Assembly (NCBI RefSeq): GCF_002005445.1
Contig: NZ_CP014692.1
Location: 310,001 to 374,000 of the forward strand
Length of the DNA stretch: 64,000 bases
Direction: 5' to 3'
From: Acetobacter aceti
Lineage (GTDB): Bacteria; Pseudomonadota; Alphaproteobacteria; Acetobacterales; Acetobacteraceae
Shown here: positions 1 to 64,000 of the stretch, one piece after another
Layout: each line of letters starts with the position of its first letter
How positions within the stretch are numbered: position 1 is the stretch's first letter
Notes under the pieces: generated by a model
The model's input: only the letters and a program-made list of their open reading frames with translations
Told to the model about the DNA's origin: nothing
Database searches by the model: none
Translations under genes and position numbers: made by a program

Positions 1-284
1 CGGGCGGCCTGTCCGGTCGTCCGCTGCGGGAACGCGCGCTGACCATGCTGAAGGAGGTGGCGCGCCTTGTGGACGGACGTCTGGCGTTGATCGGCTGCGG
101 CGGGATCGAAACTGGCGCCGACGTGGTGGATCGTATCCGCGCCGGTGCGGATCTGGTGCAGGTCTACTCCGCCTTTGCCTATGAAGGACCGGCTCTGGTC
201 GGACGCCTCAAGCGCGAGGTGCTGACCATCCTGCGTGAACAGGGCGTTGAATCGATTGGTGACCTGAAGGGAGCTGACCTGTGA
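1..284 (+). CDS. pyrD: Dihydroorotate dehydrogenase (quinone), C-terminal fragment
   Basis: This is the 3' end of a gene entering from the left edge; the reading frame is open from base 3. The fragment starts with the GGLSGRPL motif and continues through IGCGGIETGADVVDRIRAGA and LVQVYSAFAYEGP. These are the last strands of the TIM barrel that hold the FMN phosphate in class 2 dihydroorotate dehydrogenases. The enzyme oxidises dihydroorotate to orotate at the inner membrane, passes electrons to ubiquinone, and serves pyrimidine synthesis. The stop codon overlaps the GTG start of the next gene, so the two are probably translationally coupled. An internal ATG at base 45 is not the true start. 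The family call is secure; the N-terminal half cannot be judged. Confidence 0.93.
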   Translation, partial: GGLSGRPLRERALTMLKEVARLVDGRLALIGCGGIETGADVVDRIRAGADLVQVYSAFAYEGPALVGRLKREVLTILREQGVESIGDLKGADL

Positions 285-1171
285 ATCAGGGAAAGATTGA
301 GGCGCTTCAGGGTATTACGCCGCTGCTGGATCGCTACGATGGCTTTATCGTCGATCTCTGGGGGACCGTGCATAACGGGGTTCGGCCGTTCCCGGGCGTG
401 ATCGACTGCCTTCGCGCTCTGAAGGAGCAGGGCAAGCGCATTGTTCTGCTGTCCAACGCGCCGCGTCCGGCCGCCATTATCCGTGGCCAGCTGTCGACAA
501 TGGGTGTGGATGACACGGTGTATGACGGGATCATCACCAGTGGGGAGGTGACCTGGCGGGTTCTCGCCGGGTGCACCGATCCATCGGTGGCGCGTGCATG
601 GCCCTGGGTGGAAACTCTTGGCAAGCGTGTGTTCCATGTTGGCGGCCAGCATGACCTGTCGATGTTCGATGGGCTGGGTGTGGAGCTTGTCTCCAATCCC
701 GCGGATGCGACGTTCGTGCTGAACACAGGGCCAGACGAGCGCCGGGGACAGACGGAACTGGAGCCATATCTGGAAATTCTCTCGGCCTGCGCCGTGCGTG
801 ACCTGCCGATGATCTGCGCCAATCCGGATATGGAGGTGATGCGCGATGGCGTTCGCCTGATCTGCGCGGGACTGCTGGCGAAGGCGTATGAGCAGAAAGG
901 TGGCGTTGTCCACTGGATCGGCAAACCCTTTTCGCCTGTTTACGAACCGGTGTTCGAATTGCTTGGTGACATACCGAAAAACCGGGTTCTGGCGGTAGGT
1001 GATGCGTTGGCCACCGATATTCGGGGCGCCGCGAGTGTTGGTGTCGATGCGCTGTGGGTGCTGGCGGGCATTCATGGTGAAGGGCTGGCCGATGATCCGG
1101 CTTTGGCGCAGGCGGAGGCAGATGCGGCCGGGCTGGCTCCCGTAGCGAGCGTGCCTGCATTTGTTCTGTAG
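281..1171 (+). CDS. HAD-superfamily class IIA (NagD-like) hydrolase
   Basis: The 296-residue product starts with GTG overlapping the pyrD stop. Residues 21-33 (GFIVDLWGTVHNG) form HAD motif I, with Asp25 as likely nucleophile. The second Asp of the usual DxDGT is Trp here, as I recall for the TIGR01459 branch of class IIA phosphatases. Motif II is LLSNAPRP, and the C-terminal GKPFSPVYE and VLAVGDALATDIRGA supply the catalytic Lys and the Mg-binding Asp residues. It is probably a cytosolic phosphatase of unknown substrate. The tight linkage to pyrD suggests co-expression but does not show a pyrimidine role. A terminator about 120 bases downstream closes the unit. Confidence 0.85.
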   Translation: MNQGKIEALQGITPLLDRYDGFIVDLWGTVHNGVRPFPGVIDCLRALKEQGKRIVLLSNAPRPAAIIRGQLSTMGVDDTVYDGIITSGEVTWRVLAGCTDPSVARAWPWVETLGKRVFHVGGQHDLSMFDGLGVELVSNPADATFVLNTGPDERRGQTELEPYLEILSACAVRDLPMICANPDMEVMRDGVRLICAGLLAKAYEQKGGVVHWIGKPFSPVYEPVFELLGDIPKNRVLAVGDALATDIRGAASVGVDALWVLAGIHGEGLADDPALAQAEADAAGLAPVASVPAFVL

Positions 1172-1289
1172 AATTCCGGAGTAATCGTTCTCTGGTCTCA
1201 AATTTTTTTTCGCGGAAATTCAAAAGCGTCTCTTCAGGATCAACGTTTTTGTAGTGCCTGCCTGATTTTCCGACATGATCTCTTGCAGA

Positions 1290-1320
1290 GGCGCGGCAGC
1301 TTTTATGCCGTGCCTTTTTT
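1290..1320 (+). terminator. Rho-independent terminator after the HAD gene
   Basis: GGCGCGGCA at 1290-1298 pairs with TGCCGTGCC at 1306-1314 (nine pairs, one G-U). The loop is seven bases, and six T follow. It ends the pyrD/HAD transcript and separates it from the iron-uptake island. Confidence 0.85.
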
Positions 1321-1402
1321 ATGAACAGGACACTACGCGTCAGAAGGAGCGGGGGCGTTCCGAAGCAGTGGAAAAGATGCCTTCAGGGTGGCGGAAATGA
1401 AT

Positions 1403-1422
1403 AAAATTGCGAATGAATATTA
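1403..1422 (+). promoter_or_regulatory. Possible Fur box upstream of the piuC-type gene
   Basis: Bases 1408-1422 read TGCGAATGAATATTA, which matches 10 of 14 defined positions of the 7-1-7 Fur pattern TGATAATnATTATCA. Against the full 19-mer consensus only 11 of 19 positions match. It sits 55 bases before the hydroxylase start and shares the TGCGAAT half-site with the better Fur box at 2429. Iron control of this gene is an inference. The rest of the gap from 1172 to 1476 holds only the terminator at 1290 and no gene. Confidence 0.4.
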
Positions 1423-1476
1423 TTTTCATGTATAGCAGAGGTCGAATGCCATCTCTTTATCGTAAGGATCGTTCTG

Positions 1477-2160
1477 GTGCTGGTGCATATTCCCAAGGTT
1501 CTGACCCAGGAAGAACTTGTTCATTGTCGCAAGTCTCTTGAGCAGTCGGAATGGGTTGACGGCAAGGTGACGGCGGGTGAGCAATCGGCAAAAGCAAAAT
1601 ATAATCTGCAGATCCCACAGGATTCCGAAGTGGCCCTTGAGTTGGGGGACATCATTCTCAGGGCGCTGGGCCGGAGTGCGCTCTTTACGACTGCCGCCTT
1701 GCCGTTGCGTGTCTTTCCACCGCTGTTCAATCGTTATGATGAAGGCATGCGGTTTCACGCGCATGTGGATAATGCCATTCGCCCTTTGCCTGAAACAGGT
1801 TTTCGGATCCGGACGGATGTTTCCTCCACCCTGTTTCTCAGTGATCCGGAGGAGTATGAGGGCGGTGAGCTGGTGATCGAAGACACATACGGCAGCCATA
1901 AGGTAAAATTTCCAGCTGGCGACATGGTTCTGTATCCGGCTACCAGCTTGCATTCTGTGGCTCCCATCACGCACGGAAGCCGTTGGGCCTCATTTTTCTG
2001 GACGCAGTCTATGGTGAAAGATGATGGAAAAAGAACGCTTCTTTATAATTTTGATCAATCCATCATTGCGGTGCGGAGCGATCTCTCAGACGATCATCCT
2101 GCTGTTCTTGGACTGACCGCGACCTATCATAATCTCGTCCGGGAATGGGCGGAACTATGA
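1477..2160 (+). CDS. piuC: PKHD-type Fe(II)/2-oxoglutarate hydroxylase (PiuC/YbiX family)
   Basis: The 227-residue product has the family length. It begins MLVHIPKVLTQEE and has the iron ligands of the double-stranded beta-helix: HVD with His96 and Asp98, and His159 in SLHSVAPI. Arg169 is the likely 2-oxoglutarate ligand. GTG at 1477 is chosen because AAGGA lies eight bases upstream; a second GTG at 1483 is spaced less well. In enterobacteria and pseudomonads this family sits beside Fiu/PiuA-type catecholate siderophore receptors, as it does here with the receptor 370 bases downstream. Its true substrate is not established; an action on siderophore or iron-limitation metabolites is usually proposed. 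Probably iron-regulated (see the Fur-like site at 1403). Confidence 0.9.
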   Translation: MLVHIPKVLTQEELVHCRKSLEQSEWVDGKVTAGEQSAKAKYNLQIPQDSEVALELGDIILRALGRSALFTTAALPLRVFPPLFNRYDEGMRFHAHVDNAIRPLPETGFRIRTDVSSTLFLSDPEEYEGGELVIEDTYGSHKVKFPAGDMVLYPATSLHSVAPITHGSRWASFFWTQSMVKDDGKRTLLYNFDQSIIAVRSDLSDDHPAVLGLTATYHNLVREWAEL

Positions 2161-2428
2161 TGAGGTGAAAGCGGTTTGCTTGCTCTGGTATCAAAAGATT
2201 TCAGGATATGTAACGAGCGCCTTACTGCTCTTTGGAGAGGTTGGAATGTGAGGCATTTTTGTCACAAAGGGCAAATAGATCATGGCATGTTCTGTTACGC
2301 TGAACCTTTAGAGGTTTTATTAAATATAATTAAAAACAGAGTCTTATAGAGTGTAGAATAATTAGGATGCCTTGTGGACATTCTTTGCAATAGAGAGACC
2401 GTGTTCCGACATGAAAAAGATTGTTTTA

Positions 2429-2447
2429 GATATTGCGAATCATTATC
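2429..2447 (+). promoter_or_regulatory. Fur box upstream of the siderophore receptor
   Basis: GATATTGCGAATCATTATC matches the classical 19-base Fur consensus (GATAATGATAATCATTATC) at 16 of 19 positions. It lies 83 bases before the receptor start. The surrounding gap (2161-2530) is AT-rich and otherwise shows no gene. Fur with Fe2+ would repress the receptor-Sel1-exbB-exbD-tonB unit; repression is inferred from the site and from gene content. Confidence 0.75.
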
Positions 2448-2530
2448 GATTGCAGATAACTGAACTCGCAATATCAGGTAACATTTACTGAAGACGCGAG
2501 CCGGTTGCGGCCAGCGTCAGGAGCACGGAA

Positions 2531-4816
2531 ATGAATCAGTCTGCGCGGGTGGCCGGGCGCACACCCAAGGTCGGTCTGGCTGTTGCGGTCGGTATGTCCG
2601 CCGGGTTTGGTGTGGGAGAAGCAGAGGCGCAGACCGCCCGGACGACAGAAACCACAGAGGCCGAACCCTCCATTGTCCTGCCGACCCTCAAGATCAAAGG
2701 TCAGCAGGACGAAGGCGTGGCGGCAGGCAACACGAACAGTTCTTCGCTGGGGATTGCCCGTCTGCCGACTTCTGTCCGTGACACGCCGCAGACCATCAAT
2801 GTTGTTCCTCATGAGATCATCAAGGAACAGCGTGCTTTTACACTTGATCAGGCTCTTGCCAATGTGCCCGGTATTACGCTCTCCACAGGAGAAGGTAATG
2901 GCGGAATGAATGGTGACCAGTTCCGTATCCGTGGCCTTCAGGCCAGACAGGATATGTATACGGACGGTCTGCGTGATTTTGGCACCTATACCCGCGATAT
3001 TTTCAATACTGAAGATGTTCAGGTCATCAAGGGACCATCGGGGGAATATTTTGGCGCGGGCAATGTTGGAGGCGTCATCAATCAGTCTCTGAAACATGCG
3101 CATACGGGAACTGATTATAACTACGACCAGACTTTCGGAAGCGCATCGATGTATCGTGGCGCCGGTGATGTCAATTATCAGATTACCGACGATATCGCAC
3201 TACGAATCAACGGAATGTACAATCGACAAGGCGTGGTGGACCGGAAAAACACAACGTCCAATCGTTATGGAACAGCCGTCGATCTTGGCGTGGGTCTGCG
3301 CAGCAAGACGTCGTGGCATCTGAACTGGCAATGGTTCAACTCCGATAGCACGCCGGATTATGGTGTTCCCTTCGTTGAGACATCGGCAGGGTTCTATCGT
3401 CCGATTACAAGCCATGGTCTCGCACGGGACACAAGCTATGCAAGAAGTTTTGACCGTGACAAGAATGATGTTCACGTACTGACGTCGCTCATCAAATCTG
3501 AAATCACACGCTGGTTTACATTTACAAACGATACGCGTCTTACAAAATATCAGCGCGAATATGCAGCGACAACTCCAGGAAATTGTACAATCGCCAGTGG
3601 GTGCGCTACATCGTTTTTCGCCGGACGGGACACAATACTTCCTTATGGTGCCGGCGGCGGCGTCGGATATCGTCAGGACGGCTGGGCCGCACAGGACGTC
3701 ATGATGGGAACGGCCCACGTGAAAACAGGGATTGTTTCTCAGGAAATCAAGGCGGGTGTTGATATAGAATATGCGTATGACAACCGTCATTATGGTTCAT
3801 GGGCAAATCGCCTGAACAATCAAAGTCTGTTTAATCCGCAGTATAATTATCCCAATACAAGTCTCTCCTTTCCTGCATCCGGACAGAGGGTTTCGACCTC
3901 GCGTGATCTTGGACTTTTCTTCTCAGACCGGATCAGGGTAGGCAAATACGTCACCCTGTTCGGCACGGGACGGTGGGATTCGTTCGTCACGACATTCAAT
4001 TCGGCCTCGATGGATACAGGGACCCAAAGTCAGAGAGCTGACCGCTGGAGCCCTTCCGGTAGTATCATTGTAACGCCACTTGAAACACTCTCGTTCTACT
4101 TTACGTTTTCCCGATCTTACAAGCCGATCGGTACTGATGTTGCTGGCACTGTCACCAATAATGTGAACTCGAACGATGTTGCGAGTGACAGTAAGGATTT
4201 CAAACCACAAAAAAGCGATCTCTTCGAGTTTGGCACAAAAGCCGACTTCTTCAACAAGCGACTGGGCACAACCCTGTCCTTCTTCCGGATCAATGAAACA
4301 AACAGTTATTATACCGATATGAACGGTGACATAGTGACTGGCATGGCTGACATGGGAAGCGGTCGCCGTATCCAGGGTGTCGAACTGACATTGACCGGAA
4401 AAGTTACCAAAAACTGGTATGTCTACGGTTCTTATTCCTACATGGATGGAAAGGTGACACACAGCGTTGCGGATCATGGCAAGGACGCACCGATGGTGTC
4501 TCACAACAATTTTGCGGTGTGGACATCCTATGACCTGTCCGATGCATTGCTGAATCAGGGCTGGGGGCATCTTAAAGTTGCTGGCGGCGCCCAGTACGCC
4601 TCTGCTTACTGGGCAGGGCCGACTACAACCCAGAATTATCGTGTGCCCTACATGTTTAATCTGAATGGAATGGTTTCCTGGGAGATGAAACATTACCGGG
4701 TGTCTTTCAACGCCAACAACATCACAAACCGCCTGAATTATGGCTCAGCTTTTTCGGGAAGAGCGGTGCCGGCGGCTGGCAGGACTTTTATCGGCAATGT
4801 CGGTCTCACATTCTGA
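2531..4816 (+). CDS. TonB-dependent siderophore receptor (Fiu/PiuA-like)
   Basis: A 761-residue outer-membrane receptor. A signal peptide ends near residue 34 (GEAEAQT), followed by a probable TonB box around residues 50-57 (LPTLKIKG). The plug domain includes TSVRDTPQTINVVPHEII, DQFRIRGLQARQDMYTDGLR and VQVIKGPSGEYFGAGNVGG, the pattern of catecholate-type siderophore receptors. The rest is a 22-strand barrel ending in VGLTF with the C-terminal Phe expected for barrel assembly. It binds a ferric siderophore and imports it using energy from the TonB complex encoded downstream. The PiuC-type and Sel1 neighbours point to the PiuA/Fiu group, but the ligand cannot be read from the sequence. Fur control is likely from the box at 2429. 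Confidence 0.93.
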   Translation: MNQSARVAGRTPKVGLAVAVGMSAGFGVGEAEAQTARTTETTEAEPSIVLPTLKIKGQQDEGVAAGNTNSSSLGIARLPTSVRDTPQTINVVPHEIIKEQRAFTLDQALANVPGITLSTGEGNGGMNGDQFRIRGLQARQDMYTDGLRDFGTYTRDIFNTEDVQVIKGPSGEYFGAGNVGGVINQSLKHAHTGTDYNYDQTFGSASMYRGAGDVNYQITDDIALRINGMYNRQGVVDRKNTTSNRYGTAVDLGVGLRSKTSWHLNWQWFNSDSTPDYGVPFVETSAGFYRPITSHGLARDTSYARSFDRDKNDVHVLTSLIKSEITRWFTFTNDTRLTKYQREYAATTPGNCTIASGCATSFFAGRDTILPYGAGGGVGYRQDGWAAQDVMMGTAHVKTGIVSQEIKAGVDIEYAYDNRHYGSWANRLNNQSLFNPQYNYPNTSLSFPASGQRVSTSRDLGLFFSDRIRVGKYVTLFGTGRWDSFVTTFNSASMDTGTQSQRADRWSPSGSIIVTPLETLSFYFTFSRSYKPIGTDVAGTVTNNVNSNDVASDSKDFKPQKSDLFEFGTKADFFNKRLGTTLSFFRINETNSYYTDMNGDIVTGMADMGSGRRIQGVELTLTGKVTKNWYVYGSYSYMDGKVTHSVADHGKDAPMVSHNNFAVWTSYDLSDALLNQGWGHLKVAGGAQYASAYWAGPTTTQNYRVPYMFNLNGMVSWEMKHYRVSFNANNITNRLNYGSAFSGRAVPAAGRTFIGNVGLTF

Positions 4817-4829
4817 AGAAAAATCCCGC

Positions 4830-5543
4830 ATGGACAGAGAAAGATCCATCTCAGCGCTTCTGGCGCTGGGGCAGATCTGCCTGAATCATGGTGATGAAGA
4901 AAGGGCATTCGGCCTCTTCGAAGCGGCTGCTCGCAGTGGTTCGGCTGATGCGCTGAATATGCTGGGAAGAGCGTATGAGCGTGGTTGGGGTGTCAGGCGT
5001 AACCCTGCTGTAGCAGGCATGTATTTTCAGATTGCCGCTGAAAAGGGAAATGGCTGGGGGATGTTCAATCTTGCCGATCTCTGTCTTTCAGGAGAGGGAG
5101 GTGAGAAAAACCCTGTTATGGCTTATTGGCTTTATGCGGAAGCTGCGCGGAAAGGTGTTGCCAAGTCGCTGAACATGCTTGGGCTTTTGCATGAGGATGG
5201 ATTGTCGGGACAACTGAATCCTGAGGATGCAGAAACTTTTTTTCATGCCGCTGCGATGGCGGGTGACTGCTGGGGGTTCGTCAATACTGGCCGTCTTCAT
5301 CTTGTAAAAAACGAGATAAAGGAAGCCGCTTTTTCTTTCAGAAAAGCGCTGTCCCTTGGTTTCTGTGACGTCTTTCTCGCAGTGAAGGCGGTTTTGGAAA
5401 GTATTCCTCTTCACCCGGATCTTTGTCCTGTCCTGTTGGAATCGGAAAAACTTATTCGCGCCTCTTCCTGTCAGACGCAGCCTGTTTCGGGGAGTGAAAG
5501 TGCAGAGGCAGGTCACATGGCCTCAGCGGATATCATATTTTGA
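4830..5543 (+). CDS. Sel1-repeat (TPR-like) protein of the iron-uptake operon
   Basis: The 237-residue product starts 13 bases after the receptor stop. ATG at 4830 follows a GAAG motif; an upstream ATG at 4797 lies inside the receptor gene and lacks a ribosome site. It has about four Sel1 repeats: [60 protein letters not shown] and a degenerate last copy. There is no signal peptide, so it is predicted cytosolic and should act as a protein-binding solenoid. PiuA-type receptor loci in Pseudomonas also carry a Sel1 gene, so the arrangement is conserved, but its partner is unknown. The tail after residue 205 is low in repeat character. Confidence 0.82.
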
Positions 5544-5577
5544 AAATATTCTGTCATTTACTCACAGGAGGTCTTTC

Positions 5578-6300
5578 ATGACTGCTCTCTCCTTCTCTCC
5601 ATGGGATATGTTTCTCAATGCCGGACCCGTCGTGCAGAGCGTCATGATGGTTCTGGCGCTGGGTTGTATGCTGACCTGGACAGTTGCTTTGGCCAAGACA
5701 ATCGAATTCACGTATGTCCAGCGCCGTCTTGCAGTTGCAAAACGCGGCCTGCGACAGGCTGATACACTGGACCAGTGTGATGAGGCTGCCTGTTCGGGAG
5801 TGGCTCTTGCCATGATCGGCGCAGCCCGGGAAGAGGAGCAGGCATCTTCCGATATCGAAGACGATGCTGACGGCATCAAGGAACGTGTCGTTCTTGCACT
5901 CGAGCGTCTGGAAGCCGAAGAGGCCCGGCGGTTAATGAAAGGGACCGGCCTTCTCGCCACCATTGGCGCGATCTCGCCCTTTGTCGGTCTGTTCGGCACC
6001 GTATGGGGGATCATGACGTCGTTCACCGGTATTGCGGCGACAAAGGCGACCAGTCTTGCCGTGGTTGCGCCGGGCATTGCCGAAGCTCTGTTGGCGACGG
6101 CGATCGGACTGGTTACGGCCATTCCCGCCGTGGTGATTTACAATGCGCTCTCCCGGCGGACAGTGACATGCCGCGCTCAGGTGGCCGACGTGGCGGCTCT
6201 CGTCCTGCGTCTGGTGTCGCGTGATCTTTCGCGCATGCGGTCGCTTCTGGCCACGGGGCAGGTGGTACGGCTGAGCGCCCGCAATGCTGTTGCGGAGTAA
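5578..6300 (+). CDS. exbB: TonB-system energy transducer ExbB
   Basis: A 240-residue MotA/TolQ/ExbB channel protein with three membrane segments: residues about 18-38, and two near the C-terminal half ([21 protein letters not shown] and [21 protein letters not shown]). ATG at 5578 is chosen because AGGAGG precedes it by seven bases; the frame stays open upstream to 5494, but that part overlaps the Sel1 gene. With ExbD it forms the proton channel that energises TonB at the inner membrane. It lies 34 bases after the Sel1 gene and six before exbD, in one transcription unit. The family assignment is clear; a TolQ role is unlikely given the TonB gene that follows. Confidence 0.92.
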
Positions 6301-6306
6301 GGGAGC

Positions 6307-6792
6307 ATGATCCGTATCCGCCATGCTGATGAAACCCCGCATGAAGCGAGTGAAATCAACGTCACGCCGTTTATCGACGTTATGCTGGTGTTGCTGGTGA
6401 TCTTCATGGTGACCGCGCCACTGACCACGGTGAATGTTCCGGTTGATCTGCCGTCATCAACGGAAAAGCCAGCGCCGAGACCAGAGAATCCGGTCTTTCT
6501 GACTGTAAAAGCGGACCACGGTCTGGCTCTGGGTGAGGACGATATCACACCTGAAGGACTGGGCGCAGCACTGGCAACCGCGACCAAGGGCGACAAGGAC
6601 CAGCGGATTTTCCTGAGAGCAGACAAGACCGTTGATTATGGAACGCTGATGGGTGTCATGGATAAGCTGAGGTCTTCAGGATATCTCAAGGTTGCGCTTG
6701 TGAATCTTCAGGGTCATGAAGAAGGTGCGGAGCCGGATATGGCTCCGGCCTTCAGGCAGACGCCGGCTGCAAGCTCAGCCGCAACGCCATGA
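6307..6792 (+). CDS. exbD: TonB-system protein ExbD
   Basis: A 161-residue protein with one N-terminal membrane segment carrying the signature NVTPFIDVMLVLLVIFMV. Asp24 is the conserved proton-carrying residue. A periplasmic domain of about 110 residues follows, with VNVPVDLPSS and the ExbD/TolR core (IFLRADKTVDYGTLMGVMD). The tail after about residue 138 is Pro/Ala-rich. The gene starts six bases after exbB, and its stop overlaps the tonB start (ATGA), so the three are translationally coupled. Confidence 0.93.
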   Translation: MIRIRHADETPHEASEINVTPFIDVMLVLLVIFMVTAPLTTVNVPVDLPSSTEKPAPRPENPVFLTVKADHGLALGEDDITPEGLGAALATATKGDKDQRIFLRADKTVDYGTLMGVMDKLRSSGYLKVALVNLQGHEEGAEPDMAPAFRQTPAASSAATP

Positions 6793-7637
6793 GCATATTC
6801 CTCGTCACAGATGATGATGGTTCTGAAGAATTCTCGTTTGCAGAGCGGGAAGATCTCAGGCGCCATCTTGAAGGGCGCCGTGAAAACATACGCTGGGCTG
6901 TATCCTTTCTGGTGGTGGCAGGCGTATCGCTGGGGGTGGTCTGGGCAGTCACCATGGTGCCGCGCGTGGAAATACCTGTGGATGCCCCCCCACCCGCAGC
7001 GATTGCGATTGACCTGGCGCCTCTTCCCGCAGCTGCTCCGACGCCACAGACAGACACTCCGTCGGGACCGCAGCAGACACAGGAGCAACCCGTTCCTGAA
7101 CCTGAACCATTGCCCGCACTGACTGCGCCTCTTTCTCCTGCACCCAATCCACCGGTTCCTCTGCCGAAAATGGAAAAACCTCATCCTATCAAGAAGAAGG
7201 TCAAGGCTCTGGCTGTTCCTCAGAAGCCGCAACCGGTAAAGCTCCCGACTGCTTTGGACAATACAGTTCCCCCCTCTTCGGTGGCGCCCCTGTCGCAGGC
7301 TGCGGCTGCGCCGGTTTCCGCGGCGTCATCTTCGCGAACGTCACATGAAAAAATGACCTGGCAGGGTCAGGTGCTTGCCCAGCTTGAACGCTACAAGCGT
7401 TACCCTGCCGAAGCGCAGTCCAGACGACAGGAAGGAGCGCCGCTTCTGTCCTTCTCCATGGACCGGAAAGGACATATCCTGTCAGCGAAGATTATAAAAA
7501 GCTCTGGCTATTCAGTGCTGGATCAGGAAACGTTGGCATTGGTCAGACGCGCGGAACCATTGCCTCCTCCTCCTGACAGCGTGCCGGGTGAGCCGCTGAC
7601 GCTGACGGTTCCGGTAGATTTTTATGTGCATGAATAA
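6789..7637 (+). CDS. tonB: Energy transducer TonB
   Basis: A 282-residue protein. It has an N-terminal cytosolic stretch of about 35 residues, one membrane anchor near residues 36-55, and a long Pro-rich periplasmic spacer (residues about 60-170, with PEPEPLPALTAPLSPAPNPP). The C-terminal TonB domain has QLERYKRYPAEAQSRRQEGA and ILSAKIIKSSGYSVLDQETLALVRRAEPLPPPP. It carries energy from ExbBD to outer-membrane receptors, most obviously the receptor at 2531. The start overlaps exbD. No strong terminator is seen in the 37 bases before the convergent gene. Confidence 0.92.
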   Translation: MSIFLVTDDDGSEEFSFAEREDLRRHLEGRRENIRWAVSFLVVAGVSLGVVWAVTMVPRVEIPVDAPPPAAIAIDLAPLPAAAPTPQTDTPSGPQQTQEQPVPEPEPLPALTAPLSPAPNPPVPLPKMEKPHPIKKKVKALAVPQKPQPVKLPTALDNTVPPSSVAPLSQAAAAPVSAASSSRTSHEKMTWQGQVLAQLERYKRYPAEAQSRRQEGAPLLSFSMDRKGHILSAKIIKSSGYSVLDQETLALVRRAEPLPPPPDSVPGEPLTLTVPVDFYVHE

Positions 7638-7674
7638 ACGGTCACGGTCTATTTTTTTATGAAAGTTCCTGTGC

Positions 7675-8550
7675 CTAAATTGTTTTTCCTCTATTCATGA
7701 GCGTCGTTCCAAGCGAAGCCGTCACGATGGCGGCGATGCCGAGCCAGTCGGGCAGTGGAAGATGCTCACCGAGCAGGAGCATGCCCATGAGTGCGCCGAC
7801 TGCTGGCTCTCCACTGGTCAGCACGCTGAAAGTTTTTGTCGGAAGTCGTCGGAGCGCATACATTTCGAGTGAATAGGGAAGGGCGCTTGAGAGAGCGGCA
7901 AGCGCCAGAGCATCAGAAATGATGTGGGGATGAAGCAACTGCTGCCCGAGATGGGTGATGCCGAAAGGTAGAATTGTCAGAGTGCCCGCAATCATTCCCA
8001 GAGAGGGCGCATAGGAGCCAACCGCAGCCCCGGCTTTCTTGCCAGTCAGAATATAGATAGCCCAGCAGAGCCCCGCTCCGAGCGCAAAACACATGCCGGT
8101 CGGGTCGATCGGATGGGGATCATGTCGTAGCGGCAGTAAAAGAAACAGACCGATGACGGCCAGTCCCGTCCATAGAAAATCACTTTTGTTGCGGGAGAAT
8201 GAAACAGCCAGCACCAACGGCCCCATGAATTCCACAGCAAGGGCGATGCCAAGAGGAATTCGTGCAATAGCCATATAAAACAGCATATTCATGATTCCGA
8301 GGGACATGCCGTAAGGGAGAACGGCGGGTAGCGCGCGGAGTGGCGCCCTGACGCGCCAGATGCGCATGATGACGGCTAGAATGATCGAGGCCAGGCCAAG
8401 TCGCAGGACTGTTGTTGCTGCAGGACCGATCAGTGGAAACAGGGTTTTGGCAAAGGATACGCCGGTGGTGATGGAGACCATGGCGAGCACAACCGCGCCG
8501 GGAGGCAGGAGTTCGGTTTGTGTCTGACGGGAGAGGAGCGGTGAACGCAT
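7675..8550 (-). CDS. rhtA: EamA/DMT-family exporter, RhtA-like
   Basis: A 291-residue membrane protein with about ten hydrophobic segments arranged as two EamA domains. The pattern closely follows E. coli RhtA: TTGVSFAKTLFPLIGPAATTVLRL, LGIALAVEFMGPL, CFALGAGLCWAIYILTGKKAG, ALPYSLEMYALRRLPTKTFSVL and GEPAVGALMGMLLLGEHL. RhtA exports threonine and homoserine; the actual substrate here is inferred from similarity only. It is read convergently to tonB and is preceded by a long non-coding gap, so it is probably expressed alone. Confidence 0.8.
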   Translation of the reverse strand: MRSPLLSRQTQTELLPPGAVVLAMVSITTGVSFAKTLFPLIGPAATTVLRLGLASIILAVIMRIWRVRAPLRALPAVLPYGMSLGIMNMLFYMAIARIPLGIALAVEFMGPLVLAVSFSRNKSDFLWTGLAVIGLFLLLPLRHDPHPIDPTGMCFALGAGLCWAIYILTGKKAGAAVGSYAPSLGMIAGTLTILPFGITHLGQQLLHPHIISDALALAALSSALPYSLEMYALRRLPTKTFSVLTSGEPAVGALMGMLLLGEHLPLPDWLGIAAIVTASLGTTLMNRGKTI

Positions 8551-9405
8551 GATCAGTATCTTGCTGTGGTGATGATCGTAAAGCTATTGCAAGAATGGTG
8601 GAGAGCGAAAAGGCAGGAGAGATAAATTTTATCGTAGGCCGTCATGGTATTGCCATCTGCCGCAAAAGAATCAGTGCGCGCCCCGGTAATGGTGAAACGG
8701 GTGGGCGGCAGAATGGGGCGTGAAATGAGGCCGTGTCAGTCGCGACAGTTAATGTCGTTGTAAGAAATTCTCTGATATAGATAAGGTATATTACTCAAAA
8801 TATTTGCGTTCTATAGAAAATCGAGATCAAGGCCCGGTCCTGCCGGGTCTCTGAAACGAGGAAATAATCCCGTCGCAGAGGGGATGAGCGGAAACTGTCC
8901 CTGATCGATAATGATAGAGGTCAGACTATTGAGCGTGTGCTTGTGTACGGGTCACTGCCGAACAACCCGAGACATTCTGAAGGTGGAGAACAGCAGGTAA
9001 GGTTGAAAGAAAAATTCTCAGATACTTTATAGTGGTTATGGGAAGTGAATTTTCGTCAAGTCATTCAAATGATACGGTTTTTAATTTTAATATCGTATTA
9101 TCGTTATAATCGATGACCAGGAGACATATTCCCGCAGATGGAGTGTGTCAGGTGAGTTCAAGGCGGGATCTTCCGCCAAATCGAGCGGCAGACGCTCTCA
9201 AGTGATGGATTTATCAAAAGAGCATAAAATTATGAAAGGAAAAAAGCGATAAAAATGAAATATGTTTTTTATATCAATATGTTAAAATAATATCGTATTT
9301 TCCGATATGGCTTATGGGCATTATCTATTGGTTTGATGTCGTAACGTATGCCACGGTTCAGGAATCAGGCGGATCACAAACGGTTTGCTGGTTTGAAGGG
9401 CGTGC
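8551..9405. other. Long AT-rich intergenic region, no gene recognised
   Basis: This 855-base gap separates two diverging genes, rhtA and the aminobutyraldehyde dehydrogenase. It has short stems such as CCCGG/CCGGG near 8835 and CGACA/TGTCG near 8740. Its right half is AT-rich with repeated ATATCGTAT-like words (about 9090 and 9290). It must hold both promoters. I see no convincing coding frame, tRNA or riboswitch. A small RNA is possible but unsupported. Confidence 0.5.
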
Positions 9406-10836
9406 ATGGTGTTTACCAGAATGCTGATTGGCTCGGACTTTGTCGAAGGAGCAGGAGAGAAGGAAAAGCTCTTCGCGCCGATGACGGGGGAGATCATCAT
9501 GGAACTGGCAAGCGCATCGACGGAACAGGTTGAGGCTGCTGTGCGGGCTGCTGAGGAAGCCTTTCCGGCCTGGTCCATGACGACGCCAGCCGAACGCTCC
9601 ATGTATCTGCTGCAGGTGGCTCAGGCCATTGAGCGTGATGCCGACATATTTGCTGAACTCGAAGCAAAAAACACAGGCAAGCCTCGTCATCTGATATTGA
9701 GTGATGAAATTCCGGCTATCGCTGACGGTTTCCGCTTCTTTGCCGCAGCAGCGAGAAACCTGAGTGGTCCCATTGCAGGAGAGTATCTGGCGGGCCACAC
9801 CTCCATGTTGCGGCGCGCGCCGGTTGGAGTGGTGGCGTGTATTGCCCCCTGGAATTATCCATTACTGATGGCGACGTGGAAACTTGCTCCGGCTCTGGCT
9901 GCGGGCAACACATGTGTGATCAAGCCTTCTGAAAACACGCCTTTTACACTGCTGCATCTTGGGAGAATTTTTGCGGAGATCGTGCCTGCGGGAGTCGTCA
10001 ATATCGTTCTGGGGAGAGGTAATTCTGTCGGGCAGCAGCTTCTGGACCATCCGGATGTCGCCATGGTGTCACTCACGGGAGATATTGCGACCGGCAGAAA
10101 AGTCATTGCAGCCGCTGCGCGGTCAGTGAAACGAACACACCTTGAGCTGGGAGGTAAAGCTCCCGTCATTGTCTATGATGATGCTGATATGGAGGCAGTT
10201 GTTCAGAGTGTTCGGACTTTTGGATATTACAATGCTGGACAGGACTGTACGGCTGCATGCCGGGTCTATGCTGACGAGAAGGTTTATGATCGTCTCGTCG
10301 CTGAACTGACAGCCTCAGTTAAAAAGATTTCTTTTGGAAAGAAGGATGACAAGAAAAATGAGATCCCGCCTCTGATTTCAGCGCGCCAGCGCTCACGGGT
10401 GGCGGCCTTTGTCGAACGTGCTGCGGAGCTTCCTCATGTCGAAATCACAACGGGTGGCGACATGATTGATGGTGAAGGTTTTTTTTATAAACCGACAGTC
10501 ATTGCCGGGGCTCTTCCCGGAGACGAGATTGTCGAACGCGAGGTTTTTGGGCCGGTCGTCTCCGTGACGCGTTGCCGGGATATGGATGCTGTTATCAGGA
10601 ATGTGAACAATTCGCCCTACGGACTGGCCTCTTCTGTATGGACCGGAAATATTCGTCGTGGAATGGAAGCTGCATCACGTCTTCGTTTCGGCTGTACATG
10701 GGTCAACACGCATTTCACACTGGTTAATGAAATGCCGCATGGCGGATTCCGGAATTCCGGTTACGGCAAGGATATGAGTCTTGGATCGATTGAGGATTAC
10801 ACCGTGTCCCGACATGTCATGGTAAAATGGAACTGA
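9406..10836 (+). CDS. patD: Gamma-aminobutyraldehyde dehydrogenase (PatD/YdcW-like)
   Basis: A 476-residue aldehyde dehydrogenase. The oxyanion Asn150 lies in CIAPWNYPL, the general base Glu247 in THLELGGKAP, and the nucleophile Cys281 in NAGQDCTAAC. The length and the GQDCTAACR context fit the YdcW/PatD branch, which oxidises 4-aminobutanal to GABA with NAD. ATG at 9406 follows GAAGGG by five bases. The gene opens an operon with a YdcSTUV-like polyamine importer, a LysR gene and gabT, which supports a putrescine-degradation role. Betaine-aldehyde dehydrogenase is the main alternative, but no choline gene is near. Confidence 0.8.
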   Translation: MVFTRMLIGSDFVEGAGEKEKLFAPMTGEIIMELASASTEQVEAAVRAAEEAFPAWSMTTPAERSMYLLQVAQAIERDADIFAELEAKNTGKPRHLILSDEIPAIADGFRFFAAAARNLSGPIAGEYLAGHTSMLRRAPVGVVACIAPWNYPLLMATWKLAPALAAGNTCVIKPSENTPFTLLHLGRIFAEIVPAGVVNIVLGRGNSVGQQLLDHPDVAMVSLTGDIATGRKVIAAAARSVKRTHLELGGKAPVIVYDDADMEAVVQSVRTFGYYNAGQDCTAACRVYADEKVYDRLVAELTASVKKISFGKKDDKKNEIPPLISARQRSRVAAFVERAAELPHVEITTGGDMIDGEGFFYKPTVIAGALPGDEIVEREVFGPVVSVTRCRDMDAVIRNVNNSPYGLASSVWTGNIRRGMEAASRLRFGCTWVNTHFTLVNEMPHGGFRNSGYGKDMSLGSIEDYTVSRHVMVKWN

Positions 10837-10841
10837 CAATA

Positions 10842-11858
10842 ATGACGGATGATTCTTCCTTGCATGAGCCTGCGGTCAGGCTGACGGCGCTGACAAAATC
10901 TTACGGTCATGGCAAGCCGGTTCTGAAAGGGATTGATCTGACCATCCGGCGTGGAGAGTTCTTTACCATGCTGGGTCCTTCCGGTTCAGGAAAGACCACC
11001 ACACTGCGTCTGATTGGCGGGTTTGAAATGCCGGACTCCGGTGAGGTTTTTCTGGGCGACACAAAGGTGACGCGTCTTCCTCCATACAGACGTGATGTCA
11101 ACACGATGTTTCAGGATTACGCATTATTTCCCCACATGAGCCTTCAGGAGAATGTTGCCTACGGTATGAAGATCAGGGGAGTGGGTGCCGCTGAGCGCGC
11201 CGATCGCGCCACCAGGGCGCTCGCAATGGTGCATCTGGAAACAGTAGGAGATCGTCGTCCTTCTCAGCTTTCAGGTGGCCAAAGGCAGCGTGTGGCGCTG
11301 GCTCGTGCTCTGGTTAACGAACCCTCCCTGATCCTGCTTGATGAGCCGCTGGGAGCCCTGGATCTGAAATTGCGCCGCGAAATGCAGGTGGAGCTCAAGA
11401 AAATCCAGAAGCAGACGGGAATAACCTTTGTGTATGTTACGCATGATCAGGAAGAGGCGCTGAGCATGAGTGACCGGATTGCCGTCTTTTCGGAAGGCGT
11501 CATCGAACAGATCGGGACGCCGGAAGAGTTGTATGAACGGCCTGCCAGTCATTTCGTTGCCCGTTTCATCGGGTCGTCCAACATCCTGAATGAAAACGGA
11601 CAGGACATTCTGCTGCGTCCGGAAGATATCCGTCTGGAACAGCAGGGATATGAAATGGCTTCTGATGAGGCGGGTCTGTCCGGTCTTGTTCAGGAGATTT
11701 CCTATCTCGGGCCGGTTACGCGCTGCCGCGTGGCTGCATCCGGGGGTGGGACGGATGTGACCACCATGGTGCCGTCCCGTCAGGCGCGTGGCTTGAGTGA
11801 AAATATGGCCGTTACGGCTGTATGGTCCAGGCGGGATGCTTATCCTCTTTCAGCATAA
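10842..11858 (+). CDS. ydcT: Polyamine-type ABC transporter ATPase (PotA/YdcT)
   Basis: A 338-residue ABC ATPase with Walker [10 protein letters not shown] (residues 45-53), signature LSGGQRQR (143-150), Walker B LILLDEP (163-169), switch His in [10 protein letters not shown], and a C-terminal TOBE-like regulatory domain. ATG at 10842 lies five bases beyond the dehydrogenase stop, with GGAAC upstream. An in-frame ATG at 10827 overlaps that gene and is less likely. The protein powers the two permeases encoded downstream. The MOI/TOBE architecture and neighbours fit polyamine or related cationic solutes. Confidence 0.88.
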
Positions 11859-11871
11859 GGAAGTTTAGGGA

Positions 11872-13038
11872 ATGGCTTATGTTACCATGAAGACAAGGAT
11901 GACAGGCATGAGAGGTTTCAGTGCGCTGTTTCTGGCAACGGGCTGCACCGTTATGGTCGCGCAGGCCCATGCGGCCGATCTTCCAGCCTCTATCGGTAAA
12001 GGCGAAGGCAATCTGAATGTCGTTGCCTGGGAAGGTTACGCTGATGACGCCTGGGTCAAGCCGTTTGAACAGCAGTCCGGGTGCAAGGTTCATCGCAAAT
12101 ATGTCGGCTCATCCGATGAAATGGTGGCGCTGACCCGTATGGGCGGCGGCAAGGGTTTTGACGTTGTGTCGGCATCCGGTGATGCGGCGCTTCGGCTGAT
12201 CTTCGGCAAGAACGTGCAGCCTGTGAATGTAAGCCTGATCCCGGCCTACGCCGATCTTATGCCGGAGTTGAAAGAGCCGCTCTTCAATACGGTGAAGGGG
12301 GTTCATTACGGTATTTCCTACGAATGGGGCCCGAATGTCCTCATGTGGAATACGAAAACGATCGCGACTGCTCCGACAAGCTGGTCCGTCATTTATGACA
12401 AGGCTCATGCAGGCTTGATCACGGTTCCGGATAATCCGATCCAGATTGCCGATGCCGCGTTGTATCTGTCTCACACCAAGCCGGAACTGGGGATCACGGA
12501 CCCTTATGAGCTGACGCAGGCCCAGATGGATGCGGTCGTGGCGCTGCTGAAGGACCAGCGGCCGCTGGTCAAGAAATACTGGGCTTTGGCTTCCGATGAA
12601 GTTGACCTGTTCAAGAGTGGGGATGCGCAGGTCGGAGCAGCGTGGCCGTATCAGGCCAATACATTGCGGGCGGCAAATGTGCCTGTGCAGGATACCATCC
12701 CGACTGAAGGCGCTACCGGCTGGGCCGATACGTGGATGATCAGCGCGCATGCGGAACATCCGAACTGCGCCTATCTGTGGATCAACCATGTGATGACGCC
12801 AAAAGTGCAAGCGCAGCAGGCATTGTCCTTTGGAGAAACGCCTGCCAGCACGAAAGCGTGCGCCGAAATGGATGCGGCGCAGCCTGGGGCGTGCAAGCAG
12901 TATCATGCTGATGCGTCGGCTGCCTATTTCTCCACGATCAAATTCTGGAAAACACCTGTTAAACAATGTGGAAACGGGCAGAGTAATTGCCTGGATTATG
13001 CTGCCTGGCAGCGCGCATGGCAGCAGGTCAAACAGTAA
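11872..13038 (+). CDS. ydcS: ABC transporter periplasmic binding protein (YdcS-like)
   Basis: A 388-residue protein with a signal peptide cleaved near residue 35 (QAHA|ADLP). The mature part tracks E. coli YdcS closely: NVVAWEGYADDAWVKPFEQQ, GSSDEMVALTRMGGGKGFDV, SGDAALRLIFGKNVQPVN, YEWGPNVLMWNTKTI, DAALYLSHTKPELGITDPYEL, WPYQANTLRAANVPV and EGATGWADTWMIS. It should capture a polyamine or GABA-like solute in the periplasm for the downstream permeases. In-frame ATGs at residues 6, 10 and 13 make the exact start uncertain. Its stop overlaps the next start (TAATG). Confidence 0.88.
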   Translation: MAYVTMKTRMTGMRGFSALFLATGCTVMVAQAHAADLPASIGKGEGNLNVVAWEGYADDAWVKPFEQQSGCKVHRKYVGSSDEMVALTRMGGGKGFDVVSASGDAALRLIFGKNVQPVNVSLIPAYADLMPELKEPLFNTVKGVHYGISYEWGPNVLMWNTKTIATAPTSWSVIYDKAHAGLITVPDNPIQIADAALYLSHTKPELGITDPYELTQAQMDAVVALLKDQRPLVKKYWALASDEVDLFKSGDAQVGAAWPYQANTLRAANVPVQDTIPTEGATGWADTWMISAHAEHPNCAYLWINHVMTPKVQAQQALSFGETPASTKACAEMDAAQPGACKQYHADASAAYFSTIKFWKTPVKQCGNGQSNCLDYAAWQRAWQQVKQ

Positions 13039-13889
13039 TGTCTGGTAGCCGGAAGCTTCTGGGGCATGCGGCCCTGCTGTTGCCACCCTTTGGGTGGCTG
13101 ACAGTCTTCTATCTGGGCAGTCTGTCTGCTCTGCTGCTTTCGGCTTTCTGGCAGGTCGATTCAATGTCCGGCGAGATGATCCACGAGTGGACGCTGGACA
13201 ATTTTCGCATTCTCGCCACGGACGCCACCTATCGCATCATTGCGGAACGGACGATTGGTATCGCGGCCCTGGTCACGGTCACAGACATCATTCTTGCGTG
13301 GCCGCTGGCCTATGTCATCGCCCGTAAGGTTGGTCCGCGCATGAAACTGGTTCTGCTCGTTCTGGTGGCGCTGCCGCTCTGGTCGAGCATGCTGGCGCGT
13401 ATTTATTCCTGGCGACTGATTCTGGGCCATGATGGCGTGCTGAACTGGTTTTTGCGAACAGTTGGGCTACCGGAACAGTCTTTTGCTTTCACAAATGTCG
13501 CCTTGTGGATTGTATTCACCTATCTGTGGCTGCCCTTCATGCTGATGCCGCTTGTCTCGGCGCTGGAGCGCATTCCTGCGTCTCTTCCTGACGCAGCCGG
13601 GGATATGGGCGCTACACCGTTCCAGACTTTTCGGACAGTGATCTTTCCTCTCGCCATTCCAGGTATGGCGGCGGGATCTGTGTTCACTTTTGCTGTCACG
13701 CTGGGCGAGTATGTCACGCCGATGCTGGTAGGCGGCGCCGGGTCGGAGTTTATCGGCAACGTGGTCTACTCCAATGTCGGCGTGTCCGGAAATATTCCTT
13801 TTGCAGCAGCCTATTCCATGATTCTCCTTGTGGTGGTCGGTGCGTATATGCTGTTTGCCCGGCGTTTTGGAGCCTTTGACGGAGCATGA
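13038..13889 (+). CDS. ydcU: ABC transporter permease (PotB/YdcU)
   Basis: A 283-residue inner-membrane permease with about six segments. The EAA loop near residues 170-200 (ERIPASLPDAAGDMGATPFQTFRTVIFPLAIPGMAAG) docks on the ATPase. The start at 13038 overlaps the stop of the binding-protein gene; a longer open frame from 12987 would lie inside that gene and is rejected. The stop overlaps the next permease (ATGA). PotB/YdcU type by order and motif. Confidence 0.88.
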   Translation: MSGSRKLLGHAALLLPPFGWLTVFYLGSLSALLLSAFWQVDSMSGEMIHEWTLDNFRILATDATYRIIAERTIGIAALVTVTDIILAWPLAYVIARKVGPRMKLVLLVLVALPLWSSMLARIYSWRLILGHDGVLNWFLRTVGLPEQSFAFTNVALWIVFTYLWLPFMLMPLVSALERIPASLPDAAGDMGATPFQTFRTVIFPLAIPGMAAGSVFTFAVTLGEYVTPMLVGGAGSEFIGNVVYSNVGVSGNIPFAAAYSMILLVVVGAYMLFARRFGAFDGA

Positions 13890-14674
13890 GTGGTTCGATG
13901 CGTAATCTTGCTCTCTGGGGCGCTGCATCGGCAGTGCTCGCGTTTCTGCTGCTGCCACTGCTGATTGTGCTGGTATTCGCGTTCGATGCTTCATCCGTGC
14001 AGGTCTGGCCGATCCAGTCCTTTTCGCTGAAATGGTTTTACGCGACATGGGCGGATGAAGAAGTGCGGGGCGCTCTTCTTGTTTCGCTGGAAGTGGCCGG
14101 ACTGGCGACGCTGTTCGCATCGGTTCTCGGTACACTGGCGGCCGTGGGGATGAGTGGCCTCTCTTCCCGCATCGTGCAGGTGGGTTCCTTTTTTCTCACA
14201 CTCCCTATCGCTTTGCCCGGGGTGCTGACCGGTATTGCGATGAACAGTTTTTTCACCGCGCTGGAAATTCCCTTCACGATGGTGACGCTGGTTATTGCGC
14301 ACACGACTTTCTGTACTGTTGTAATCTACAGCAATGTCATGGCGCGGCTCCGGCGGCTTCCCCCTTCGCTGATCGAGGCGGCTCAGGATATGGGTGCGAG
14401 ACCTTTTCGAAGTTTCACCAGTGTGACGCTGCCGCTTCTGAGCGGGGCCATCGTGTCGGGAATGCTTCTGGCGTTTGCACTTTCTTTTGACGAAGTGATT
14501 GTGTCGACCTTCACGTCCGGTTCGGAAACGACTTTGCCTCTGTGGATCTTCGGGGCCATTCGTCTTGGCCAGCACATGCCGGAAGTGAATGTCGTGGTGT
14601 TTGCTGTTGTTGCTGTGACACTCCTGCCGATCATTGTGGGTCAGAAACTGGCGGCTTCCGCGTCCAGGGAATAA
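13886..14674 (+). CDS. ydcV: ABC transporter permease (PotC/YdcV)
   Basis: A 262-residue permease with six hydrophobic segments. Its EAA loop reads LPPSLIEAAQDMGARPFRSFTSVTLPLLSG, and FALSFDEVIVSTFTSG is typical of the PotC/YdcV group. It pairs with the preceding permease and overlaps it by four bases. A gap of about 180 bases, with no clear terminator, follows before the LysR gene on the same strand. Confidence 0.88.
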   Translation: MSGSMRNLALWGAASAVLAFLLLPLLIVLVFAFDASSVQVWPIQSFSLKWFYATWADEEVRGALLVSLEVAGLATLFASVLGTLAAVGMSGLSSRIVQVGSFFLTLPIALPGVLTGIAMNSFFTALEIPFTMVTLVIAHTTFCTVVIYSNVMARLRRLPPSLIEAAQDMGARPFRSFTSVTLPLLSGAIVSGMLLAFALSFDEVIVSTFTSGSETTLPLWIFGAIRLGQHMPEVNVVVFAVVAVTLLPIIVGQKLAASASRE

Positions 14675-14856
14675 GCCGTATGAAGGAAAAGGGTTCGGCT
14701 TCGGAGAATGGCCGACGCAATGGGCGCCGTCGTAACGGAGCAAAAGACTGAGGGAATTTTTCCGGAACGTCTCCTGATATTCTTTGAAAAACTCCGGATG
14801 CGGGACAGTGAATTTTCCCCGGTTTCACTGTATGTTGGTGAGGAAAGCTGTTTGTT

Positions 14857-15765
14857 ATGGCGCTGACGTTACGCCAGTTCCGATATTTTGCATCTGTTGC
14901 GGAAGTCGGTTCAATTTCCGGTGCGGCAATGGTGTTGCTGGTGTCTCAGTCAACCGTAACGGAAGCTCTGCGTGATCTTGAAGCCGAGATGGGGTTCAGG
15001 CTGCTTGACCGTCATGCGCGGGGCGTCATTCTGACCCGACGCGGGCAGCAGTTTTTCCAGCGTGTGCAGCGTATTCTTGCTGATGTCGCCGATGCGCAGA
15101 GCATGCAGGATGAGGACGAAGAGGCTCTTGTCGGCACGCTCACGCTTGGTGTGACGCCGGTTGTGGCCGGGTATGTGCTGCCAGATCTTCTGACACGATT
15201 CAAACGTGCGTTTCCGAAAGTGAATGTAACGCTCGTAGAAGAGCAAACTGATTATCTTGACCACATGCTGATCGGAGGTGAACTCGATCTTGCCGTGATG
15301 CTGCGTCTCGGCAGCTCGGTTCCAAGCGCCTGTGGCGCGCACGTGATGGGTGTTTCGCCTCACCACGTCTGGCTGTCTCATGGACATCCGCTTGCGCAGG
15401 AAAAGCAGGTAAGCCTGAAGCAACTGGACAGGGAGCCTTTTATCACTCTTGCAGCTGATATTCTTGAGAGCAGAATGACGGTGGTCTGTGAACGGTTTTC
15501 TTTTCTGCCGACATCCTGTTTCCGATCGACTTCAATAGAGGCGGTGCGCAGTCTGGTGGCTGCGGGACATGGTGTCGCCCTGTTACCGCAACTGATTTAT
15601 CGTCCATGGTCGCTTGAAGGCGAAAAGATAGAATCCCGTCCGATTCAGGAAGAGCTTCCGACTGCGGATCTTCTGGTGATGTGGCGACGTGGCCTGCCGC
15701 TGGGTGCTCCGGTTCAGTATTTCATGGACATGGCGTTGCAGCGGACTGAGCGAATCGCAGTCTGA
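14857..15765 (+). CDS. LysR-family transcriptional regulator
   Basis: A 302-residue regulator. The N-terminal winged helix-turn-helix covers residues 1-60 (LTLRQFRYFASVAEVGSISGAAMVLLVSQSTVTEALRDLEAEMG). A periplasmic-binding-like effector domain begins at about residue 90 (LVGTLTLGVTPVVAGYVLP). It lies between the transporter and gabT, all on one strand, so it probably controls polyamine/GABA use in response to a pathway compound. The target sites and effector are not visible. It is not autodivergent, unlike many LysR genes, so an operator between it and a target cannot be assigned. Confidence 0.88.
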   Translation: MALTLRQFRYFASVAEVGSISGAAMVLLVSQSTVTEALRDLEAEMGFRLLDRHARGVILTRRGQQFFQRVQRILADVADAQSMQDEDEEALVGTLTLGVTPVVAGYVLPDLLTRFKRAFPKVNVTLVEEQTDYLDHMLIGGELDLAVMLRLGSSVPSACGAHVMGVSPHHVWLSHGHPLAQEKQVSLKQLDREPFITLAADILESRMTVVCERFSFLPTSCFRSTSIEAVRSLVAAGHGVALLPQLIYRPWSLEGEKIESRPIQEELPTADLLVMWRRGLPLGAPVQYFMDMALQRTERIAV

Positions 15766-15928
15766 TGAACGGAGCCAGAGAGTAAAGTTTACTTTTCTTC
15801 TTTGACGGGTGGAAGAGTGTCGGAAGAGGGATTATGTGGAGTGCAGCGCGTGCGGTGCGCTCCGAATGCTCTGGGTTTTGATATCAGGCCGAACGGGTCG
15901 GGCAGTTTTTTAGAGTAGGGAAAGAAAC

Positions 15929-17209
15929 GTGAGTACAGGCAAGAGCAACAAGGATCTGTCGGCTCGGCGTGCGGCAGCCGTTCCTGTTGGTGTCGGTTCG
16001 GCGACCGCTATTTATGCGGAGCGGGCTCTGGGTGCCGAACTGTGGGATGTCGAAGGACGTCGCTACATTGATTTTGCAGCGGGAATCGCTGTGGTCAATG
16101 TCGGTCATCGTCATCCGGCTGTCATTCAGGCTGTGCAGGAACAACTCGAGCATTTCAGTCATACGGGCTTTCAGGTCGCGCCGTATGAAAACTATGTTGC
16201 TCTGGCAGAACGTCTGAACGCCGCCGCGCCGTTCGATGGTCCGGCAAAAAGCATTTTCTTCACGACCGGTGCTGAAGCGACAGAGAATGCGGTGAAAATC
16301 GCCCGGGCTGCGACAGGCCGGTCAGGCGTTATCGCGTTTACCGGTGGCTTCCATGGGCGCACGCTGCTTGCGTCTGCCATGACCGGCAAGGTGAACCCTT
16401 ACAAGACACAGTTCGGCACCATGCCGGGTGACGTCTTTCATGTGCCGTTCCCTGCGCAGGGTGTGTCGGTTGCGGATAGCCTCAATGCGCTTGATCTGAT
16501 GCTTGCTGCGGACGTTGATCCGTCCCGTGTGGCTGCGATCATCATTGAGCCGATCCAGGGTGAAGGCGGTTTCCGCGTGAGTTCGAAGGAGCTTCTGGAA
16601 GGCCTCCGCGAACGATGCACGAAGCATGGCATCCTGTTGATTGCTGATGAGGTTCAGACCGGCTTTGCCCGTACTGGCAAACTGTTCGGCATACAGCATT
16701 CAGGTGTTCAGCCTGATCTGATCTCGGTCGCGAAAGCTCTTGGTGGCGGATTCCCGCTGTCTGGCGTTGTTGGCCGTGCAGAGATCATGGATGCGGTCCG
16801 TCCGGGTGGTCTCGGCGGAACATATGGCGGCTCACCACTTGCCTGTGCAGCGGGTCTTGCAGTTCTTGATGTCATCGAAAAAGAGAATCTTTGCGCCCGC
16901 GCAGAGAGTCTTGGTGAGACAATCAGCAAGCGCATTGCCGGTTGGACGGAACGTAGCGATCTGATCGCTGTAGGCAAGGCTCATGGGCTTGGCGCCATGA
17001 TTGGCTTCGATGTCCTCAGCGCTCATGGTTCTGACGAAGTGCAGGCCGGAGGTGCGGCGTCAATCTGCGCACGCGCGGCAGAGGCAGGCCTGATCGTGTT
17101 GTCTTGTGGTGTTCTGGGAGAGACGGTGCGTCTCCTGCCGCCTTTGACCATCAGTGATGAACTGTTGCAGGAAGGTCTGGATCTTCTTGAGGCATCCCTC
17201 AAGAACTGA
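15929..17209 (+). CDS. gabT: 4-aminobutyrate aminotransferase
   Basis: A 426-residue class III PLP aminotransferase. Motifs include GIAVVNVGHRHPAVIQAV, FFTTGAEATENAVKIAR, AFTGGFHGRTLLA, IIEPIQGEGGF and LLIADEVQTGFARTGKLF. Lys269 in ISVAKALGGG is the PLP lysine, one position from E. coli GabT Lys268. GTG start with GGGAAAG upstream. It converts GABA plus 2-oxoglutarate to succinate semialdehyde and glutamate. It ends the polyamine/GABA cluster and is followed by a strong terminator. The partner succinate-semialdehyde dehydrogenase lies at 59330. Confidence 0.9.
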   Translation: MSTGKSNKDLSARRAAAVPVGVGSATAIYAERALGAELWDVEGRRYIDFAAGIAVVNVGHRHPAVIQAVQEQLEHFSHTGFQVAPYENYVALAERLNAAAPFDGPAKSIFFTTGAEATENAVKIARAATGRSGVIAFTGGFHGRTLLASAMTGKVNPYKTQFGTMPGDVFHVPFPAQGVSVADSLNALDLMLAADVDPSRVAAIIIEPIQGEGGFRVSSKELLEGLRERCTKHGILLIADEVQTGFARTGKLFGIQHSGVQPDLISVAKALGGGFPLSGVVGRAEIMDAVRPGGLGGTYGGSPLACAAGLAVLDVIEKENLCARAESLGETISKRIAGWTERSDLIAVGKAHGLGAMIGFDVLSAHGSDEVQAGGAASICARAAEAGLIVLSCGVLGETVRLLPPLTISDELLQEGLDLLEASLKN

Positions 17210-17238
17210 ATCCTGCATTCGGTTGTCTTGGATGACCA

Positions 17239-17271
17239 AAAGGTGTTCCATGGGAGTGGAACACCTTTTTT
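17239..17271 (+). terminator. Terminator after gabT
   Basis: AAGGTGTTCC at 17240-17249 and GGAACACCTT at 17258-17267 form a perfect ten-pair stem with an eight-base loop, followed by a T run. It ends the polyamine/GABA unit before a convergent gene. Confidence 0.9.
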
Positions 17272-17468
17272 ATGACTATCGACTGCTGTTCGCGCTGAGC
17301 GCACATCCCCGTTCTGCGCATCCTCGTTTCTGATCTGCGACAGGTGGGGATCTCAGAAATGCCGCGCTTCTTCTGGAGAGAAGCTCCCTCCGGAATGACG
17401 TTTTCCTGTCAGGATGTCTTCGTAATTCACGCAGGGATTTTTATTGATTTCCGAGAGCCGGTGATCAT

Positions 17469-19550
17469 TCAATAATAAGTATATGTTCTTTCATTGTGGG
17501 TTGTCATGCTGCCGAGCATCGCACTTGAGACAACAGAAGCAAAAATGGCCTGCCCGGCTTCAAGCAGCTGACTGCCATCCGTTGTCGTATACCAGTCCCG
17601 GTTGGATTCCAGCAGAACGGCAAGATCGGTTCCAGGATCTACAACAATCAGCTTGTCATCATCAGGGTTTGAAAGTCTGTAGTTGGTGATGGCATTTGTA
17701 AAAAGCTGAGGCCATGTCGCGCTGTACGTTGTGGCATAACGGAGGCCAAATGGCATGATGGCAAATAACCACGCATCAGGGGCCGCCGCTCTGTGGGCAA
17801 GGAGACTCTGCGTCATCGCGGCCTGAGCATCAGACTGATTGGCGTAAGCCAGAGCGTCACGTGAGAGGAGGTTGAAGGCGATCCAGCTCGGAGGCGTCCC
17901 AATCTCACCATAGGAGCTGAGAAGGCCGTCGCTATCCAGGGCGGAAATGCCGGAGTCAATGAGGTTCCATCGACTTTTTGTATCGTTGTAAGCTCCTCCC
18001 AAACCGTTACTTGATCCTGTCACGGAATAAAATGCGGGAACATCGTTCGTGCTGTCACCGGGAGTGAGATAGCCCGAGCCGACGCAGGCAGAGATACTGA
18101 TCCGATACCCGGCGGCTTCCATGCCCCGGAGCAAAAAATAAGCATAGGACGACAGCACATTATCATTGCCAGCATCGGCTGATGTGCCTTCTGTCGTATC
18201 ATCGCCCACCAGTTTGCCCCATGGTTTGACTGAGACGATGTGGGCAGCCGAAGAAGCCGGATCGATTGTCATGCCACTGACGGTGAGGCAGTTGCTTCCC
18301 TTGTTCCAGCGGTCTGTGTCTGGCGTCCGCGTCAGAAAGACTTCCAGTTTGTTAACCTGGCCGGGCAGGATACCTGAAAGTGTAAGGTCGGTTTTTGCTG
18401 CAATGTCCCTGGTAACAACGCTGTTAAGAAAATACGTTATATATGCGCCAGTATTTTCAGGTCCGAGATGTATGGTGGCGGTGGGGCTTGCCGAGGCCAG
18501 CCAGGAGACCTGAAACCACGCTCCCGGATTCCATGTGCTCCGCCAGAGGGAGCCCCCCCGGCCTTCATCACCGGTCCAGTTACCGGGAGAGAAGAGAAAC
18601 GCCGAAGAGTCGACCGTGAGAGTATAGGCAGCACTGAACGCCATGGCCGTGACGGTGAATGCTGGTGGATTGCTCAGGGCGCCTGTGTTGGTAACGGTAA
18701 AATTGCCCGTTCCTGCAACGGAAGGAGTGAAGGTGAAGGTTAAAGGCGCTGTCGATCCCGCCGGGATGGTGATGGTCTGTGGAAAAAATGTTCCTGTCAG
18801 AGTGCAGAGAGGAACAACTGTAATCGCTTTTGTGTTAGCCGTGCCGCTTCCCGGCGTAATGGTGTAGGTGGTGGCTGTGCCGACTGTCAGGGCACGTGAT
18901 CCTGTCAGTGAGTATTGTGTAAAAGGCGTTTCTGTAGAAGAAACTGTTATAAACAGGCCTCCCGGGTCAGTCAGGGTTCCGCCGCTGCTTGTGCTGAGTG
19001 TTCCGATACCGCTTGCTGTCGGGGTGAAAGTAAAGGTGATGGCGCTGGTGGACCCCGCAGGGAAAGTAAGGGTCGTTGGTGAAAAGGTGCCTGCCACTGT
19101 ACTGAGTGGAGTGATTGAGATGTCCTGGGATCTGCTCGATCCGGTACCGGGCATGATGGTGTAAGTGGAAGCAACACCGGCTGTCAGGCTGGTGGTCCCT
19201 GTCAACGTATAGGTGGTGAATGAATTCGAGACAGCAATGGAGAAGACGGAAAGAGCGCTCGGATCGGTGAGGCTCGCAGAGTTTGTCGTGCTCAGCGTGC
19301 CCGAACCAGCCTCTGCGGGCGTGAAGGTAAAGGTCACGGTGCTAGTGGAACCGACAGCCAGAACAACAGACGCGGGTGTAAATGTACCCGTGAGTGTGCA
19401 CGCAGGTGTGACAGTCAACGGCGCCGCAAGTGTTGTGCCGGCTGTAGGTGTTACACTGAAGAGGGCCTTGGAACCCACGGACAGAGATGCTGGTCCTGTC
19501 AATGTATAGGCAGGAGTGATCAGTGGCGTTTCCGTGGATATGTCGCTCAT
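17469..19550 (-). CDS. Ig-like-repeat protein with degenerate SGNH hydrolase domain
   Basis: A 693-residue protein with no signal peptide. Residues 15-308 hold three Ig-like repeats of about 98 residues, each opening with Y(T/S)LTG and containing TGTFxPxxxxxxxGSTxxxTFTFTP. Residues 313-430 match a beta-sandwich domain found also in the paralogue at 31607 (AFLFSPGNW). Residues 440-680 align with that paralogue's SGNH/GDSL hydrolase domain, but the nucleophile Ser is Asp451 (GDDTTEG instead of GDSITEG) and the catalytic His is replaced (DGSQLLEAGQ for DDVHPLAPGH). The block II Gly and block III Asn remain. It is therefore probably non-catalytic and may bind polysaccharide or protein. The C-terminus is TYTYY. 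It is predicted surface or secreted by repeat content only. Confidence 0.8.
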   Translation of the reverse strand: MSDISTETPLITPAYTLTGPASLSVGSKALFSVTPTAGTTLAAPLTVTPACTLTGTFTPASVVLAVGSTSTVTFTFTPAEAGSGTLSTTNSASLTDPSALSVFSIAVSNSFTTYTLTGTTSLTAGVASTYTIMPGTGSSRSQDISITPLSTVAGTFSPTTLTFPAGSTSAITFTFTPTASGIGTLSTSSGGTLTDPGGLFITVSSTETPFTQYSLTGSRALTVGTATTYTITPGSGTANTKAITVVPLCTLTGTFFPQTITIPAGSTAPLTFTFTPSVAGTGNFTVTNTGALSNPPAFTVTAMAFSAAYTLTVDSSAFLFSPGNWTGDEGRGGSLWRSTWNPGAWFQVSWLASASPTATIHLGPENTGAYITYFLNSVVTRDIAAKTDLTLSGILPGQVNKLEVFLTRTPDTDRWNKGSNCLTVSGMTIDPASSAAHIVSVKPWGKLVGDDTTEGTSADAGNDNVLSSYAYFLLRGMEAAGYRISISACVGSGYLTPGDSTNDVPAFYSVTGSSNGLGGAYNDTKSRWNLIDSGISALDSDGLLSSYGEIGTPPSWIAFNLLSRDALAYANQSDAQAAMTQSLLAHRAAAPDAWLFAIMPFGLRYATTYSATWPQLFTNAITNYRLSNPDDDKLIVVDPGTDLAVLLESNRDWYTTTDGSQLLEAGQAIFASVVSSAMLGSMTTHNERTYTYY

Positions 19551-19984
19551 ATATCGATGCTCTTTAATGATCTGCTGAATTAAAATTCATTTTGTGAATA
19601 AGGGGGTTTTGGGAATATATTTTTCCGAGGAGCCTCTGTAAAAGCAGAAATTCCATTTCTGGCGAATGCCGGATGCCTCAGTCAGCATGTATCTGTGTTG
19701 GCAAACCATCGGATGCTGATTCGTTGAGAAGGACATGGCCGCCTGTCAGAAAACGTCTGTATTCGGACTTCATGAAAGAATGTTTCCTGCTCGTTCGTAC
19801 CTTTATGGCTGCTTAACCGTCCCTGAAGGAGGTTGCACCCCTGGTCGTCGGAGAAATGACAAAGCAGGCTGTTTTCAGGGATGGTTCTTAAAAAGAGCAC
19901 GGCTTCTTCGTTTCGATCTGGTTTGAATCGAAACGGCATGAAGGACGGAGCGGTGCGTGGATCTCTGGTTTGAGAAAAACGCTC
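19551..19984. other. Intergenic region, no gene recognised
   Basis: These 434 bases lie between two minus-strand genes. An 85-codon minus-strand frame at 19682-19939 lacks any recognisable motif and has unbiased composition, so it is not called. The promoter of the repeat protein should lie in the left part. No terminator or RNA was recognised. Confidence 0.4.
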
Positions 19985-21097
19985 TCAGAATCCGTAAGCA
20001 ATCCCGGAATGAAGGGTTACGCCATTTGTCCAGCTGCTGGGTTCCAAAGCATAGAAACCATTACGCTGATCAACGGGCTGGCTACGGCCAAATGAATAGT
20101 ATGTATATTGCGCACCACCGATGAGATGCAGCGAACGGGCAATACGATAGTCGAAATCAAGAGCCGCCGTCCATTCGGGGCGCGGTCGCAGGTGGAAAGT
20201 TCCCATTGTGCCAGCCGCGTCCATGCGTGAGGCCAGTCGTTCCGTCCAGGCAAGCCTGCCGCGAAGAACAAGAGCATCGGTGATTGCATAATCAAGACGC
20301 ACCTGAATGCCGGCGAGGAACCCGCCATAAGCCTCGGAGCTTTTCGGAACACCACCGGCCGATTGGATATCCCTGTTCCAGGACCAGTATCCTCCGACGA
20401 TCGTCGGGGTGATCATGAAGCGGTTATCGACCATGAAGCCCTTTCCGACTTCGATGCGGCTGTCGGTCGTCATGCGATGCGAGGTGCTGTTAAGGGGCCA
20501 GACGTCTCCCCACCCATTGGAGGCAGATCCCTTGTATGAGACATCCCCGTCCCCAAGGGCGAAATGTGCGGCGACAAAGACATGATCGATTTCGTACATG
20601 TTGAACATGTCGGCCACATCAAGCTGGAAACCCGGAACCCAGCCGGTTTCCCGGTCATACCCGGTGCTTGCGCCCTGCCACGGGAGTTTTTCCTTGTAGT
20701 TGCTCCATGCGCCCGTCACGGAGAGACCGACTTCCCGGTTGACCTGTACGACAGCGGGAATACGTGAAGAGGCCTCATACGACGAACGGCCAAAATGGGC
20801 AGGCTGGGGATCATCGGGCAACGCGTGACGGCGTGGATGCTGCAAGCCTTCTTCCTGCTCGAAGCGTCGTGTTGGCATGCGGTACTGGCTGAGTGGCGAC
20901 GTGTCTACTGTTCCTGCATCGCCAGGGTCCATGTCCATGGTCATCAGCATGCGGGCGAGCGTCTGGTGGCGTTGCTCGGAGTCGCGCCGTGTGTCCAGAT
21001 AGGAGGCGCTGTGTTCAGGGGCGAACTGGGCGTGAGCCTCTCGGGCAAAAGACAGAGCCACTGTTGAGAGGCCCAGACACAGGAGAATCTTGCGCAA
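19985..21097 (-). CDS. Predicted outer-membrane beta-barrel protein, unknown function
   Basis: A 370-residue protein with a clear signal peptide (residues 1-23, cut at EAHA|QFAP). A polar segment follows to about residue 115. The C-terminal part then has alternating amphipathic strands rich in Trp, Tyr and Gly (SVTGAWSNYKEKL, WVPGFQLDVADMF, ALDFDYRIARSLHLIGGAQY) and ends in the aromatic AYGF expected for outer-membrane barrels. I do not recognise a named family. About 12 strands can be counted by eye. It stands between the repeat protein and folC and is probably transcribed alone. Confidence 0.65.
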   Translation of the reverse strand: MRKILLCLGLSTVALSFAREAHAQFAPEHSASYLDTRRDSEQRHQTLARMLMTMDMDPGDAGTVDTSPLSQYRMPTRRFEQEEGLQHPRRHALPDDPQPAHFGRSSYEASSRIPAVVQVNREVGLSVTGAWSNYKEKLPWQGASTGYDRETGWVPGFQLDVADMFNMYEIDHVFVAAHFALGDGDVSYKGSASNGWGDVWPLNSTSHRMTTDSRIEVGKGFMVDNRFMITPTIVGGYWSWNRDIQSAGGVPKSSEAYGGFLAGIQVRLDYAITDALVLRGRLAWTERLASRMDAAGTMGTFHLRPRPEWTAALDFDYRIARSLHLIGGAQYTYYSFGRSQPVDQRNGFYALEPSSWTNGVTLHSGIAYGF

Positions 21098-21174
21098 GGG
21101 CGCCTCGCTCAGATGAGAAACAGTACCAGTGTTTCTCCTAAGGCGAGGCAGTTAATGATTGCTTACGAAACCTC

Positions 21175-22521
21175 TTATTCAGCGCGCCATCCGTCTTTTT
21201 TCAACACAACACCGGCCAGATAAAGACTGCCGCAGATCAGCACGCGCGCTGTTTTTTCCCCTTTGCTGGAAATATTGGCCAGTGCCGAGGCAATATCAGG
21301 GCCCGATTGCGCTCTGCCGTGAGAGGCGGCCACGATAGCTTCCACGGGCAGCGCAAGATGCTGGTCAGGTTCAGCCACAGCGTGGATGGAGGTCGCGTGT
21401 TCAAGGAGTGGTTCAAGAAACCCCGAGGCGTCCTTGGTCTGCTTCATGCCCACGAGGATATGCAGCGGACGGTCCGACCACTGTTCCAGTACAGGCACCA
21501 GCGCCTCGCCGGCGCCGGGATTATGTCCGCCATCCAGCCATAACTCCCACCCGGCCGGGAGTTGTGCCGCGAGCGTGCCTTCAAGTTTCTGAAGCCGCGC
21601 GGGCCAGTGCGTGTGAGCGATTCCCGACCATGCCGAATCGGGTAGGGCCAGACAACTGGCGCGCAGGGTGGCGACAGCCAGTCCCGCGTTGTCGTCCTGA
21701 TGCGCGCCAGCCAGAGCGGGAAGGGGAAGTGTCAGCGCTCCTTCGGCGTCCTGATAAAGCAGGGACGCACCGCCCTCGCCGTGGGCCTCACTGCGTGCAA
21801 GTTCCCAATCGCGATCCCGTAACAGGAGCGGAGCCTCTTTGCTGGCGGCTTCCGCTTCCAGAACGTCCCGGACGGCCTGAGGCTGCCGCCCGGTCACAAC
21901 CGGCACTCCCGGCTTGATGATGCCTGCCTTCTCACCCGCAATGGCGGCGAGTGTGTTGCCCAGAAAAGCCTCGTGATCCATCGAAATGGCAGTGATGGCG
22001 CAGGCGGCGGGCCGGGTGAGAACGTTCGTCGCGTCAAAGCGGCCGCCCAGTCCGACCTCAATGATGGCCAGTTCGGCGGGATGACGGGAGAACAGCAGGA
22101 AACCGGCCGCCGTCAGCACCTCAAACACGGTGATTGGCTCATCGCCGTTCACCCGTTCGATTTCCTCCAGTGTGGCGACCAGTTCTTCTTCGCTGACCAG
22201 TTCACCAGCCACCCGGAAGCGTTCCGTCACATTGATCAGATGCGGCGATGTCATGACATGCACGCGCCAGCCGGCCGCTTCGCCTATGGCGCGGAGATTG
22301 GCGCAGGTGCTGCCTTTGCCGTTGGTGCCGGCAACGTGGATGACGGGAGGGAGATGCTGTTCGGGGTGGCCGAGTTTCGCCAGCAGTGTTTCCAGACGCC
22401 CGAGGGAGAGGTCGATCAGCGCCGGATAAAGCCGGTTCAGCCGTTCGAGAACGGTGCCGGTCCGACCCGTGAACTCGGCTCCGAGAGTGGGGCCTTGGGG
22501 TAAAGAAGACGTATCGGTCAT
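21175..22521 (-). CDS. folC: Dihydrofolate synthase/folylpolyglutamate synthase
   Basis: A 448-residue Mur-ligase-family enzyme. The P-loop is HVAGTNGKGSTCANLRAI near residues 63-80. Further family signatures are TSPHLINVTERFRVAGE, EVGLGGRFDATNVL, AITAISMDHEAFLGNTLAAIAGEKAGIIKPG and WLDGGHNPGAGEAL. It adds glutamate to dihydropteroate and to folates in the cytosol. It lies 115 bases downstream of accD on the same strand, the common accD-folC order in alphaproteobacteria. PabB and PabC, which feed the same pathway, are at 35.4-37.6 kb. Confidence 0.93.
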   Translation of the reverse strand: MTDTSSLPQGPTLGAEFTGRTGTVLERLNRLYPALIDLSLGRLETLLAKLGHPEQHLPPVIHVAGTNGKGSTCANLRAIGEAAGWRVHVMTSPHLINVTERFRVAGELVSEEELVATLEEIERVNGDEPITVFEVLTAAGFLLFSRHPAELAIIEVGLGGRFDATNVLTRPAACAITAISMDHEAFLGNTLAAIAGEKAGIIKPGVPVVTGRQPQAVRDVLEAEAASKEAPLLLRDRDWELARSEAHGEGGASLLYQDAEGALTLPLPALAGAHQDDNAGLAVATLRASCLALPDSAWSGIAHTHWPARLQKLEGTLAAQLPAGWELWLDGGHNPGAGEALVPVLEQWSDRPLHILVGMKQTKDASGFLEPLLEHATSIHAVAEPDQHLALPVEAIVAASHGRAQSGPDIASALANISSKGEKTARVLICGSLYLAGVVLKKDGWRAE

Positions 22522-22636
22522 GCTGTTTCACTCCGGGGCATGCGCCCGGAGCGGGCGGGGCCGCCGTATCAGAGCGGATCATGATGAGGCGCACCCGCCT
22601 CACCGTGTGAAGACGTTCGTAAAACCCGCTTCCCGC

Positions 22637-23560
22637 TCAGTTGACGGGCAGCGGAGTCTCTTCCGAACCCGGCTCTTCCGGATCGGGCAGGGTTTCCGTA
22701 AAAACGTCACCCGGAGGCGCTGCGGTCAGCAGACCGATGACGCGGCCAAGGGTCTCGCGCAGGTTCTTGCGCTCCACGACCATGTCCAGCATGCCATGTT
22801 CAAGAAGATACTCGGAACGCTGGAAGCCTTCCGGCAGCTTTTCGCGGACTGTATCCTCGATCACGCGCGGTCCGGCAAAGCCGATCAGCGCCTTCGGTTC
22901 GGCAATCTGCACGTCGCCCAGCATGGCGAAGGAGGCGGAGACACCGCCCGTGGTCGGGTCTGTCAGCACGACGATGTAAGGTAGTCCGGCGTCTTTCAGC
23001 ATCTGTACGGCTACGGTCGTGCGCGGCATCTGCATCAGGCTGAGAATGCCTTCCTGCATGCGTGCGCCACCGGAGGCGGTGAAGATGACCAGCGGCGAAC
23101 GCTGAAGGATGGCGAGCCGTGCGGCGGCGACAAAAGCCTCGCCGAGCGCGGTGCCCATGGTGCCCGCCATGAACTCGTATGCCATGATCGCCACGACCGC
23201 CGGATAGCCGGTGATCCTGCCATGCGCGACAACCAGCGACTCATCGAGGCCGGACTTGGCGCGCGCGTCTTTCAGACGGTCCGTGTAACGCTTCTGGTCA
23301 CGGAAGCCGAGCGGATCCGCGGCGACCTTCGGCAGTTCGATGCGGGTGTAGCTGCCAGCGTCGAACGTCCATTCGAAGCGTTCGGCGGCGGGAACCTTCA
23401 TGTGAAAGCCACAGTGCGGGCAGACATTGAGAGTGCGCCGCAGTTCCTTCACCAGAACCATCTGGTGGCAGGACGGGCAGTTGGTCCAGAGATTGTCCGG
23501 AACGTCGCGCTTGAGCAGTCCCCGAATCTTGGGGCGGACATATTTGGTCAGCCAGCTCAT
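22637..23560 (-). CDS. accD: Acetyl-CoA carboxylase carboxyltransferase beta subunit
   Basis: The 307-residue product begins MSWLTKYVRPKI. ATG at 23560 is chosen for GGAG seven bases upstream and the standard N-terminus, although the frame is open to 23602. The zinc ribbon CPSCHQMV...CPHCGFHM lies near residues 29-50. The carboxyltransferase core includes TASGGARMQEGILSLMQMPRT and DPTTGGVSASFAMLGD. It works with AccA, which is not in this window, to make malonyl-CoA. Followed by folC. Confidence 0.94.
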   Translation of the reverse strand: MSWLTKYVRPKIRGLLKRDVPDNLWTNCPSCHQMVLVKELRRTLNVCPHCGFHMKVPAAERFEWTFDAGSYTRIELPKVAADPLGFRDQKRYTDRLKDARAKSGLDESLVVAHGRITGYPAVVAIMAYEFMAGTMGTALGEAFVAAARLAILQRSPLVIFTASGGARMQEGILSLMQMPRTTVAVQMLKDAGLPYIVVLTDPTTGGVSASFAMLGDVQIAEPKALIGFAGPRVIEDTVREKLPEGFQRSEYLLEHGMLDMVVERKNLRETLGRVIGLLTAAPPGDVFTETLPDPEEPGSEETPLPVN

Positions 23561-23864
23561 GCCACAACTCCGCGCAGAAAAAACAAAACGGTCATCCGCC
23601 ATCCCATGACATCAGGGGCGGTGGTAAGGGGGGACTGCATAGCTTTCCTGCGGCGCTCTGCCAAGTATGTGGACATTTTCTCTGGACGGGAGCGCCCACA
23701 GGCGCAGGCCATGTCTCATCGGGCGGCCATCATACAGGGCGCTCCTCTTCTGAGCGGGTGACTGCCGGGCGCGCCTGCTCCCGCAAGAAGCCGTTTGGTC
23801 TGTGTCCGTTGCTCCGACTATAGAATGGATTTCCAGATCACTCCGGATTGCGCGAGGGCACCCA

Positions 23865-25904
23865 ATGCGGGACTTTTACTCCCTTTATCGGCACGGCTTC
23901 GCCCGCGTCGCGGCCTGCACACTGCCCGTGGGGCTCGCCGATCCACGCCTGAACGCCGCGCGTATCATTGAGTGCGTCTCGGCCTGCTCTGAACAGGGAG
24001 CCATGCTGGCCGTGTTCCCGGAGCTGGGCCTTTCCGGTTACGCGATCGACGATCTGCGCCAGCAGGATGTGCTTCTGGACGCGGTCGAGGAGGCGGTGGC
24101 CGAGATCGCCCGCACCACCGCAGGGCGTCTTCCCCTCATCCTGATCGGTGCGCCGCTGCGTCACCATGACGCGCTCTACAACTGCGCCATCGCCATTCAT
24201 CGCGGCGAGATTCTGGGTGTCGTGCCCAAATCCTACCTCCCGAACTATCGTGAGTTCTACGAGGCCCGACAGTTCACACCCGGTGCGGGCATAGTGAACG
24301 GCATGATCCAGGTGGCAGGCGTGGAGGCACCATTCGGCACTGATCTGCTGTTCGAGGCGCGGGACATTCCCGGTTTCTGCGTCGGTGTGGAGATCTGCGA
24401 GGATCTGTGGGTGCCGCTGCCGCCCAGCACGCGTGCAGCGCTCGCCGGGGCCACCGTTCTGGCCAATCTGTCAGCCAGCGATATCACGGTCGGCAAGGCG
24501 GAGGAGCGGGACATGCTCTGTCGCTCCCAGTCCGATCGCTGCCATGCCGCCTATCTCTATGCGGCCGCAGGAGAGGGGGAATCGACCACAGACGTGGCTT
24601 GGGATGGTCAGGTTTCCATCTTCGAGAATGGTCGCCTTCTGAAAGCCAGCGACCGGTTCCCGGGGGGAGCGCGGCATGTGCTGGCCGATATCGACCTCGA
24701 CCTGCTCCGGCAGGAGCGGATGCGGATGACCTCCTTCGCGGCCAACGCGACTGCTGAAGAGGATTCCGGGCTGTGGCGACGGATCGTGCGGACATTCGCG
24801 CCGCCAGCCTCGGATCTCGGTCTGATGCGCGATGTGCCCCGCTTTCCGTTCGTTCCGGCGGACCCGGCGCGGCTGGCGCAGGACTGTTACGAAGCCTGCA
24901 CCATTCAGGTGTCTGCGCTGCGCCAGCGTCTCGCCGCAACGGGAGCGGGGAAGATGGTGATCGGCGTCTCGGGAGGGCTTGATTCGACGCAGGCTCTGCT
25001 GATCGCCGTTCGCGCGGCGGATGAGCTCGGTCTGAAAAGGGATATGGTGCTCGCTTTCACCATGCCGGGCTTCGGCACCAGCGATGCAACGAAGAGCAAT
25101 GCCCATGCGCTGATGCAGGCGCTGGGGGTGACGGCGGATGAAATCGACATCCGCCCCGCCTCGGAACTGATGCTGAAGCAGATCGGCCATCCTTACGGGC
25201 GTGGTGAGCCGGTCTACGACATCACCTTCGAGAATGTGCAGGCAGGTCTGCGGACGGATTTCCTGTTCCGTCTGGCCAACCAGCGTGGCGGTCTCGTGCT
25301 CGGCACGGGCGACCTCTCCGAACTGGCGCTGGGCTGGTGCACCTATGGTGTGGGGGACCAGATGGCGCATTACAACGTCAATGCGGGCCTGCCCAAGACG
25401 CTGATCCAGCACCTGATCCGCTGGTTCATGTCATCCGGCCAGTTCAGCCCGGAGACGGTGGAGATCCTGAGAGCCATCCTTGCGACGGAAATCTCACCGG
25501 AGCTGATCCCTGCTGATGCGGACGGTGCGGTGCAGAGCACGGAGGCCACGATCGGTCCCTACGCGTTGCATGACTTCTCGCTGTTTCACGTCCTCCGTTA
25601 CGGTTTTCGCCCTTCGAAGATCGCTTTTCTTGCATGGCATGCCTGGAACGAGATCGATATGGGCGCGTGGCCACCGGGCTTTCCCGAGGAGGAGCGCAAG
25701 TCCTACGATCTGCCGACCATCAAACACTGGCTGGCCGTGTTTCTCCAACGCTTCTTCACGACCAGCCAGTTCAAGCGCTCTGCCATGCCGAATGGTCCCA
25801 AGGTGGTGGCGGGAGGCTCGCTCTCTCCTCGTGGTGACTGGCGTGCGCCTTCTGACGGGAATGCCCGGGTCTGGCTGGAGGAGCTGGAAAAGAACGTGCC
25901 CTAA
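23865..25904 (+). CDS. nadE: Glutamine-dependent NAD+ synthase
   Basis: A 679-residue two-domain enzyme. The N-terminal nitrilase-like glutaminase has Glu53 (VFPELGLSGY), Lys122 (VVPKSYLPNYREFYE) and Cys178 (VEICEDLWVP). The C-terminal synthetase has the ATP loop IGVSGGLDSTQ and GTGDLSELALGWCTYG. ATG at 23865 is chosen because GAGGG lies seven bases upstream and MRDFYSLYRHGFARVAACT is the usual N-terminus; an in-frame GTG at 23802 would add 21 atypical residues. It amidates deamido-NAD using ammonia from glutamine. Divergent from accD. Confidence 0.94.
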   Translation: MRDFYSLYRHGFARVAACTLPVGLADPRLNAARIIECVSACSEQGAMLAVFPELGLSGYAIDDLRQQDVLLDAVEEAVAEIARTTAGRLPLILIGAPLRHHDALYNCAIAIHRGEILGVVPKSYLPNYREFYEARQFTPGAGIVNGMIQVAGVEAPFGTDLLFEARDIPGFCVGVEICEDLWVPLPPSTRAALAGATVLANLSASDITVGKAEERDMLCRSQSDRCHAAYLYAAAGEGESTTDVAWDGQVSIFENGRLLKASDRFPGGARHVLADIDLDLLRQERMRMTSFAANATAEEDSGLWRRIVRTFAPPASDLGLMRDVPRFPFVPADPARLAQDCYEACTIQVSALRQRLAATGAGKMVIGVSGGLDSTQALLIAVRAADELGLKRDMVLAFTMPGFGTSDATKSNAHALMQALGVTADEIDIRPASELMLKQIGHPYGRGEPVYDITFENVQAGLRTDFLFRLANQRGGLVLGTGDLSELALGWCTYGVGDQMAHYNVNAGLPKTLIQHLIRWFMSSGQFSPETVEILRAILATEISPELIPADADGAVQSTEATIGPYALHDFSLFHVLRYGFRPSKIAFLAWHAWNEIDMGAWPPGFPEEERKSYDLPTIKHWLAVFLQRFFTTSQFKRSAMPNGPKVVAGGSLSPRGDWRAPSDGNARVWLEELEKNVP

Positions 25905-25921
25905 GCGTTTCTGGACAGGGA

Positions 25922-26010
25922 TGCGGGCTTTGCCCGCGCCCGGCAGGGACCGCAGGCCGCTGCACCCCGAGAAGTGGTTTCCAAAGGCGCGCCTTTGGTG
26001 GGGTATGGAG
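25922..26010. repeat. Multi-hairpin intergenic repeat, copy 1
   Basis: This block lies between nadE and the convergent moeA. It contains GCGGGC-TTT-GCCCGC (25923-25937) and the perfect palindrome CCAAAGGCGCGCCTTTGG (25981-25998), with GCAGGGACCGCAGG between. It shares the GGCTTTGCCC hairpin and GGGAC words with the block at 27648. I associate such GGGGCTTTGCCCC mosaics with intergenic repeats of acetic acid bacteria. It may also act as a bidirectional transcript end. Confidence 0.6.
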
Positions 26011-26030
26011 TAAAGCCCCTAAATTCTCGC

Positions 26031-27236
26031 TCAGTCCACCAGTCCGTGCAGACGCACGATCCGGCAGGTTTCTCCCTGTTTTGCTTCCGGCGCGAAGCGT
26101 TCCCGCAGCAACAGGGCGTCGCAGTCGGCCAATGGAGCCATCATGGACGAATCCTGCCGGGAGAAGGGTTTCGCCCAGAGAACGCCGGCCTCATCCCGGC
26201 TCAATGTGGCGCGGAGATAGTCGAAACGCTGGTCATTGGCCGGGAGATCGCTGGCCAGACGGGCAGATTCGATACCGTCGTCTTTGGTGATCTCGCCGGA
26301 CATGGCGCGGAGGGCGGGGAGCACGAACACAAAGCTGCACACGAAGGCCGCGACCGGATTGCCGGGCAGACCGATGACGGGTGTCCCGTTCATCTGGCCG
26401 AACATCAGCGGCTTGCCGGGACGCATGGCGATCTTCCAGAAGTCCGTGACCAGTCCGGTCTCGCCGAGGGCTTTCTTGACGAGATCATAGTCTCCCACAC
26501 TGGCGCCACCGATGGTCAGCAGAAGATCGACCGTCTCCAGTTGCCGGGTGCTGCCTGTCAGCGAATCGACTGTATCCCGTGCGACTGGCAGGATGATCGG
26601 CTCCGCTCCCGCCTTGCGAAGGAGCGCTGCGAGCATGAAAGCGGCTGAGCCGACAATGGAGCCGGGCGGCACGATATCACCGGGCAGAACAATCTCGTCA
26701 CCGGTGCTGAGAATCGCCACCCGAGGCCGCCTGCGAACCGTGATCCACGGACAGTTGGCCGCGGCCGCGATACCGATGTCGCGTGCCGATAATTTTTTAC
26801 CGACTGGGATGACGGTCTGGCCTTCGGAGAAGTCCAGACCTTTCGGGCGGATGAAACGTCCACTGGCGACAGGTTCCGTCACCACAATGTGATCGCCATC
26901 GCGGGTCGTGTTTTCCTGAATCAGGATGGCGTCCGCGCCTGTGGGGACCAGACTGCCCGTGAAAATTCTCAGGCAGGCGCCGGGTGTGACCGTCCTGTCG
27001 CTCGGGTGACCGGCAGGACTTTCCCCGATCACATGCAGTCTGGCGCCTTCCACCGTGTCGGCCGCCCTGACGGCATATCCATCCATGGAGGAGACATCCG
27101 CCGGTGGATTGAACAGGCGTGCCGTGACCGGTGCGGCGCTGATGCGGCCACAGGCCTCGGTCAGCGAAACGGTCTCCGTGCCGAGGAGCGGGAGGGCGGC
27201 AAGGATGCGGTGAAGGGCTTCTGAGACCTCGATCAT
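26031..27236 (-). CDS. moeA: Molybdopterin molybdotransferase
   Basis: A 401-residue MoeA. It has the N-terminal PADVSSMDGYAVRAADT segment, GACLRIFTGSLVPTGADAIL and the MoCF-binding core PRVAILSTGDEIVLPG, TIGGASVGDYDLVKKAL and KPLMFGQMNGTPVIGLPGNPVAAFVCSFVFV. The C-terminal domain IV follows. It inserts molybdate into adenylylated molybdopterin in the cytosol, supplying cofactor for molybdoenzymes such as aldehyde or xanthine dehydrogenases. No other Mo-cofactor gene is adjacent. Confidence 0.93.
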   Translation of the reverse strand: MIEVSEALHRILAALPLLGTETVSLTEACGRISAAPVTARLFNPPADVSSMDGYAVRAADTVEGARLHVIGESPAGHPSDRTVTPGACLRIFTGSLVPTGADAILIQENTTRDGDHIVVTEPVASGRFIRPKGLDFSEGQTVIPVGKKLSARDIGIAAAANCPWITVRRRPRVAILSTGDEIVLPGDIVPPGSIVGSAAFMLAALLRKAGAEPIILPVARDTVDSLTGSTRQLETVDLLLTIGGASVGDYDLVKKALGETGLVTDFWKIAMRPGKPLMFGQMNGTPVIGLPGNPVAAFVCSFVFVLPALRAMSGEITKDDGIESARLASDLPANDQRFDYLRATLSRDEAGVLWAKPFSRQDSSMMAPLADCDALLLRERFAPEAKQGETCRIVRLHGLVD

Positions 27237-27393
27237 GGGTTTTTTCCAAACTTTTTGGGGCTTCCGGGCCGTCTGGGGCGCATGAATGCTTGACCTGAGG
27301 CCCTCGGATGCGCAATTTGCGCCGAACTTGAACCACGGCCGCGATCAGGGGTGCAAATCCGGACCTGCGGTCAGGCACGATTCCGAGGATCTT

Positions 27394-27561
27394 ATGGCAA
27401 AGTCCAACGTCATCCAGATCCGGCTCGTCTCCTCCGCAGACACCGGATATTTCTACGTCACCAAGAAGAACGCGCGCGCCCAGACCGGCAAGCTCGAACT
27501 GAAGAAGTACGACCCCGTTGCCCGCAAGCACGTCGTCTTCCGTGAAGCGAAAATCAAATAA
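27394..27561 (+). CDS. rpmG: 50S ribosomal protein L33
   Basis: A 55-residue ribosomal protein, [18 protein letters not shown] through [19 protein letters not shown], the full length of bacterial L33. ATG at 27394 follows GAGGA. It lacks the Cys pairs of the zinc-binding type, so it is the zinc-free form usual in alphaproteobacteria. A strong terminator follows 30 bases after the stop. Confidence 0.96.
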
Positions 27562-27590
27562 GGTCTGCGCCTTAAAACGCAGTCCATAAG

Positions 27591-27624
27591 AAAAGCGCCA
27601 TTCTTTCGGGAAGGGCGCTTTTTC
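27591..27624 (+). terminator. Terminator after rpmG
   Basis: AAAAGCGCC at 27591-27599 pairs with GGCGCTTTT at 27614-27622 around a 14-base loop, followed by more T. It ends the single-gene rpmG transcript. Confidence 0.88.
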
Positions 27625-27647
27625 TTTGGGGTGTCGGGATGCTTTGC

Positions 27648-27761
27648 GGGGCTTTGCCCCGAATCCCACAAAGGGACGCGGTCCCTTTGATCCCGATTTG
27701 TTTTATTGATAACTCATTGAAATAAAAGTTTTTTGATGTCGCCTTTTTTCAAAAAGGCGAC
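27648..27761. repeat. Composite three-hairpin intergenic repeat, copy 2
   Basis: Three successive perfect hairpins lie here: GGGGC-TTT-GCCCC (27648-27660), AAAGGGAC-GCG-GTCCCTTT (27670-27688), and GTCGCCTTTTT-TC-AAAAAGGCGAC (27738-27761). A T-rich AAAAGTTTTTTG link precedes the last. It shares its first hairpin with the block at 25922. It lies in the convergent gap between rpmG and the ftsB-like gene, and the last hairpin may stop transcripts of the latter. Confidence 0.65.
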
Positions 27762-27777
27762 GTTCCCTGATGCGGCT

Positions 27778-28107
27778 TTAGAACAGCTGCGCATGCTTGT
27801 CGTAAGGCACGACAATGTCGTTGGGGTTGGCCAGATTGAGCATTGCCCGGGCGCGCTCATCCAGAATATCCGCGTTCAGCGCGCCTTCGCTCAGACCCGA
27901 AACACGACGACGCCAGGCAGCCTGCTCGGTGACGGCGTTGACCTGGGACTCGTGGGCTTCATCAAGCAGGTGAAGCTGCTCGTGGTAGGATTTCAGCCCG
28001 TGCGCACCCTGTGTGGCCTGCCAGCAGAAATATCCGGTGAGAGCGAGAAAGACGGAGGGAGGGAGGACCGCGTTGACGGCGCGACGGACTATCCGGCCAA
28101 GCTGCAT
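27778..28107 (-). CDS. FtsB/DivIC-family septum protein
   Basis: A 109-residue single-pass protein. It has a basic N-terminus, a membrane helix at residues 17-33 (SVFLALTGYFCWQATQG), then a short coiled coil (about 38-66) and the family tail ILDERARAMLNLANPNDIVVPY. FtsB links FtsL and FtsQ in the divisome. It sits about 180 bases downstream of eno on the same strand, a common pairing in proteobacteria, which supports the call. Sequence conservation in this family is low, so naming rests on topology, the ARxxLNLxxPxDIV motif and context. Confidence 0.8.
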   Translation of the reverse strand: MQLGRIVRRAVNAVLPPSVFLALTGYFCWQATQGAHGLKSYHEQLHLLDEAHESQVNAVTEQAAWRRRVSGLSEGALNADILDERARAMLNLANPNDIVVPYDKHAQLF

Positions 28108-28288
28108 ACGAATCGGGACCTCCGAAAGAATCGAACCAAGGGTTTCAAGCCTGTCCCATACCGTATTGCAAGATATGGCTTAAAAAAGGCGAAATGGCTG
28201 AAAAATTACATTTCGGGAAGTTTATAGCGGCTTTCACGTCACAGCCTGTCTCCGGTCACGGAAAGACCGGAGACAGATGAGCGTGATC

Positions 28289-29590
<1,302 letters not shown>

Positions 29591-29771
29591 TTATTGCAGG
29601 CGCTGACCGCTGCCGGGGCAGACGCCGGACTGTTAGAGGACCGCTTCAGCCGCAGTTGTCAACAGTCAAATATGTCTCTGCACTATGAACTTTTATTCTT
29701 CGCTGCGGGTTATAATCATATGGATGGAGCGGCTCCGGCAATCTGCTCGCAGCAACAGGGAAGCGGGCATC

Positions 29772-30138
29772 ATGAAAGAGGGTCTGTCACGACGCCGTCT
29801 GATCATGAGCGCCGTGGTTTTGACCGGAGGCGCTGACTCCGCACAGGCTGTTCCACCTTCGTCACTGCCGCCCCTCCTTTGCGGTCTGTTTTCCGTTTCT
29901 GTGAAGCCGCGTGGCTCTCCTTCCAACCGGCGCCATGTTTATCGGTCTGTCCCGTTTTTCCGGAATGGAAAAATCTCCGTCGTTCGTGCGCGTCGACAAC
30001 AATGGCAGGCTGACCCCTTTCCCCGGCGGCGCATGGAACACATGGGCACCCGGTCAGGACGGTTCGTCCGCGCTGGTTATGGTGAACGCCAATCCTCTTT
30101 GTATGGTGAAGTGGTTGCATTCTGCTCTCATGTTTTGA
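29772..30138 (+). pseudogene. Frameshifted, truncated Tat-exported royal-jelly/SMP-30-like protein
   Basis: ATG at 29772, with GGGAAG upstream, opens a twin-arginine signal peptide, SRRRLIMSAVVLTGGADSAQA, continuing in frame to about VKPRG near 29910. The homologous continuation lies in the +1 frame (29908-30138): VALLPTGAMFIGLSRFSG, then SFVRVDNNGRLTPFPGGAWN and TWAPGQDGSSALVMVNA. This resembles the first blade of major-royal-jelly/gluconolactonase-type beta-propellers. After VNA both frames lose similarity and stop. About 120 of some 370-400 expected residues remain, so this is a decayed gene rather than one sequencing slip. The family identity is inferred from the short motif match. Confidence 0.65.
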
Positions 30139-30203
30139 AAACGGGGAAAACATCCTAAGAGAACGACAGGACGTGGCAGAACTTCTTCCAGTGCGCATGG
30201 AGC

Positions 30204-30239
30204 AATGCCTCAGGTTTCTTATTCGAATGAGGCGTTTTT
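30204..30239 (+). terminator. Terminator-like hairpin before the ELM1-family gene
   Basis: AATGCCTCA at 30204-30212 pairs with TGAGGCGTT at 30228-30236 (nine pairs, one G-U), followed by TTT. It may end leftover transcription from the pseudogene. It is only four bases from the next start, so it could also act in the leader of that gene. Confidence 0.55.
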
Positions 30240-30242
30240 ATA

Positions 30243-31232
30243 ATGCTCTACGCTCCGACCGGAATCGCCGTGGTGGCAGAAGACCTTGCCGGTATGCGGT
30301 CGCAGGCATTCGGTCTGGCGGAGTACGTCGCGCTTCCCGCACGGTTCTGCGCGGTTCAGGCCACGGGGCTTCTGCATCGCTGCCTGCCTTCTTCCCTCTG
30401 GCCGCGCCCATTGACGGCATTATCGGAAAAGCCGTTTCCATTGCACGATGATCTCGTGTTCAGTGTGGCGGGAAAGGGGGGAGCGGTCGGGACGGCCCTG
30501 CATCACAGAGGACGGCATGTCGTGCAGATCCAGAATCCCCGTATTCGTCCGGACCGGTTCGATCTGGTGATCGCCAATTATCACGATGAGATCGATGGAC
30601 CGAATGTTCTGCTCAGCCGTACTGCGTTGCATGGACTGACAGCGCTGAAACTTGCTGACGCCCGTGCGCAATGGCGGGATAGACTGCACGTTTCAGGTCG
30701 TCCTCTACTCGCCGTTTTGGTGGGAGGAGCAAATGGGCGTTTCCGGTTCGGGCGGGAGGAAGCGGAGTCTTTCGCGGACCGACTGGTGAGTGCCGCCAGG
30801 CAGACTGGTGCAAACCTGTTTATCACGACATCGCGGCGCACGGCCCTCGAAGCGACGGCTGTATTGCGTGATGCTGTGGAGAGTGTGCACGGCACCTTGT
30901 GGAGTGGCGGCGATGACAATCCCTATCGTGGCCTGATTGCCTGTGCGGACTGGCTGGTCGTCACGGCGGACAGTGTTTCCATGGTCTCGGAAGCAGTCGC
31001 GGGCACAGCGCCGGTTTATGTGCAGGGTTTACCGGGAAAATCCCGCAGAATCGGTCTGTTTCTCGAAACTCTGGAAAAATGCGGCAGGATACGTATGTTC
31101 GAGGGAGCGTTGGACAACTGGCCCGTCCAGTCTCTTGATGACACGCCAGTGGTTGCGGCCCGGATGTGTCAGCGTCTGGGGCTGGAAAATCTGTTCAGAG
31201 ACACGTTATCGACTGTTGTCCGTTCTGTCTGA
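30243..31232 (+). CDS. ELM1/GtrOC1 family putative glycosyltransferase
   Basis: A 329-residue protein of the ELM1 (DUF1022) family, shared by alphaproteobacteria and plant mitochondria. Characteristic stretches are EDLAGMRSQAFGLAEYV, VQIQNPRIRPDRFDLVI, NYHDEIDGPNVL, LLAVLVGGANGRFRF, LFITTSRRTALEA and ADWLVVTADSVSMVSEAVA. The last resembles the nucleotide-sugar site of GT-B enzymes. The bacterial role is unsettled; a GT-B-type transferase in envelope synthesis is the usual suggestion. ATG at 30243 lies just after a hairpin, and its ribosome site is weak. Confidence 0.82.
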   Translation: MLYAPTGIAVVAEDLAGMRSQAFGLAEYVALPARFCAVQATGLLHRCLPSSLWPRPLTALSEKPFPLHDDLVFSVAGKGGAVGTALHHRGRHVVQIQNPRIRPDRFDLVIANYHDEIDGPNVLLSRTALHGLTALKLADARAQWRDRLHVSGRPLLAVLVGGANGRFRFGREEAESFADRLVSAARQTGANLFITTSRRTALEATAVLRDAVESVHGTLWSGGDDNPYRGLIACADWLVVTADSVSMVSEAVAGTAPVYVQGLPGKSRRIGLFLETLEKCGRIRMFEGALDNWPVQSLDDTPVVAARMCQRLGLENLFRDTLSTVVRSV

Positions 31233-31606
31233 AACAGAGTGAGGGATTTGTAGTGTCGCGGATTTTATTCTTCCGCGCCGGGATCTCGGATATTGTGGTC
31301 TTTAACAAGTCGTGAATATTTATTCTTTGAAAAACGGGAATATCATCGTTCCGGTAAAGCAGTTTCCATGACGCAGAACCTCGTCGCCAGAGGTACGTTT
31401 CAGCGCCACATGATGCGATGGTCTTCTGTATCTTGTCTTTCACATCAGGCAAGAAAATAAAATAGGATCGATGGATTGATACAGAAAATTTACGCTCATT
31501 TTCGGGCTGTTTTTTTGATGCGTATAAAATGCGCTGGGACAGCTACTGGTATCATGACCTTTACGCCGAATGGGTTGCCCCCACTTTATTTCAAGGAAAT
31601 TTATAT
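31233..31606. other. Intergenic region, no gene recognised
   Basis: This 374-base gap has a short CGCGGA/TCCGCG stem near 31257-31280 and is otherwise featureless and AT-rich toward its right end. The promoter of the large SGNH protein should lie here. The frame of that protein extends back to 31529, but AAGGAAA before 31607 marks the later start. Confidence 0.4.
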
Positions 31607-34048
31607 ATGGTCACATGGACACAGCTTGCTGACACGCAGATTACGGGCGCCGTAAGCGCGGTTGCAGCAGGACAGACTCTTCTGGATGGATGGATTGATC
31701 TTGTTGGAGGGGTCTGGTCGACCAAGACTCTCTGGTCTGACACGACGACTCAGGATTACCTGTCATCAGTCCAGGAAAGCACACCCTGGTCTGGTGGACC
31801 ATTATACCGGGCGCAGTCAGAAGATGCGAAATCCGGTCGGATCACGGCACAGATCCGTATTGATTTCAATCAGACAATCTATTTTATGCTGCGCGCCAAC
31901 AGGGCGACGACGTCCTCTGCATTCAATGGTTATCTTCTTGGTATCGATCAGGTTTCTTCCAAGTTTTATCTTCATGGTTTTGCGGTTGTGGCAGGTGCTG
32001 TCAATACAGCCCAGCAGTTTGTTTATCAGCCTCTCACGACGCAGCCAGCGAATGGTGATCTGATTACGGTTGACATTCAGCTTACGCAGGATACGGCGAC
32101 GACGTCGTCCATGGCGATTGTGGTGACCAATACTGCGGGTGCAACTCTTGGCAGCATAACAATTACTGATAATGCAATCGTAAATGCCGCGGCACTTCAG
32201 AATGTTGCCGGATCTTTCGGTGTCTGCGCTTATTCTGCAAAAAACAGCAATACTGCCGGCATCAAGGAAATTGCAGTTTATAGCGGTGATGCCGCAGCGC
32301 CTTCTGCTACGGCCTACACCCTGACCGGGCCCGCTTCCCTGACGGTCAATACTGCCGGAACATACACGGTCACGCCGAATGCGGCCCCTGCATCTGCAGT
32401 GATCGTTACACCGGCCTGCACACTTTCTGGTACATTTTCTCCTGCAACAACTACGCTTCCTGCAGGAAGTTCCAGTGCGGTCACGTTCGCTTTTACTCCA
32501 TCCGCGTCCGGTTCAGGCTCGTTGTCAACGACTAACAACGGTAGCCTCGCCAATCCTGCGGCATTATCATTAAGTGTCAGTTCGCAGATTACCGCGCCTT
32601 CGGCTCCCGCTTTTACTCTCGTGGCTAGCTCCGGACAGGTCACTGTCACGGTTTCGGCGCCAGCCTCCACGGGTGGTGCTGCGATCACCGGTTATCCGAT
32701 TTTTGTCGGCACCAGCGCGGGAGGCGAAGGCAGTTCGCCCGTTACCACGCTTTCAGCTCCCGGTTCCTATAATATTACCGGTCTGACAAACGGTACTCCG
32801 GTGTATGTCACGGTTGGTGCGGTCAATTCAGTTGGCACAACGCAAGCGGCGGAGCAGACCGTGACGCCTGTGGCGCCGGCCTCAGGAGGGTCAATCGCAG
32901 TCGACTCACCGGCCTTTCTCTTTTCTCCCGGTAACTGGTGCGGAGATAACGGGCGCGTTGGATCTTCGTTGCGTCGGACATGGAACGTGGGTGCATACTT
33001 TGTTTTTACATGGACCGCTTCCGCCAGCCCGAGCGCAACCCTTCATCTTGGTCCCAGCGGGACAGGAGGTTACGTCACTCTGTACCTCAATGGCGTGGGT
33101 ACAACGGTTGCAGCGACAGGGGATATCACGCTTTCCGGTATCACACCGTCCGCTGGAAATGTCCTTTTCGTCATTCTGAGCAGCACTCCGCAGAAAGCGA
33201 GATGGAATCAGGGAGGGAACAATATCGTTGTTTCCGGCATGACTCTTGATGGCGGCTCCAGCGCCGGTGTTTCCACCGCAGGCACAAAAGGCTGGATCAA
33301 GATCATTGGTGACAGCATTACTGAAGGTATTGAAGCAAACAGTAATAAGGATAGTATCGTTTACGGTTATGCTTTTCAGGTTCTGCAGGGCTTGAGAGAG
33401 CAGGGATATGAGGTCTGTATCTCGGCCTGTGGGTATTCCGGTTATCTTGTTGCAGGCGACAGCACAGGAGATGTGCCTGCCTATTATTACGTCTCCGGTT
33501 CCAGTTCCGGCAGCGGTGGTACATATGATGACAGCAAAAGTCGCTGGAACAAGATAGATGCTGGTGTTTCTGCGCTTGACAGCAATAATCATCTTTCTTC
33601 GTATGGAGCGGTGACAACTGAACCTGTGGCCGTTGCCGTCAATTATCTGACCAACGAAGCCTTGAACAGTGTCAGTAAATCAGACGCGCAGGCGGCCATG
33701 ACCCAGGCGATGATTGCTCATCGTGCAGCTGCGCCGGATGCATGGCTTTTCCAGATTATTCCATTTGGATTCTATTACTCCACTAAATATGACTCGTCAT
33801 GGCTGACAGTTTTCAATAATGCTGTGAGTGCTTACAAGGCAGCCTATCCATCAGACACCAAAGTAACGACGATCGATATTGGTTCCAGTCTGTCGAACAC
33901 GATTCAGAAAAATATGGGATGGTATATTTCTGCCAGTGATGATGTGCATCCTCTGGCTCCTGGGCATGCTCTTGTCGCGCCGATTGTCCAGGCTTCCATA
34001 ATGACTTCTCTGGAAAACAAGAAAAATCAGTCTTATACTTTTTTCTGA
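31607..34048 (+). CDS. Multidomain SGNH hydrolase with lectin-like, Ig-like and FN3 domains
   Basis: An 813-residue protein; ATG at 31607 has AAGGAAA nine bases upstream. Residues 1-228 look like a concanavalin/LamG-type beta-sandwich. Residues 237-327 are one Ig-like repeat (YTLTGPASLTV...SGTFSPA) of the type present three times in the paralogue at 17469. Residues 332-422 form a fibronectin III domain (ITGYPIFVGTSAGG, YNITGLTNGTPVYVTVGAVN). Residues 430-550 are the AFLFSPGNW beta-sandwich. Residues 560-800 are an SGNH/GDSL hydrolase with Ser570 (IIGDSITEG), block II Gly, Asn679, and Asp778/His781 (DDVHP). The domain pattern suggests an esterase acting on acylated polysaccharide. No signal peptide is visible and the end is SYTFF. 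Substrate and export route are unknown. Confidence 0.83.
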   Translation: MVTWTQLADTQITGAVSAVAAGQTLLDGWIDLVGGVWSTKTLWSDTTTQDYLSSVQESTPWSGGPLYRAQSEDAKSGRITAQIRIDFNQTIYFMLRANRATTSSAFNGYLLGIDQVSSKFYLHGFAVVAGAVNTAQQFVYQPLTTQPANGDLITVDIQLTQDTATTSSMAIVVTNTAGATLGSITITDNAIVNAAALQNVAGSFGVCAYSAKNSNTAGIKEIAVYSGDAAAPSATAYTLTGPASLTVNTAGTYTVTPNAAPASAVIVTPACTLSGTFSPATTTLPAGSSSAVTFAFTPSASGSGSLSTTNNGSLANPAALSLSVSSQITAPSAPAFTLVASSGQVTVTVSAPASTGGAAITGYPIFVGTSAGGEGSSPVTTLSAPGSYNITGLTNGTPVYVTVGAVNSVGTTQAAEQTVTPVAPASGGSIAVDSPAFLFSPGNWCGDNGRVGSSLRRTWNVGAYFVFTWTASASPSATLHLGPSGTGGYVTLYLNGVGTTVAATGDITLSGITPSAGNVLFVILSSTPQKARWNQGGNNIVVSGMTLDGGSSAGVSTAGTKGWIKIIGDSITEGIEANSNKDSIVYGYAFQVLQGLREQGYEVCISACGYSGYLVAGDSTGDVPAYYYVSGSSSGSGGTYDDSKSRWNKIDAGVSALDSNNHLSSYGAVTTEPVAVAVNYLTNEALNSVSKSDAQAAMTQAMIAHRAAAPDAWLFQIIPFGFYYSTKYDSSWLTVFNNAVSAYKAAYPSDTKVTTIDIGSSLSNTIQKNMGWYISASDDVHPLAPGHALVAPIVQASIMTSLENKKNQSYTFF

Positions 34049-34057
34049 TTTTTATTT

Positions 34058-34095
34058 TTTTTCTCTGTCGGCAATTGACAGCCGGCAGAGAAAAA
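34058..34095. terminator. Strong hairpin after the SGNH gene
   Basis: TTTTTCTCTGTCGGC at 34058-34072 and GCCGGCAGAGAAAAA at 34081-34095 form a 15-pair stem with one G-U pair and an eight-base loop. A long T run precedes it, and the stem itself carries T on one side and A on the other, so it could end transcription in either direction. Confidence 0.75.
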
Positions 34096-34167
34096 TTGAA
34101 AGAAATTCAAATGTTTTATTGTGGCGGGAGTTGATCTGACAGCCGGATATGCGGCAAACGCTGTCAC

Positions 34168-34920
34168 ATGGATCATCTCCCTGTTTCTTTCCTTGTCCTG
34201 CTGATTTTTCTGGCTCCCGTTTCCGCGTATGCAGAGTGTTCCGGCCATTTCGCCGGACAAGGCAGGCCAGCCTCCTCTCAGGAACTGGTCCTGCTCTGTT
34301 CGCTCTCTTTCGCGACGGGTTATTCACCGCAGGCAAAAGAAGCATCATGGAGCGCGGAACATCTGACGGCAGAAGCCATCAGTCAGGCGCAGACTCTTGA
34401 GGGCAGGGCTGTTTTTCAGGAAGATCTCCGGCTTCCGCTGGAAGACCGATCGGAACTGGTGGATTATCAACGCTCAGGGTGGTCCCGCGGTCATCTCACA
34501 CCGTCAGGCGATATTTCCACGAAAGACGCACGAGCAGAAACATTTCTGTTGTCCAACATTGTTCCTCAGGCCGCCCGTCTGAATTCTGGCGCATGGAACC
34601 ACCTCGAAGCCAATGTCAGAAAAATTGTGAAAAAGTCTCGGGAAGCCTATGTCGTGACCGGACCGGCCTTCCGAGAAGCTTTGGGAACGATTGGGTCTGA
34701 CCACGTTCGTATTCCCTCATCGCTCTGGAAAGCCATATATCTGCCATCATCAAAGACCGTTTCAGTCATCGTCTGTAAAAATACGGCGCCATACCGATGC
34801 AATGCCGTCAGCCAGGTTTCTCTCAAGCGGGTAACTGGAATTGATCCGTTTCCTGGAGTTCCGCTGTCCGAGAAAAACCGGAGTGCTGCTATTGATCAGG
34901 CGCTTCTGCCCCGATCATGA
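34168..34920 (+). CDS. Secreted DNA/RNA non-specific endonuclease
   Basis: A 250-residue protein with a signal peptide (residues 1-22, VSAYA|EC). The NUC1 beta-beta-alpha-metal core has WSRGHLTPSGD with His109 as general base, and SNIVPQAARLNSGAWNHLE with Asn130 as metal ligand, then Gln134, Asn139 and Glu147. The first residue of the usual DRGH motif is Ser106 here, not Asp. It should cut nucleic acids in the periplasm or medium, for nutrient scavenging or defence. It follows the SGNH gene behind a strong terminator, so it is a separate unit. The ribosome site at 34168 is weak, so the start is less certain than the family. Confidence 0.82.
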   Translation: MDHLPVSFLVLLIFLAPVSAYAECSGHFAGQGRPASSQELVLLCSLSFATGYSPQAKEASWSAEHLTAEAISQAQTLEGRAVFQEDLRLPLEDRSELVDYQRSGWSRGHLTPSGDISTKDARAETFLLSNIVPQAARLNSGAWNHLEANVRKIVKKSREAYVVTGPAFREALGTIGSDHVRIPSSLWKAIYLPSSKTVSVIVCKNTAPYRCNAVSQVSLKRVTGIDPFPGVPLSEKNRSAAIDQALLPRS

Positions 34921-35386
34921 AATCTTGAATGTAAGCGCGAACCACTTATATATCATAATCAATATTCTTATTTTTAAATTCAGTAAGTTTTATAATTTTA
35001 TTGCATATCTAACTGACCATCTTCAGTTTTTGTGAAATACCCAGAAACCTGAAAGAATGCTTCAAAAGCCCGCTCGTAAAGTCTTCTGTAAATTATAATG
35101 AAGTTACCAGTGGCAGATTTCTGTTTTTTATTGAAAAAGAAGTCTGATAAGATCCTTTGAGAAGGCAATATCATTTCCTGCATCTGAAAGATATTATGAT
35201 TTTGTATGCGGGTGGCGGCGTGGATATCAATGGGTGCTGATATCAGACGGATAAAATCCGTGGGCAGTAATCATTCATTGATGCAACGGTTTCGCCATCA
35301 AGCACAGAAAAGGCTCCAGCAGGCCCGCCAGACTTAATACTTTTCATCCCCTGCCACCCGAAGGCATCTTTGTGTAAGAAGCAGGG
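34921..35386. other. AT-rich intergenic region, no gene recognised
   Basis: These 466 bases between the nuclease and pabB are AT-rich from 34940 to 35200. The short open frames there (61-64 codons) have no motif. The pabB promoter is expected near the right end. Nothing else is supported. Confidence 0.4.
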
Positions 35387-36742
35387 ATGCGCTCCCTCTC
35401 TATCACCGAATTGCCCTGGATTGATCCGTGGACTGCTTTGCAGGCCTGGAAGACTGCGCCTTGGATCGCGTTTCTCGATAGTGGAGGAGCGCCGGTCACC
35501 GATACTGGCGATGAGCGGGCGCGCTGGTCTTTTCTGTGTGTGGAGCCGGTGGAAACCCTTGTGTCGTGTCACAACCGGCTGATCAGAAACGGTCAGCCTG
35601 TAACGGGGGATGCCTGGACACACCTAAAGGATATGCACACACGCCTGCAGCAGGCGGAGAGCGCAACAGTCCCTTTTCCGGGTGGTGTGGTGGGCCTGGC
35701 TTCCTATGCCGAGGGCATGGCGCTGGAAGGTGTGAGGTTGCGCCACCGGACGGATACGCCGGACATCCTTGCGGCTTCTTATGACACAGTGTTTGCTTTC
35801 GACCGGCTGGAACGGCGCTGCTTCAAGGTCGGGAATGGCGCTCCGTCCTTGTCGTTAAAGGCAGACGCATCACCGTTGTTTCTTCCCGTTCGTGCGGATT
35901 TTCAGCCCGATATGGACCGGGAGACATGGATATCAGCCGTAAAGGATGTCGTCCGCCTTATTGGTGAAGGTGATATTTTTCAGGCCAATCTGACACTCCG
36001 CTGGCAGGCGGCTCTTCCATCCGGTTTTGATGAACTGGCGGTGTATGGGCTGGTGAGGCAGGGCTCGCCTGCGCCTTTCGGTGCCTTTCTCCGCGGTTGC
36101 GCCGGATCGGTTCCAGAGCGTCCCTTCTCTCTTCTGAGTGCGTCGGTTGAGCGTTTTCTGTCGCTCTCTTCGGAGGGTATTGTCGAGACACGTCCCATTA
36201 AGGGCACCGCGCCGCGAGGACAGGATCCGTCGGAAACCCGACGTCTGGCCGAACAACTGCGTCAGGATGACAAGGAAAACGCCGAAAATCTCATGATCAC
36301 CGATCTGATGCGCAATGATATCGGGCGTGTGTGTGAGATCGGTTCGGTGTCGGTGCCGCAGTTGTGTCAGGTGGAGCCTTTCGCTCATGTGCAGCATCTT
36401 GTTTCCTGTGTGCGAGGGCGTTTGAAGTCCGGTCTGGACGCGTTTGATCTTCTGCGCGCAACACTTCCGCCGGGGTCAGTGACAGGCGCGCCAAAGAAGC
36501 GCGCCATGGAGATCATCGATCAGGTCGAGCTCTCGGCGCGGGGGGCGTATTGTGGCAGCGTCTTCCGGATTGGCAGGGATGGGGCGATGGACAGTTCGGT
36601 GGTGATCCGGAGCGTGGAGCGGTGTGGTGACAGGCTGAAGATTGGCGTCGGGGGCGGGATCACCTGGCTATCCGACCCGGCGCGTGAATATGACGAAATG
36701 CGCCTGAAAGGTGCGGCCTTACTCAAGGTTTTTGGCGGATGA
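35387..36742 (+). CDS. pabB: Aminodeoxychorismate synthase component I
   Basis: A 451-residue chorismate-binding enzyme. The C-terminal core has IGEGDIFQANLTLRWQ, ETRPIKGTAPRGQDPSETRRLAEQL, NLMITDLMRNDIGRVCEIGSV, LPPGSVTGAPKKRAMEIIDQVE and RGAYCGSVFRIGRDG. The lysine in the IKGTAPRG motif and the short N-terminal domain favour PabB over TrpE. It makes 4-amino-4-deoxychorismate for folate synthesis. Its stop overlaps pabC (ATGA). The glutaminase PabA/TrpG is not in the window. Confidence 0.9.
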   Translation: MRSLSITELPWIDPWTALQAWKTAPWIAFLDSGGAPVTDTGDERARWSFLCVEPVETLVSCHNRLIRNGQPVTGDAWTHLKDMHTRLQQAESATVPFPGGVVGLASYAEGMALEGVRLRHRTDTPDILAASYDTVFAFDRLERRCFKVGNGAPSLSLKADASPLFLPVRADFQPDMDRETWISAVKDVVRLIGEGDIFQANLTLRWQAALPSGFDELAVYGLVRQGSPAPFGAFLRGCAGSVPERPFSLLSASVERFLSLSSEGIVETRPIKGTAPRGQDPSETRRLAEQLRQDDKENAENLMITDLMRNDIGRVCEIGSVSVPQLCQVEPFAHVQHLVSCVRGRLKSGLDAFDLLRATLPPGSVTGAPKKRAMEIIDQVELSARGAYCGSVFRIGRDGAMDSSVVIRSVERCGDRLKIGVGGGITWLSDPAREYDEMRLKGAALLKVFGG

Positions 36743-37554
36743 CCGGACTGCTCTGGCTGAATGGCGTTGTGCTGCCGGTCAGCGAAGCCCGAATCAGTCC
36801 GACTGATCGCGGGCTGCTGCTGGGAGACGGGCTGTTCGAGACGATGCGGGTGGTCGAGGGGCATGTGCCTTTGCTCGAGCGGCATCTGGTCCGGCTGGAG
36901 GCCGGATGCGAGACACTGCTTCTGCCGCCGCCGGATCATGCCCTGATCAGGCAGGGCGTGGATGATCTTCTGACCGCGTCCGGCCTTGTGGACGGGAGTG
37001 TGCGTCTCACGGTCACGCGGGGCAGTGGACCGCGTGGACTTCTTCCTCCCGTCGAGGTGCGGCCTATGATCATGCTGACCTGCGCAGCGGCGACCGGAGC
37101 CATCGCCGGACCGGTCCGTCTGGGTGTCAGTCGTTATGTGCGGGACGGGCGCTCACCCCTGTCACGAGTCAAGTCGCTCAACTACCTGCCGATGGTCATG
37201 GCGCGGATGGAGGCGGTCGCAGCGGGTTACGATGACGCTCTGTTGCTTGATGGTCAGGGTCATCTGGCAGAGGCGAGCGCCGCGAACATCCTGCTGATGC
37301 TGAGTGGCAGGGTTGTCACGCCACCGCTGGAAGACGGGGCCCTGCCGGGGACATCGCGTGCCCGGCTGCTGGAAGCGGGACTCTGCGTCGAACACTCCGT
37401 GCCGCTCGCAGACATGGGGGAAGTAAAGGCGGCCTGGCTGGTGTCGGCCCTGTCCCTGCAACCCGTGGCGTCTGTCGGGGCGTATGTGCTGGGCCGATGT
37501 AAAGATCAGGAGACAGCCCTGCGCGAGACGCTGTTCGGAGTGGCGACGCAGTGA
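36739..37554 (+). CDS. pabC: Aminodeoxychorismate lyase (fold-type IV PLP enzyme)
   Basis: A 271-residue class IV PLP enzyme. It begins LWLNGVVLPVSEARISPTDRGLLLGDGLFETMRVVEG. The PLP lysine is in SRVKSLNYLPMVMARMEA, and the ligand loops are HLAEASAANILLM and PLEDGALPGTSRARLLE. Translational overlap with pabB supports 4-amino-4-deoxychorismate lyase, giving 4-aminobenzoate plus pyruvate. Branched-chain or D-amino-acid transaminases are the sequence-level alternatives. Confidence 0.87.
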   Translation: MTGLLWLNGVVLPVSEARISPTDRGLLLGDGLFETMRVVEGHVPLLERHLVRLEAGCETLLLPPPDHALIRQGVDDLLTASGLVDGSVRLTVTRGSGPRGLLPPVEVRPMIMLTCAAATGAIAGPVRLGVSRYVRDGRSPLSRVKSLNYLPMVMARMEAVAAGYDDALLLDGQGHLAEASAANILLMLSGRVVTPPLEDGALPGTSRARLLEAGLCVEHSVPLADMGEVKAAWLVSALSLQPVASVGAYVLGRCKDQETALRETLFGVATQ

Positions 37555-37786
37555 AATCATGACGGTCCGGGAGGGTGCGGAACGGGTGGGACATCTGTCA
37601 GGCGATGGTGCGGGAAGAGTCTGGCTCTGCGGATTTCTGTGAATTCCGGTAATCCCCGCTGCCTTGCCATTCCCTATGCAGCGTGGTTTCGTAACGGTCT
37701 TTCGTTCTCCTTCTGCCACTTCCTGTCTGCCCGTGGCGCCGGATATCAGACAGGGAAAACGACAGACATGAAAGAGGCCCGGTCTG

Positions 37787-38095
37787 ATGGTGACTGTTCT
37801 GCCGTTTGAACTTCCGGGGAAAAAAGAAAGCAGACAGGCTGGCAGGGACAGGGTCTGGGCTGTGGTGGCGATGATTGGACGCAGGCGGCGGATAGCCAGT
37901 GTCCATGCCTCGCGTGAAGCGGCTCTGGCCGATTGTCAGTGGCGGAGAGAGCAGGTTGTGGCTTACGCCCGATTCCTGGAGGATGCGCGCGATCCCGCGC
38001 CGGATTACCATATTGCCCTGATTTACAAGGGAGAACTGCCGAAAGGCTGGATGCCGATGCCTGCGCTGGGAATTTTACATGGCCGCTTCATTTAA
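37787..38095 (+). CDS. Small conserved-looking hypothetical protein
   Basis: A 102-residue basic protein, not recognised. The frame begins MVTVLPFELPGKKES and has a strand-rich middle (VWAVVAMIGRRRRIASVHASREAALAD) and YHIALIYKGELPKGWMPMPALGIL. There is no signal peptide or membrane segment. A weak GAGG lies 14 bases upstream. It lies between pabC and secB on the same strand. Codon use resembles the neighbours, which supports coding, but the product could be a chance frame. Confidence 0.5.
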   Translation: MVTVLPFELPGKKESRQAGRDRVWAVVAMIGRRRRIASVHASREAALADCQWRREQVVAYARFLEDARDPAPDYHIALIYKGELPKGWMPMPALGILHGRFI

Positions 38096-38191
38096 TCGAA
38101 AGAGCTTTCTGATTACACTCGCAGTCATGCGGGGAGTTTGCTAAGTCCTCCTGCGCACAGGATTTATAGTAAACGGAAAGTCTCCCCAAGT

Positions 38192-38725
38192 ATGGCCGGT
38201 CAGAACACGATGGAAACAGTAACGAGTGCTGGAAATGCTACAGATAGCGTAGCAGGGTCGCAGGCTTCTGCACCGCCGACGCTTCTGATGGGGGCGCAGT
38301 ATATTCGTAGTGTGTCGTTCAAGGCGCTCGACTCAGCCCTGCTTCATACCCGGCCGCCCGTTCGTCCCAATACAACCATGACGCTTGATGTCATGGCGCG
38401 GCAGATTGCTGAAAATCAGCCCGAGTTCGAGGTCGATGTGGTGATGAACTGTGTGGGGCGTGCGGACGCGCCTGTGGATGGAAGCGAAGCGGCGTTGCTG
38501 TTCGAGACCCAGATCACCTATTCAGGGCTGTTCACCCTGCGCAATGTGACAGCAGAGTCGTTCGAGCCCATGCTGCTGGTGGAAGCTCCGAAAATGCTGT
38601 TTCCAGCCGCGCGGAACTACTTGGCTGACCTGACACGTGAGGCAGGTTTCATCCCGGTCATCATCCAGCAGATTGATTTTTTCGCACTCTGGCAGTCCCG
38701 TCGTTCGCAACCAGTAGCCGAGTAA
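38192..38725 (+). CDS. secB: Protein-export chaperone SecB
   Basis: A 177-residue SecB. Conserved stretches are LMGAQYIRSVSFK, NTTMTLDVMARQIAENQPEFEVDV, ETQITYSGLFTLRNV and LVEAPKMLFPAARNYLADLTREAGFIPVIIQQIDFFALW. ATG at 38192 is favoured over 38138, whose extra residues are not family-like; GGAAAG lies about 12 bases upstream. The Ala/Ser-rich first 30 residues are a variable extension. The chaperone keeps preproteins unfolded for SecA. Confidence 0.93.
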   Translation: MAGQNTMETVTSAGNATDSVAGSQASAPPTLLMGAQYIRSVSFKALDSALLHTRPPVRPNTTMTLDVMARQIAENQPEFEVDVVMNCVGRADAPVDGSEAALLFETQITYSGLFTLRNVTAESFEPMLLVEAPKMLFPAARNYLADLTREAGFIPVIIQQIDFFALWQSRRSQPVAE

Positions 38726-38841
38726 CGTCTCAAACGCGTTATGGTGCCGGTCAAGGTCACCGGAAGATAAGGGCCGGAGCCTTCAAAACCCCGCTTCCGG
38801 CAGCATAACCGCTGACATGTTCGGGGGAGTATTCCCCTCAG

Positions 38842-41800
38842 ATGTTGAAAGGGACATGGGTGTCTTTCGTTTCCGCGCTTTCCTCTGACACTGTTCCTCT
38901 CTGGGGGCGTTTTGACGCCGACTGGTATCGTGACCGTTACCGGGACATGCTCGGCGATCTGGCTGACATGGATACGGAAGCACTCGCTGCGCACTATGCG
39001 GAGGTCGGCAAGGGCCTGCGCCTGTCTCCAAACCGTTTTTTTGACGAAGAATGGTATCTGCAGGCCAATCCTGATGTGGCGGCAGCGGTCCATGCCGGGT
39101 CTTTTGCGTCCGGGTTTGACCATTACTGTTCCGACGGCCATATCAACCGGTCTCCTCACTGGCTGTTTTCAGAGACTGTTTATCTTGCGCGTTATCCGGA
39201 TCTGACACGCGCCACGCTGGACCACCTTGGAGCATTCAACGGGTACGATCATTACCTGCGTTACGGTGACCGTCAGTTCCGCTCAGGTCATCTGCTGTTT
39301 GATCCGCATCTCTACTACGCCCACGCACGCGTCAAAGGCGACGGCTCTTCTCCGCCGCCCGCAGGCGAAGGTGGCGCGATCACCATCCCGCAAGCTGGAC
39401 CATTCGTGTCTTTTCTGGCTGACGAGGCTGATCAGAACATGCTCAGGGTCAGCTGGTATTTCGATCCTGAATGGTATCTGAAAACCTACCCGGAAGTCGC
39501 TGAAGCAGTGAAGACAGGGCGTGCGCGGAGCTCATTGCACCACTTCCTGACCAATGACACGCCCGATGCTTTCTGTGCGCTGGAGTGGTTCAGCGAAGCG
39601 TATTATCTGGAACTGTATCCAGACATCATGGATGCCATAACGACCGGACAACTGCGCTCAGGCTACGATCATTTCCTGCGCTACGGCGCGTTTGAACGGC
39701 GTCGCCCCCACCCGGATGTCGATCTCAACGCCTACTTCTTTTCCGGAACGGTCCGGGCGGACATTGAGCGTGGCCTGGTGCGGGACGTGTTCGAACACTG
39801 GTTGTCCCATCGGCATCAGAAGCCGCTCGATGAAGCTCTTGCCCGTCCCGAGCTGAAAGTGTTCGAAGGGCTCGCGGTGCGGAAGGCGGAGAACCTTCTT
39901 CCTCTGCTTGCCGCCCGTCCGCTGGATTTTGCATCGCAGGATGAACCGCGGCTCAGCGTCATCCTTCTTGTGCGCAACCGTCTGTCTTTGACGCTGTCCG
40001 CGCTGTCGGCTCTACGGATGACATATGCCGGATCGCTTGATGTCATCGTGGTGGATGCCGGATCGCGCGACGACACAACACGCCTGCAACATTTCGCCCG
40101 TGGCATACGGATCCTCCGGATGGACCGGTCGGTGACATGGGCTGAGGCACTGAAGGCTGCATTGTCCCATGCGCATGGAGCGGCGGTTCTGTGGCTGGGG
40201 CAGGGTGTAAGGCTGGCTTATGGCAGTCTGCGGGCCGCCCTGGAAGCTCTAGGCGAGCAGGCGGACCCGACGCAGCAGCGTATCGGCCTTGTGACGGGCC
40301 GCGCCTTGCGGGCTGACGGCCGTATTCTTGAGGCAGGTGTTCTGATCGGGCGGGATGGATCGCTGACCCGCTATCTTGAGAACGCTCCGATGGAGGAGCC
40401 TGCGGCCTGTTTCCGGCGACCGGTCGCATGTGCGACGGTGCCTGCTCTCCTGATTGATCGCGTCCTGCTGGAGCGGCTGGGAGGATTCGACGACAGGCTG
40501 GAGTCCGAGGCCGCGCAACTGGCGGATCTTTGTCTGCGCGCGACCGAGGTTGGGCAGCATGTTCTCTACGAGCCCGCATTTCTGACATCGCAGGATGTCA
40601 GCGACAAGGGCGCGTCCGCTTTTGACGACGCGGATCGCCACCGTCTGCTACAGAGCCATGCGGCAGCTTTTGCACAGGCTTTCCCGCCGTCACCCCGGCT
40701 CGCGGCGCGTGCCCGCTGCGCGGCTGGCCCGGCAGCCAAACGTATTCTCTTTATCGAGGACCGGATTCCCGTACGCAGCCTCGGGTCCGGATTTGTGCGG
40801 TCCAATGACATTGTGCGCACCATGGCTGCGCTTGGTCATCAGGTCACGGTGTTTCCGATCTATGCATCGGTTGATCCCTTGTCACGGATCTATGCGGATT
40901 TTCCTCCGGAGGTGGAGGTTCTGCATGAACGGGGTTTTGAGACGCTTGATGCGTTCCTGCAGGAGCGAAGCGGGTCCTGGGACTGTGTGTGGATCGGCCG
41001 GACGCATAACATGGGCAGGCTGCTGCCGATCCTGATGGCGCAGGCTCCGGCATTGCCTCTGAATGCGGTTGTTCTCGACACGGAGGCGGTTACCTCTCCT
41101 CGTGACCTGCTGAAGGCAGAGCTGTTTGGGGAGCCCGTGACCCGAACTCTGGAGGAAGCGCTGAGTCTCGAATTTGAGGCGGCCTGGTTCTGCCGGAAGA
41201 TTATCGCCGTCAATCCACTGGATGTCCGAACCCTGAGTGACGCGGGCTATGAAAATGTCGTGGAACTCGGGCATATGTGCCCTGTCAGGCCGACGTCTGC
41301 CTCATGGGCTGATCGTCGCGGCATGCTCTTTCTTGGAGCGATTCATGAAACGGGGTCGCCTAATCACGACAGCCTGATCTGGTTTGTGGAGAAGGTTCTG
41401 CCTCTTCTGCGCGACCGTTTGCCGGAGGATGTCAGATTCACCGTAGCCGGCTTCCGGGGGGCGGGCGTCAGCCTCAGTGCGCTGGGGCGCGACCCGCGCG
41501 TCGAATTGCTCGGTCCGGTAAAGGATCCGTCAGAACTCTATGCGACACATCGTCTCTTCATTGCGCCGACACGTTATGCCGGCGGCATTCCGTTCAAGAT
41601 TCATGAAGCCGCGTCCTACGGGCTGCCTGTGGTAGCGTCCGGTCTGCTCTGTCGTCAGCTTGGCTGGCGGGATGGTCTGGAGATTGTATCCGGCGGAGAC
41701 AATAATGCCGAGCGCTTTGCAGAGCGTGTGGTGGAATTATACACGGACGAAGAGCTGTGGAACGCGGTACGTGCTGGTGCACTGAGTCTGCTGGAACAGG

Positions 41801-41871
41801 AAAATAGCGCGAAAGCCTATGCTGTTCGGCTGAACGGCATTCTACAGGATGTGTTCGAAAACGAGCGCTAG
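38842..41871 (+). CDS. Large bifunctional glycosyltransferase (repeats + GT2 + GT4)
   Basis: A 1009-residue protein without signal or membrane segments. Residues 22-290 carry five repeats of an (F/L)(D/S)xxWYLxxYPDV type: FDADWYRDRYRDM, FDEEWYLQANPDV, FSETVYLARYPDL, FDPEWYLKTYPEV and FSEAYYLELYPDI. Several are followed by a SGxDHYLRYG motif. Residues about 370-600 form a GT2 domain (LSVILLVRNRLSLTLSAL, VIVVDAGSRDDT). Residues about 630-1000 form a GT-B, GT4-like domain (LFIEDRIPVRSLGSGFVRSNDIV, GAIHETGSPNHDSLIWFVEKVLP, PTRYAGGIPFKIHEAASYGLPVVAS). It probably builds a surface polysaccharide or glycosylates protein. It stands alone, without other polysaccharide genes nearby. Ends within the first palindrome at 41871. 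Confidence 0.85.
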   Translation: MLKGTWVSFVSALSSDTVPLWGRFDADWYRDRYRDMLGDLADMDTEALAAHYAEVGKGLRLSPNRFFDEEWYLQANPDVAAAVHAGSFASGFDHYCSDGHINRSPHWLFSETVYLARYPDLTRATLDHLGAFNGYDHYLRYGDRQFRSGHLLFDPHLYYAHARVKGDGSSPPPAGEGGAITIPQAGPFVSFLADEADQNMLRVSWYFDPEWYLKTYPEVAEAVKTGRARSSLHHFLTNDTPDAFCALEWFSEAYYLELYPDIMDAITTGQLRSGYDHFLRYGAFERRRPHPDVDLNAYFFSGTVRADIERGLVRDVFEHWLSHRHQKPLDEALARPELKVFEGLAVRKAENLLPLLAARPLDFASQDEPRLSVILLVRNRLSLTLSALSALRMTYAGSLDVIVVDAGSRDDTTRLQHFARGIRILRMDRSVTWAEALKAALSHAHGAAVLWLGQGVRLAYGSLRAALEALGEQADPTQQRIGLVTGRALRADGRILEAGVLIGRDGSLTRYLENAPMEEPAACFRRPVACATVPALLIDRVLLERLGGFDDRLESEAAQLADLCLRATEVGQHVLYEPAFLTSQDVSDKGASAFDDADRHRLLQSHAAAFAQAFPPSPRLAARARCAAGPAAKRILFIEDRIPVRSLGSGFVRSNDIVRTMAALGHQVTVFPIYASVDPLSRIYADFPPEVEVLHERGFETLDAFLQERSGSWDCVWIGRTHNMGRLLPILMAQAPALPLNAVVLDTEAVTSPRDLLKAELFGEPVTRTLEEALSLEFEAAWFCRKIIAVNPLDVRTLSDAGYENVVELGHMCPVRPTSASWADRRGMLFLGAIHETGSPNHDSLIWFVEKVLPLLRDRLPEDVRFTVAGFRGAGVSLSALGRDPRVELLGPVKDPSELYATHRLFIAPTRYAGGIPFKIHEAASYGLPVVASGLLCRQLGWRDGLEIVSGGDNNAERFAERVVELYTDEELWNAVRAGALSLLEQENSAKAYAVRLNGILQDVFENER

Positions 41872-41980
41872 AGCATATCCAGTTTGAATGGACACATTCG
41901 AACTGGTGAATATGCTCGATAAACAATGAATTAGAGCAGATCCCGTTCAAATGGGATCATTTTGGCGGGTAAAGATACTC
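41871..41980. repeat. Two tandem diverged 47-bp palindromic elements
   Basis: Element A (41871-41917) is nested: GAGCATAT/ATATGCTC outer arms and CAGTTTGAATG/CATTCGAACTG inner arms (ten of eleven pairs). Element B (41934-41980) starts GAGCAGATCCCGTTC and ends GATACTC. It matches A at 32 of 47 positions without gaps, although its own pairing is weaker (GATCCC/GGGATC). The two are separated by 16 bases. Element A overlaps the last base of the glycosyltransferase stop codon. They look like copies of one mobile or extragenic palindromic repeat. Confidence 0.7.
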
Positions 41981-41994
41981 GTAAAAACAGTATT

Positions 41995-42038
41995 CTGGAG
42001 CCTTTCCACTGAACCTGAGTGCAGTGGAAAGGCTCCAG
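41995..42038 (-). terminator. Perfect 17-bp hairpin downstream of dgt
   Basis: CTGGAGCCTTTCCACTG at 41995-42011 and CAGTGGAAAGGCTCCAG at 42022-42038 pair perfectly around a ten-base loop. Read on the minus strand it follows dgt by about 105 bases and is followed, seven bases later, by TTTTT, so it may terminate dgt. Its length and perfection are more than a terminator needs, so it may be part of the neighbouring repeat cluster. Confidence 0.55.
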
Positions 42039-42144
42039 GCTTTGCTGTTGCTGGCCAACCTGCCTTAAAACTTCAACTGTGTTTTCAATCGAGCGGCGTG
42101 TGATACGTATGGACGTACACTACGCTTTCTCGATCCCGATAGTC

Positions 42145-43386
42145 TTATCCCGGCACGGACAGGTCGGTCAGACGCCGATGCTCTTCCATGGCGAAACGGT
42201 CTGTCATGGAGGCCAGATAGTCGGCGACGACCCGTCGGCGACCGGCTTCGTCAGATGCGACGTCGGCCTGTTCACGCCATCCGTCCGGCAGTAGTCCGGG
42301 TGATGATCCCAGAGTGTCGAAAAGCGCCGCGACAACATGTTTCGCCTTGTGGGTCATCCGTTTGACTTTCCAGTGTCTGTAGAGATTGGCGAACAGGAAA
42401 GAGCGGATCTGTGCGTTGGCTTCGGCCATGGCGGGACTGAAACTCACAACCGGTCGGGCGGCATGGCGAATGTCATTCGCGGACTCTGGCGCAAGAGTCA
42501 CGAGATTTTTCTCGGTCTGCTTGAGGACATCCGAGACCAGTGCGTGGACAATGCGCCTGACCATCTCATGACGGAGACGCTGATCCTGTGTGCCGATGGC
42601 CGCGCTGGCGGTCGTGGGTGCGTCTCCCGTGCGGCTGCCCGCTCCGAAAGCCGTGACCGGGCGTGGCGGCAGGGATGTGGAAATCCGGCGTGCTTCCTTA
42701 AGGGCGTCGCTGACCACTGGCACATCGACAAGATCATCCAGCGTGAGCAGGCCGGATTTTATCCCATCGTCCAGATCGTGTCCGTGATAGGCAATGTCGT
42801 CCGCCAGAGCCGCCAACTGCGCTTCGAGGGATGCGAAGGTGTGGAGTTCAAGGTCCTGAGCAGCAGTGTAATCACGCAGCCAGCCGGATAGCTGGCTGAC
42901 CGGACCGTTATGTTTGACCAGTCCTTCCAGAGTTTCCCATGTCAGGTTGAGACCGTCGAACTGGAGATAGCGCTGTTCCAGAACAGTCACCTGCCTGAGA
43001 GCCTGCGTATTGTGATCGAACCCGCCCCACGGTTCCATAGCGAGGGAAAGGGCGTCCTCTCCCGCATGTCCAAAGGGCGTGTGGCCAAGATCGTGAGCGA
43101 GGGCGATGGCTTCCGTAATGTCTTCATCCGCGCCGAAATGCCGCGCCATGGAGCGGGCGATCTGGGCGACTTCAAGGGAGTGGGTCAGGCGCGTGCGGAA
43201 GAAATCGCCTTCGTGATTGATGAAGACCTGCGTTTTGTACTGGAGCCGCCGGAAACCGGACGAATGGATGACCCTGTCGCGATCTCTCTGCCATGGTGAT
43301 CGTGTGGGAGAGACCGGTTCGTCGTACAGCCTGCCGCGTGAAGGATGCGCGTTGACTGCGAAAGGAGCTATGACCATCAGGTCCAT
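42145..43386 (-). CDS. dgt: dGTPase-like deoxynucleoside triphosphate triphosphohydrolase
   Basis: A 413-residue HD-domain protein. The metal-binding residues are His69 (RLTHSLEVAQIARSMA), His98-Asp99 (ALAHDLGHTPFGHAGEDAL) and a later Asp in LADDIAYHGHDLDDGI. The start region SPTRSPWQRDRDRVIHSSGFRRLQYKTQVF is typical of the type 2 Dgt-like proteins of alphaproteobacteria. It hydrolyses dNTPs to nucleoside and triphosphate and helps control dNTP pools. In other bacteria relatives restrict phage by dNTP depletion, but nothing here indicates a defence context. Confidence 0.9.
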   Translation of the reverse strand: MDLMVIAPFAVNAHPSRGRLYDEPVSPTRSPWQRDRDRVIHSSGFRRLQYKTQVFINHEGDFFRTRLTHSLEVAQIARSMARHFGADEDITEAIALAHDLGHTPFGHAGEDALSLAMEPWGGFDHNTQALRQVTVLEQRYLQFDGLNLTWETLEGLVKHNGPVSQLSGWLRDYTAAQDLELHTFASLEAQLAALADDIAYHGHDLDDGIKSGLLTLDDLVDVPVVSDALKEARRISTSLPPRPVTAFGAGSRTGDAPTTASAAIGTQDQRLRHEMVRRIVHALVSDVLKQTEKNLVTLAPESANDIRHAARPVVSFSPAMAEANAQIRSFLFANLYRHWKVKRMTHKAKHVVAALFDTLGSSPGLLPDGWREQADVASDEAGRRRVVADYLASMTDRFAMEEHRRLTDLSVPG

Positions 43387-43491
43387 CCAGAGTGGTTGGC
43401 GGACCTTATAAGATCATATTCCAGAGGGTATGGCGAGAGAACAGAACTTTTCCCGCAGTGAGGAAAGTGAAAGATGTTTCCCGGGGAACAA

Positions 43492-43513
43492 GGGAGTGCA
43501 ATGTTGCACTCCC
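43492..43513 (-). terminator. Hairpin after the porin gene
   Basis: GGGAGTGCAA at 43492-43501 and TTGCACTCCC at 43504-43513 are perfect inverted arms with a two-base centre, 33 bases past the porin stop on the minus strand. Only a short T-rich tail (TTGTT) follows, so termination strength is uncertain. Confidence 0.6.
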
Positions 43514-43545
43514 CTGAACGCAGGTCTGGCTGTGGACGGTCCGTA

Positions 43546-45024
43546 TCAGAAGGCCCAGATCGCGTCCGCGTTGAACCACAGCATGTTGTTCGTGCCGTTG
43601 TTGACAACAGGATTGGCTGGTGTTCCCTCCTGGTTGAACGGACGTGTTCCGTTCAGGGACTTATCGAGGCGGATTTCCGGACGGATGGTGAATTGTCCAA
43701 AATGGACATGCCTGTTGATGAAGTCCGGACGATAGGTCACGCCAACGGTGAGTGCGCCATAGGTCGTCGGTGGACCGACATAGTAAGGATAGGGCTCATT
43801 GGCGGCCGACTTGGTAAACGAGGTGAAGCTTGAATATTCCGCGATGATGCCGCCTGTATTGTCGCGGAAGATTTCACCGCGCGCGTTGAAGGTCAGGTTA
43901 GGGTTGATGTTATAGGCGTAATAGGTCGTGACACCATAGGCGTCGTCACGGGAAAGGTCATCGTGCAGATAGGTGGCGTCGACAGTAACAGTCATTTTGT
44001 CATTCAGCTTGTAGCTGATGAGGAAGTCGCCATTATACTGCATTTTCCGGTTGGCGATTTTGCCGACACCGATGCTGGACCAGCCATTTGCGGAAAGGCT
44101 TGGCCCATTATTGCCCTGAGGACCGAAATGGCCAAGGAGATGGAAGCTCAGCTTGCCGTCAAGAAGGTTGTTGAACGCGAAGCCGAACGTGCCTTTGGGT
44201 CGGCTGTTGTTACCTGCTCGGCCAAAGGACGTCGAGTTACCGGCGTCAATTCCGAGTACCCAATCGACATATTTGTTGAGATGCAGTGTCGTATAAACCC
44301 CGAGCACTTCGAACGGTACGATGTAGTCGGACGCATAGTTGAATGTGTAGAATGGTCGCGCTAGCGCGGGAGTGCCCTCGGCGCCCAGAAGACCATAAAG
44401 CTGGCCTGCCTGGATATCGATTCCGCGTGTCAGGAGCCAGGGTACATGGAAATCGAGATGCGCCTGTGTCGGTACCCACTGGTAGAGACCTGTAATGGCG
44501 CCGCTGCCCATGCCAATGGTCGGATCGAAACGGGCATCGGAACCATACATCATTTCAAAATTGAAGCCGAAGCCGTAACCACCGCCGATGTTCGTCACGG
44601 GATGGGAGAGGGAACCCATGATCTGGTTGAGGGTGACGGTGTTGGCTCGGTCAACATAGAACTGCCCGAAGTTGCGGCCTGATCTTGTCCATGGGTTGCC
44701 TGCGATACCGGCTTCCACGGTGAGATGTCCCACCAGACCGTCCCAGTAGGATAGAGCCTTTCCTGCTTTCGGATGGAAGATGTTGCCCTGTACGACTTTC
44801 AGGCTTTCTTCAGTTTCTGCAACATCGTCGTCGACAAGCTTGTTGTTGTCAGAGACGGTATCAGGCGCTCCGGCAGCATTCGGCGCGGTGAGATTGACGA
44901 CAGGAGCCGCTGTGGGAGCGGGTGCCGGCGCAGTCTGCGCGTGTGCCGCATACGGCAGGATCAGGCTTGCTGTCACCAATGTAGATGAAAGAAGCAGGCC
45001 TTTTCTGCGGTATTTTTCGATCAT
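43546..45024 (-). CDS. Outer-membrane porin (BBP2-type beta-barrel)
   Basis: A 492-residue protein with a signal peptide (residues 1-29, YAAHA|QTAP), a Pro/Ala-rich linker, and a beta-barrel with strands such as VTNIGGGYGFGFNFEMMYG, FGFAFNNLLDGKLSFHLLGHF and YGALTVGVTYRPDF, ending in AIWAF. ATG at 45024 is chosen for GGGAAG just upstream; the frame runs on to 45192 inside the permease gene. It is the last gene of the eutB-eutC-permease unit, 35 bases after the permease. That suggests outer-membrane uptake of ethanolamine or related small solutes, an inference from position. Similar barrels elsewhere are annotated as porins with broad specificity. Confidence 0.83.
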   Translation of the reverse strand: MIEKYRRKGLLLSSTLVTASLILPYAAHAQTAPAPAPTAAPVVNLTAPNAAGAPDTVSDNNKLVDDDVAETEESLKVVQGNIFHPKAGKALSYWDGLVGHLTVEAGIAGNPWTRSGRNFGQFYVDRANTVTLNQIMGSLSHPVTNIGGGYGFGFNFEMMYGSDARFDPTIGMGSGAITGLYQWVPTQAHLDFHVPWLLTRGIDIQAGQLYGLLGAEGTPALARPFYTFNYASDYIVPFEVLGVYTTLHLNKYVDWVLGIDAGNSTSFGRAGNNSRPKGTFGFAFNNLLDGKLSFHLLGHFGPQGNNGPSLSANGWSSIGVGKIANRKMQYNGDFLISYKLNDKMTVTVDATYLHDDLSRDDAYGVTTYYAYNINPNLTFNARGEIFRDNTGGIIAEYSSFTSFTKSAANEPYPYYVGPPTTYGALTVGVTYRPDFINRHVHFGQFTIRPEIRLDKSLNGTRPFNQEGTPANPVVNNGTNNMLWFNADAIWAF

Positions 45025-45059
45025 ATAACTTCCCTCTCTCGTGATCGACTCTGACTGGC

Positions 45060-46415
45060 TCAGGAAGCCTGCAGACGCTTCTTCGTTGATCTCATCATAA
45101 AGAACACTGACAGAATCATTACGAAAGCAATATAAATCAAGAAGATTGTTGTGTTGTAAAAAATAACCGCGGTTAGTGCGACAATTGCGCAACTCAAAGC
45201 GAGTGCTGGCAGCACAGGATAGAGCGGCGCACGGTAGGAACGCTGCATTTCGGGTTCTTTGCGGCGCAGTACAAATAGGCTGATCATGCTGAGAATATAC
45301 ATGGTCAGAGCGCCGAAAACCGACATCGTGACGAGTGTGGCCGTCAGGGACTGTCCGGCGATCGAAACAATATCATCAGAGAAAATAGCTGCGATTCCCA
45401 CGATTCCCCCAGCAATGGTGGCGACGTAGGGTGTCTGGAAACGTGGATGAAGTTTCCCGAGAACGGCTGGGAGGAATCCGGCGCGAGCAAGGGCGAAGAT
45501 CTGACGGGCGTATCCCATGATGATTCCATGCAGGGACGCTACAAGACCGAAAAGTCCAAGCCACACCAGCATGTGCAGCCAGCCGCTGTTTGTTCCCACA
45601 ACGCGTTTCATGGCTTCGGGAAGAGGATCGTTCAGATTCGCCAGAACTTTCCAGTCACCAACACCACCGGCAAAAATCATGACCCCGAAAGCAAGAGAAA
45701 CCAGCGTGAGAACACTGGCAATATAGGCCACGGGAATCGAACGTTTGGGATCTTTTGCTTCTTCCGCAGCCATCGCCACGCCTTCAATGGCGAGAAAGAA
45801 CCAGATGGCGAAAGGAATGGCGGCAAAAATGCCTCCCATGGCCTCAGCGCCAAAATGCGATGCGATTCCCCACCCGTCATGTACGAAATTGCTCCATGAA
45901 AAGGCGGGCGCCACGACACCCATGAATACAAGAAGCTCGATAATGGCGGCAATTGTAACGAACAGTTCGAAAGACGCTGCAATATGAACGCCGACAATAT
46001 TGAGCGCCATAAAGACGATGTAGGCGCCCACTGCTGCGACTTTTGGTGACAAGGCGGGAAATTGCACGTTCAGATAAGCACCAATCGCAAGCGCAATTGC
46101 AGGAGGCGCGAATATGAATTCAACCAGAGTCGCAAGGCCGGCTATCAGTCCTCCCAGCGGACCAAGGGCGCGAAAGCTGTAAGTGAACGGACCACCCGCG
46201 TGAGGAATGGCTGTGGTCAGTTCGGTAAAACTGAAGATAAAGGACGTATACATCAAGGCTACAAAGATCGTGGCGACCATGAAGCCGAGTGTCCCGGCTG
46301 TGCCCCAACCATAACTCCAGCCGAAATATTCACCTGAAATCACAAGGCCGACACCAATTCCCCATAGATGGAAAGCGCTCAGTGTCTTGTTGAGCTTTGT
46401 CTCGCCCGTGGTCAT
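45060..46415 (-). CDS. eat: Ethanolamine permease (APC family)
   Basis: A 451-residue amino acid-polyamine-organocation transporter with about 12 membrane segments. The N-terminal part (LSAFHLWGIGVGLVISGEYFGWSYGWGTAG) and SFTELTTAIPHAGGPFTYSFRALGPLGGLIAG match the ethanolamine-permease branch. ATG at 46415 overlaps the eutC stop (ATGA), so supply and breakdown of ethanolamine are coupled in one operon. It acts in the inner membrane. The porin follows 35 bases downstream. Confidence 0.88.
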   Translation of the reverse strand: MTTGETKLNKTLSAFHLWGIGVGLVISGEYFGWSYGWGTAGTLGFMVATIFVALMYTSFIFSFTELTTAIPHAGGPFTYSFRALGPLGGLIAGLATLVEFIFAPPAIALAIGAYLNVQFPALSPKVAAVGAYIVFMALNIVGVHIAASFELFVTIAAIIELLVFMGVVAPAFSWSNFVHDGWGIASHFGAEAMGGIFAAIPFAIWFFLAIEGVAMAAEEAKDPKRSIPVAYIASVLTLVSLAFGVMIFAGGVGDWKVLANLNDPLPEAMKRVVGTNSGWLHMLVWLGLFGLVASLHGIIMGYARQIFALARAGFLPAVLGKLHPRFQTPYVATIAGGIVGIAAIFSDDIVSIAGQSLTATLVTMSVFGALTMYILSMISLFVLRRKEPEMQRSYRAPLYPVLPALALSCAIVALTAVIFYNTTIFLIYIAFVMILSVFFMMRSTKKRLQAS

Positions 46416-47215
46416 ACGTGTGTATCCTTATCAAGGGCGGGTGGTGTCTGTTCGATAAGCATGCTCTCGGGAGCATCATCTTTCAGATCAACCCCTGTCA
46501 GTTTTCTTTGTCTGGCTTCACGCATGAGCCAGGCGAGCTTATCAGCTGCGACCACTGTTTTCAGCCCATGCGGGTGAATGTTGGAAAGGCAGTTGCGGGC
46601 GGAATCCGGGCAGCCAACGCGGGGAGCATAAGTCAGATAGATGCCCATGCTGTTCGCAACGCTGAGCCCGGGACGTTCACCGATCATCATGACGACCATG
46701 CTCGCCCCCATTGCGGCGGCAATTTCATCGCCAATCGCCACACGACCTTCTTTCACGATGACCAGTGGAGCGAGCGACCAGTCTTTCAGACGATCTTTCA
46801 TCGCATGATAAAGTGCGACCGCCCCTTCTGTCGCGGCGACCGATGACAGGCCATCCGCTACAACAAACACGGCGTCCCAACTGCCTTTTTCGAGTCCGGC
46901 GAGACTTTCCGCATCAAGCCTGCGACCCAGGTCGGGCCGCCGGAGATAAGTCGGGCGATCCGGTGCGCGACTGTGAACGATCAGGCAGGGCTCACCATTC
47001 AGTTGCGTCTGCATGGTCTTGATGTCGAGGGGAGCATGCACTGCGTCACGGGCCTGTGCATGGGCAGCCTGAAATGCGAGAACATCCGTGCTGCGCTGGG
47101 CATTTCCACTGCGGCCCAGTCCGATGCGCGCACGTGTGAGGGAGCGCAGGCCTTGCCATGGGTCCGGACTGACGATGGTGGTCTGCTGAGGGGTAGGGCG
47201 TGAGTCATCTGTCAT
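46412..47215 (-). CDS. eutC: Ethanolamine ammonia-lyase small subunit
   Basis: A 267-residue EutC starting MTDDSRPTPQQ. ATG at 47215 is one base after the eutB stop; the longer frame to 47317 would lie in eutB. Family stretches are LTRARIGLGRSGNAQRSTDVLAFQAAHAQARDAVHAP, YLRRPDLGRRLD, VVADGLSSVAAT, VMMIGERPGLSVANSMGIYLTYAPRVG and RNCLSNIHPHGL. With EutB it forms the adenosylcobalamin-dependent lyase that yields acetaldehyde and ammonia. It depends on B12, whose synthesis genes are not in the window. Confidence 0.94.
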   Translation of the reverse strand: MTDDSRPTPQQTTIVSPDPWQGLRSLTRARIGLGRSGNAQRSTDVLAFQAAHAQARDAVHAPLDIKTMQTQLNGEPCLIVHSRAPDRPTYLRRPDLGRRLDAESLAGLEKGSWDAVFVVADGLSSVAATEGAVALYHAMKDRLKDWSLAPLVIVKEGRVAIGDEIAAAMGASMVVMMIGERPGLSVANSMGIYLTYAPRVGCPDSARNCLSNIHPHGLKTVVAADKLAWLMREARQRKLTGVDLKDDAPESMLIEQTPPALDKDTHV

Positions 47216-47216
47216 G

Positions 47217-48617
47217 TCAGGCCACCATCTGGCCAAGAAGTGTCTGCCCGGGCGACATTGGCAGCATTCTGTCCCTGTCGGTGTCATACAGGCCCATTTT
47301 TTCAAGCCACACCGCAAATTCCGGAGCGGGTTTGAGGTTCAGCAAGCTCCGCAATGTCAGAATGTCGTGGAAAGACAGGCTCTGATAGTTGAGCATGATG
47401 TCATCCGCGCCGGGCACACCGATCAGAAAGGAAATACCTGCTGTTCCCAGCAGCACCATCAGGTTGTCCATGTCATCCTGATCGGCCTCGGCGTGGTTGG
47501 TGTAACAGGCGTCACAGCCCATAGGCACACCCATCAGCTTGGCGCAGAAATGATCTTCAAGACCGGCGCGGATGATCTGTTTGCCGTCATAGAGATATTC
47601 AGGCCCGATGAAGCCAACGACCGTGTTGACCAGAAGTGGTCTGTATGCCCTCGCAACGGCGTAGGCCCGCGCTTCGACAGTCTGCTGGTCGATGCTGTGA
47701 TGCGCGTCGGCCGAGAGGGCCGCACCCTGTCCGGTCTCGAAATACATGAGGTTGTCGCCAACCGTGCCGCGTTTCAGTCCCTGAGCGGCGTCATGGGCTT
47801 CCTTGAGGATGGCGAGGTTGACGCCAAACCCTTCATTGGCCTTCTGGGTGCCGGCGATGGACTGGAACACCAGATCGACCGCTCCGCCGCGATTGATGAT
47901 CTCGATGGTGTTGGTCACATGGGTCAGAACGCAGGTCTGGGTGGGAATGTCGTAATGCTGCCGCGCGTGGTCGAGCATGTCGAGCAGCGCCAGCCCGTTG
48001 GCGACGCTGTCGGTCGCGGGATTGATGCCGATGACCGCATCACCCATGCCGTAGAGCAGCCCGTCCAGCGTGGAGGCGGCGATACCCTTGAGATCGTCCG
48101 TCGGGTGATTGGGTTGCAGACGGGAGGCGAGGCATCCCTCAAGCCCGATGGTGTTGCGGAACCGGGTAATGACCCTGATCTTGCGCGCGACGCTCATCAG
48201 ATCCTGATTGCGCATGATCTTGCTGACTGCGGCGGCCATTTCAGGCGTGATGCCCGGAGCCACGGCGCTTAGAGCAGCTGTGTCCGCCTCGTGTGAAAGG
48301 AGCCAGTCGCGGAAGTCGCCGACCGTCAGATGGGCAATCGGTGCGAAAGCTGCCTTGTCGTGCGTGTCCACAATGAGACGTGTGACCTCGTCCTCTTCAT
48401 AGGGCACAAGGTCAGTGTTCAGGAATGTGGTGAGCGGCAGTTCGGCCAATGCGTAGCGGGCGGCCATCCGCTGGCCATCTGATGTGGCGGCAAGCCCTGC
48501 CAGTTCATCGCCGGATCTCTGCGAGGATGCTGCTGCGAGCAGTCCTTTCAGGTCATCAAACCTGTGGCGTTCTCCGCCGAGTGTATGATTGAAGCCCATC
48601 TTGAAAGCTCCTGACAT
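47217..48617 (-). CDS. eutB: Ethanolamine ammonia-lyase large subunit
   Basis: A 466-residue TIM-barrel subunit with full family length. Stretches include KAAFAPIAHLTVGDFRDWLLS, RNTIGLEGCLASRLQPNHPTDD, GLLYGMGDAVIGINPATDS, GFGVNLAILKEAHDAAQ, NLMYFETGQGAALSADAHH, GFIGPEYLYDGKQIIRAGLEDHF and GCDACYTNHAEADQDDMDNLMVLL. It carries the active site and the cobalamin interface. It is first in a eutB-eutC-permease-porin operon. No microcompartment shell genes and no reactivase eutA lie nearby. I found no cobalamin riboswitch upstream. Confidence 0.95.
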   Translation of the reverse strand: MSGAFKMGFNHTLGGERHRFDDLKGLLAAASSQRSGDELAGLAATSDGQRMAARYALAELPLTTFLNTDLVPYEEDEVTRLIVDTHDKAAFAPIAHLTVGDFRDWLLSHEADTAALSAVAPGITPEMAAAVSKIMRNQDLMSVARKIRVITRFRNTIGLEGCLASRLQPNHPTDDLKGIAASTLDGLLYGMGDAVIGINPATDSVANGLALLDMLDHARQHYDIPTQTCVLTHVTNTIEIINRGGAVDLVFQSIAGTQKANEGFGVNLAILKEAHDAAQGLKRGTVGDNLMYFETGQGAALSADAHHSIDQQTVEARAYAVARAYRPLLVNTVVGFIGPEYLYDGKQIIRAGLEDHFCAKLMGVPMGCDACYTNHAEADQDDMDNLMVLLGTAGISFLIGVPGADDIMLNYQSLSFHDILTLRSLLNLKPAPEFAVWLEKMGLYDTDRDRMLPMSPGQTLLGQMVA

Positions 48618-49063
48618 CCAGTGTCCGGCTATGTCCGGCGCGTTGGTCTGAGTGGCATCCGCAGAATGATGCTATTTCGAAACATACCGGATGTGAGCCA
48701 AAACGCCAAAGAACGCGAAGGCAATCCGTAAGGTGGTTCCCTCGGAAACCGGCGTTTTTCATGGACCCTGTCAAAAAAACGGATTTTCCGGAATGAGAGG
48801 TTTTTTTTTGGGAGTATGACGCAAATGAAAAATCGTAATCATGAAATGGAGGAACAATCAGCAATGTTTTGACACAAAAAAGAATCTGATATTGTGGGTT
48901 GAAATCTTCAATCCATTGAAAACAAATAGAATATTATATATTTCGACATTTAATGGATACAAAATGATATGAATTTTTCGGCGCAACACTTTCGATTCCG
49001 ATTTGTCTGGCAAGAAAATCGAGACAAGACATCCAGCCGTACGAAGGGGTTTCTCGAGCTAAC
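48618..49063. other. Divergent promoter region of eutB and an exonuclease-like gene
   Basis: These 446 bases separate eutB (minus) from the gene at 49064 (plus). The stretch 48760-48970 is AT-rich, with a run of nine T at 48803. No GCCACTG box, so no evident adenosylcobalamin riboswitch, and no coding frame was recognised. Both promoters should be here. Confidence 0.45.
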
Positions 49064-49579
49064 ATGTTCATTTTTCTGGATAATGAAGCCTCCTCACTCA
49101 GCGCCGGGAGCTATCCCATCGAAATCGCCTGGGTGTGGGAGACTGGCCGGAGTGAAAGCTTCCTGATCCGTCCGGAACCGGACTGGACAGACTGGTCGGA
49201 AGAAGCCGAAGCCCTGCATGGGCTGAGTCGGGACGCTCTCATGCAGGAGGGAAGTGCCGCGGCGACCGTGGCGCAGCGCTTTCTGACCGCCACGGAAGGC
49301 TGTCGGATTGTTACGGACGCTCCCGCGTTTGATCGCGGCTGGCTGAAGACGTTATGCGGTGTTCTCGGGAAGGCTGAGCCTGCTGTTCATCCTGTGCTGG
49401 AAGCGTGGGTGGAGGCGCTCCGGTCGGCGCACAGGGAGATGTCTGCGGCGGAAGACGCCACGCTTCTGGCTCAGGTTCGCGCCCTGGAAGAAAGGCGGAC
49501 ATCCCGCAGGCACAGGGCTTTGCCGGACGCATTGGAATTGTGGAGGGTCTGGAAAGACCTTCGCGATGGAGTGTCGTAA
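49064..49579 (+). CDS. Putative DEDD-type 3'-5' exonuclease
   Basis: A 171-residue protein. FIFLDNEASSL at the start gives motif I (Asp and Glu), EIAWVWETG follows as in RNase H-fold exonucleases, VTDAPAFDRGWL gives motif II, and SRRHRALPDALEL gives a His-x4-Asp motif III. This is the DnaQ-like exonuclease plan at minimal length. It may trim DNA or RNA ends; the substrate is unknown. It is convergent with the decarboxylase gene and divergent from eutB, so it is probably a single unit. The ribosome site (AAGGGG) is set rather far from ATG 49064. Confidence 0.65.
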   Translation: MFIFLDNEASSLSAGSYPIEIAWVWETGRSESFLIRPEPDWTDWSEEAEALHGLSRDALMQEGSAAATVAQRFLTATEGCRIVTDAPAFDRGWLKTLCGVLGKAEPAVHPVLEAWVEALRSAHREMSAAEDATLLAQVRALEERRTSRRHRALPDALELWRVWKDLRDGVS

Positions 49580-49623
49580 CAGAGCGGGCAGGCCGGAGGA
49601 GTGTCAGGTCCGCCCGGCATGCG

Positions 49624-50025
49624 CTACTTGCGGAGGGGGAGTTCGCCCGTCAGGAACTGGGCGCGGCCCAGACCGAATGACCAGTGCGCGTCCTTGTTTT
49701 CCACTACGGAGATCATGACGTCAGAAGATTTGATCCCGCATTCCGCTTCCAGACGATCCGTGAGCAGTCGATAGAACAGGGCGAAACCGCCATCACCACG
49801 GGGACGGCTGAAAACCTGCAACAGAATCATGTCTTTCGTGCGGGGGATGTCGAGGCCCGTATCCTCAAGGATCATGTGTGAAGGTTTGTGCTCGGTGACG
49901 ATCTGATAACGGTCACCACGCGGCACCTGAAACGCCTCCAGCATGGCTTCGTGCGCCGTGTCGAGCAGCTTCTTGATTTCAGCTTCGCTGCGGCCTTCGT
50001 AGACGTGAAAATGCAGAAGAGGCAT
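49624..50025 (-). CDS. Malonate semialdehyde decarboxylase (tautomerase superfamily)
   Basis: A 133-residue tautomerase-fold protein. Counting Pro as residue 1 after Met removal, it has Pro1, Asp37 (RGDRY), Arg73 and Arg75 (FSRPR). From memory these are the four catalytic residues of Pseudomonas malonate semialdehyde decarboxylase at the same positions. The line RYQIVTEHKPSHMILEDTG and the tail VENKDAHWSFGLGRAQFLTGEL also fit that enzyme. It would convert malonate semialdehyde to acetaldehyde and CO2. The gene lies 36 bases after a beta-alanine:pyruvate aminotransferase gene on the same strand, which makes exactly that substrate. A generic tautomerase is the fallback. Confidence 0.85.
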   Translation of the reverse strand: MPLLHFHVYEGRSEAEIKKLLDTAHEAMLEAFQVPRGDRYQIVTEHKPSHMILEDTGLDIPRTKDMILLQVFSRPRGDGGFALFYRLLTDRLEAECGIKSSDVMISVVENKDAHWSFGLGRAQFLTGELPLRK

Positions 50026-50061
50026 GAAAATATCCTTTGTCTTGTCAGAAGCGAGCCTGGA

Positions 50062-51411
50062 TCAGTCCAGCTCGGTGATCAGCTTGCGAACAGTCGCCAC
50101 CATGTCACGCAATTGCTCGGGTGTCGAAATGAAGGGAGGGCCGAAAGAGATCGTCTCGCCTGAGCAGCGCAGAAGAAGCCCGTTCTTCAGCCCTTTTTCG
50201 AACAGTTCAAGACACCGTGCGCCGGGTGCGCCTTCGCGCGGCTTCAGATCGACACCAGCCGTGAGACCGATATTGCGGATGTCATGAACGATCGGCAGAT
50301 CGCGCAGGCTGTGGACGGCCTCCTCCAGCACCGGCTCAAGCGAGCGGGCGCGGGCGATCAGGCTTTCCTCTTCCATGATGTCGAGAACAGTGTGCGCCAC
50401 GGCGGCGGCAAGCGGATGGCCGGAATAGGTGTAGCCGTGTGCGAACTCGATGGCGTTTTCGGGGCCGGTCATGAAGGTGTTGTAGATTTCATCGCTCACG
50501 ATCACGCCGCCCATCGGGACGATGCCGTTGGTCACGGCCTTGGCGAAGGTGATCATGTCAGGCGTGACGCCGAAACGCTGCGCAGCGAAGTTCTCGCCCA
50601 TGCGTCCGAAACCGGTGATGACCTCATCGAAAATCAGCAGAATGCCGTGCTTCGTGCAGATCTCGCGCAGGCGCTGGAGATAGCCGACGGGTGGCGCCAG
50701 CACGCCCGTGGAACCCTGAATCGGCTCCACCATGACCGCCGCGATGGTGGAGGCGTCATGCAGGGCGATGACGCGCTCCAGATCCTCGGCCATTTCCGCG
50801 CCCCACTCGGGCTGGCCCCTGGAGAAGGCGGCCTTCGCATGATCATATGGATGACGGATGTGATCGACGCCCGGCACCATGATCGTGGCGAACATCTTGC
50901 GGTTGGGGACAATGCCGCCGACTGACATGCCGCCCAGCCCGACGCCGTGATAGCCACGCTCACGACCGATCAGGCGGAACCGGCCACCTTCGCCACGCAG
51001 ACGGTGGTAGCCGATGGCGGCTTTCAGGGCCGTGTCGGCGGCTTCGGACCCGGAGTTGGCGAAAAAGACATGCTCAAGCCCGGCAGGCGCCATGTTGGCA
51101 ATACGCTCGGCGAGACGGACCGTGACAGGGTTGGCGAGTTGGAAACCGGGGGCATAGTCGAGTGTATCAGCCTGCTTTTTCAGGGCTTCCGAGATACGCG
51201 GATTGGCATGTCCAAGAGGCGAGCACCACAGACCGGACAGCGTATCGAACAGCTTCACGCCGTCGGCGGTCGTGTAATACGGTCCGCTGGCGCTCTCCAG
51301 AACGCGGGCCATGCCCTGCTCCTTCACCCGCCGATTGGCGGTGAATGGCATCCAGTAACGCCCGTCTCTGAGGCTTTTGGCACAATCGAACTCGTTTTTC
51401 AGTTCCGGCAT
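50062..51411 (-). CDS. Beta-alanine:pyruvate aminotransferase (class III)
   Basis: A 449-residue PLP enzyme. It shares with Pseudomonas omega-amino acid:pyruvate aminotransferase RYWMPFTANRR, DTLSGLWCSPLGHANPRISEAL, QADTLDYAPGFQ, VFFANSGSEAADTALKAA, RERGYHGVGLGGMSVGG, LHDASTIAAVMVEPIQGSTGVL, FDEVITGFGRMG and HGYTYSGHPLAAAV. Lys291 (ITFAKAVTNG) is the PLP lysine. It should move the amino group of beta-alanine to pyruvate, giving malonate semialdehyde and alanine. The decarboxylase gene follows in the same unit. Broader use of putrescine or other omega-amines is possible and could fill the aminotransferase step missing from the polyamine operon. Confidence 0.87.
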   Translation of the reverse strand: MPELKNEFDCAKSLRDGRYWMPFTANRRVKEQGMARVLESASGPYYTTADGVKLFDTLSGLWCSPLGHANPRISEALKKQADTLDYAPGFQLANPVTVRLAERIANMAPAGLEHVFFANSGSEAADTALKAAIGYHRLRGEGGRFRLIGRERGYHGVGLGGMSVGGIVPNRKMFATIMVPGVDHIRHPYDHAKAAFSRGQPEWGAEMAEDLERVIALHDASTIAAVMVEPIQGSTGVLAPPVGYLQRLREICTKHGILLIFDEVITGFGRMGENFAAQRFGVTPDMITFAKAVTNGIVPMGGVIVSDEIYNTFMTGPENAIEFAHGYTYSGHPLAAAVAHTVLDIMEEESLIARARSLEPVLEEAVHSLRDLPIVHDIRNIGLTAGVDLKPREGAPGARCLELFEKGLKNGLLLRCSGETISFGPPFISTPEQLRDMVATVRKLITELD

Positions 51412-51883
51412 GCTTGGCTCCCGCTTTGCCCCTGTCGGGGTGTATTCGCGTCTGTGTTACGTGATCATTGCGTTTTCGTATAGACATGCTCCGCACATCT
51501 TTTTCTGTCATTGTTCTGTAAAGATGGTGGACGAACGGGAACACGACGCCAGCCTCCCGGTTCGACGCTTCTGTCTGCGACGGGAAGCGTGTGTTTTGAT
51601 GGATTAAGGTCTCAAACCGGAACGAATGCCAGCGATAGATGACTGTAGATATGACAATCGGCATGGACAGGCTGGTGATAGTAAGATCTGTAATTGATGG
51701 GTTATAAGGCTTTTCTTCACTCAAGCGATTTGGAAATATAAACGAAAATCATTTATTCTGAATGTTGTTAAGTGAGCGATGTGGATATTGAATCATTATA
51801 TACTTTCCATATAAAAAATAATTCGTGCACAGAAAAACGCCCGTAATTCGGTCAGGGTGCAGAGCACTCACGGGAACCAGACA
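51412..51883. other. Divergent intergenic region, no gene recognised
   Basis: These 472 bases separate the aminotransferase (minus) from a small hypothetical gene (plus). The right half (51730-51840) is AT-rich and probably holds the promoter of the latter. Short open frames here overlap on both strands without motifs. No regulatory site was recognised. Confidence 0.4.
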
Positions 51884-52390
51884 ATGTATATTGATCTATC
51901 AGGCGACTTGATCGCGACCAGACTTTCAGCCGACCTTGGCCTGATCAAACCGACAGCCACGATCTCTTCGACGTCGAACATGTCGGTCACATCCTCTAAT
52001 GCAAATGGCGCTGCAATCATTCTGGATGTGTCATCAACGTTGTTCACGGCAGTTTACAAATCGGACAGACCGATTGTTCTGATACCAGAAGGTGATCGGT
52101 ATGTTCCTACCGACGCGAACGAGATGATCAATGGAGTGCCTGCTTCCAGAGTGAAAGGGGCGATAATGGTTGATGGCGATCTTGAAACCGATCTGACTTC
52201 GTCTTCTTCCACGCTTATCCTGTATACGGCTTCAGGCAAGACCTCGGCTCAGAGCACGCTGGTTTTCTCCGGTATGACTGAGGGAAATAGTGAAGAAGAA
52301 CTGATTGCGAAGCTCTTTTCTTCTCCGATAGATAAAACTGGTGGCGAGGGCGGTAGCTCGGAACACACGCTGCAAACACAAACAGGCTGA
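51884..52390 (+). CDS. Hypothetical Ser/Thr-rich protein
   Basis: A 168-residue acidic protein, not recognised. ATG at 51884 (MYIDLSGDLIATRL) has GGGAA ten bases upstream; an in-frame ATG at 51857 lacks one. The body alternates short beta-like stretches with Ser/Thr runs (TISSTSNMSVTSSNANGAAI, TDLTSSSSTLILYTASG). The tail is Glu/Gly/Ser-rich and polar. No signal peptide, membrane helix or cysteine is present. Composition resembles surface or secreted proteins lacking an N-terminal signal, like the SGNH pair in this window, but no homology is visible. It stands alone between intergenic gaps. Confidence 0.55.
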   Translation: MYIDLSGDLIATRLSADLGLIKPTATISSTSNMSVTSSNANGAAIILDVSSTLFTAVYKSDRPIVLIPEGDRYVPTDANEMINGVPASRVKGAIMVDGDLETDLTSSSSTLILYTASGKTSAQSTLVFSGMTEGNSEEELIAKLFSSPIDKTGGEGGSSEHTLQTQTG

Positions 52391-52600
52391 CGGCCATTTG
52401 ATACGAGTGGTTTGCCTGTCAGTCTGAATGTCGCTGCATAGGGTAAAAGCGGTTGTGCTGTAATCTCACTTCGCGCGGGCGATCACTTGGGCGTCAGCGA
52501 AACACTCTAAATGTGAGCGCCAGACTGTATGATGAAAACACGGTAACACAGGGCTGGAAGTTCTGATGGCATCTTCCCTGTCTGGTGCTATTTTCCCTTC

Positions 52601-53671
52601 ATGAAACAGCCTTCCCTTCCGCTTTCCGACCACTGCAACGGAGAGATTTTCGTCAATCCGCCTCTTCCGAAGGACTGGCGGGAGGCTCCCAGGCCCCCTG
52701 CCTGGCCAGACCGGTTGGCCGCAACCCAGACGAAAAAAAAGCGAAGGGGGGTGAGGCCTCTGGTCTTCCTGCGCTGGATTGTCTCCAGTCTGCTTGAAAA
52801 GCCGCCACGGGATATGGAGCCGGATGTGCCGGGAAACCCGCACGACGTACCGGCACAGGGGACGGTTGCTGTCACCTTTATCGGTCACAGCACTTTTCTG
52901 CTCAGAGTGCCGTTACCGGAGGGTGGAGTGCTGTCGGTGCTGACAGATCCGATTTTTTCGGAACGCTGCTCGCCGCTTCCGTTTCTGGGGCCAAAGCGGT
53001 TTCGTCCTCCGGCCTACCAGTTGAGCGATCTGCCGCCCATCGACATGGTTCTGGTTTCGCACTGTCATTACGATCACCTCGACCTGCCTTCGCTGAGAGC
53101 TCTGGCACACCGCGATAACCCCGTGGTGGTGACAACAGCGCAGACGGGTGACCTGATTCGCAAGGCCGGTCTGTCGCGGGTTTCAGAACTGGACTGGTGG
53201 CAGAATGTCAGCATTGGTGGCCTTGAGGTTGTCTGCACGCCAGCCCGTCATTTCACACAGCGCGGACTGACTGACGCCGGGAAACGTCTGTGGGGCGGGT
53301 TCTTCCTGCGCTTTCCGAAATCACCTGAAACGCCTTCGGTCTTCTTCGCGGGCGACACGGCGCATGGACCTCACTGGAAGGAGATTCGCACCCGGCTTGG
53401 TGCGCCTGATATAGCTTTGCTGCCGATTGGAGCGTACGCGCCGCGACCGATGCTTCGCAAGGTCCATACGGACCCTGTGGAAGCGGTGGAGGCATTCCGG
53501 CAGTTGCAGGCGCGTCATGGAATCGCCATGCATTTCGGAACTTTTCCATTGTCGCAGGAGCCAATGGGGGAGCCGGAGCGTTGCCTCAGGGAGACGGCTG
53601 AGTGGGCCGGACTGGCTCCAGACGCTTTTGTGCCGCTTGGATTTGGTGAAACGAGCCTGTTGAGCCGGTAG
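52601..53671 (+). CDS. Metallo-beta-lactamase-fold hydrolase (NAPE-PLD/RomA-like)
   Basis: A 356-residue protein. A 90-residue N-terminal region (FVNPPLPKDWREAPRPPAWPDRL) precedes the metallo-beta-lactamase domain: FIGHSTFLLRV, LTDPIFSERCSPLPFLGPKRF, HCHYDHLDLPSL (metal motif, residues 154-159), CTPARHFTQRGL and FFAGDTAHGPHW. This layout matches the NAPE-phospholipase D/RomA family. In bacteria it may act on N-acyl-phosphatidylethanolamine or related lipids; the substrate is not proven. There is no signal peptide. Start at 52601 has no strong ribosome site. Confidence 0.82.
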   Translation: MKQPSLPLSDHCNGEIFVNPPLPKDWREAPRPPAWPDRLAATQTKKKRRGVRPLVFLRWIVSSLLEKPPRDMEPDVPGNPHDVPAQGTVAVTFIGHSTFLLRVPLPEGGVLSVLTDPIFSERCSPLPFLGPKRFRPPAYQLSDLPPIDMVLVSHCHYDHLDLPSLRALAHRDNPVVVTTAQTGDLIRKAGLSRVSELDWWQNVSIGGLEVVCTPARHFTQRGLTDAGKRLWGGFFLRFPKSPETPSVFFAGDTAHGPHWKEIRTRLGAPDIALLPIGAYAPRPMLRKVHTDPVEAVEAFRQLQARHGIAMHFGTFPLSQEPMGEPERCLRETAEWAGLAPDAFVPLGFGETSLLSR

Positions 53672-53760
53672 CGTCCTTCGCAGAGACGGCTGAATAACGT
53701 AGAAGATACGCAGCGCCTTTCGTGTGGGGCGCTGCGATGGAACCGGGAAGGGAGAGTCAG

Positions 53761-54270
53761 ATGCCGGAACATGATGGCGAGACATTCGATCAGGCGGAAA
53801 TCGAAACCCTGTTCCTTGAAGCTGCACGCGACGGCCAGACAGATCTCGTGTGTGAATTTATCGCGGCGGGCCTTAGCCCGGATGTCACGAACGACAAGGG
53901 TTACACCCCGCTGATTCTGGCCGCTTATAACGGGCGCGGGGAGACGGTGAAGCAGTTACTCGAATCCGGTGCATCCGTTGACAGGACGGACGCCAAGGGG
54001 GCGACGGCGCTGGCGGGCGTGGCGTTCAAGGGAGATCGTGCAATTGCCGAGATCCTGATTGCACATGGTGCGGCTGTGGATGCCGTCAACAGCGTGGGCC
54101 GCACGCCGCTGATGTTCGCCGTCATGTTTGGACGCACGGATATGGCGCGCTATCTGCTTGAGGCCGGGGCTGATCCTGACCGGAAGGATGGCGAGGGCCA
54201 GAGCGCCCGTGAAATGGCTGTGTCGCAAGGGCACCCCGATATGCTCACTCTTTTTGGAATCTCTTCATGA
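53761..54270 (+). CDS. Ankyrin-repeat protein coupled to hisC
   Basis: A 169-residue protein of about four ankyrin repeats: [73 protein letters not shown] and [25 protein letters not shown] final partial repeat follows. ATG at 53761 is chosen for GGGAG; the frame opens earlier, at 53722. No signal peptide, so it is cytosolic and protein-binding; the partner is unknown. Its stop overlaps the hisC start (ATGA), so the two are translated together, an arrangement I do not know to have a function. Confidence 0.85.
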
Positions 54271-55346
54271 GCCGTTTCTGGAGTCCGCTGGTTCACCGTC
54301 TCACGCCTTATGTTCCCGGTGAGCAGCCACGCCTGACGAATCTCATCAAACTGAACACCAATGAGAGCCCCTATGGTCCCTCGCCCAAGGCGATCGCAGC
54401 CATGCAGGCGGCAAACAGTGAGACGCTCCGGCTCTATCCCGACCCTGCTTCCGTCGCTTTGCGCGAAGCCATTGGGAAACGATCCGGTCTGACGGCGGAT
54501 CATGTGTTCGTGGGCAATGGTTCTGACGAGGTTCTGGCGCACGCATTCCAGGCGTTCTTCAATCACGGCGAGCCTGTGTTGTTCGCCGATGTGACCTACA
54601 GTTTTTATCCGGTCTATTGCGGTCTTTATGGACTTCCGTTCGAGACCATTCCGCTCGATGACGGGCTGCGTGTGCGGATCGGGGACTTCAACCGGCCGAA
54701 TAGTGGCGTCGTGCTGGCCAACCCCAATGCGCCAACGGGGATTGCGTTGGGGCTTGGGGACATCGAAAAACTGCTGGCTGCGCATCCGGACCGGGTGGTG
54801 CTGATTGATGAAGCCTATGTGGATTTCGGCGCTGAATCCGCTGTTTCACTTGTCAGTCGTTATCCGAATCTTCTGGTGGTCCAGACATTCTCCAAATCAC
54901 GGGGGCTGGCTGGCCTGCGTGTCGGTTTTGCTGTCGGCGATCCTGCCCTGATCGAAGGGCTGGTCCGCGTGAAGGACAGCTTCAATTCCTACCCGCTTGA
55001 TCGTCTGGCGCAGGCCGGCGCTCTGGCGGCCTATGAAGATGAAGAATGGCTTGCCGAATGCGTCAACAAGGTGATGACGACCCGGACGGTTCTGACCGGC
55101 TCTCTCGCGGAGCTTGGTTTTGAGGTCTTGCCTTCCAGCGCCAACTTTGTTTACGCTCGGCATCACGATCGTGAGGCTGCCATGCTGGCGGCCACGTTGA
55201 GAGAAAGGGCGATTATCGTGCGCCATCTTAAAGGCCCGCGAACATCATCCTGGCTCAGGATCACGGTCGGAACTGATGCACAATGTGCAGCACTGGTGAA
55301 GGCGTTGCAGGATATCCTGCACAGAAATGATCAGTCGTCGGTTTAA
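54267..55346 (+). CDS. hisC: Histidinol-phosphate aminotransferase
   Basis: A 359-residue class I/II PLP aminotransferase. Stretches include [64 protein letters not shown] and [13 protein letters not shown]. Lys210 in [17 protein letters not shown] binds PLP. It converts imidazole-acetol phosphate to histidinol phosphate in histidine synthesis. Some family members also act on phenylpyruvate or cobalamin precursors, but no such genes are near. It overlaps the ankyrin gene. Confidence 0.92.
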
Positions 55347-55541
55347 CGCCGACTTTCATTCCCTGAACGCTTCACCCGCCATCAGGAAACAGACACCCCT
55401 CTCACGTCTGTCGTTCTGACCCGTCGGCAGGGCTGGTCAGTCGTAAAGAACAGGTGAGAGCGTCTGTTTTTTCATTTTTTGTTAAAATCTGTCCTCCAGA
55501 TAGGAGGGTAACCTTTGTCCTGCCTGATTGGGTTTTGAAAC

Positions 55542-55832
55542 ATGCGTGCTTTTCACGGCCAGCTTTCGGATAATCAGCCGATCCGCCGTACTCTTGCCGA
55601 GAAGCAGAAGCAGCTTCGTGACCTCAAGGAAACGCTGGCATCCATGAAGTCGCACACGGCTCCTGCTCTGCGTGACAGCGTGCGCAAGCGTATCGCTCAG
55701 CTTGAGGCCGAACTGACTGCCGCTCCGGCTCTGAAGTCTACGACCGACAGCCGGACGCAGCGTCCTGCTGAACGCACGGGCGATGCGTCCCGTCGTCCAC
55801 GTAGTCGTATCCGTTCAGACCTGACAGGCTGA
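55542..55832 (+). CDS. Small basic coiled-coil hypothetical protein
   Basis: A 96-residue protein. Residues 12-60 form a likely coiled coil (IRRTLAEKQKQLRDLKETLASM, then RKRIAQLEAELTAAP). Residues 65-96 are basic and disordered (TQRPAERTGDASRRPRSRI). I do not recognise a family. A 195-base gap with T-rich tracts precedes it and a strong terminator follows 80 bases after the stop, which supports a real single-gene unit. Basic, coiled-coil and disordered composition suggests nucleic-acid or ribosome contact, which is speculation. Confidence 0.65.
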   Translation: MRAFHGQLSDNQPIRRTLAEKQKQLRDLKETLASMKSHTAPALRDSVRKRIAQLEAELTAAPALKSTTDSRTQRPAERTGDASRRPRSRIRSDLTG

Positions 55833-55909
55833 ACGACTTCATCTTTTCTGTGGAGCGGCGCCTGAGGGCGTCGCTCGCATGTCGGCTGTCCATGGCGCCG
55901 GCATGCCGT

Positions 55910-55936
55910 AAAGGTCCGGTTTCCCCCGGACCTTTT
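55910..55936 (+). terminator. Terminator after the coiled-coil gene
   Basis: AAGGTCCGG at 55911-55919 pairs with CCGGACCTT at 55926-55934 around a six-base loop, followed by TT and a T-rich tail. Inverted A/T flanks make it usable from either side of this convergent gap. Confidence 0.87.
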
Positions 55937-56043
55937 CTGTTTCTACGACGACAGGTTATATCTGCCGGGGAATGATTCGTATGCGGGGTAGCTCTCCCGC
56001 GCTCTCTCGCAGAAAATGAGGCGGGACAGACGGCCCGTTGGTA

Positions 56044-57273
56044 TCAGACGCCCATCGCGTGTTTGACAAACGCTTTGCGCAGACGGGGCAGCCGCTGAAC
56101 GGTCGCAATTCCGACATCTCTTGCCAGACGCAGCACCGGATTATCGTTGCTGAACAGGCGATCCAGGGCGTCCGTCGCCATAAACATCATCATGTTGGCA
56201 GGACGGCACCGCGCCTGATAGCAGGACAGCAGCGCCGGATTGCCGAGGTCTTCCCCCCTGGCATAAGCGGTCAGCAGAATGTCCGAGAGTGCGATCACAT
56301 CCCGGAAACCGAGATTGAGACCCTGTCCGGCAATCGGGTGAATGCCGTGCGCGGCGTCGCCAGCCAGCACAAGACGTGTGGCGGTGTAGTGGTGGGCATA
56401 CTGCGCGGCAAGCGGGTAGACCCACCGGCGTCCGACAGGCGTGACGTCTCCCAGCCGGTCACCGATGCGACGCTTCAGCTCACGTTTGAACTGCTCTTCC
56501 GGGAGGGCTGCGATTCGCTGGGCCATTGCATCCTTCTCACTCCAGACAATCGCTGAAAGATAGGGATGCTCGGCTGTCCCGGTCATGGGGAGCTGGGCGA
56601 AAGGGCCGCCGGGCAGAAAATGCTCGAGGGCTCCGTTGTCATGCGGGTGTTCATGAGCGATCGCGCAGACGATGCCGCTTTGGCCGTAGGCAAGTTTCGT
56701 GATGGGAATCCCGGCCTGAGAGCGGGTCCGACTTCCACGGCCATCTGCGGCCACGAGAAGTTGCGCCCGTAAGGTGCGGCCATCCGTGGCTTTTACTGTC
56801 ACGCCATTTTCGTTCCGCACGATCGAGACCTCTGCGGGCGCCAGTACCGTCACCAGCGGGGAATTGTGCAGGGTTGCGTTCAGCGCCACGCGCAGGGCGC
56901 GGGCTTCCGCCATCCAGCCGAAGGGCTGCGCCGAGTCTTCACGGGTGAATTCAAGAGACAACGGGGAGGGAGGCTGCCCCGGTCTGCCGTCCGTGACGAG
57001 AATGTCCTCGATAGGGCAGGCAATCTGCGGGAGGTGGTCCCAGACGCCGGCTGCTTCCAGAAGCTTTTTCGAACCGGCGGCGATCGCGTAAGCCCTGCCG
57101 TCAAATTCCGGATTCTCCATAGGCGGGAGAGCGGCCCGGTCCACGACGGCCACAGGAACTCCGTCCCTGGCAAGACGGCAGGCCAGAGTGGCCCCTACCG
57201 GGCCCGCACCGATGATGCAGACCGCGACGTCCGTGACTGTTTCGCCCGCGCCCTGTTCCGTCATGCTGGACAT
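56044..57273 (-). CDS. Ubiquinone-biosynthesis FAD hydroxylase (UbiH/Coq6 family)
   Basis: A 409-residue flavin monooxygenase. It has the dinucleotide fold VCIIGAGPVGATLACRLARDGVPVAVVDR near residues 16-44, the DG motif LLVAADGRGSRTRSQAGI, and the FAD motif LVLAGDAAHGIHPIAGQGLNLGFRDVIALSDIL. ATG at 57273 has GGAGG seven bases upstream. It hydroxylates the ring of a ubiquinone precursor; which of the C1, C5 and C6 positions cannot be told from sequence alone. Ubiquinone feeds the periplasmic dehydrogenases of acetic acid bacteria. Confidence 0.87.
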   Translation of the reverse strand: MSSMTEQGAGETVTDVAVCIIGAGPVGATLACRLARDGVPVAVVDRAALPPMENPEFDGRAYAIAAGSKKLLEAAGVWDHLPQIACPIEDILVTDGRPGQPPSPLSLEFTREDSAQPFGWMAEARALRVALNATLHNSPLVTVLAPAEVSIVRNENGVTVKATDGRTLRAQLLVAADGRGSRTRSQAGIPITKLAYGQSGIVCAIAHEHPHDNGALEHFLPGGPFAQLPMTGTAEHPYLSAIVWSEKDAMAQRIAALPEEQFKRELKRRIGDRLGDVTPVGRRWVYPLAAQYAHHYTATRLVLAGDAAHGIHPIAGQGLNLGFRDVIALSDILLTAYARGEDLGNPALLSCYQARCRPANMMMFMATDALDRLFSNDNPVLRLARDVGIATVQRLPRLRKAFVKHAMGV

Positions 57274-57487
57274 ACCGAGGCCTCCATGAATTCAACAATT
57301 TATGCCGGACCGGCGCACGTAGAAAACAGCCTGATCCCTGTTGTGGAACTCATGACATGCTTTGCGCGTTCGAGCTATCCCGAGCGATGTTATCCATATG
57401 ACGTGACAGGAAGGAAACAATATGCTTCCTTGGCAAAGCCATTACGGCATCGTTGTGAATTTTGTGGTGATTTAAAGAGGAACTGGG

Positions 57488-57826
57488 ATGAAGCTCGTCA
57501 CGGCTATTATCAAGCCCTTCAAGCTCGACGACGTCCGCGACGCGCTCTCGCCGCTGGGAATCCAGGGGCTGACCGTGTCTGAAGTCAAAGGTTTCGGTCG
57601 CCAGAAAGGCCAGACCGAGATTTATCGTGGCGCAGAGTATCACGTCAGCTTTCTGCCGAAGATCAGGATTGAAATCGCAACATCTGACGCGCTCGTCGAT
57701 CAGGTGGTCGAGGCCATTCTTCAGTCCGCCCACACCGGGAAAATCGGTGACGGAAAGATCTTTGTCAGTGATCTCAACCGTGTAGTGCGTATCCGTACTC
57801 GTGAAAGTGGGGACGAGGCGCTTTAA
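57488..57826 (+). CDS. glnB: Nitrogen regulatory PII protein
   Basis: A 112-residue PII protein. It begins MKLVTAIIKPFKLDDVRDAL, with Tyr51 in the T-loop (YRGAEYHVSFLPK) as uridylylation site, and ends with the B-loop TGKIGDGKIFVSDLNRVVRIRT. It senses 2-oxoglutarate, ATP and ADP and adjusts nitrogen metabolism. No glnA or amtB is adjacent, so GlnB versus GlnK cannot be settled from context. Ammonia from the ethanolamine and GABA routes of this window would enter the nitrogen balance it monitors. A hairpin lies 42 bases after the stop. Confidence 0.93.
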   Translation: MKLVTAIIKPFKLDDVRDALSPLGIQGLTVSEVKGFGRQKGQTEIYRGAEYHVSFLPKIRIEIATSDALVDQVVEAILQSAHTGKIGDGKIFVSDLNRVVRIRTRESGDEAL

Positions 57827-57868
57827 GGCAGCCTCGACACGGACAGTTGCTGATGACAGTCCTCGGCA

Positions 57869-57897
57869 GGCGTCGGACGGATGACCCGTCTGATGCC
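57869..57897 (+). other. Stable hairpin downstream of glnB
   Basis: GGCGTCGGACGG (57869-57880) and CCGTCTGATGCC (57886-57897) form twelve pairs with two G-U and a five-base loop. No T run follows, so it may be an RNA-stabilising 3' structure or a Rho-linked end rather than an intrinsic terminator. Confidence 0.45.
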
Positions 57898-57988
57898 GCG
57901 GGAGGATGTGCCATCGATTATGCTGTTGTGAAGTCCAGTCGCTATTGTTCCTCTTCACATTAACGCTTCGGCGACCCATTATCTTCTT

Positions 57989-58330
57989 ATGACCCAGAGC
58001 TTCACGGTTTCCGACGCCGCCGCCAAACGGATTGCTGAAATTATCGCCACGAAGGGTGCTGCCGAGTCTTCGTCAGCCCTGCGCGTCGCCGTCTCGGCGG
58101 GAGGATGCAACGGCTTTCAGTACGAGTTCAAACTCGACCCGGAAACATCACCGGATGACTTTGTCGTGACCACTCATGGCGTGCGTGTTGTGGTTGACCC
58201 GGTCAGTCTGGACCTGATGAATGGTGGAGAACTCGACTTTGTCGACAAGCTGATGGGAGCGCATTTTGCGGTGAAAAACCCCAACGCAGCGTCCGGATGC
58301 GGGTGTGGTACGAGCTTCTCGCTCGCCTGA
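57989..58330 (+). CDS. erpA: Iron-sulfur cluster insertion protein ErpA/IscA family
   Basis: A 113-residue A-type carrier. The three conserved cysteines are Cys40 (AVSAGGCNGFQYEF), Cys104 and Cys106 (ASGCGCGTSFSLA). It carries Fe-S clusters to target enzymes. The N-terminal length and the HGVRVVVDPVSLDLMNGGELDFVD stretch fit ErpA better than IscA, and no isc or suf genes are nearby. It is followed by xth about 120 bases downstream. Confidence 0.88.
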   Translation: MTQSFTVSDAAAKRIAEIIATKGAAESSSALRVAVSAGGCNGFQYEFKLDPETSPDDFVVTTHGVRVVVDPVSLDLMNGGELDFVDKLMGAHFAVKNPNAASGCGCGTSFSLA

Positions 58331-58450
58331 AGTCCTCGTTTCCTCCGCCGTGACCTGTTCCCTTCACAGCAGGACGACAGCGCGGCCTTCCATCGGACCT
58401 GCGGATGCAGGTCAGTCCGCATACCCGGTTCACAAGGCCGCCATAACGCC

Positions 58451-59221
58451 ATGAAAATCGCGACCTGGAATGTCAATTCCATCCGCCAGCGCCAGACACT
58501 TGTTCTCGACTGGCTGAAGCGCAACGAGCCGGACCTGCTTCTGTTGCAGGAAATCAAGTGCGAGGATCATCAGTTTCCCGCTTCGGTCTTTGAGGAAGCC
58601 GGTTACATCGCTCACTGCGTCGGCCAGAAATCCTACAACGGCGTGGCCGTTCTCTCCCGTCGTCCTGTTGAGGTTCTGGCCCGGAGTCTGCCGGGTCTGG
58701 GCGATCCTGAGCCGCCGGCGCGTTATATCGAAGTGCGGCTTGACTCGCTGACAGTGGGAAACCTGTATCTCCCTAATGGCAATTCCGGTGGTGAAGCCGG
58801 CTTCATGGGAAAGCTTGAGTTTCTCGATGCGCTAGCCCGTCATGCGGAAACCATGCTGCGGGTGGGCACGGATTTCATTCTTGCCGGTGATTACAATGTC
58901 TGCCCGACAGATCGGGACCTTGCGCCAGGCGCGCTGTCTGCCACGGATGCGCTTGTCCGCCCCGAAAGCCGTGCCGCCTTCCGGCGTCTGCTCTGGCTGG
59001 GCCTGACGGATGCCGTGCGCGCCCTTCATCCGGACGATACGATCTATACGTTCTGGGACTATCAGGCCGGCGCCTTTAACCGCGATCTGGGGCTCCGCAT
59101 CGACCATCTCCTGCTGTCGCCAGCTGTGGCCGAGCGTCTTGTCAGGGCGGAGCCGGACAAGACGGAGCGGGCGATGACCCAGCCGTCCGATCATGTTCCG
59201 GTCATGATCTCACTGGACTGA
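58451..59221 (+). CDS. xth: Exodeoxyribonuclease III
   Basis: A 256-residue AP endonuclease/exonuclease of the EEP fold. Catalytic stretches are KIATWNVNSIRQR, LLLQEIKCEDHQFP (metal Glu), YLPNGNSGG, FILAGDYNVCPTDRDL and RIDHLLLSPAVAERL, ending in SDHVPVMISL with the catalytic Asp-His. It cuts abasic DNA during base-excision repair. The full family length and every motif are present. Confidence 0.93.
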   Translation: MKIATWNVNSIRQRQTLVLDWLKRNEPDLLLLQEIKCEDHQFPASVFEEAGYIAHCVGQKSYNGVAVLSRRPVEVLARSLPGLGDPEPPARYIEVRLDSLTVGNLYLPNGNSGGEAGFMGKLEFLDALARHAETMLRVGTDFILAGDYNVCPTDRDLAPGALSATDALVRPESRAAFRRLLWLGLTDAVRALHPDDTIYTFWDYQAGAFNRDLGLRIDHLLLSPAVAERLVRAEPDKTERAMTQPSDHVPVMISLD

Positions 59222-59329
59222 AAACCTTCCGGCCTCAGAAAGTTTGATCTGACTGGCGTGATGTCATACCGACAGCGGTGATATAAAAGCCAGCATCTCA
59301 ACAGAGCGCCGCTCATCTGGAGGTCCATC

Positions 59330-60790
59330 ATGGGCATTGCCAATCTTTCCGATCCGTCTCTCTTCCGTGAACAGGCCTATATTGCGGGCGAATGGATGAC
59401 GTCGTCCTCCGGCAGGACGCTGTCTGTCACCAATCCGGCGACAGGCGAAGTGATCGGAACGATTCCGGCCTGCACGGCGGCAGAGACCCAACGGGCGATC
59501 GAAGCCGCGGATCGGGTCCAGAGCAAGTGGAAGACCACCAGCCCTGACGAGCGCGCCGACATACTGATGGCGTGGTACGACCTGATCCTGCAGAACGCCG
59601 ACGATCTGGCGCTCATCATGACAGTCGAGCAGGGCAAGCCCCTGTCCGAGTCGAAGGGCGAGGTGAAGTACGGCGCGACTTTCATCAAATGGTTCGCGGA
59701 AGAAGCCCGCCGGATCAACGGCGCTGTCATCACGCCGCCGCAGAAGGACCGCCGTGTTCTGACCGTGAAGCAGCCGGTCGGCACCACCGCCGCCATCACG
59801 CCGTGGAACTTCCCCAACGCCATGATCACCCGCAAATGCGGTCCGGCTTTCGCCGCCGGATGCAGCATGGTGCTCAAGCCGTCCGAACTGACGCCTTATT
59901 CCGCGCTGGCGCTGGCCGTGCTGGCCGAGCGCGCCGGTCTGCCGAAAGGTCTGTTCTCCCTTGTGACCGGCGATGCGAAGGAAATCGGTCCCGAACTGAC
60001 CTCCAGCCCGGTCGTGCGCAAGCTGTCCTTCACCGGTTCCACGCATGTCGGCGCGCTGCTGATGCGCCAGTCAGCCGACACCATCAAGCGCCTGAGTCTG
60101 GAGCTTGGCGGCAACGCGCCGTTCATCATCTTTGATGACGCCGATCTGGAAACGGCTGTTGCCGGCGCTCTGGCCAGCAAGTTCCGCAATGCCGGACAGA
60201 CCTGCGTCTGCGCCAACAGGATCTTTGTGCAGGACGGTATCCACGATCGGTTCGTCGCCCGCATGAAGGAGGAGGTCGCCAGATTCAAGGTCGGTAACGG
60301 GCTTGAGGAAGGCGTGACGATGGGGCCGCTTATCAATGAAGGCGCCGTGAGAAAAGTCCGCGAACATGTCGAGGACGCCCTGTCCAAGGGAGCCAGCTAT
60401 GTCAGCGCGCCGCTGGAGACGAACGGCAACTTCGCCACCCCGGTTGTGCTGGAAGGCGTAACAACCGAGATGCGTGTGTTCAGCGAGGAGACGTTCGGTC
60501 CACTGATGCCGATCTTCAAGTTCAGTGATGAGGCGGAAGCCATACGCAAGGCCAACGACACACCGTTTGGTCTGGCCAGCTACTTCTTCACGACGGATAT
60601 GAGCCGGGCATGGCGTGTGGGTGAAGCGCTTGAATACGGCATGGTGGGCGTCAACACGGGCATGGTGTCGATGGAATGTGCGCCGTTTGGCGGTGTGAAG
60701 CAGTCAGGTCTTGGTCGTGAAGGTGGTGCCGAAGGTATTGAGGAATTCCTTGAGGTCAAGGCGCTCCATATGGCGGGTCTGAAACTCTGA
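59330..60790 (+). CDS. gabD: Succinate-semialdehyde dehydrogenase (NADP+)
   Basis: A 486-residue aldehyde dehydrogenase. Asn160 (ITPWNFPNAMITRK), Glu258 (LSLELGGNAPFI) and Cys292 (RNAGQTCVCANR) are catalytic. The second Cys two residues on and the KRAxxFRQ-like lineage point to GabD. It oxidises succinate semialdehyde from GabT (15929) to succinate. It stands alone between xth and ffh, about 42 kb from gabT, so the two are not co-transcribed. AGGTCC precedes ATG 59330. Confidence 0.9.
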   Translation: MGIANLSDPSLFREQAYIAGEWMTSSSGRTLSVTNPATGEVIGTIPACTAAETQRAIEAADRVQSKWKTTSPDERADILMAWYDLILQNADDLALIMTVEQGKPLSESKGEVKYGATFIKWFAEEARRINGAVITPPQKDRRVLTVKQPVGTTAAITPWNFPNAMITRKCGPAFAAGCSMVLKPSELTPYSALALAVLAERAGLPKGLFSLVTGDAKEIGPELTSSPVVRKLSFTGSTHVGALLMRQSADTIKRLSLELGGNAPFIIFDDADLETAVAGALASKFRNAGQTCVCANRIFVQDGIHDRFVARMKEEVARFKVGNGLEEGVTMGPLINEGAVRKVREHVEDALSKGASYVSAPLETNGNFATPVVLEGVTTEMRVFSEETFGPLMPIFKFSDEAEAIRKANDTPFGLASYFFTTDMSRAWRVGEALEYGMVGVNTGMVSMECAPFGGVKQSGLGREGGAEGIEEFLEVKALHMAGLKL

Positions 60791-60954
60791 TCAGCTGATC
60801 TGGAGAGGGCAGCGGCTTTAATCCTTGCCCGCTTTTCCGACGTGATTCCATTTGACTCCGAGCGCTCCGGCGCGTAGGAGCCTGCTTTACATATAAGTCA
60901 CGCCACATCGCGAGTGTTCGCGCAGTGGCGCGTATTCTTTTGGGGAAACGGTTC

Positions 60955-62367
60955 TTGTTCGAATCTCTGTCCGACAAGTTTTCCGGCGTTATTGGCGATC
61001 TCGGCAAGCGTGGCACGCTGACCGAGGCCGACGTTGCGGAGGCCATGCGCGAGGTTCGGCTGGCGATGCTGGAGGCGGACGTCGCGCTGCCGGTCGTCAA
61101 GGACTTCGTCAACAAGGTCAAGGAACGTTCGGTCGGCGCGGAGGTGCTGGAAAGCATCTCTCCGGGTCAGGCCGTCGCCAAGATCGTCAATGACGCGCTG
61201 ATCGACGCCCTCGGTGGCGCGGGCGCTGTTCCCCTGAACCTCAATGCAGCGCCGCCGGTGCCGATCCTGATGGTCGGTCTGCAGGGTTCGGGCAAGACGA
61301 CGACGTCCGGCAAGATCGCCCTGCGTCTCGCGACCCGCGAGCGCAAGAAGGTGCTGCTGGCTTCGCTCGATACGCAGCGTCCTGCCGCCCAGCTCCAGCT
61401 CCAGCAGCTTGCCGAGCGTGCGAAGGTAGCCTCGCTGCCGATTGTCGCAGGCCAGACGCCGGTCGAGATCGCCAGTCGCGCGATGGATACGGCGCGTCGC
61501 GAAGGGTATGACGTCGTCATTCTCGACACGGCGGGCCGTCTGTCCATCGACGAAGCGCTGATGGATGAAGTCCGTCAGATCCGTGACGTTACGCACCCGG
61601 CTGAAACGCTGCTCGTCGTTGATGCGATGACGGGTCAGGACGCCGTCAACACCGCCAAGCTGTTCAACGAGGCCGTTGGCGTTTCCGGCGTTGTCATGAC
61701 CCGTATGGATGGTGACGCCCGTGGCGGCGCAGCACTCTCCATGCGTGCGATCACCGGCGCGCCGATCAAGCTGACCGGCTCGGGCGAAAAGCTGGACGCG
61801 CTGGAGGAATTCCATCCGGAGCGTGTTGCTGGCCGTATCCTCGGCCTCGGTGACATCGCCGGACTGGTCGAGAAAGCAGCCGATACGCTCGATCAGGAAG
61901 AGGGAGAGCGGCTGGCCAAGAAGATGATGGCCGGCAAGTTCGATCTCGATGACTATGCGTCGCAGATCAGGCAGATCCAGAAGATGGGCTCGATCTCGGG
62001 CATCCTCGGGATGCTGCCGGGCATGGGCAAGATGAAGGACATGGTGGACGAGAAGAAACTCGACACCACGATCTTCAAGAAGCATCAGGCCATCATTTCC
62101 TCCATGACCAAGGGCGAACGCAAGACGCCGGACATCATCAAGGCGTCGCGCAAGAAGCGTATCGCCGCCGGGTCTGGAACCACAGTTCAGGACGTCAACA
62201 AGCTGCTCAAGCAGTTCGATGACATGTCCACCATGATGAAGCGGGTCAACAAGCTCGGGCTGAAAGGCCTGATGCGGCAGGCCTCCGCGCTCATGTCCGG
62301 GGGCGGCATGCCGGGAGGTCCCGGCGGCTTCCCCGGTGGTCCCGGTGGCCGGCCTCCCTTCGGCTGA
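60955..62367 (+). CDS. ffh: Signal recognition particle protein Ffh
   Basis: A 470-residue SRP54. TTG at 60955 is chosen: GGGGAAA lies seven bases upstream and it yields the standard MFESLSDKFSGVIG. A GTG at 60925 keeps the frame but adds ten atypical residues. The NG domain has GLQGSGKTTTSGKIA, DTQRPAA, ILDTAGR and TRMDGDARGGAALSM. The methionine-rich M domain (residues about 300-440) includes MGSISGILGMLPGMGKMKDM and SGTTVQDVNKLLKQFDDM. A Gly/Pro tail ends it. It targets inner-membrane proteins with 4.5S RNA, which is not found here. First gene of the ffh-rpsP-rimM-trmD unit. Confidence 0.95.
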   Translation: MFESLSDKFSGVIGDLGKRGTLTEADVAEAMREVRLAMLEADVALPVVKDFVNKVKERSVGAEVLESISPGQAVAKIVNDALIDALGGAGAVPLNLNAAPPVPILMVGLQGSGKTTTSGKIALRLATRERKKVLLASLDTQRPAAQLQLQQLAERAKVASLPIVAGQTPVEIASRAMDTARREGYDVVILDTAGRLSIDEALMDEVRQIRDVTHPAETLLVVDAMTGQDAVNTAKLFNEAVGVSGVVMTRMDGDARGGAALSMRAITGAPIKLTGSGEKLDALEEFHPERVAGRILGLGDIAGLVEKAADTLDQEEGERLAKKMMAGKFDLDDYASQIRQIQKMGSISGILGMLPGMGKMKDMVDEKKLDTTIFKKHQAIISSMTKGERKTPDIIKASRKKRIAAGSGTTVQDVNKLLKQFDDMSTMMKRVNKLGLKGLMRQASALMSGGGMPGGPGGFPGGPGGRPPFG

Positions 62368-62410
62368 CCTGTCCCCTTCTTACCTTTTCTGGCTTTACCG
62401 GAGTAGTTGA

Positions 62411-62764
62411 ATGAGCCTTAAAATCCGCCTTGCACGCGCTGGTGCAAAGAAGCGTCCTTACTACCACATCGTGATCGCTGACAGCCGTTCACCACGCGAT
62501 GGTCGCTTCATCGAGAAGGTTGGCGCGTACAACCCGATGCTGCCGTCCGACCACGCAGAGCGCGTGAAGCTGCTCAACGAGCGCATCACCCACTGGCTGT
62601 CCCAGGGCGCTCAGCCGACCGACCGCGTTGCCCGCTTCCTCGGCAATGCCGGCCTGATCGCCAAGCCGACCTGGAACGAGCAGCCGAAGCAGGCTGCGCC
62701 GAAGAAAAAGGCCCAGGCCCGTGCGAAAGCCGCTGCCGCCGCTGCTGAAGCTGCAGCAGCCTGA
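62411..62764 (+). CDS. rpsP: 30S ribosomal protein S16
   Basis: A 117-residue S16. It begins [42 protein letters not shown]. The usual core of about 80 residues is followed by an Ala/Lys-rich tail common in alphaproteobacteria. It follows ffh by 43 bases and precedes rimM by 30 in the conserved ffh-rpsP-rimM-trmD order. Confidence 0.97.
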
Positions 62765-62794
62765 GTCTGAAAGACCGGAAGACGCTTTTTCGCC

Positions 62795-63334
62795 ATGACA
62801 GACGGACGCATCCAGATCGGAGTTATAGGGAGGCCGCACGGTGTGCGCGGGCTTGTGCATGTGCACAGCTCCGCCACCGATGAGGCTTCGCTTGTCTCCT
62901 ATGGCGTGCTCACGGACGATCATGGCGAGCGCTGGACTCTGAGCTGGCGTTCGGGCGGTGTGGCGGAACTGCGCGACGCGCAGGGAAAGCCGCTTGCCGA
63001 CCGGACGGCGGCGCAGGCGCTGGTCAACCGCAAGCTCTATGTCAGCCGTGACGTGCTGCCCGAGCCGGACGAGGACGAGTTCTATCACAGTGACCTGCTT
63101 GGTCTGGAGGCTGTGGAGGATGGCGCTTCGATCGGGAGGGTTGTCACAGTGCATGATTATGGCGCTGGAACGAGCCTTGAGCTCGATACCGGCCTGATCC
63201 TGCCGTTCTCCAGAGTGTGTGTGCCTGAAATAGATTTTCCCAATCGTCGCATGACCATCGTGCGACCGGTTGAGGTGATCGGTGAGGAGGAGCACGCACC
63301 GAAAGAGAAAACGGCAAAAGGCGCTGGGGCATGA
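62795..63334 (+). CDS. rimM: Ribosome maturation factor RimM
   Basis: A 179-residue RimM. The N-terminal beta-barrel opens [20 protein letters not shown]. The PRC-type second domain has [56 protein letters not shown] and a charged tail. It helps 30S subunit assembly around S19. Its stop overlaps the trmD start. Confidence 0.94.
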
Positions 63335-64000
63335 GCTGGACGGCGACGATCCTCACCCTGTTCCCCGAGATGTTTCCGGGACCGCTCGGCCAGTCACTGG
63401 CCGGTCGGGCGCTGGAAAACGGAACGTGGAACTGCGATGTGCGCGACCTGCGGGCCTTCGGGCTCGGACGTCACAACGCCGTGGACGACACACCCTTCGG
63501 GGGCGGTGCGGGCATGGTGATGCGCGCGGACGTGGTGGACACGGCGCTGGACTCCGTCTCACGGCAGGATGGCGCTCCGTGCGTCTACCTGACTCCGCGT
63601 GGTCGTCCGCTGGCCCAGGCCGATATCCGTCGTTACGCGATGGGGCCGGGCGTGACCCTGCTCTGCGGGCGTTACGAAGGTGTGGACGAGCGCGTTCTGG
63701 AAGCACGTTCCATCGAGCAGGTCTCGATCGGGGATTATGTGCTTTCGGGTGGGGAGACGGCGGCGCTGGTGCTGCTGGACGCCTGCGTGCGTCTGCTGCC
63801 CGGCGTCATGGGCTCTGCGGAAAGCGGTGTCGAGGAAAGCTTTTCCGACGGTCTTCTTGAATATCCTCACTATACCCGCCCCGCCGAATGGCAGGGCCGC
63901 TCGGTGCCGGACGTCCTCCTGTCCGGAAACCACGCGGCCATCGCCCGCTGGCGGCGCGAACAATCCGAGCGGGTCACGCGCGAGCGTCGGCCCGACCTGT
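63331..64000 (+). CDS. trmD: tRNA (guanine-N1)-methyltransferase, 5' part
   Basis: The frame runs off the right edge; 223 residues are visible of roughly 230-260 expected. It begins [20 protein letters not shown], overlapping the rimM stop. SPOUT-family motifs are [35 protein letters not shown] and [21 protein letters not shown], the trefoil knot that binds AdoMet. It methylates G37 of tRNAs with G36G37, preventing frameshifts. The rplS gene usually follows beyond the edge. Confidence 0.95.

Follow-up and report, generated by a model that had tools for sequence, protein, structure and literature searches.

An SGNH protein that has lost its catalytic residues is conserved in Acetobacter aceti and close relatives: a candidate glycan-binding pseudoesterase, probably related to phage fibre proteins

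We analysed a window of 64,000 nucleotides from Acetobacter aceti, whose genome is a single contig of 3.73 Mb. The window contains two genes for SGNH proteins (Table 1), named here after their first positions: 17469, whose SGNH domain has lost its catalytic residues and which we call the dead gene, and 31607, its live paralogue. The 17469 protein consists, from the N to the C terminus, of three Ig repeats, a jelly roll, the SGNH domain and a short tail; the 31607 protein carries an L-type-lectin-like domain, one Ig repeat, an FN3 domain, a CE2 jelly roll and an SGNH domain. A first-pass annotation of the window had described two intact frames 12 kb apart that have in common an Ig repeat, a beta-sandwich with AFLFSPGNW, and the whole SGNH domain. 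All of this is borne out, as both frames are open, the proteins are 43% identical across these shared parts and the coordinates place the genes 12.06 kb apart. They are transcribed in opposite directions and separated by housekeeping genes, and a search of the own genome with the 17469 protein returned these two proteins as its sole matches. The start codon of 31607 fits its orthologues, whose frames in genomes G295 and G397 open exactly at MVTWTQ or MTTWTQ.

Table 1. Positions in the window of the two SGNH genes, of their parts and of the neighbouring genes
Feature	Position	Strand	Remarks
Dead SGNH protein CDS, 693 aa	17469..19550	-	Frame open; short C-terminal tail ends RTYTYY
Three Ig-like repeats, residues ~12-305	18636..19517	-	Borders from alignment and model
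CE2-type N-terminal jelly roll, residues ~312-440	18231..18617	-	Predicted model
SGNH domain, residues ~441-683, catalytic residues lost	17502..18230	-	Alignments; model compared with CE2 structures
Codon 451 GAT, Asp in place of the nucleophile (paralogue Ser570)	18198..18200	-	Alignment
Codon 490, Val in place of the oxyanion Gly of block II (Gly609)	18081..18083	-	Alignment
Codon 564, Arg in place of the oxyanion Asn of block III (Asn683)	17859..17861	-	Alignment
Codon 661 CAG, Gln in place of the catalytic His (His781)	17568..17570	-	Alignment
Protein with apparent signal peptide (by eye), without Pfam match	19985..21097	-	OMP-like upstream neighbour of the dead gene, 8/8 genomes
Live paralogue CDS, 813 aa	31607..34048	+	Frame open
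Non-specific DNA/RNA endonuclease (PF01223)	34168..34920	+	Directly downstream of the live paralogue

The Ig part of the 17469 protein matched Pfam fn3_5 above the cut-off and ASH slightly below it. Its SGNH domain was unrecognised by Pfam at E values up to 1, that of 31607 was recognised, and CE2_N matched neither protein at E values up to 1; a distant relative, P0028, does match CE2_N (E 1.1e-7). NCBIfam and PHROGs gave no useful match for either protein. Against the PDB, a sequence profile yielded a single weak match, to CtCE2 (E 0.055), and a single-sequence search found FN3 proteins only above noise. The predicted model of the 17469 protein aligns with CE2 structures across residues ~317-685 and has the CE2 arrangement, an N-terminal jelly roll followed by the SGNH domain. 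No Sec signal peptide could be recognised by eye in either protein. The frame of the dead gene opens just 1 to 12 codons ahead of the start in six of the eight genomes that hold it, so no signal peptide is hidden upstream there, and 54 codons ahead in the other two (G387 and G398). The promoter-like match upstream of 17469 is a consensus match, of which the region holds three against 1.4 expected. Both proteins end in an aromatic tail (RTYTYY and QSYTFF), and since other SGNH proteins of the genus end in such tails as well, the tail is a trait of the family. SGNH proteins at L031, L032, L033, L029 and L038, live by their Ser, have the tails SFFYY or VYSFF. Export through a genome-wide class of C-terminal signals was considered and rejected: the tail pattern occurs 10 times in the own genome and the reversed control pattern 18 times, and two of the 10 are the C-termini of the pair itself. 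Of the other eight matches, L138 was examined, and no listed frame of at least 60 aa ends at the motif there.

Catalytic positions were compared in 41 aligned rows, which also entered the tree: ten dead rows (the eight genome copies together with P0005 and P0006), the dead copy L077 from a viral contig and 30 rows counted as live. P0001-P0004 and P0007-P0010 were represented by the same or near-identical genome copies, P0047 (which lacks the anchor motif), P0018 (truncated at its C terminus) and distant SGNH proteins, among them P0028, P0030, P0040, P0046 and P0055 were left out of the alignment, and the near-copies in G398 and G423 and the live near-copy in G423 were omitted from the comparisons of aromatic residues and of pocket variability. 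The SGNH domain of 31607 is intact (Ser570, Gly609, Asn683, Asp778 and His781). The first-pass annotation had named the Ser, Asp and His of this set rightly, but had taken Asn679 for the catalytic Asn, whereas in block III this role falls to Asn683, within the LTNE that lines up with GTND of P0017. It was also right that the nucleophile codon of the 17469 gene is GAT (window 18200-18198) against AGC in the paralogue and that the codon at the His position is CAG against CAT; its statement that the Gly and Asn blocks are conserved fails at the functional residues, where Gly609 is replaced by Val490 and Asn683 by Arg564. Across the dead rows, the nucleophile position is Asp in nine and Gly in one (P0006), against Ser in 30/30 live rows, and the block V His position is Gln in eight and Arg in two, against His in 30/30; the Asp and Gln replacements thus prevail among the orthologues without being strict. 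The block III Asn, invariant in the 30 live rows, is Arg in five dead rows, Gln in two, Gly in one and Asn in two (G387 and G398). At the block II Gly position the dead rows have Ala (six), Thr (three) or, in the 17469 protein, Val; this Gly is held by 24 of the 30 live rows, and the other six lack it too. The sole residue of the catalytic set that is kept is the Asp of DxxH, in 9/10 dead rows. Of the 24 columns in which 95% or more of the live rows agree, Ser570, Ile571 and His781 are changed in all ten dead rows and Asn683 in eight, Gly496 is kept in eight, and the remaining 19 are kept in all ten. To judge by these residues, the loss of catalysis in the 17469 protein is complete. Fourteen further loci of the genus include nine with a frame for the domain (two of them repeats of others), and all nine read GDS at block I, so that by this criterion no second dead lineage was found in the genus. 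The prevalence of Asp at the nucleophile position and the retention of the DxxH Asp would be expected of an enzyme with a changed mechanism, with Asp451 serving as nucleophile or base towards a substrate that is not an ester. We hold such an enzyme to be very unlikely, given the Gly of P0006 at that very position, the choice of Arg, Gln, Asn or Gly at the Asn position and that of Gln or Arg at the His position.

A search of 49 genomes of the genus found a 17469 orthologue in eight, with the frame open in 8/8 and the gene always lying between the OMP-like gene beside folC and an aminotransferase gene. Six other genomes have the OMP-like gene beside folC and lack the dead gene in the stretch past it (in G400 this stretch ends with the contig ~150 bases past the OMP-like gene), and the genus search found no orthologue in those six either. 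In a wider sample of 397 family genomes, seven genomes outside the genus gave matches, all short and within the Ig part only. When the catalytic blocks were left out of tree building, all ten dead rows grouped in a single clade (support 100/99); the adjoining branch, hereafter the sister clade, consists of ten live rows that come mostly from Acetobacter (94/94), and the joint support is 100/98. For six pairs of four species, dN/dS was 0.044-0.108 in the dead SGNH part, 0.068-0.116 in folC and 0.110-0.139 in the Ig repeats; for five close species, values over the sandwich and SGNH region were 0.033-0.097 for the dead gene, compared with 0.050-0.099 for its live counterpart. Deeper pairs, in which dS is near or past saturation, were excluded. 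The dead SGNH domain is under strong purifying selection, of the same order as folC. The first-pass annotation had suggested recruitment, and had named frameshifted orthologues and dN/dS as the means to tell it from decay. No orthologue is frameshifted, and the eight open copies, the single dead clade and the folC-like selection strongly support a recruitment of the gene. That the gene is simply on its way to loss, to which the loss of the catalytic residues, taken alone, would point, is refuted for these species by the open copies and by a dN/dS far under 1 in every pair with unsaturated dS, and we give it practically no credence. With its catalytic residues lost and the gene otherwise conserved, selected and open, 17469 would rank as a pseudoenzyme.

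Within the dead clade, variability is higher at the former active-site positions than at other positions where the live sister rows are invariant; four positions drawn at random were equally variable in 1.6% of 20000 draws, and the old pocket itself may thus not be the binding site. Just before block III, Trp556 and Phe559 are invariant aromatics in the dead rows and absent from all live rows. A dead SGNH domain that serves as a folded spacer or multimerisation domain, with binding located in the Ig repeats or the tail, would be in line with the variable pocket, and the two new aromatics may then represent a repacking of the core. For a mere spacer, however, it would be unusual that dN/dS of the SGNH part is below that of the Ig repeats in 6/6 pairs, an argument limited by the one pair of the six in which dN is not lower, and we regard this reading as doubtful.

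The sister-clade live gene is present in six of the 49 genomes, all six of which hold the dead gene too, and in five of the eight dead-gene genomes the two are 12-14 kb apart. Such co-occurrence, and an aromatic tail common to both proteins, though carried by other SGNH proteins of the genus as well, would suit the proposal of the first-pass annotation that the 17469 protein is a regulatory or binding partner of the 31607 esterase, in a complex or on a shared polysaccharide. The pairing is loose. G387 and G398 keep the dead gene, and the genus search found no sister-clade live copy in either; their other SGNH matches share 39-45% identity with the live protein, and the tree assigns the C9 and C104 copies to another subfamily. 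In G397 the sister-clade live copy is on a contig other than that of the dead gene, and in the window itself the genes are on opposite strands and separated by housekeeping genes. An obligate pair is weakened by these genomes, and the eight genomes are so closely related that co-occurrence is weak evidence. A partnership with 31607 is thus unlikely, and only the recruitment half of the earlier proposal stands. In G387 (L092 6637-10332) and G398 (L094), a long SGNH protein of the other subfamily (a 1231-aa frame in G387) bears the same aromatic C-terminal tail. A second live SGNH copy, of ~61% identity, lies close to a transposase-like frame in G375 (L095 4790-7519).

A scan of viral contigs returned four relatives, all within a few kb of virion genes: L077 is two genes ahead of a head closure gene, L078 lies ~4 kb before head closure and tail completion genes, L079 ~2.4 kb after a major head gene and L080 ~1.4 kb after a tail fibre J gene. 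The L077 relative (1012-3117) has Glu in place of Ser, Ser in place of His and no DxxH Asp; in the tree it forms a branch separate from the dead clade, and it has lost these residues independently. In a viral structure library the fold was matched over ~400 columns with an rmsd of 5.6-6.3, by a tail fibre of Clavibacter phage CN1A and by proteins with an SGNH esterase domain from Shigella phage Sf12 and Bacillus phage Mater. The live paralogue had no match at E values up to 1e-5 in 50,697 named phage records or in named plasmids. In contrast to the phage fibres, the dead gene stands among housekeeping genes, with no virion genes beside it in 8/8 genomes. In our reading, these proteins make up a phage-fibre-like family of SGNH esterases, and Acetobacter would keep members of it as stand-alone chromosomal copies. 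The RcGTA head spike and tail fibre (PMC10218006) and the tailspike TspA (PMC13420450) are alphaproteobacterial, phage-derived proteins described in the accessible parts of these papers as binding or degrading polysaccharide; they offer a functional parallel only, with no claim of homology, and no SGNH or esterase terms were found in the accessible text of PMC10218006. A cell-encoded particle able to use such fibres was rejected, as the HK97 capsid (PF05065) was not found in the own genome. A head-gene remnant and a baseplate module are present there, and the baseplate gene occurs in 13 of the 49 genomes and in only two of the eight dead-gene holders. At L096 (own genome C1:790000-803000), baseplate and tail genes accompany a gene for a 1125-aa protein, probably a tail fibre, with a match to the Ig/FN3 part of the live paralogue. 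L147-L148 (own genome C1:3022000-3058000) is probably a prophage remnant: it encodes a major head protein (phrog_1357), and frames that resemble terminase, portal and tail genes were recognised by eye. The head gene and the one that follows it look like their counterparts in L079, without an SGNH gene in between.

We consider it probable that 17469 encodes a selected pseudoesterase that descended from an SGNH esterase of phage-fibre type and is now a non-catalytic glycan binder. The ancestor would have been an active esterase, and the nucleophile and base, in most species together with the oxyanion Asn, would have been lost before the present species split. The CE2 fold of jelly roll and SGNH domain would be carried on a stalk of three Ig repeats, and the protein would hold a cell-surface or matrix polysaccharide via the jelly roll and the old substrate cleft. 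That the catalytic residues are gone, yet conservation is almost as strict as that of housekeeping genes in several related acetic acid bacteria, suggests a protein that grips polysaccharide instead of cutting it. Against this reading stand the unusual variability of the former active-site positions, the lack of a Sec signal peptide recognisable by eye, and two features of CtCE2 from Clostridium thermocellum (PDB 2wao, 2wab). This active esterase keeps Ser, His, Asn and Gly, as set out in the accessible part of PMC2661963, whereas the 17469 protein has all four replaced; the two are 14% identical, and CtCE2 has a cellulase and a dockerin, the 17469 protein an Ig stalk. The H791A exchange costs CtCE2 ~20-fold in affinity (PMC2661963, same part), and in the dead rows this His is gone; the Trp-790 platform before it has no counterpart there either, the residue preceding the His position being Ser, His, Gln or Lys.

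Glycan-binding pseudoesterases are a named class, of which the C-terminal domain of PgaB is an example in the accessible part of PMC7828330. As proposed here for 17469, that domain is related to carbohydrate esterases and is called inactive and glycan-binding; it differs in being CE4-related and fused to an active domain, where 17469 has the CE2 fold in a separate gene. The example is contested, as the accessible part of PMC5933820 gives glycoside hydrolase activity for PgaB orthologues. Plant GDSL pseudoenzymes, in what is accessible of PMC4757993, resemble 17469 in having lost catalytic blocks and kept the gene, and differ as plant proteins in another context. The assertion of the first-pass annotation that no such pair had been described is thus too strong for the kind of protein. 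For a dead CE2 or dead bacterial SGNH lineage, searches of an open-access library (most subscription journals lie outside it) listed no report, and the accessible part of PMC9487903 names no dead bacterial SGNH lineage. The locus offers a clean example from nature of an esterase fold retained for a non-catalytic use, and the same genome supplies a live sister to compare it with; the pair allows the evolution of the dual catalytic and binding site of CtCE2 into binding alone to be tested, and it connects a bacterial pseudoenzyme with the receptor-binding proteins of phages. A more daring thought, to which we attach little likelihood, is that a domesticated, permanently dead esterase fibre of phage type occupies acetylated surface polysaccharide without stripping it and so, for instance, shields a receptor from phages with live fibres; were this true, the dead L077 copy would represent the same trick, with a phage using pure binding.

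Two minor observations concern live proteins. The Acetobacter protein P0041 (1385 aa) has two GDSL domain matches. The PF01223 endonuclease gene is linked to the sister-clade live gene in 6/6 genomes that hold the latter, and the two, which span 31607-34920 in the window, are adjacent in G397 too, where both sit elsewhere; they possibly form a matrix-degrading pair.
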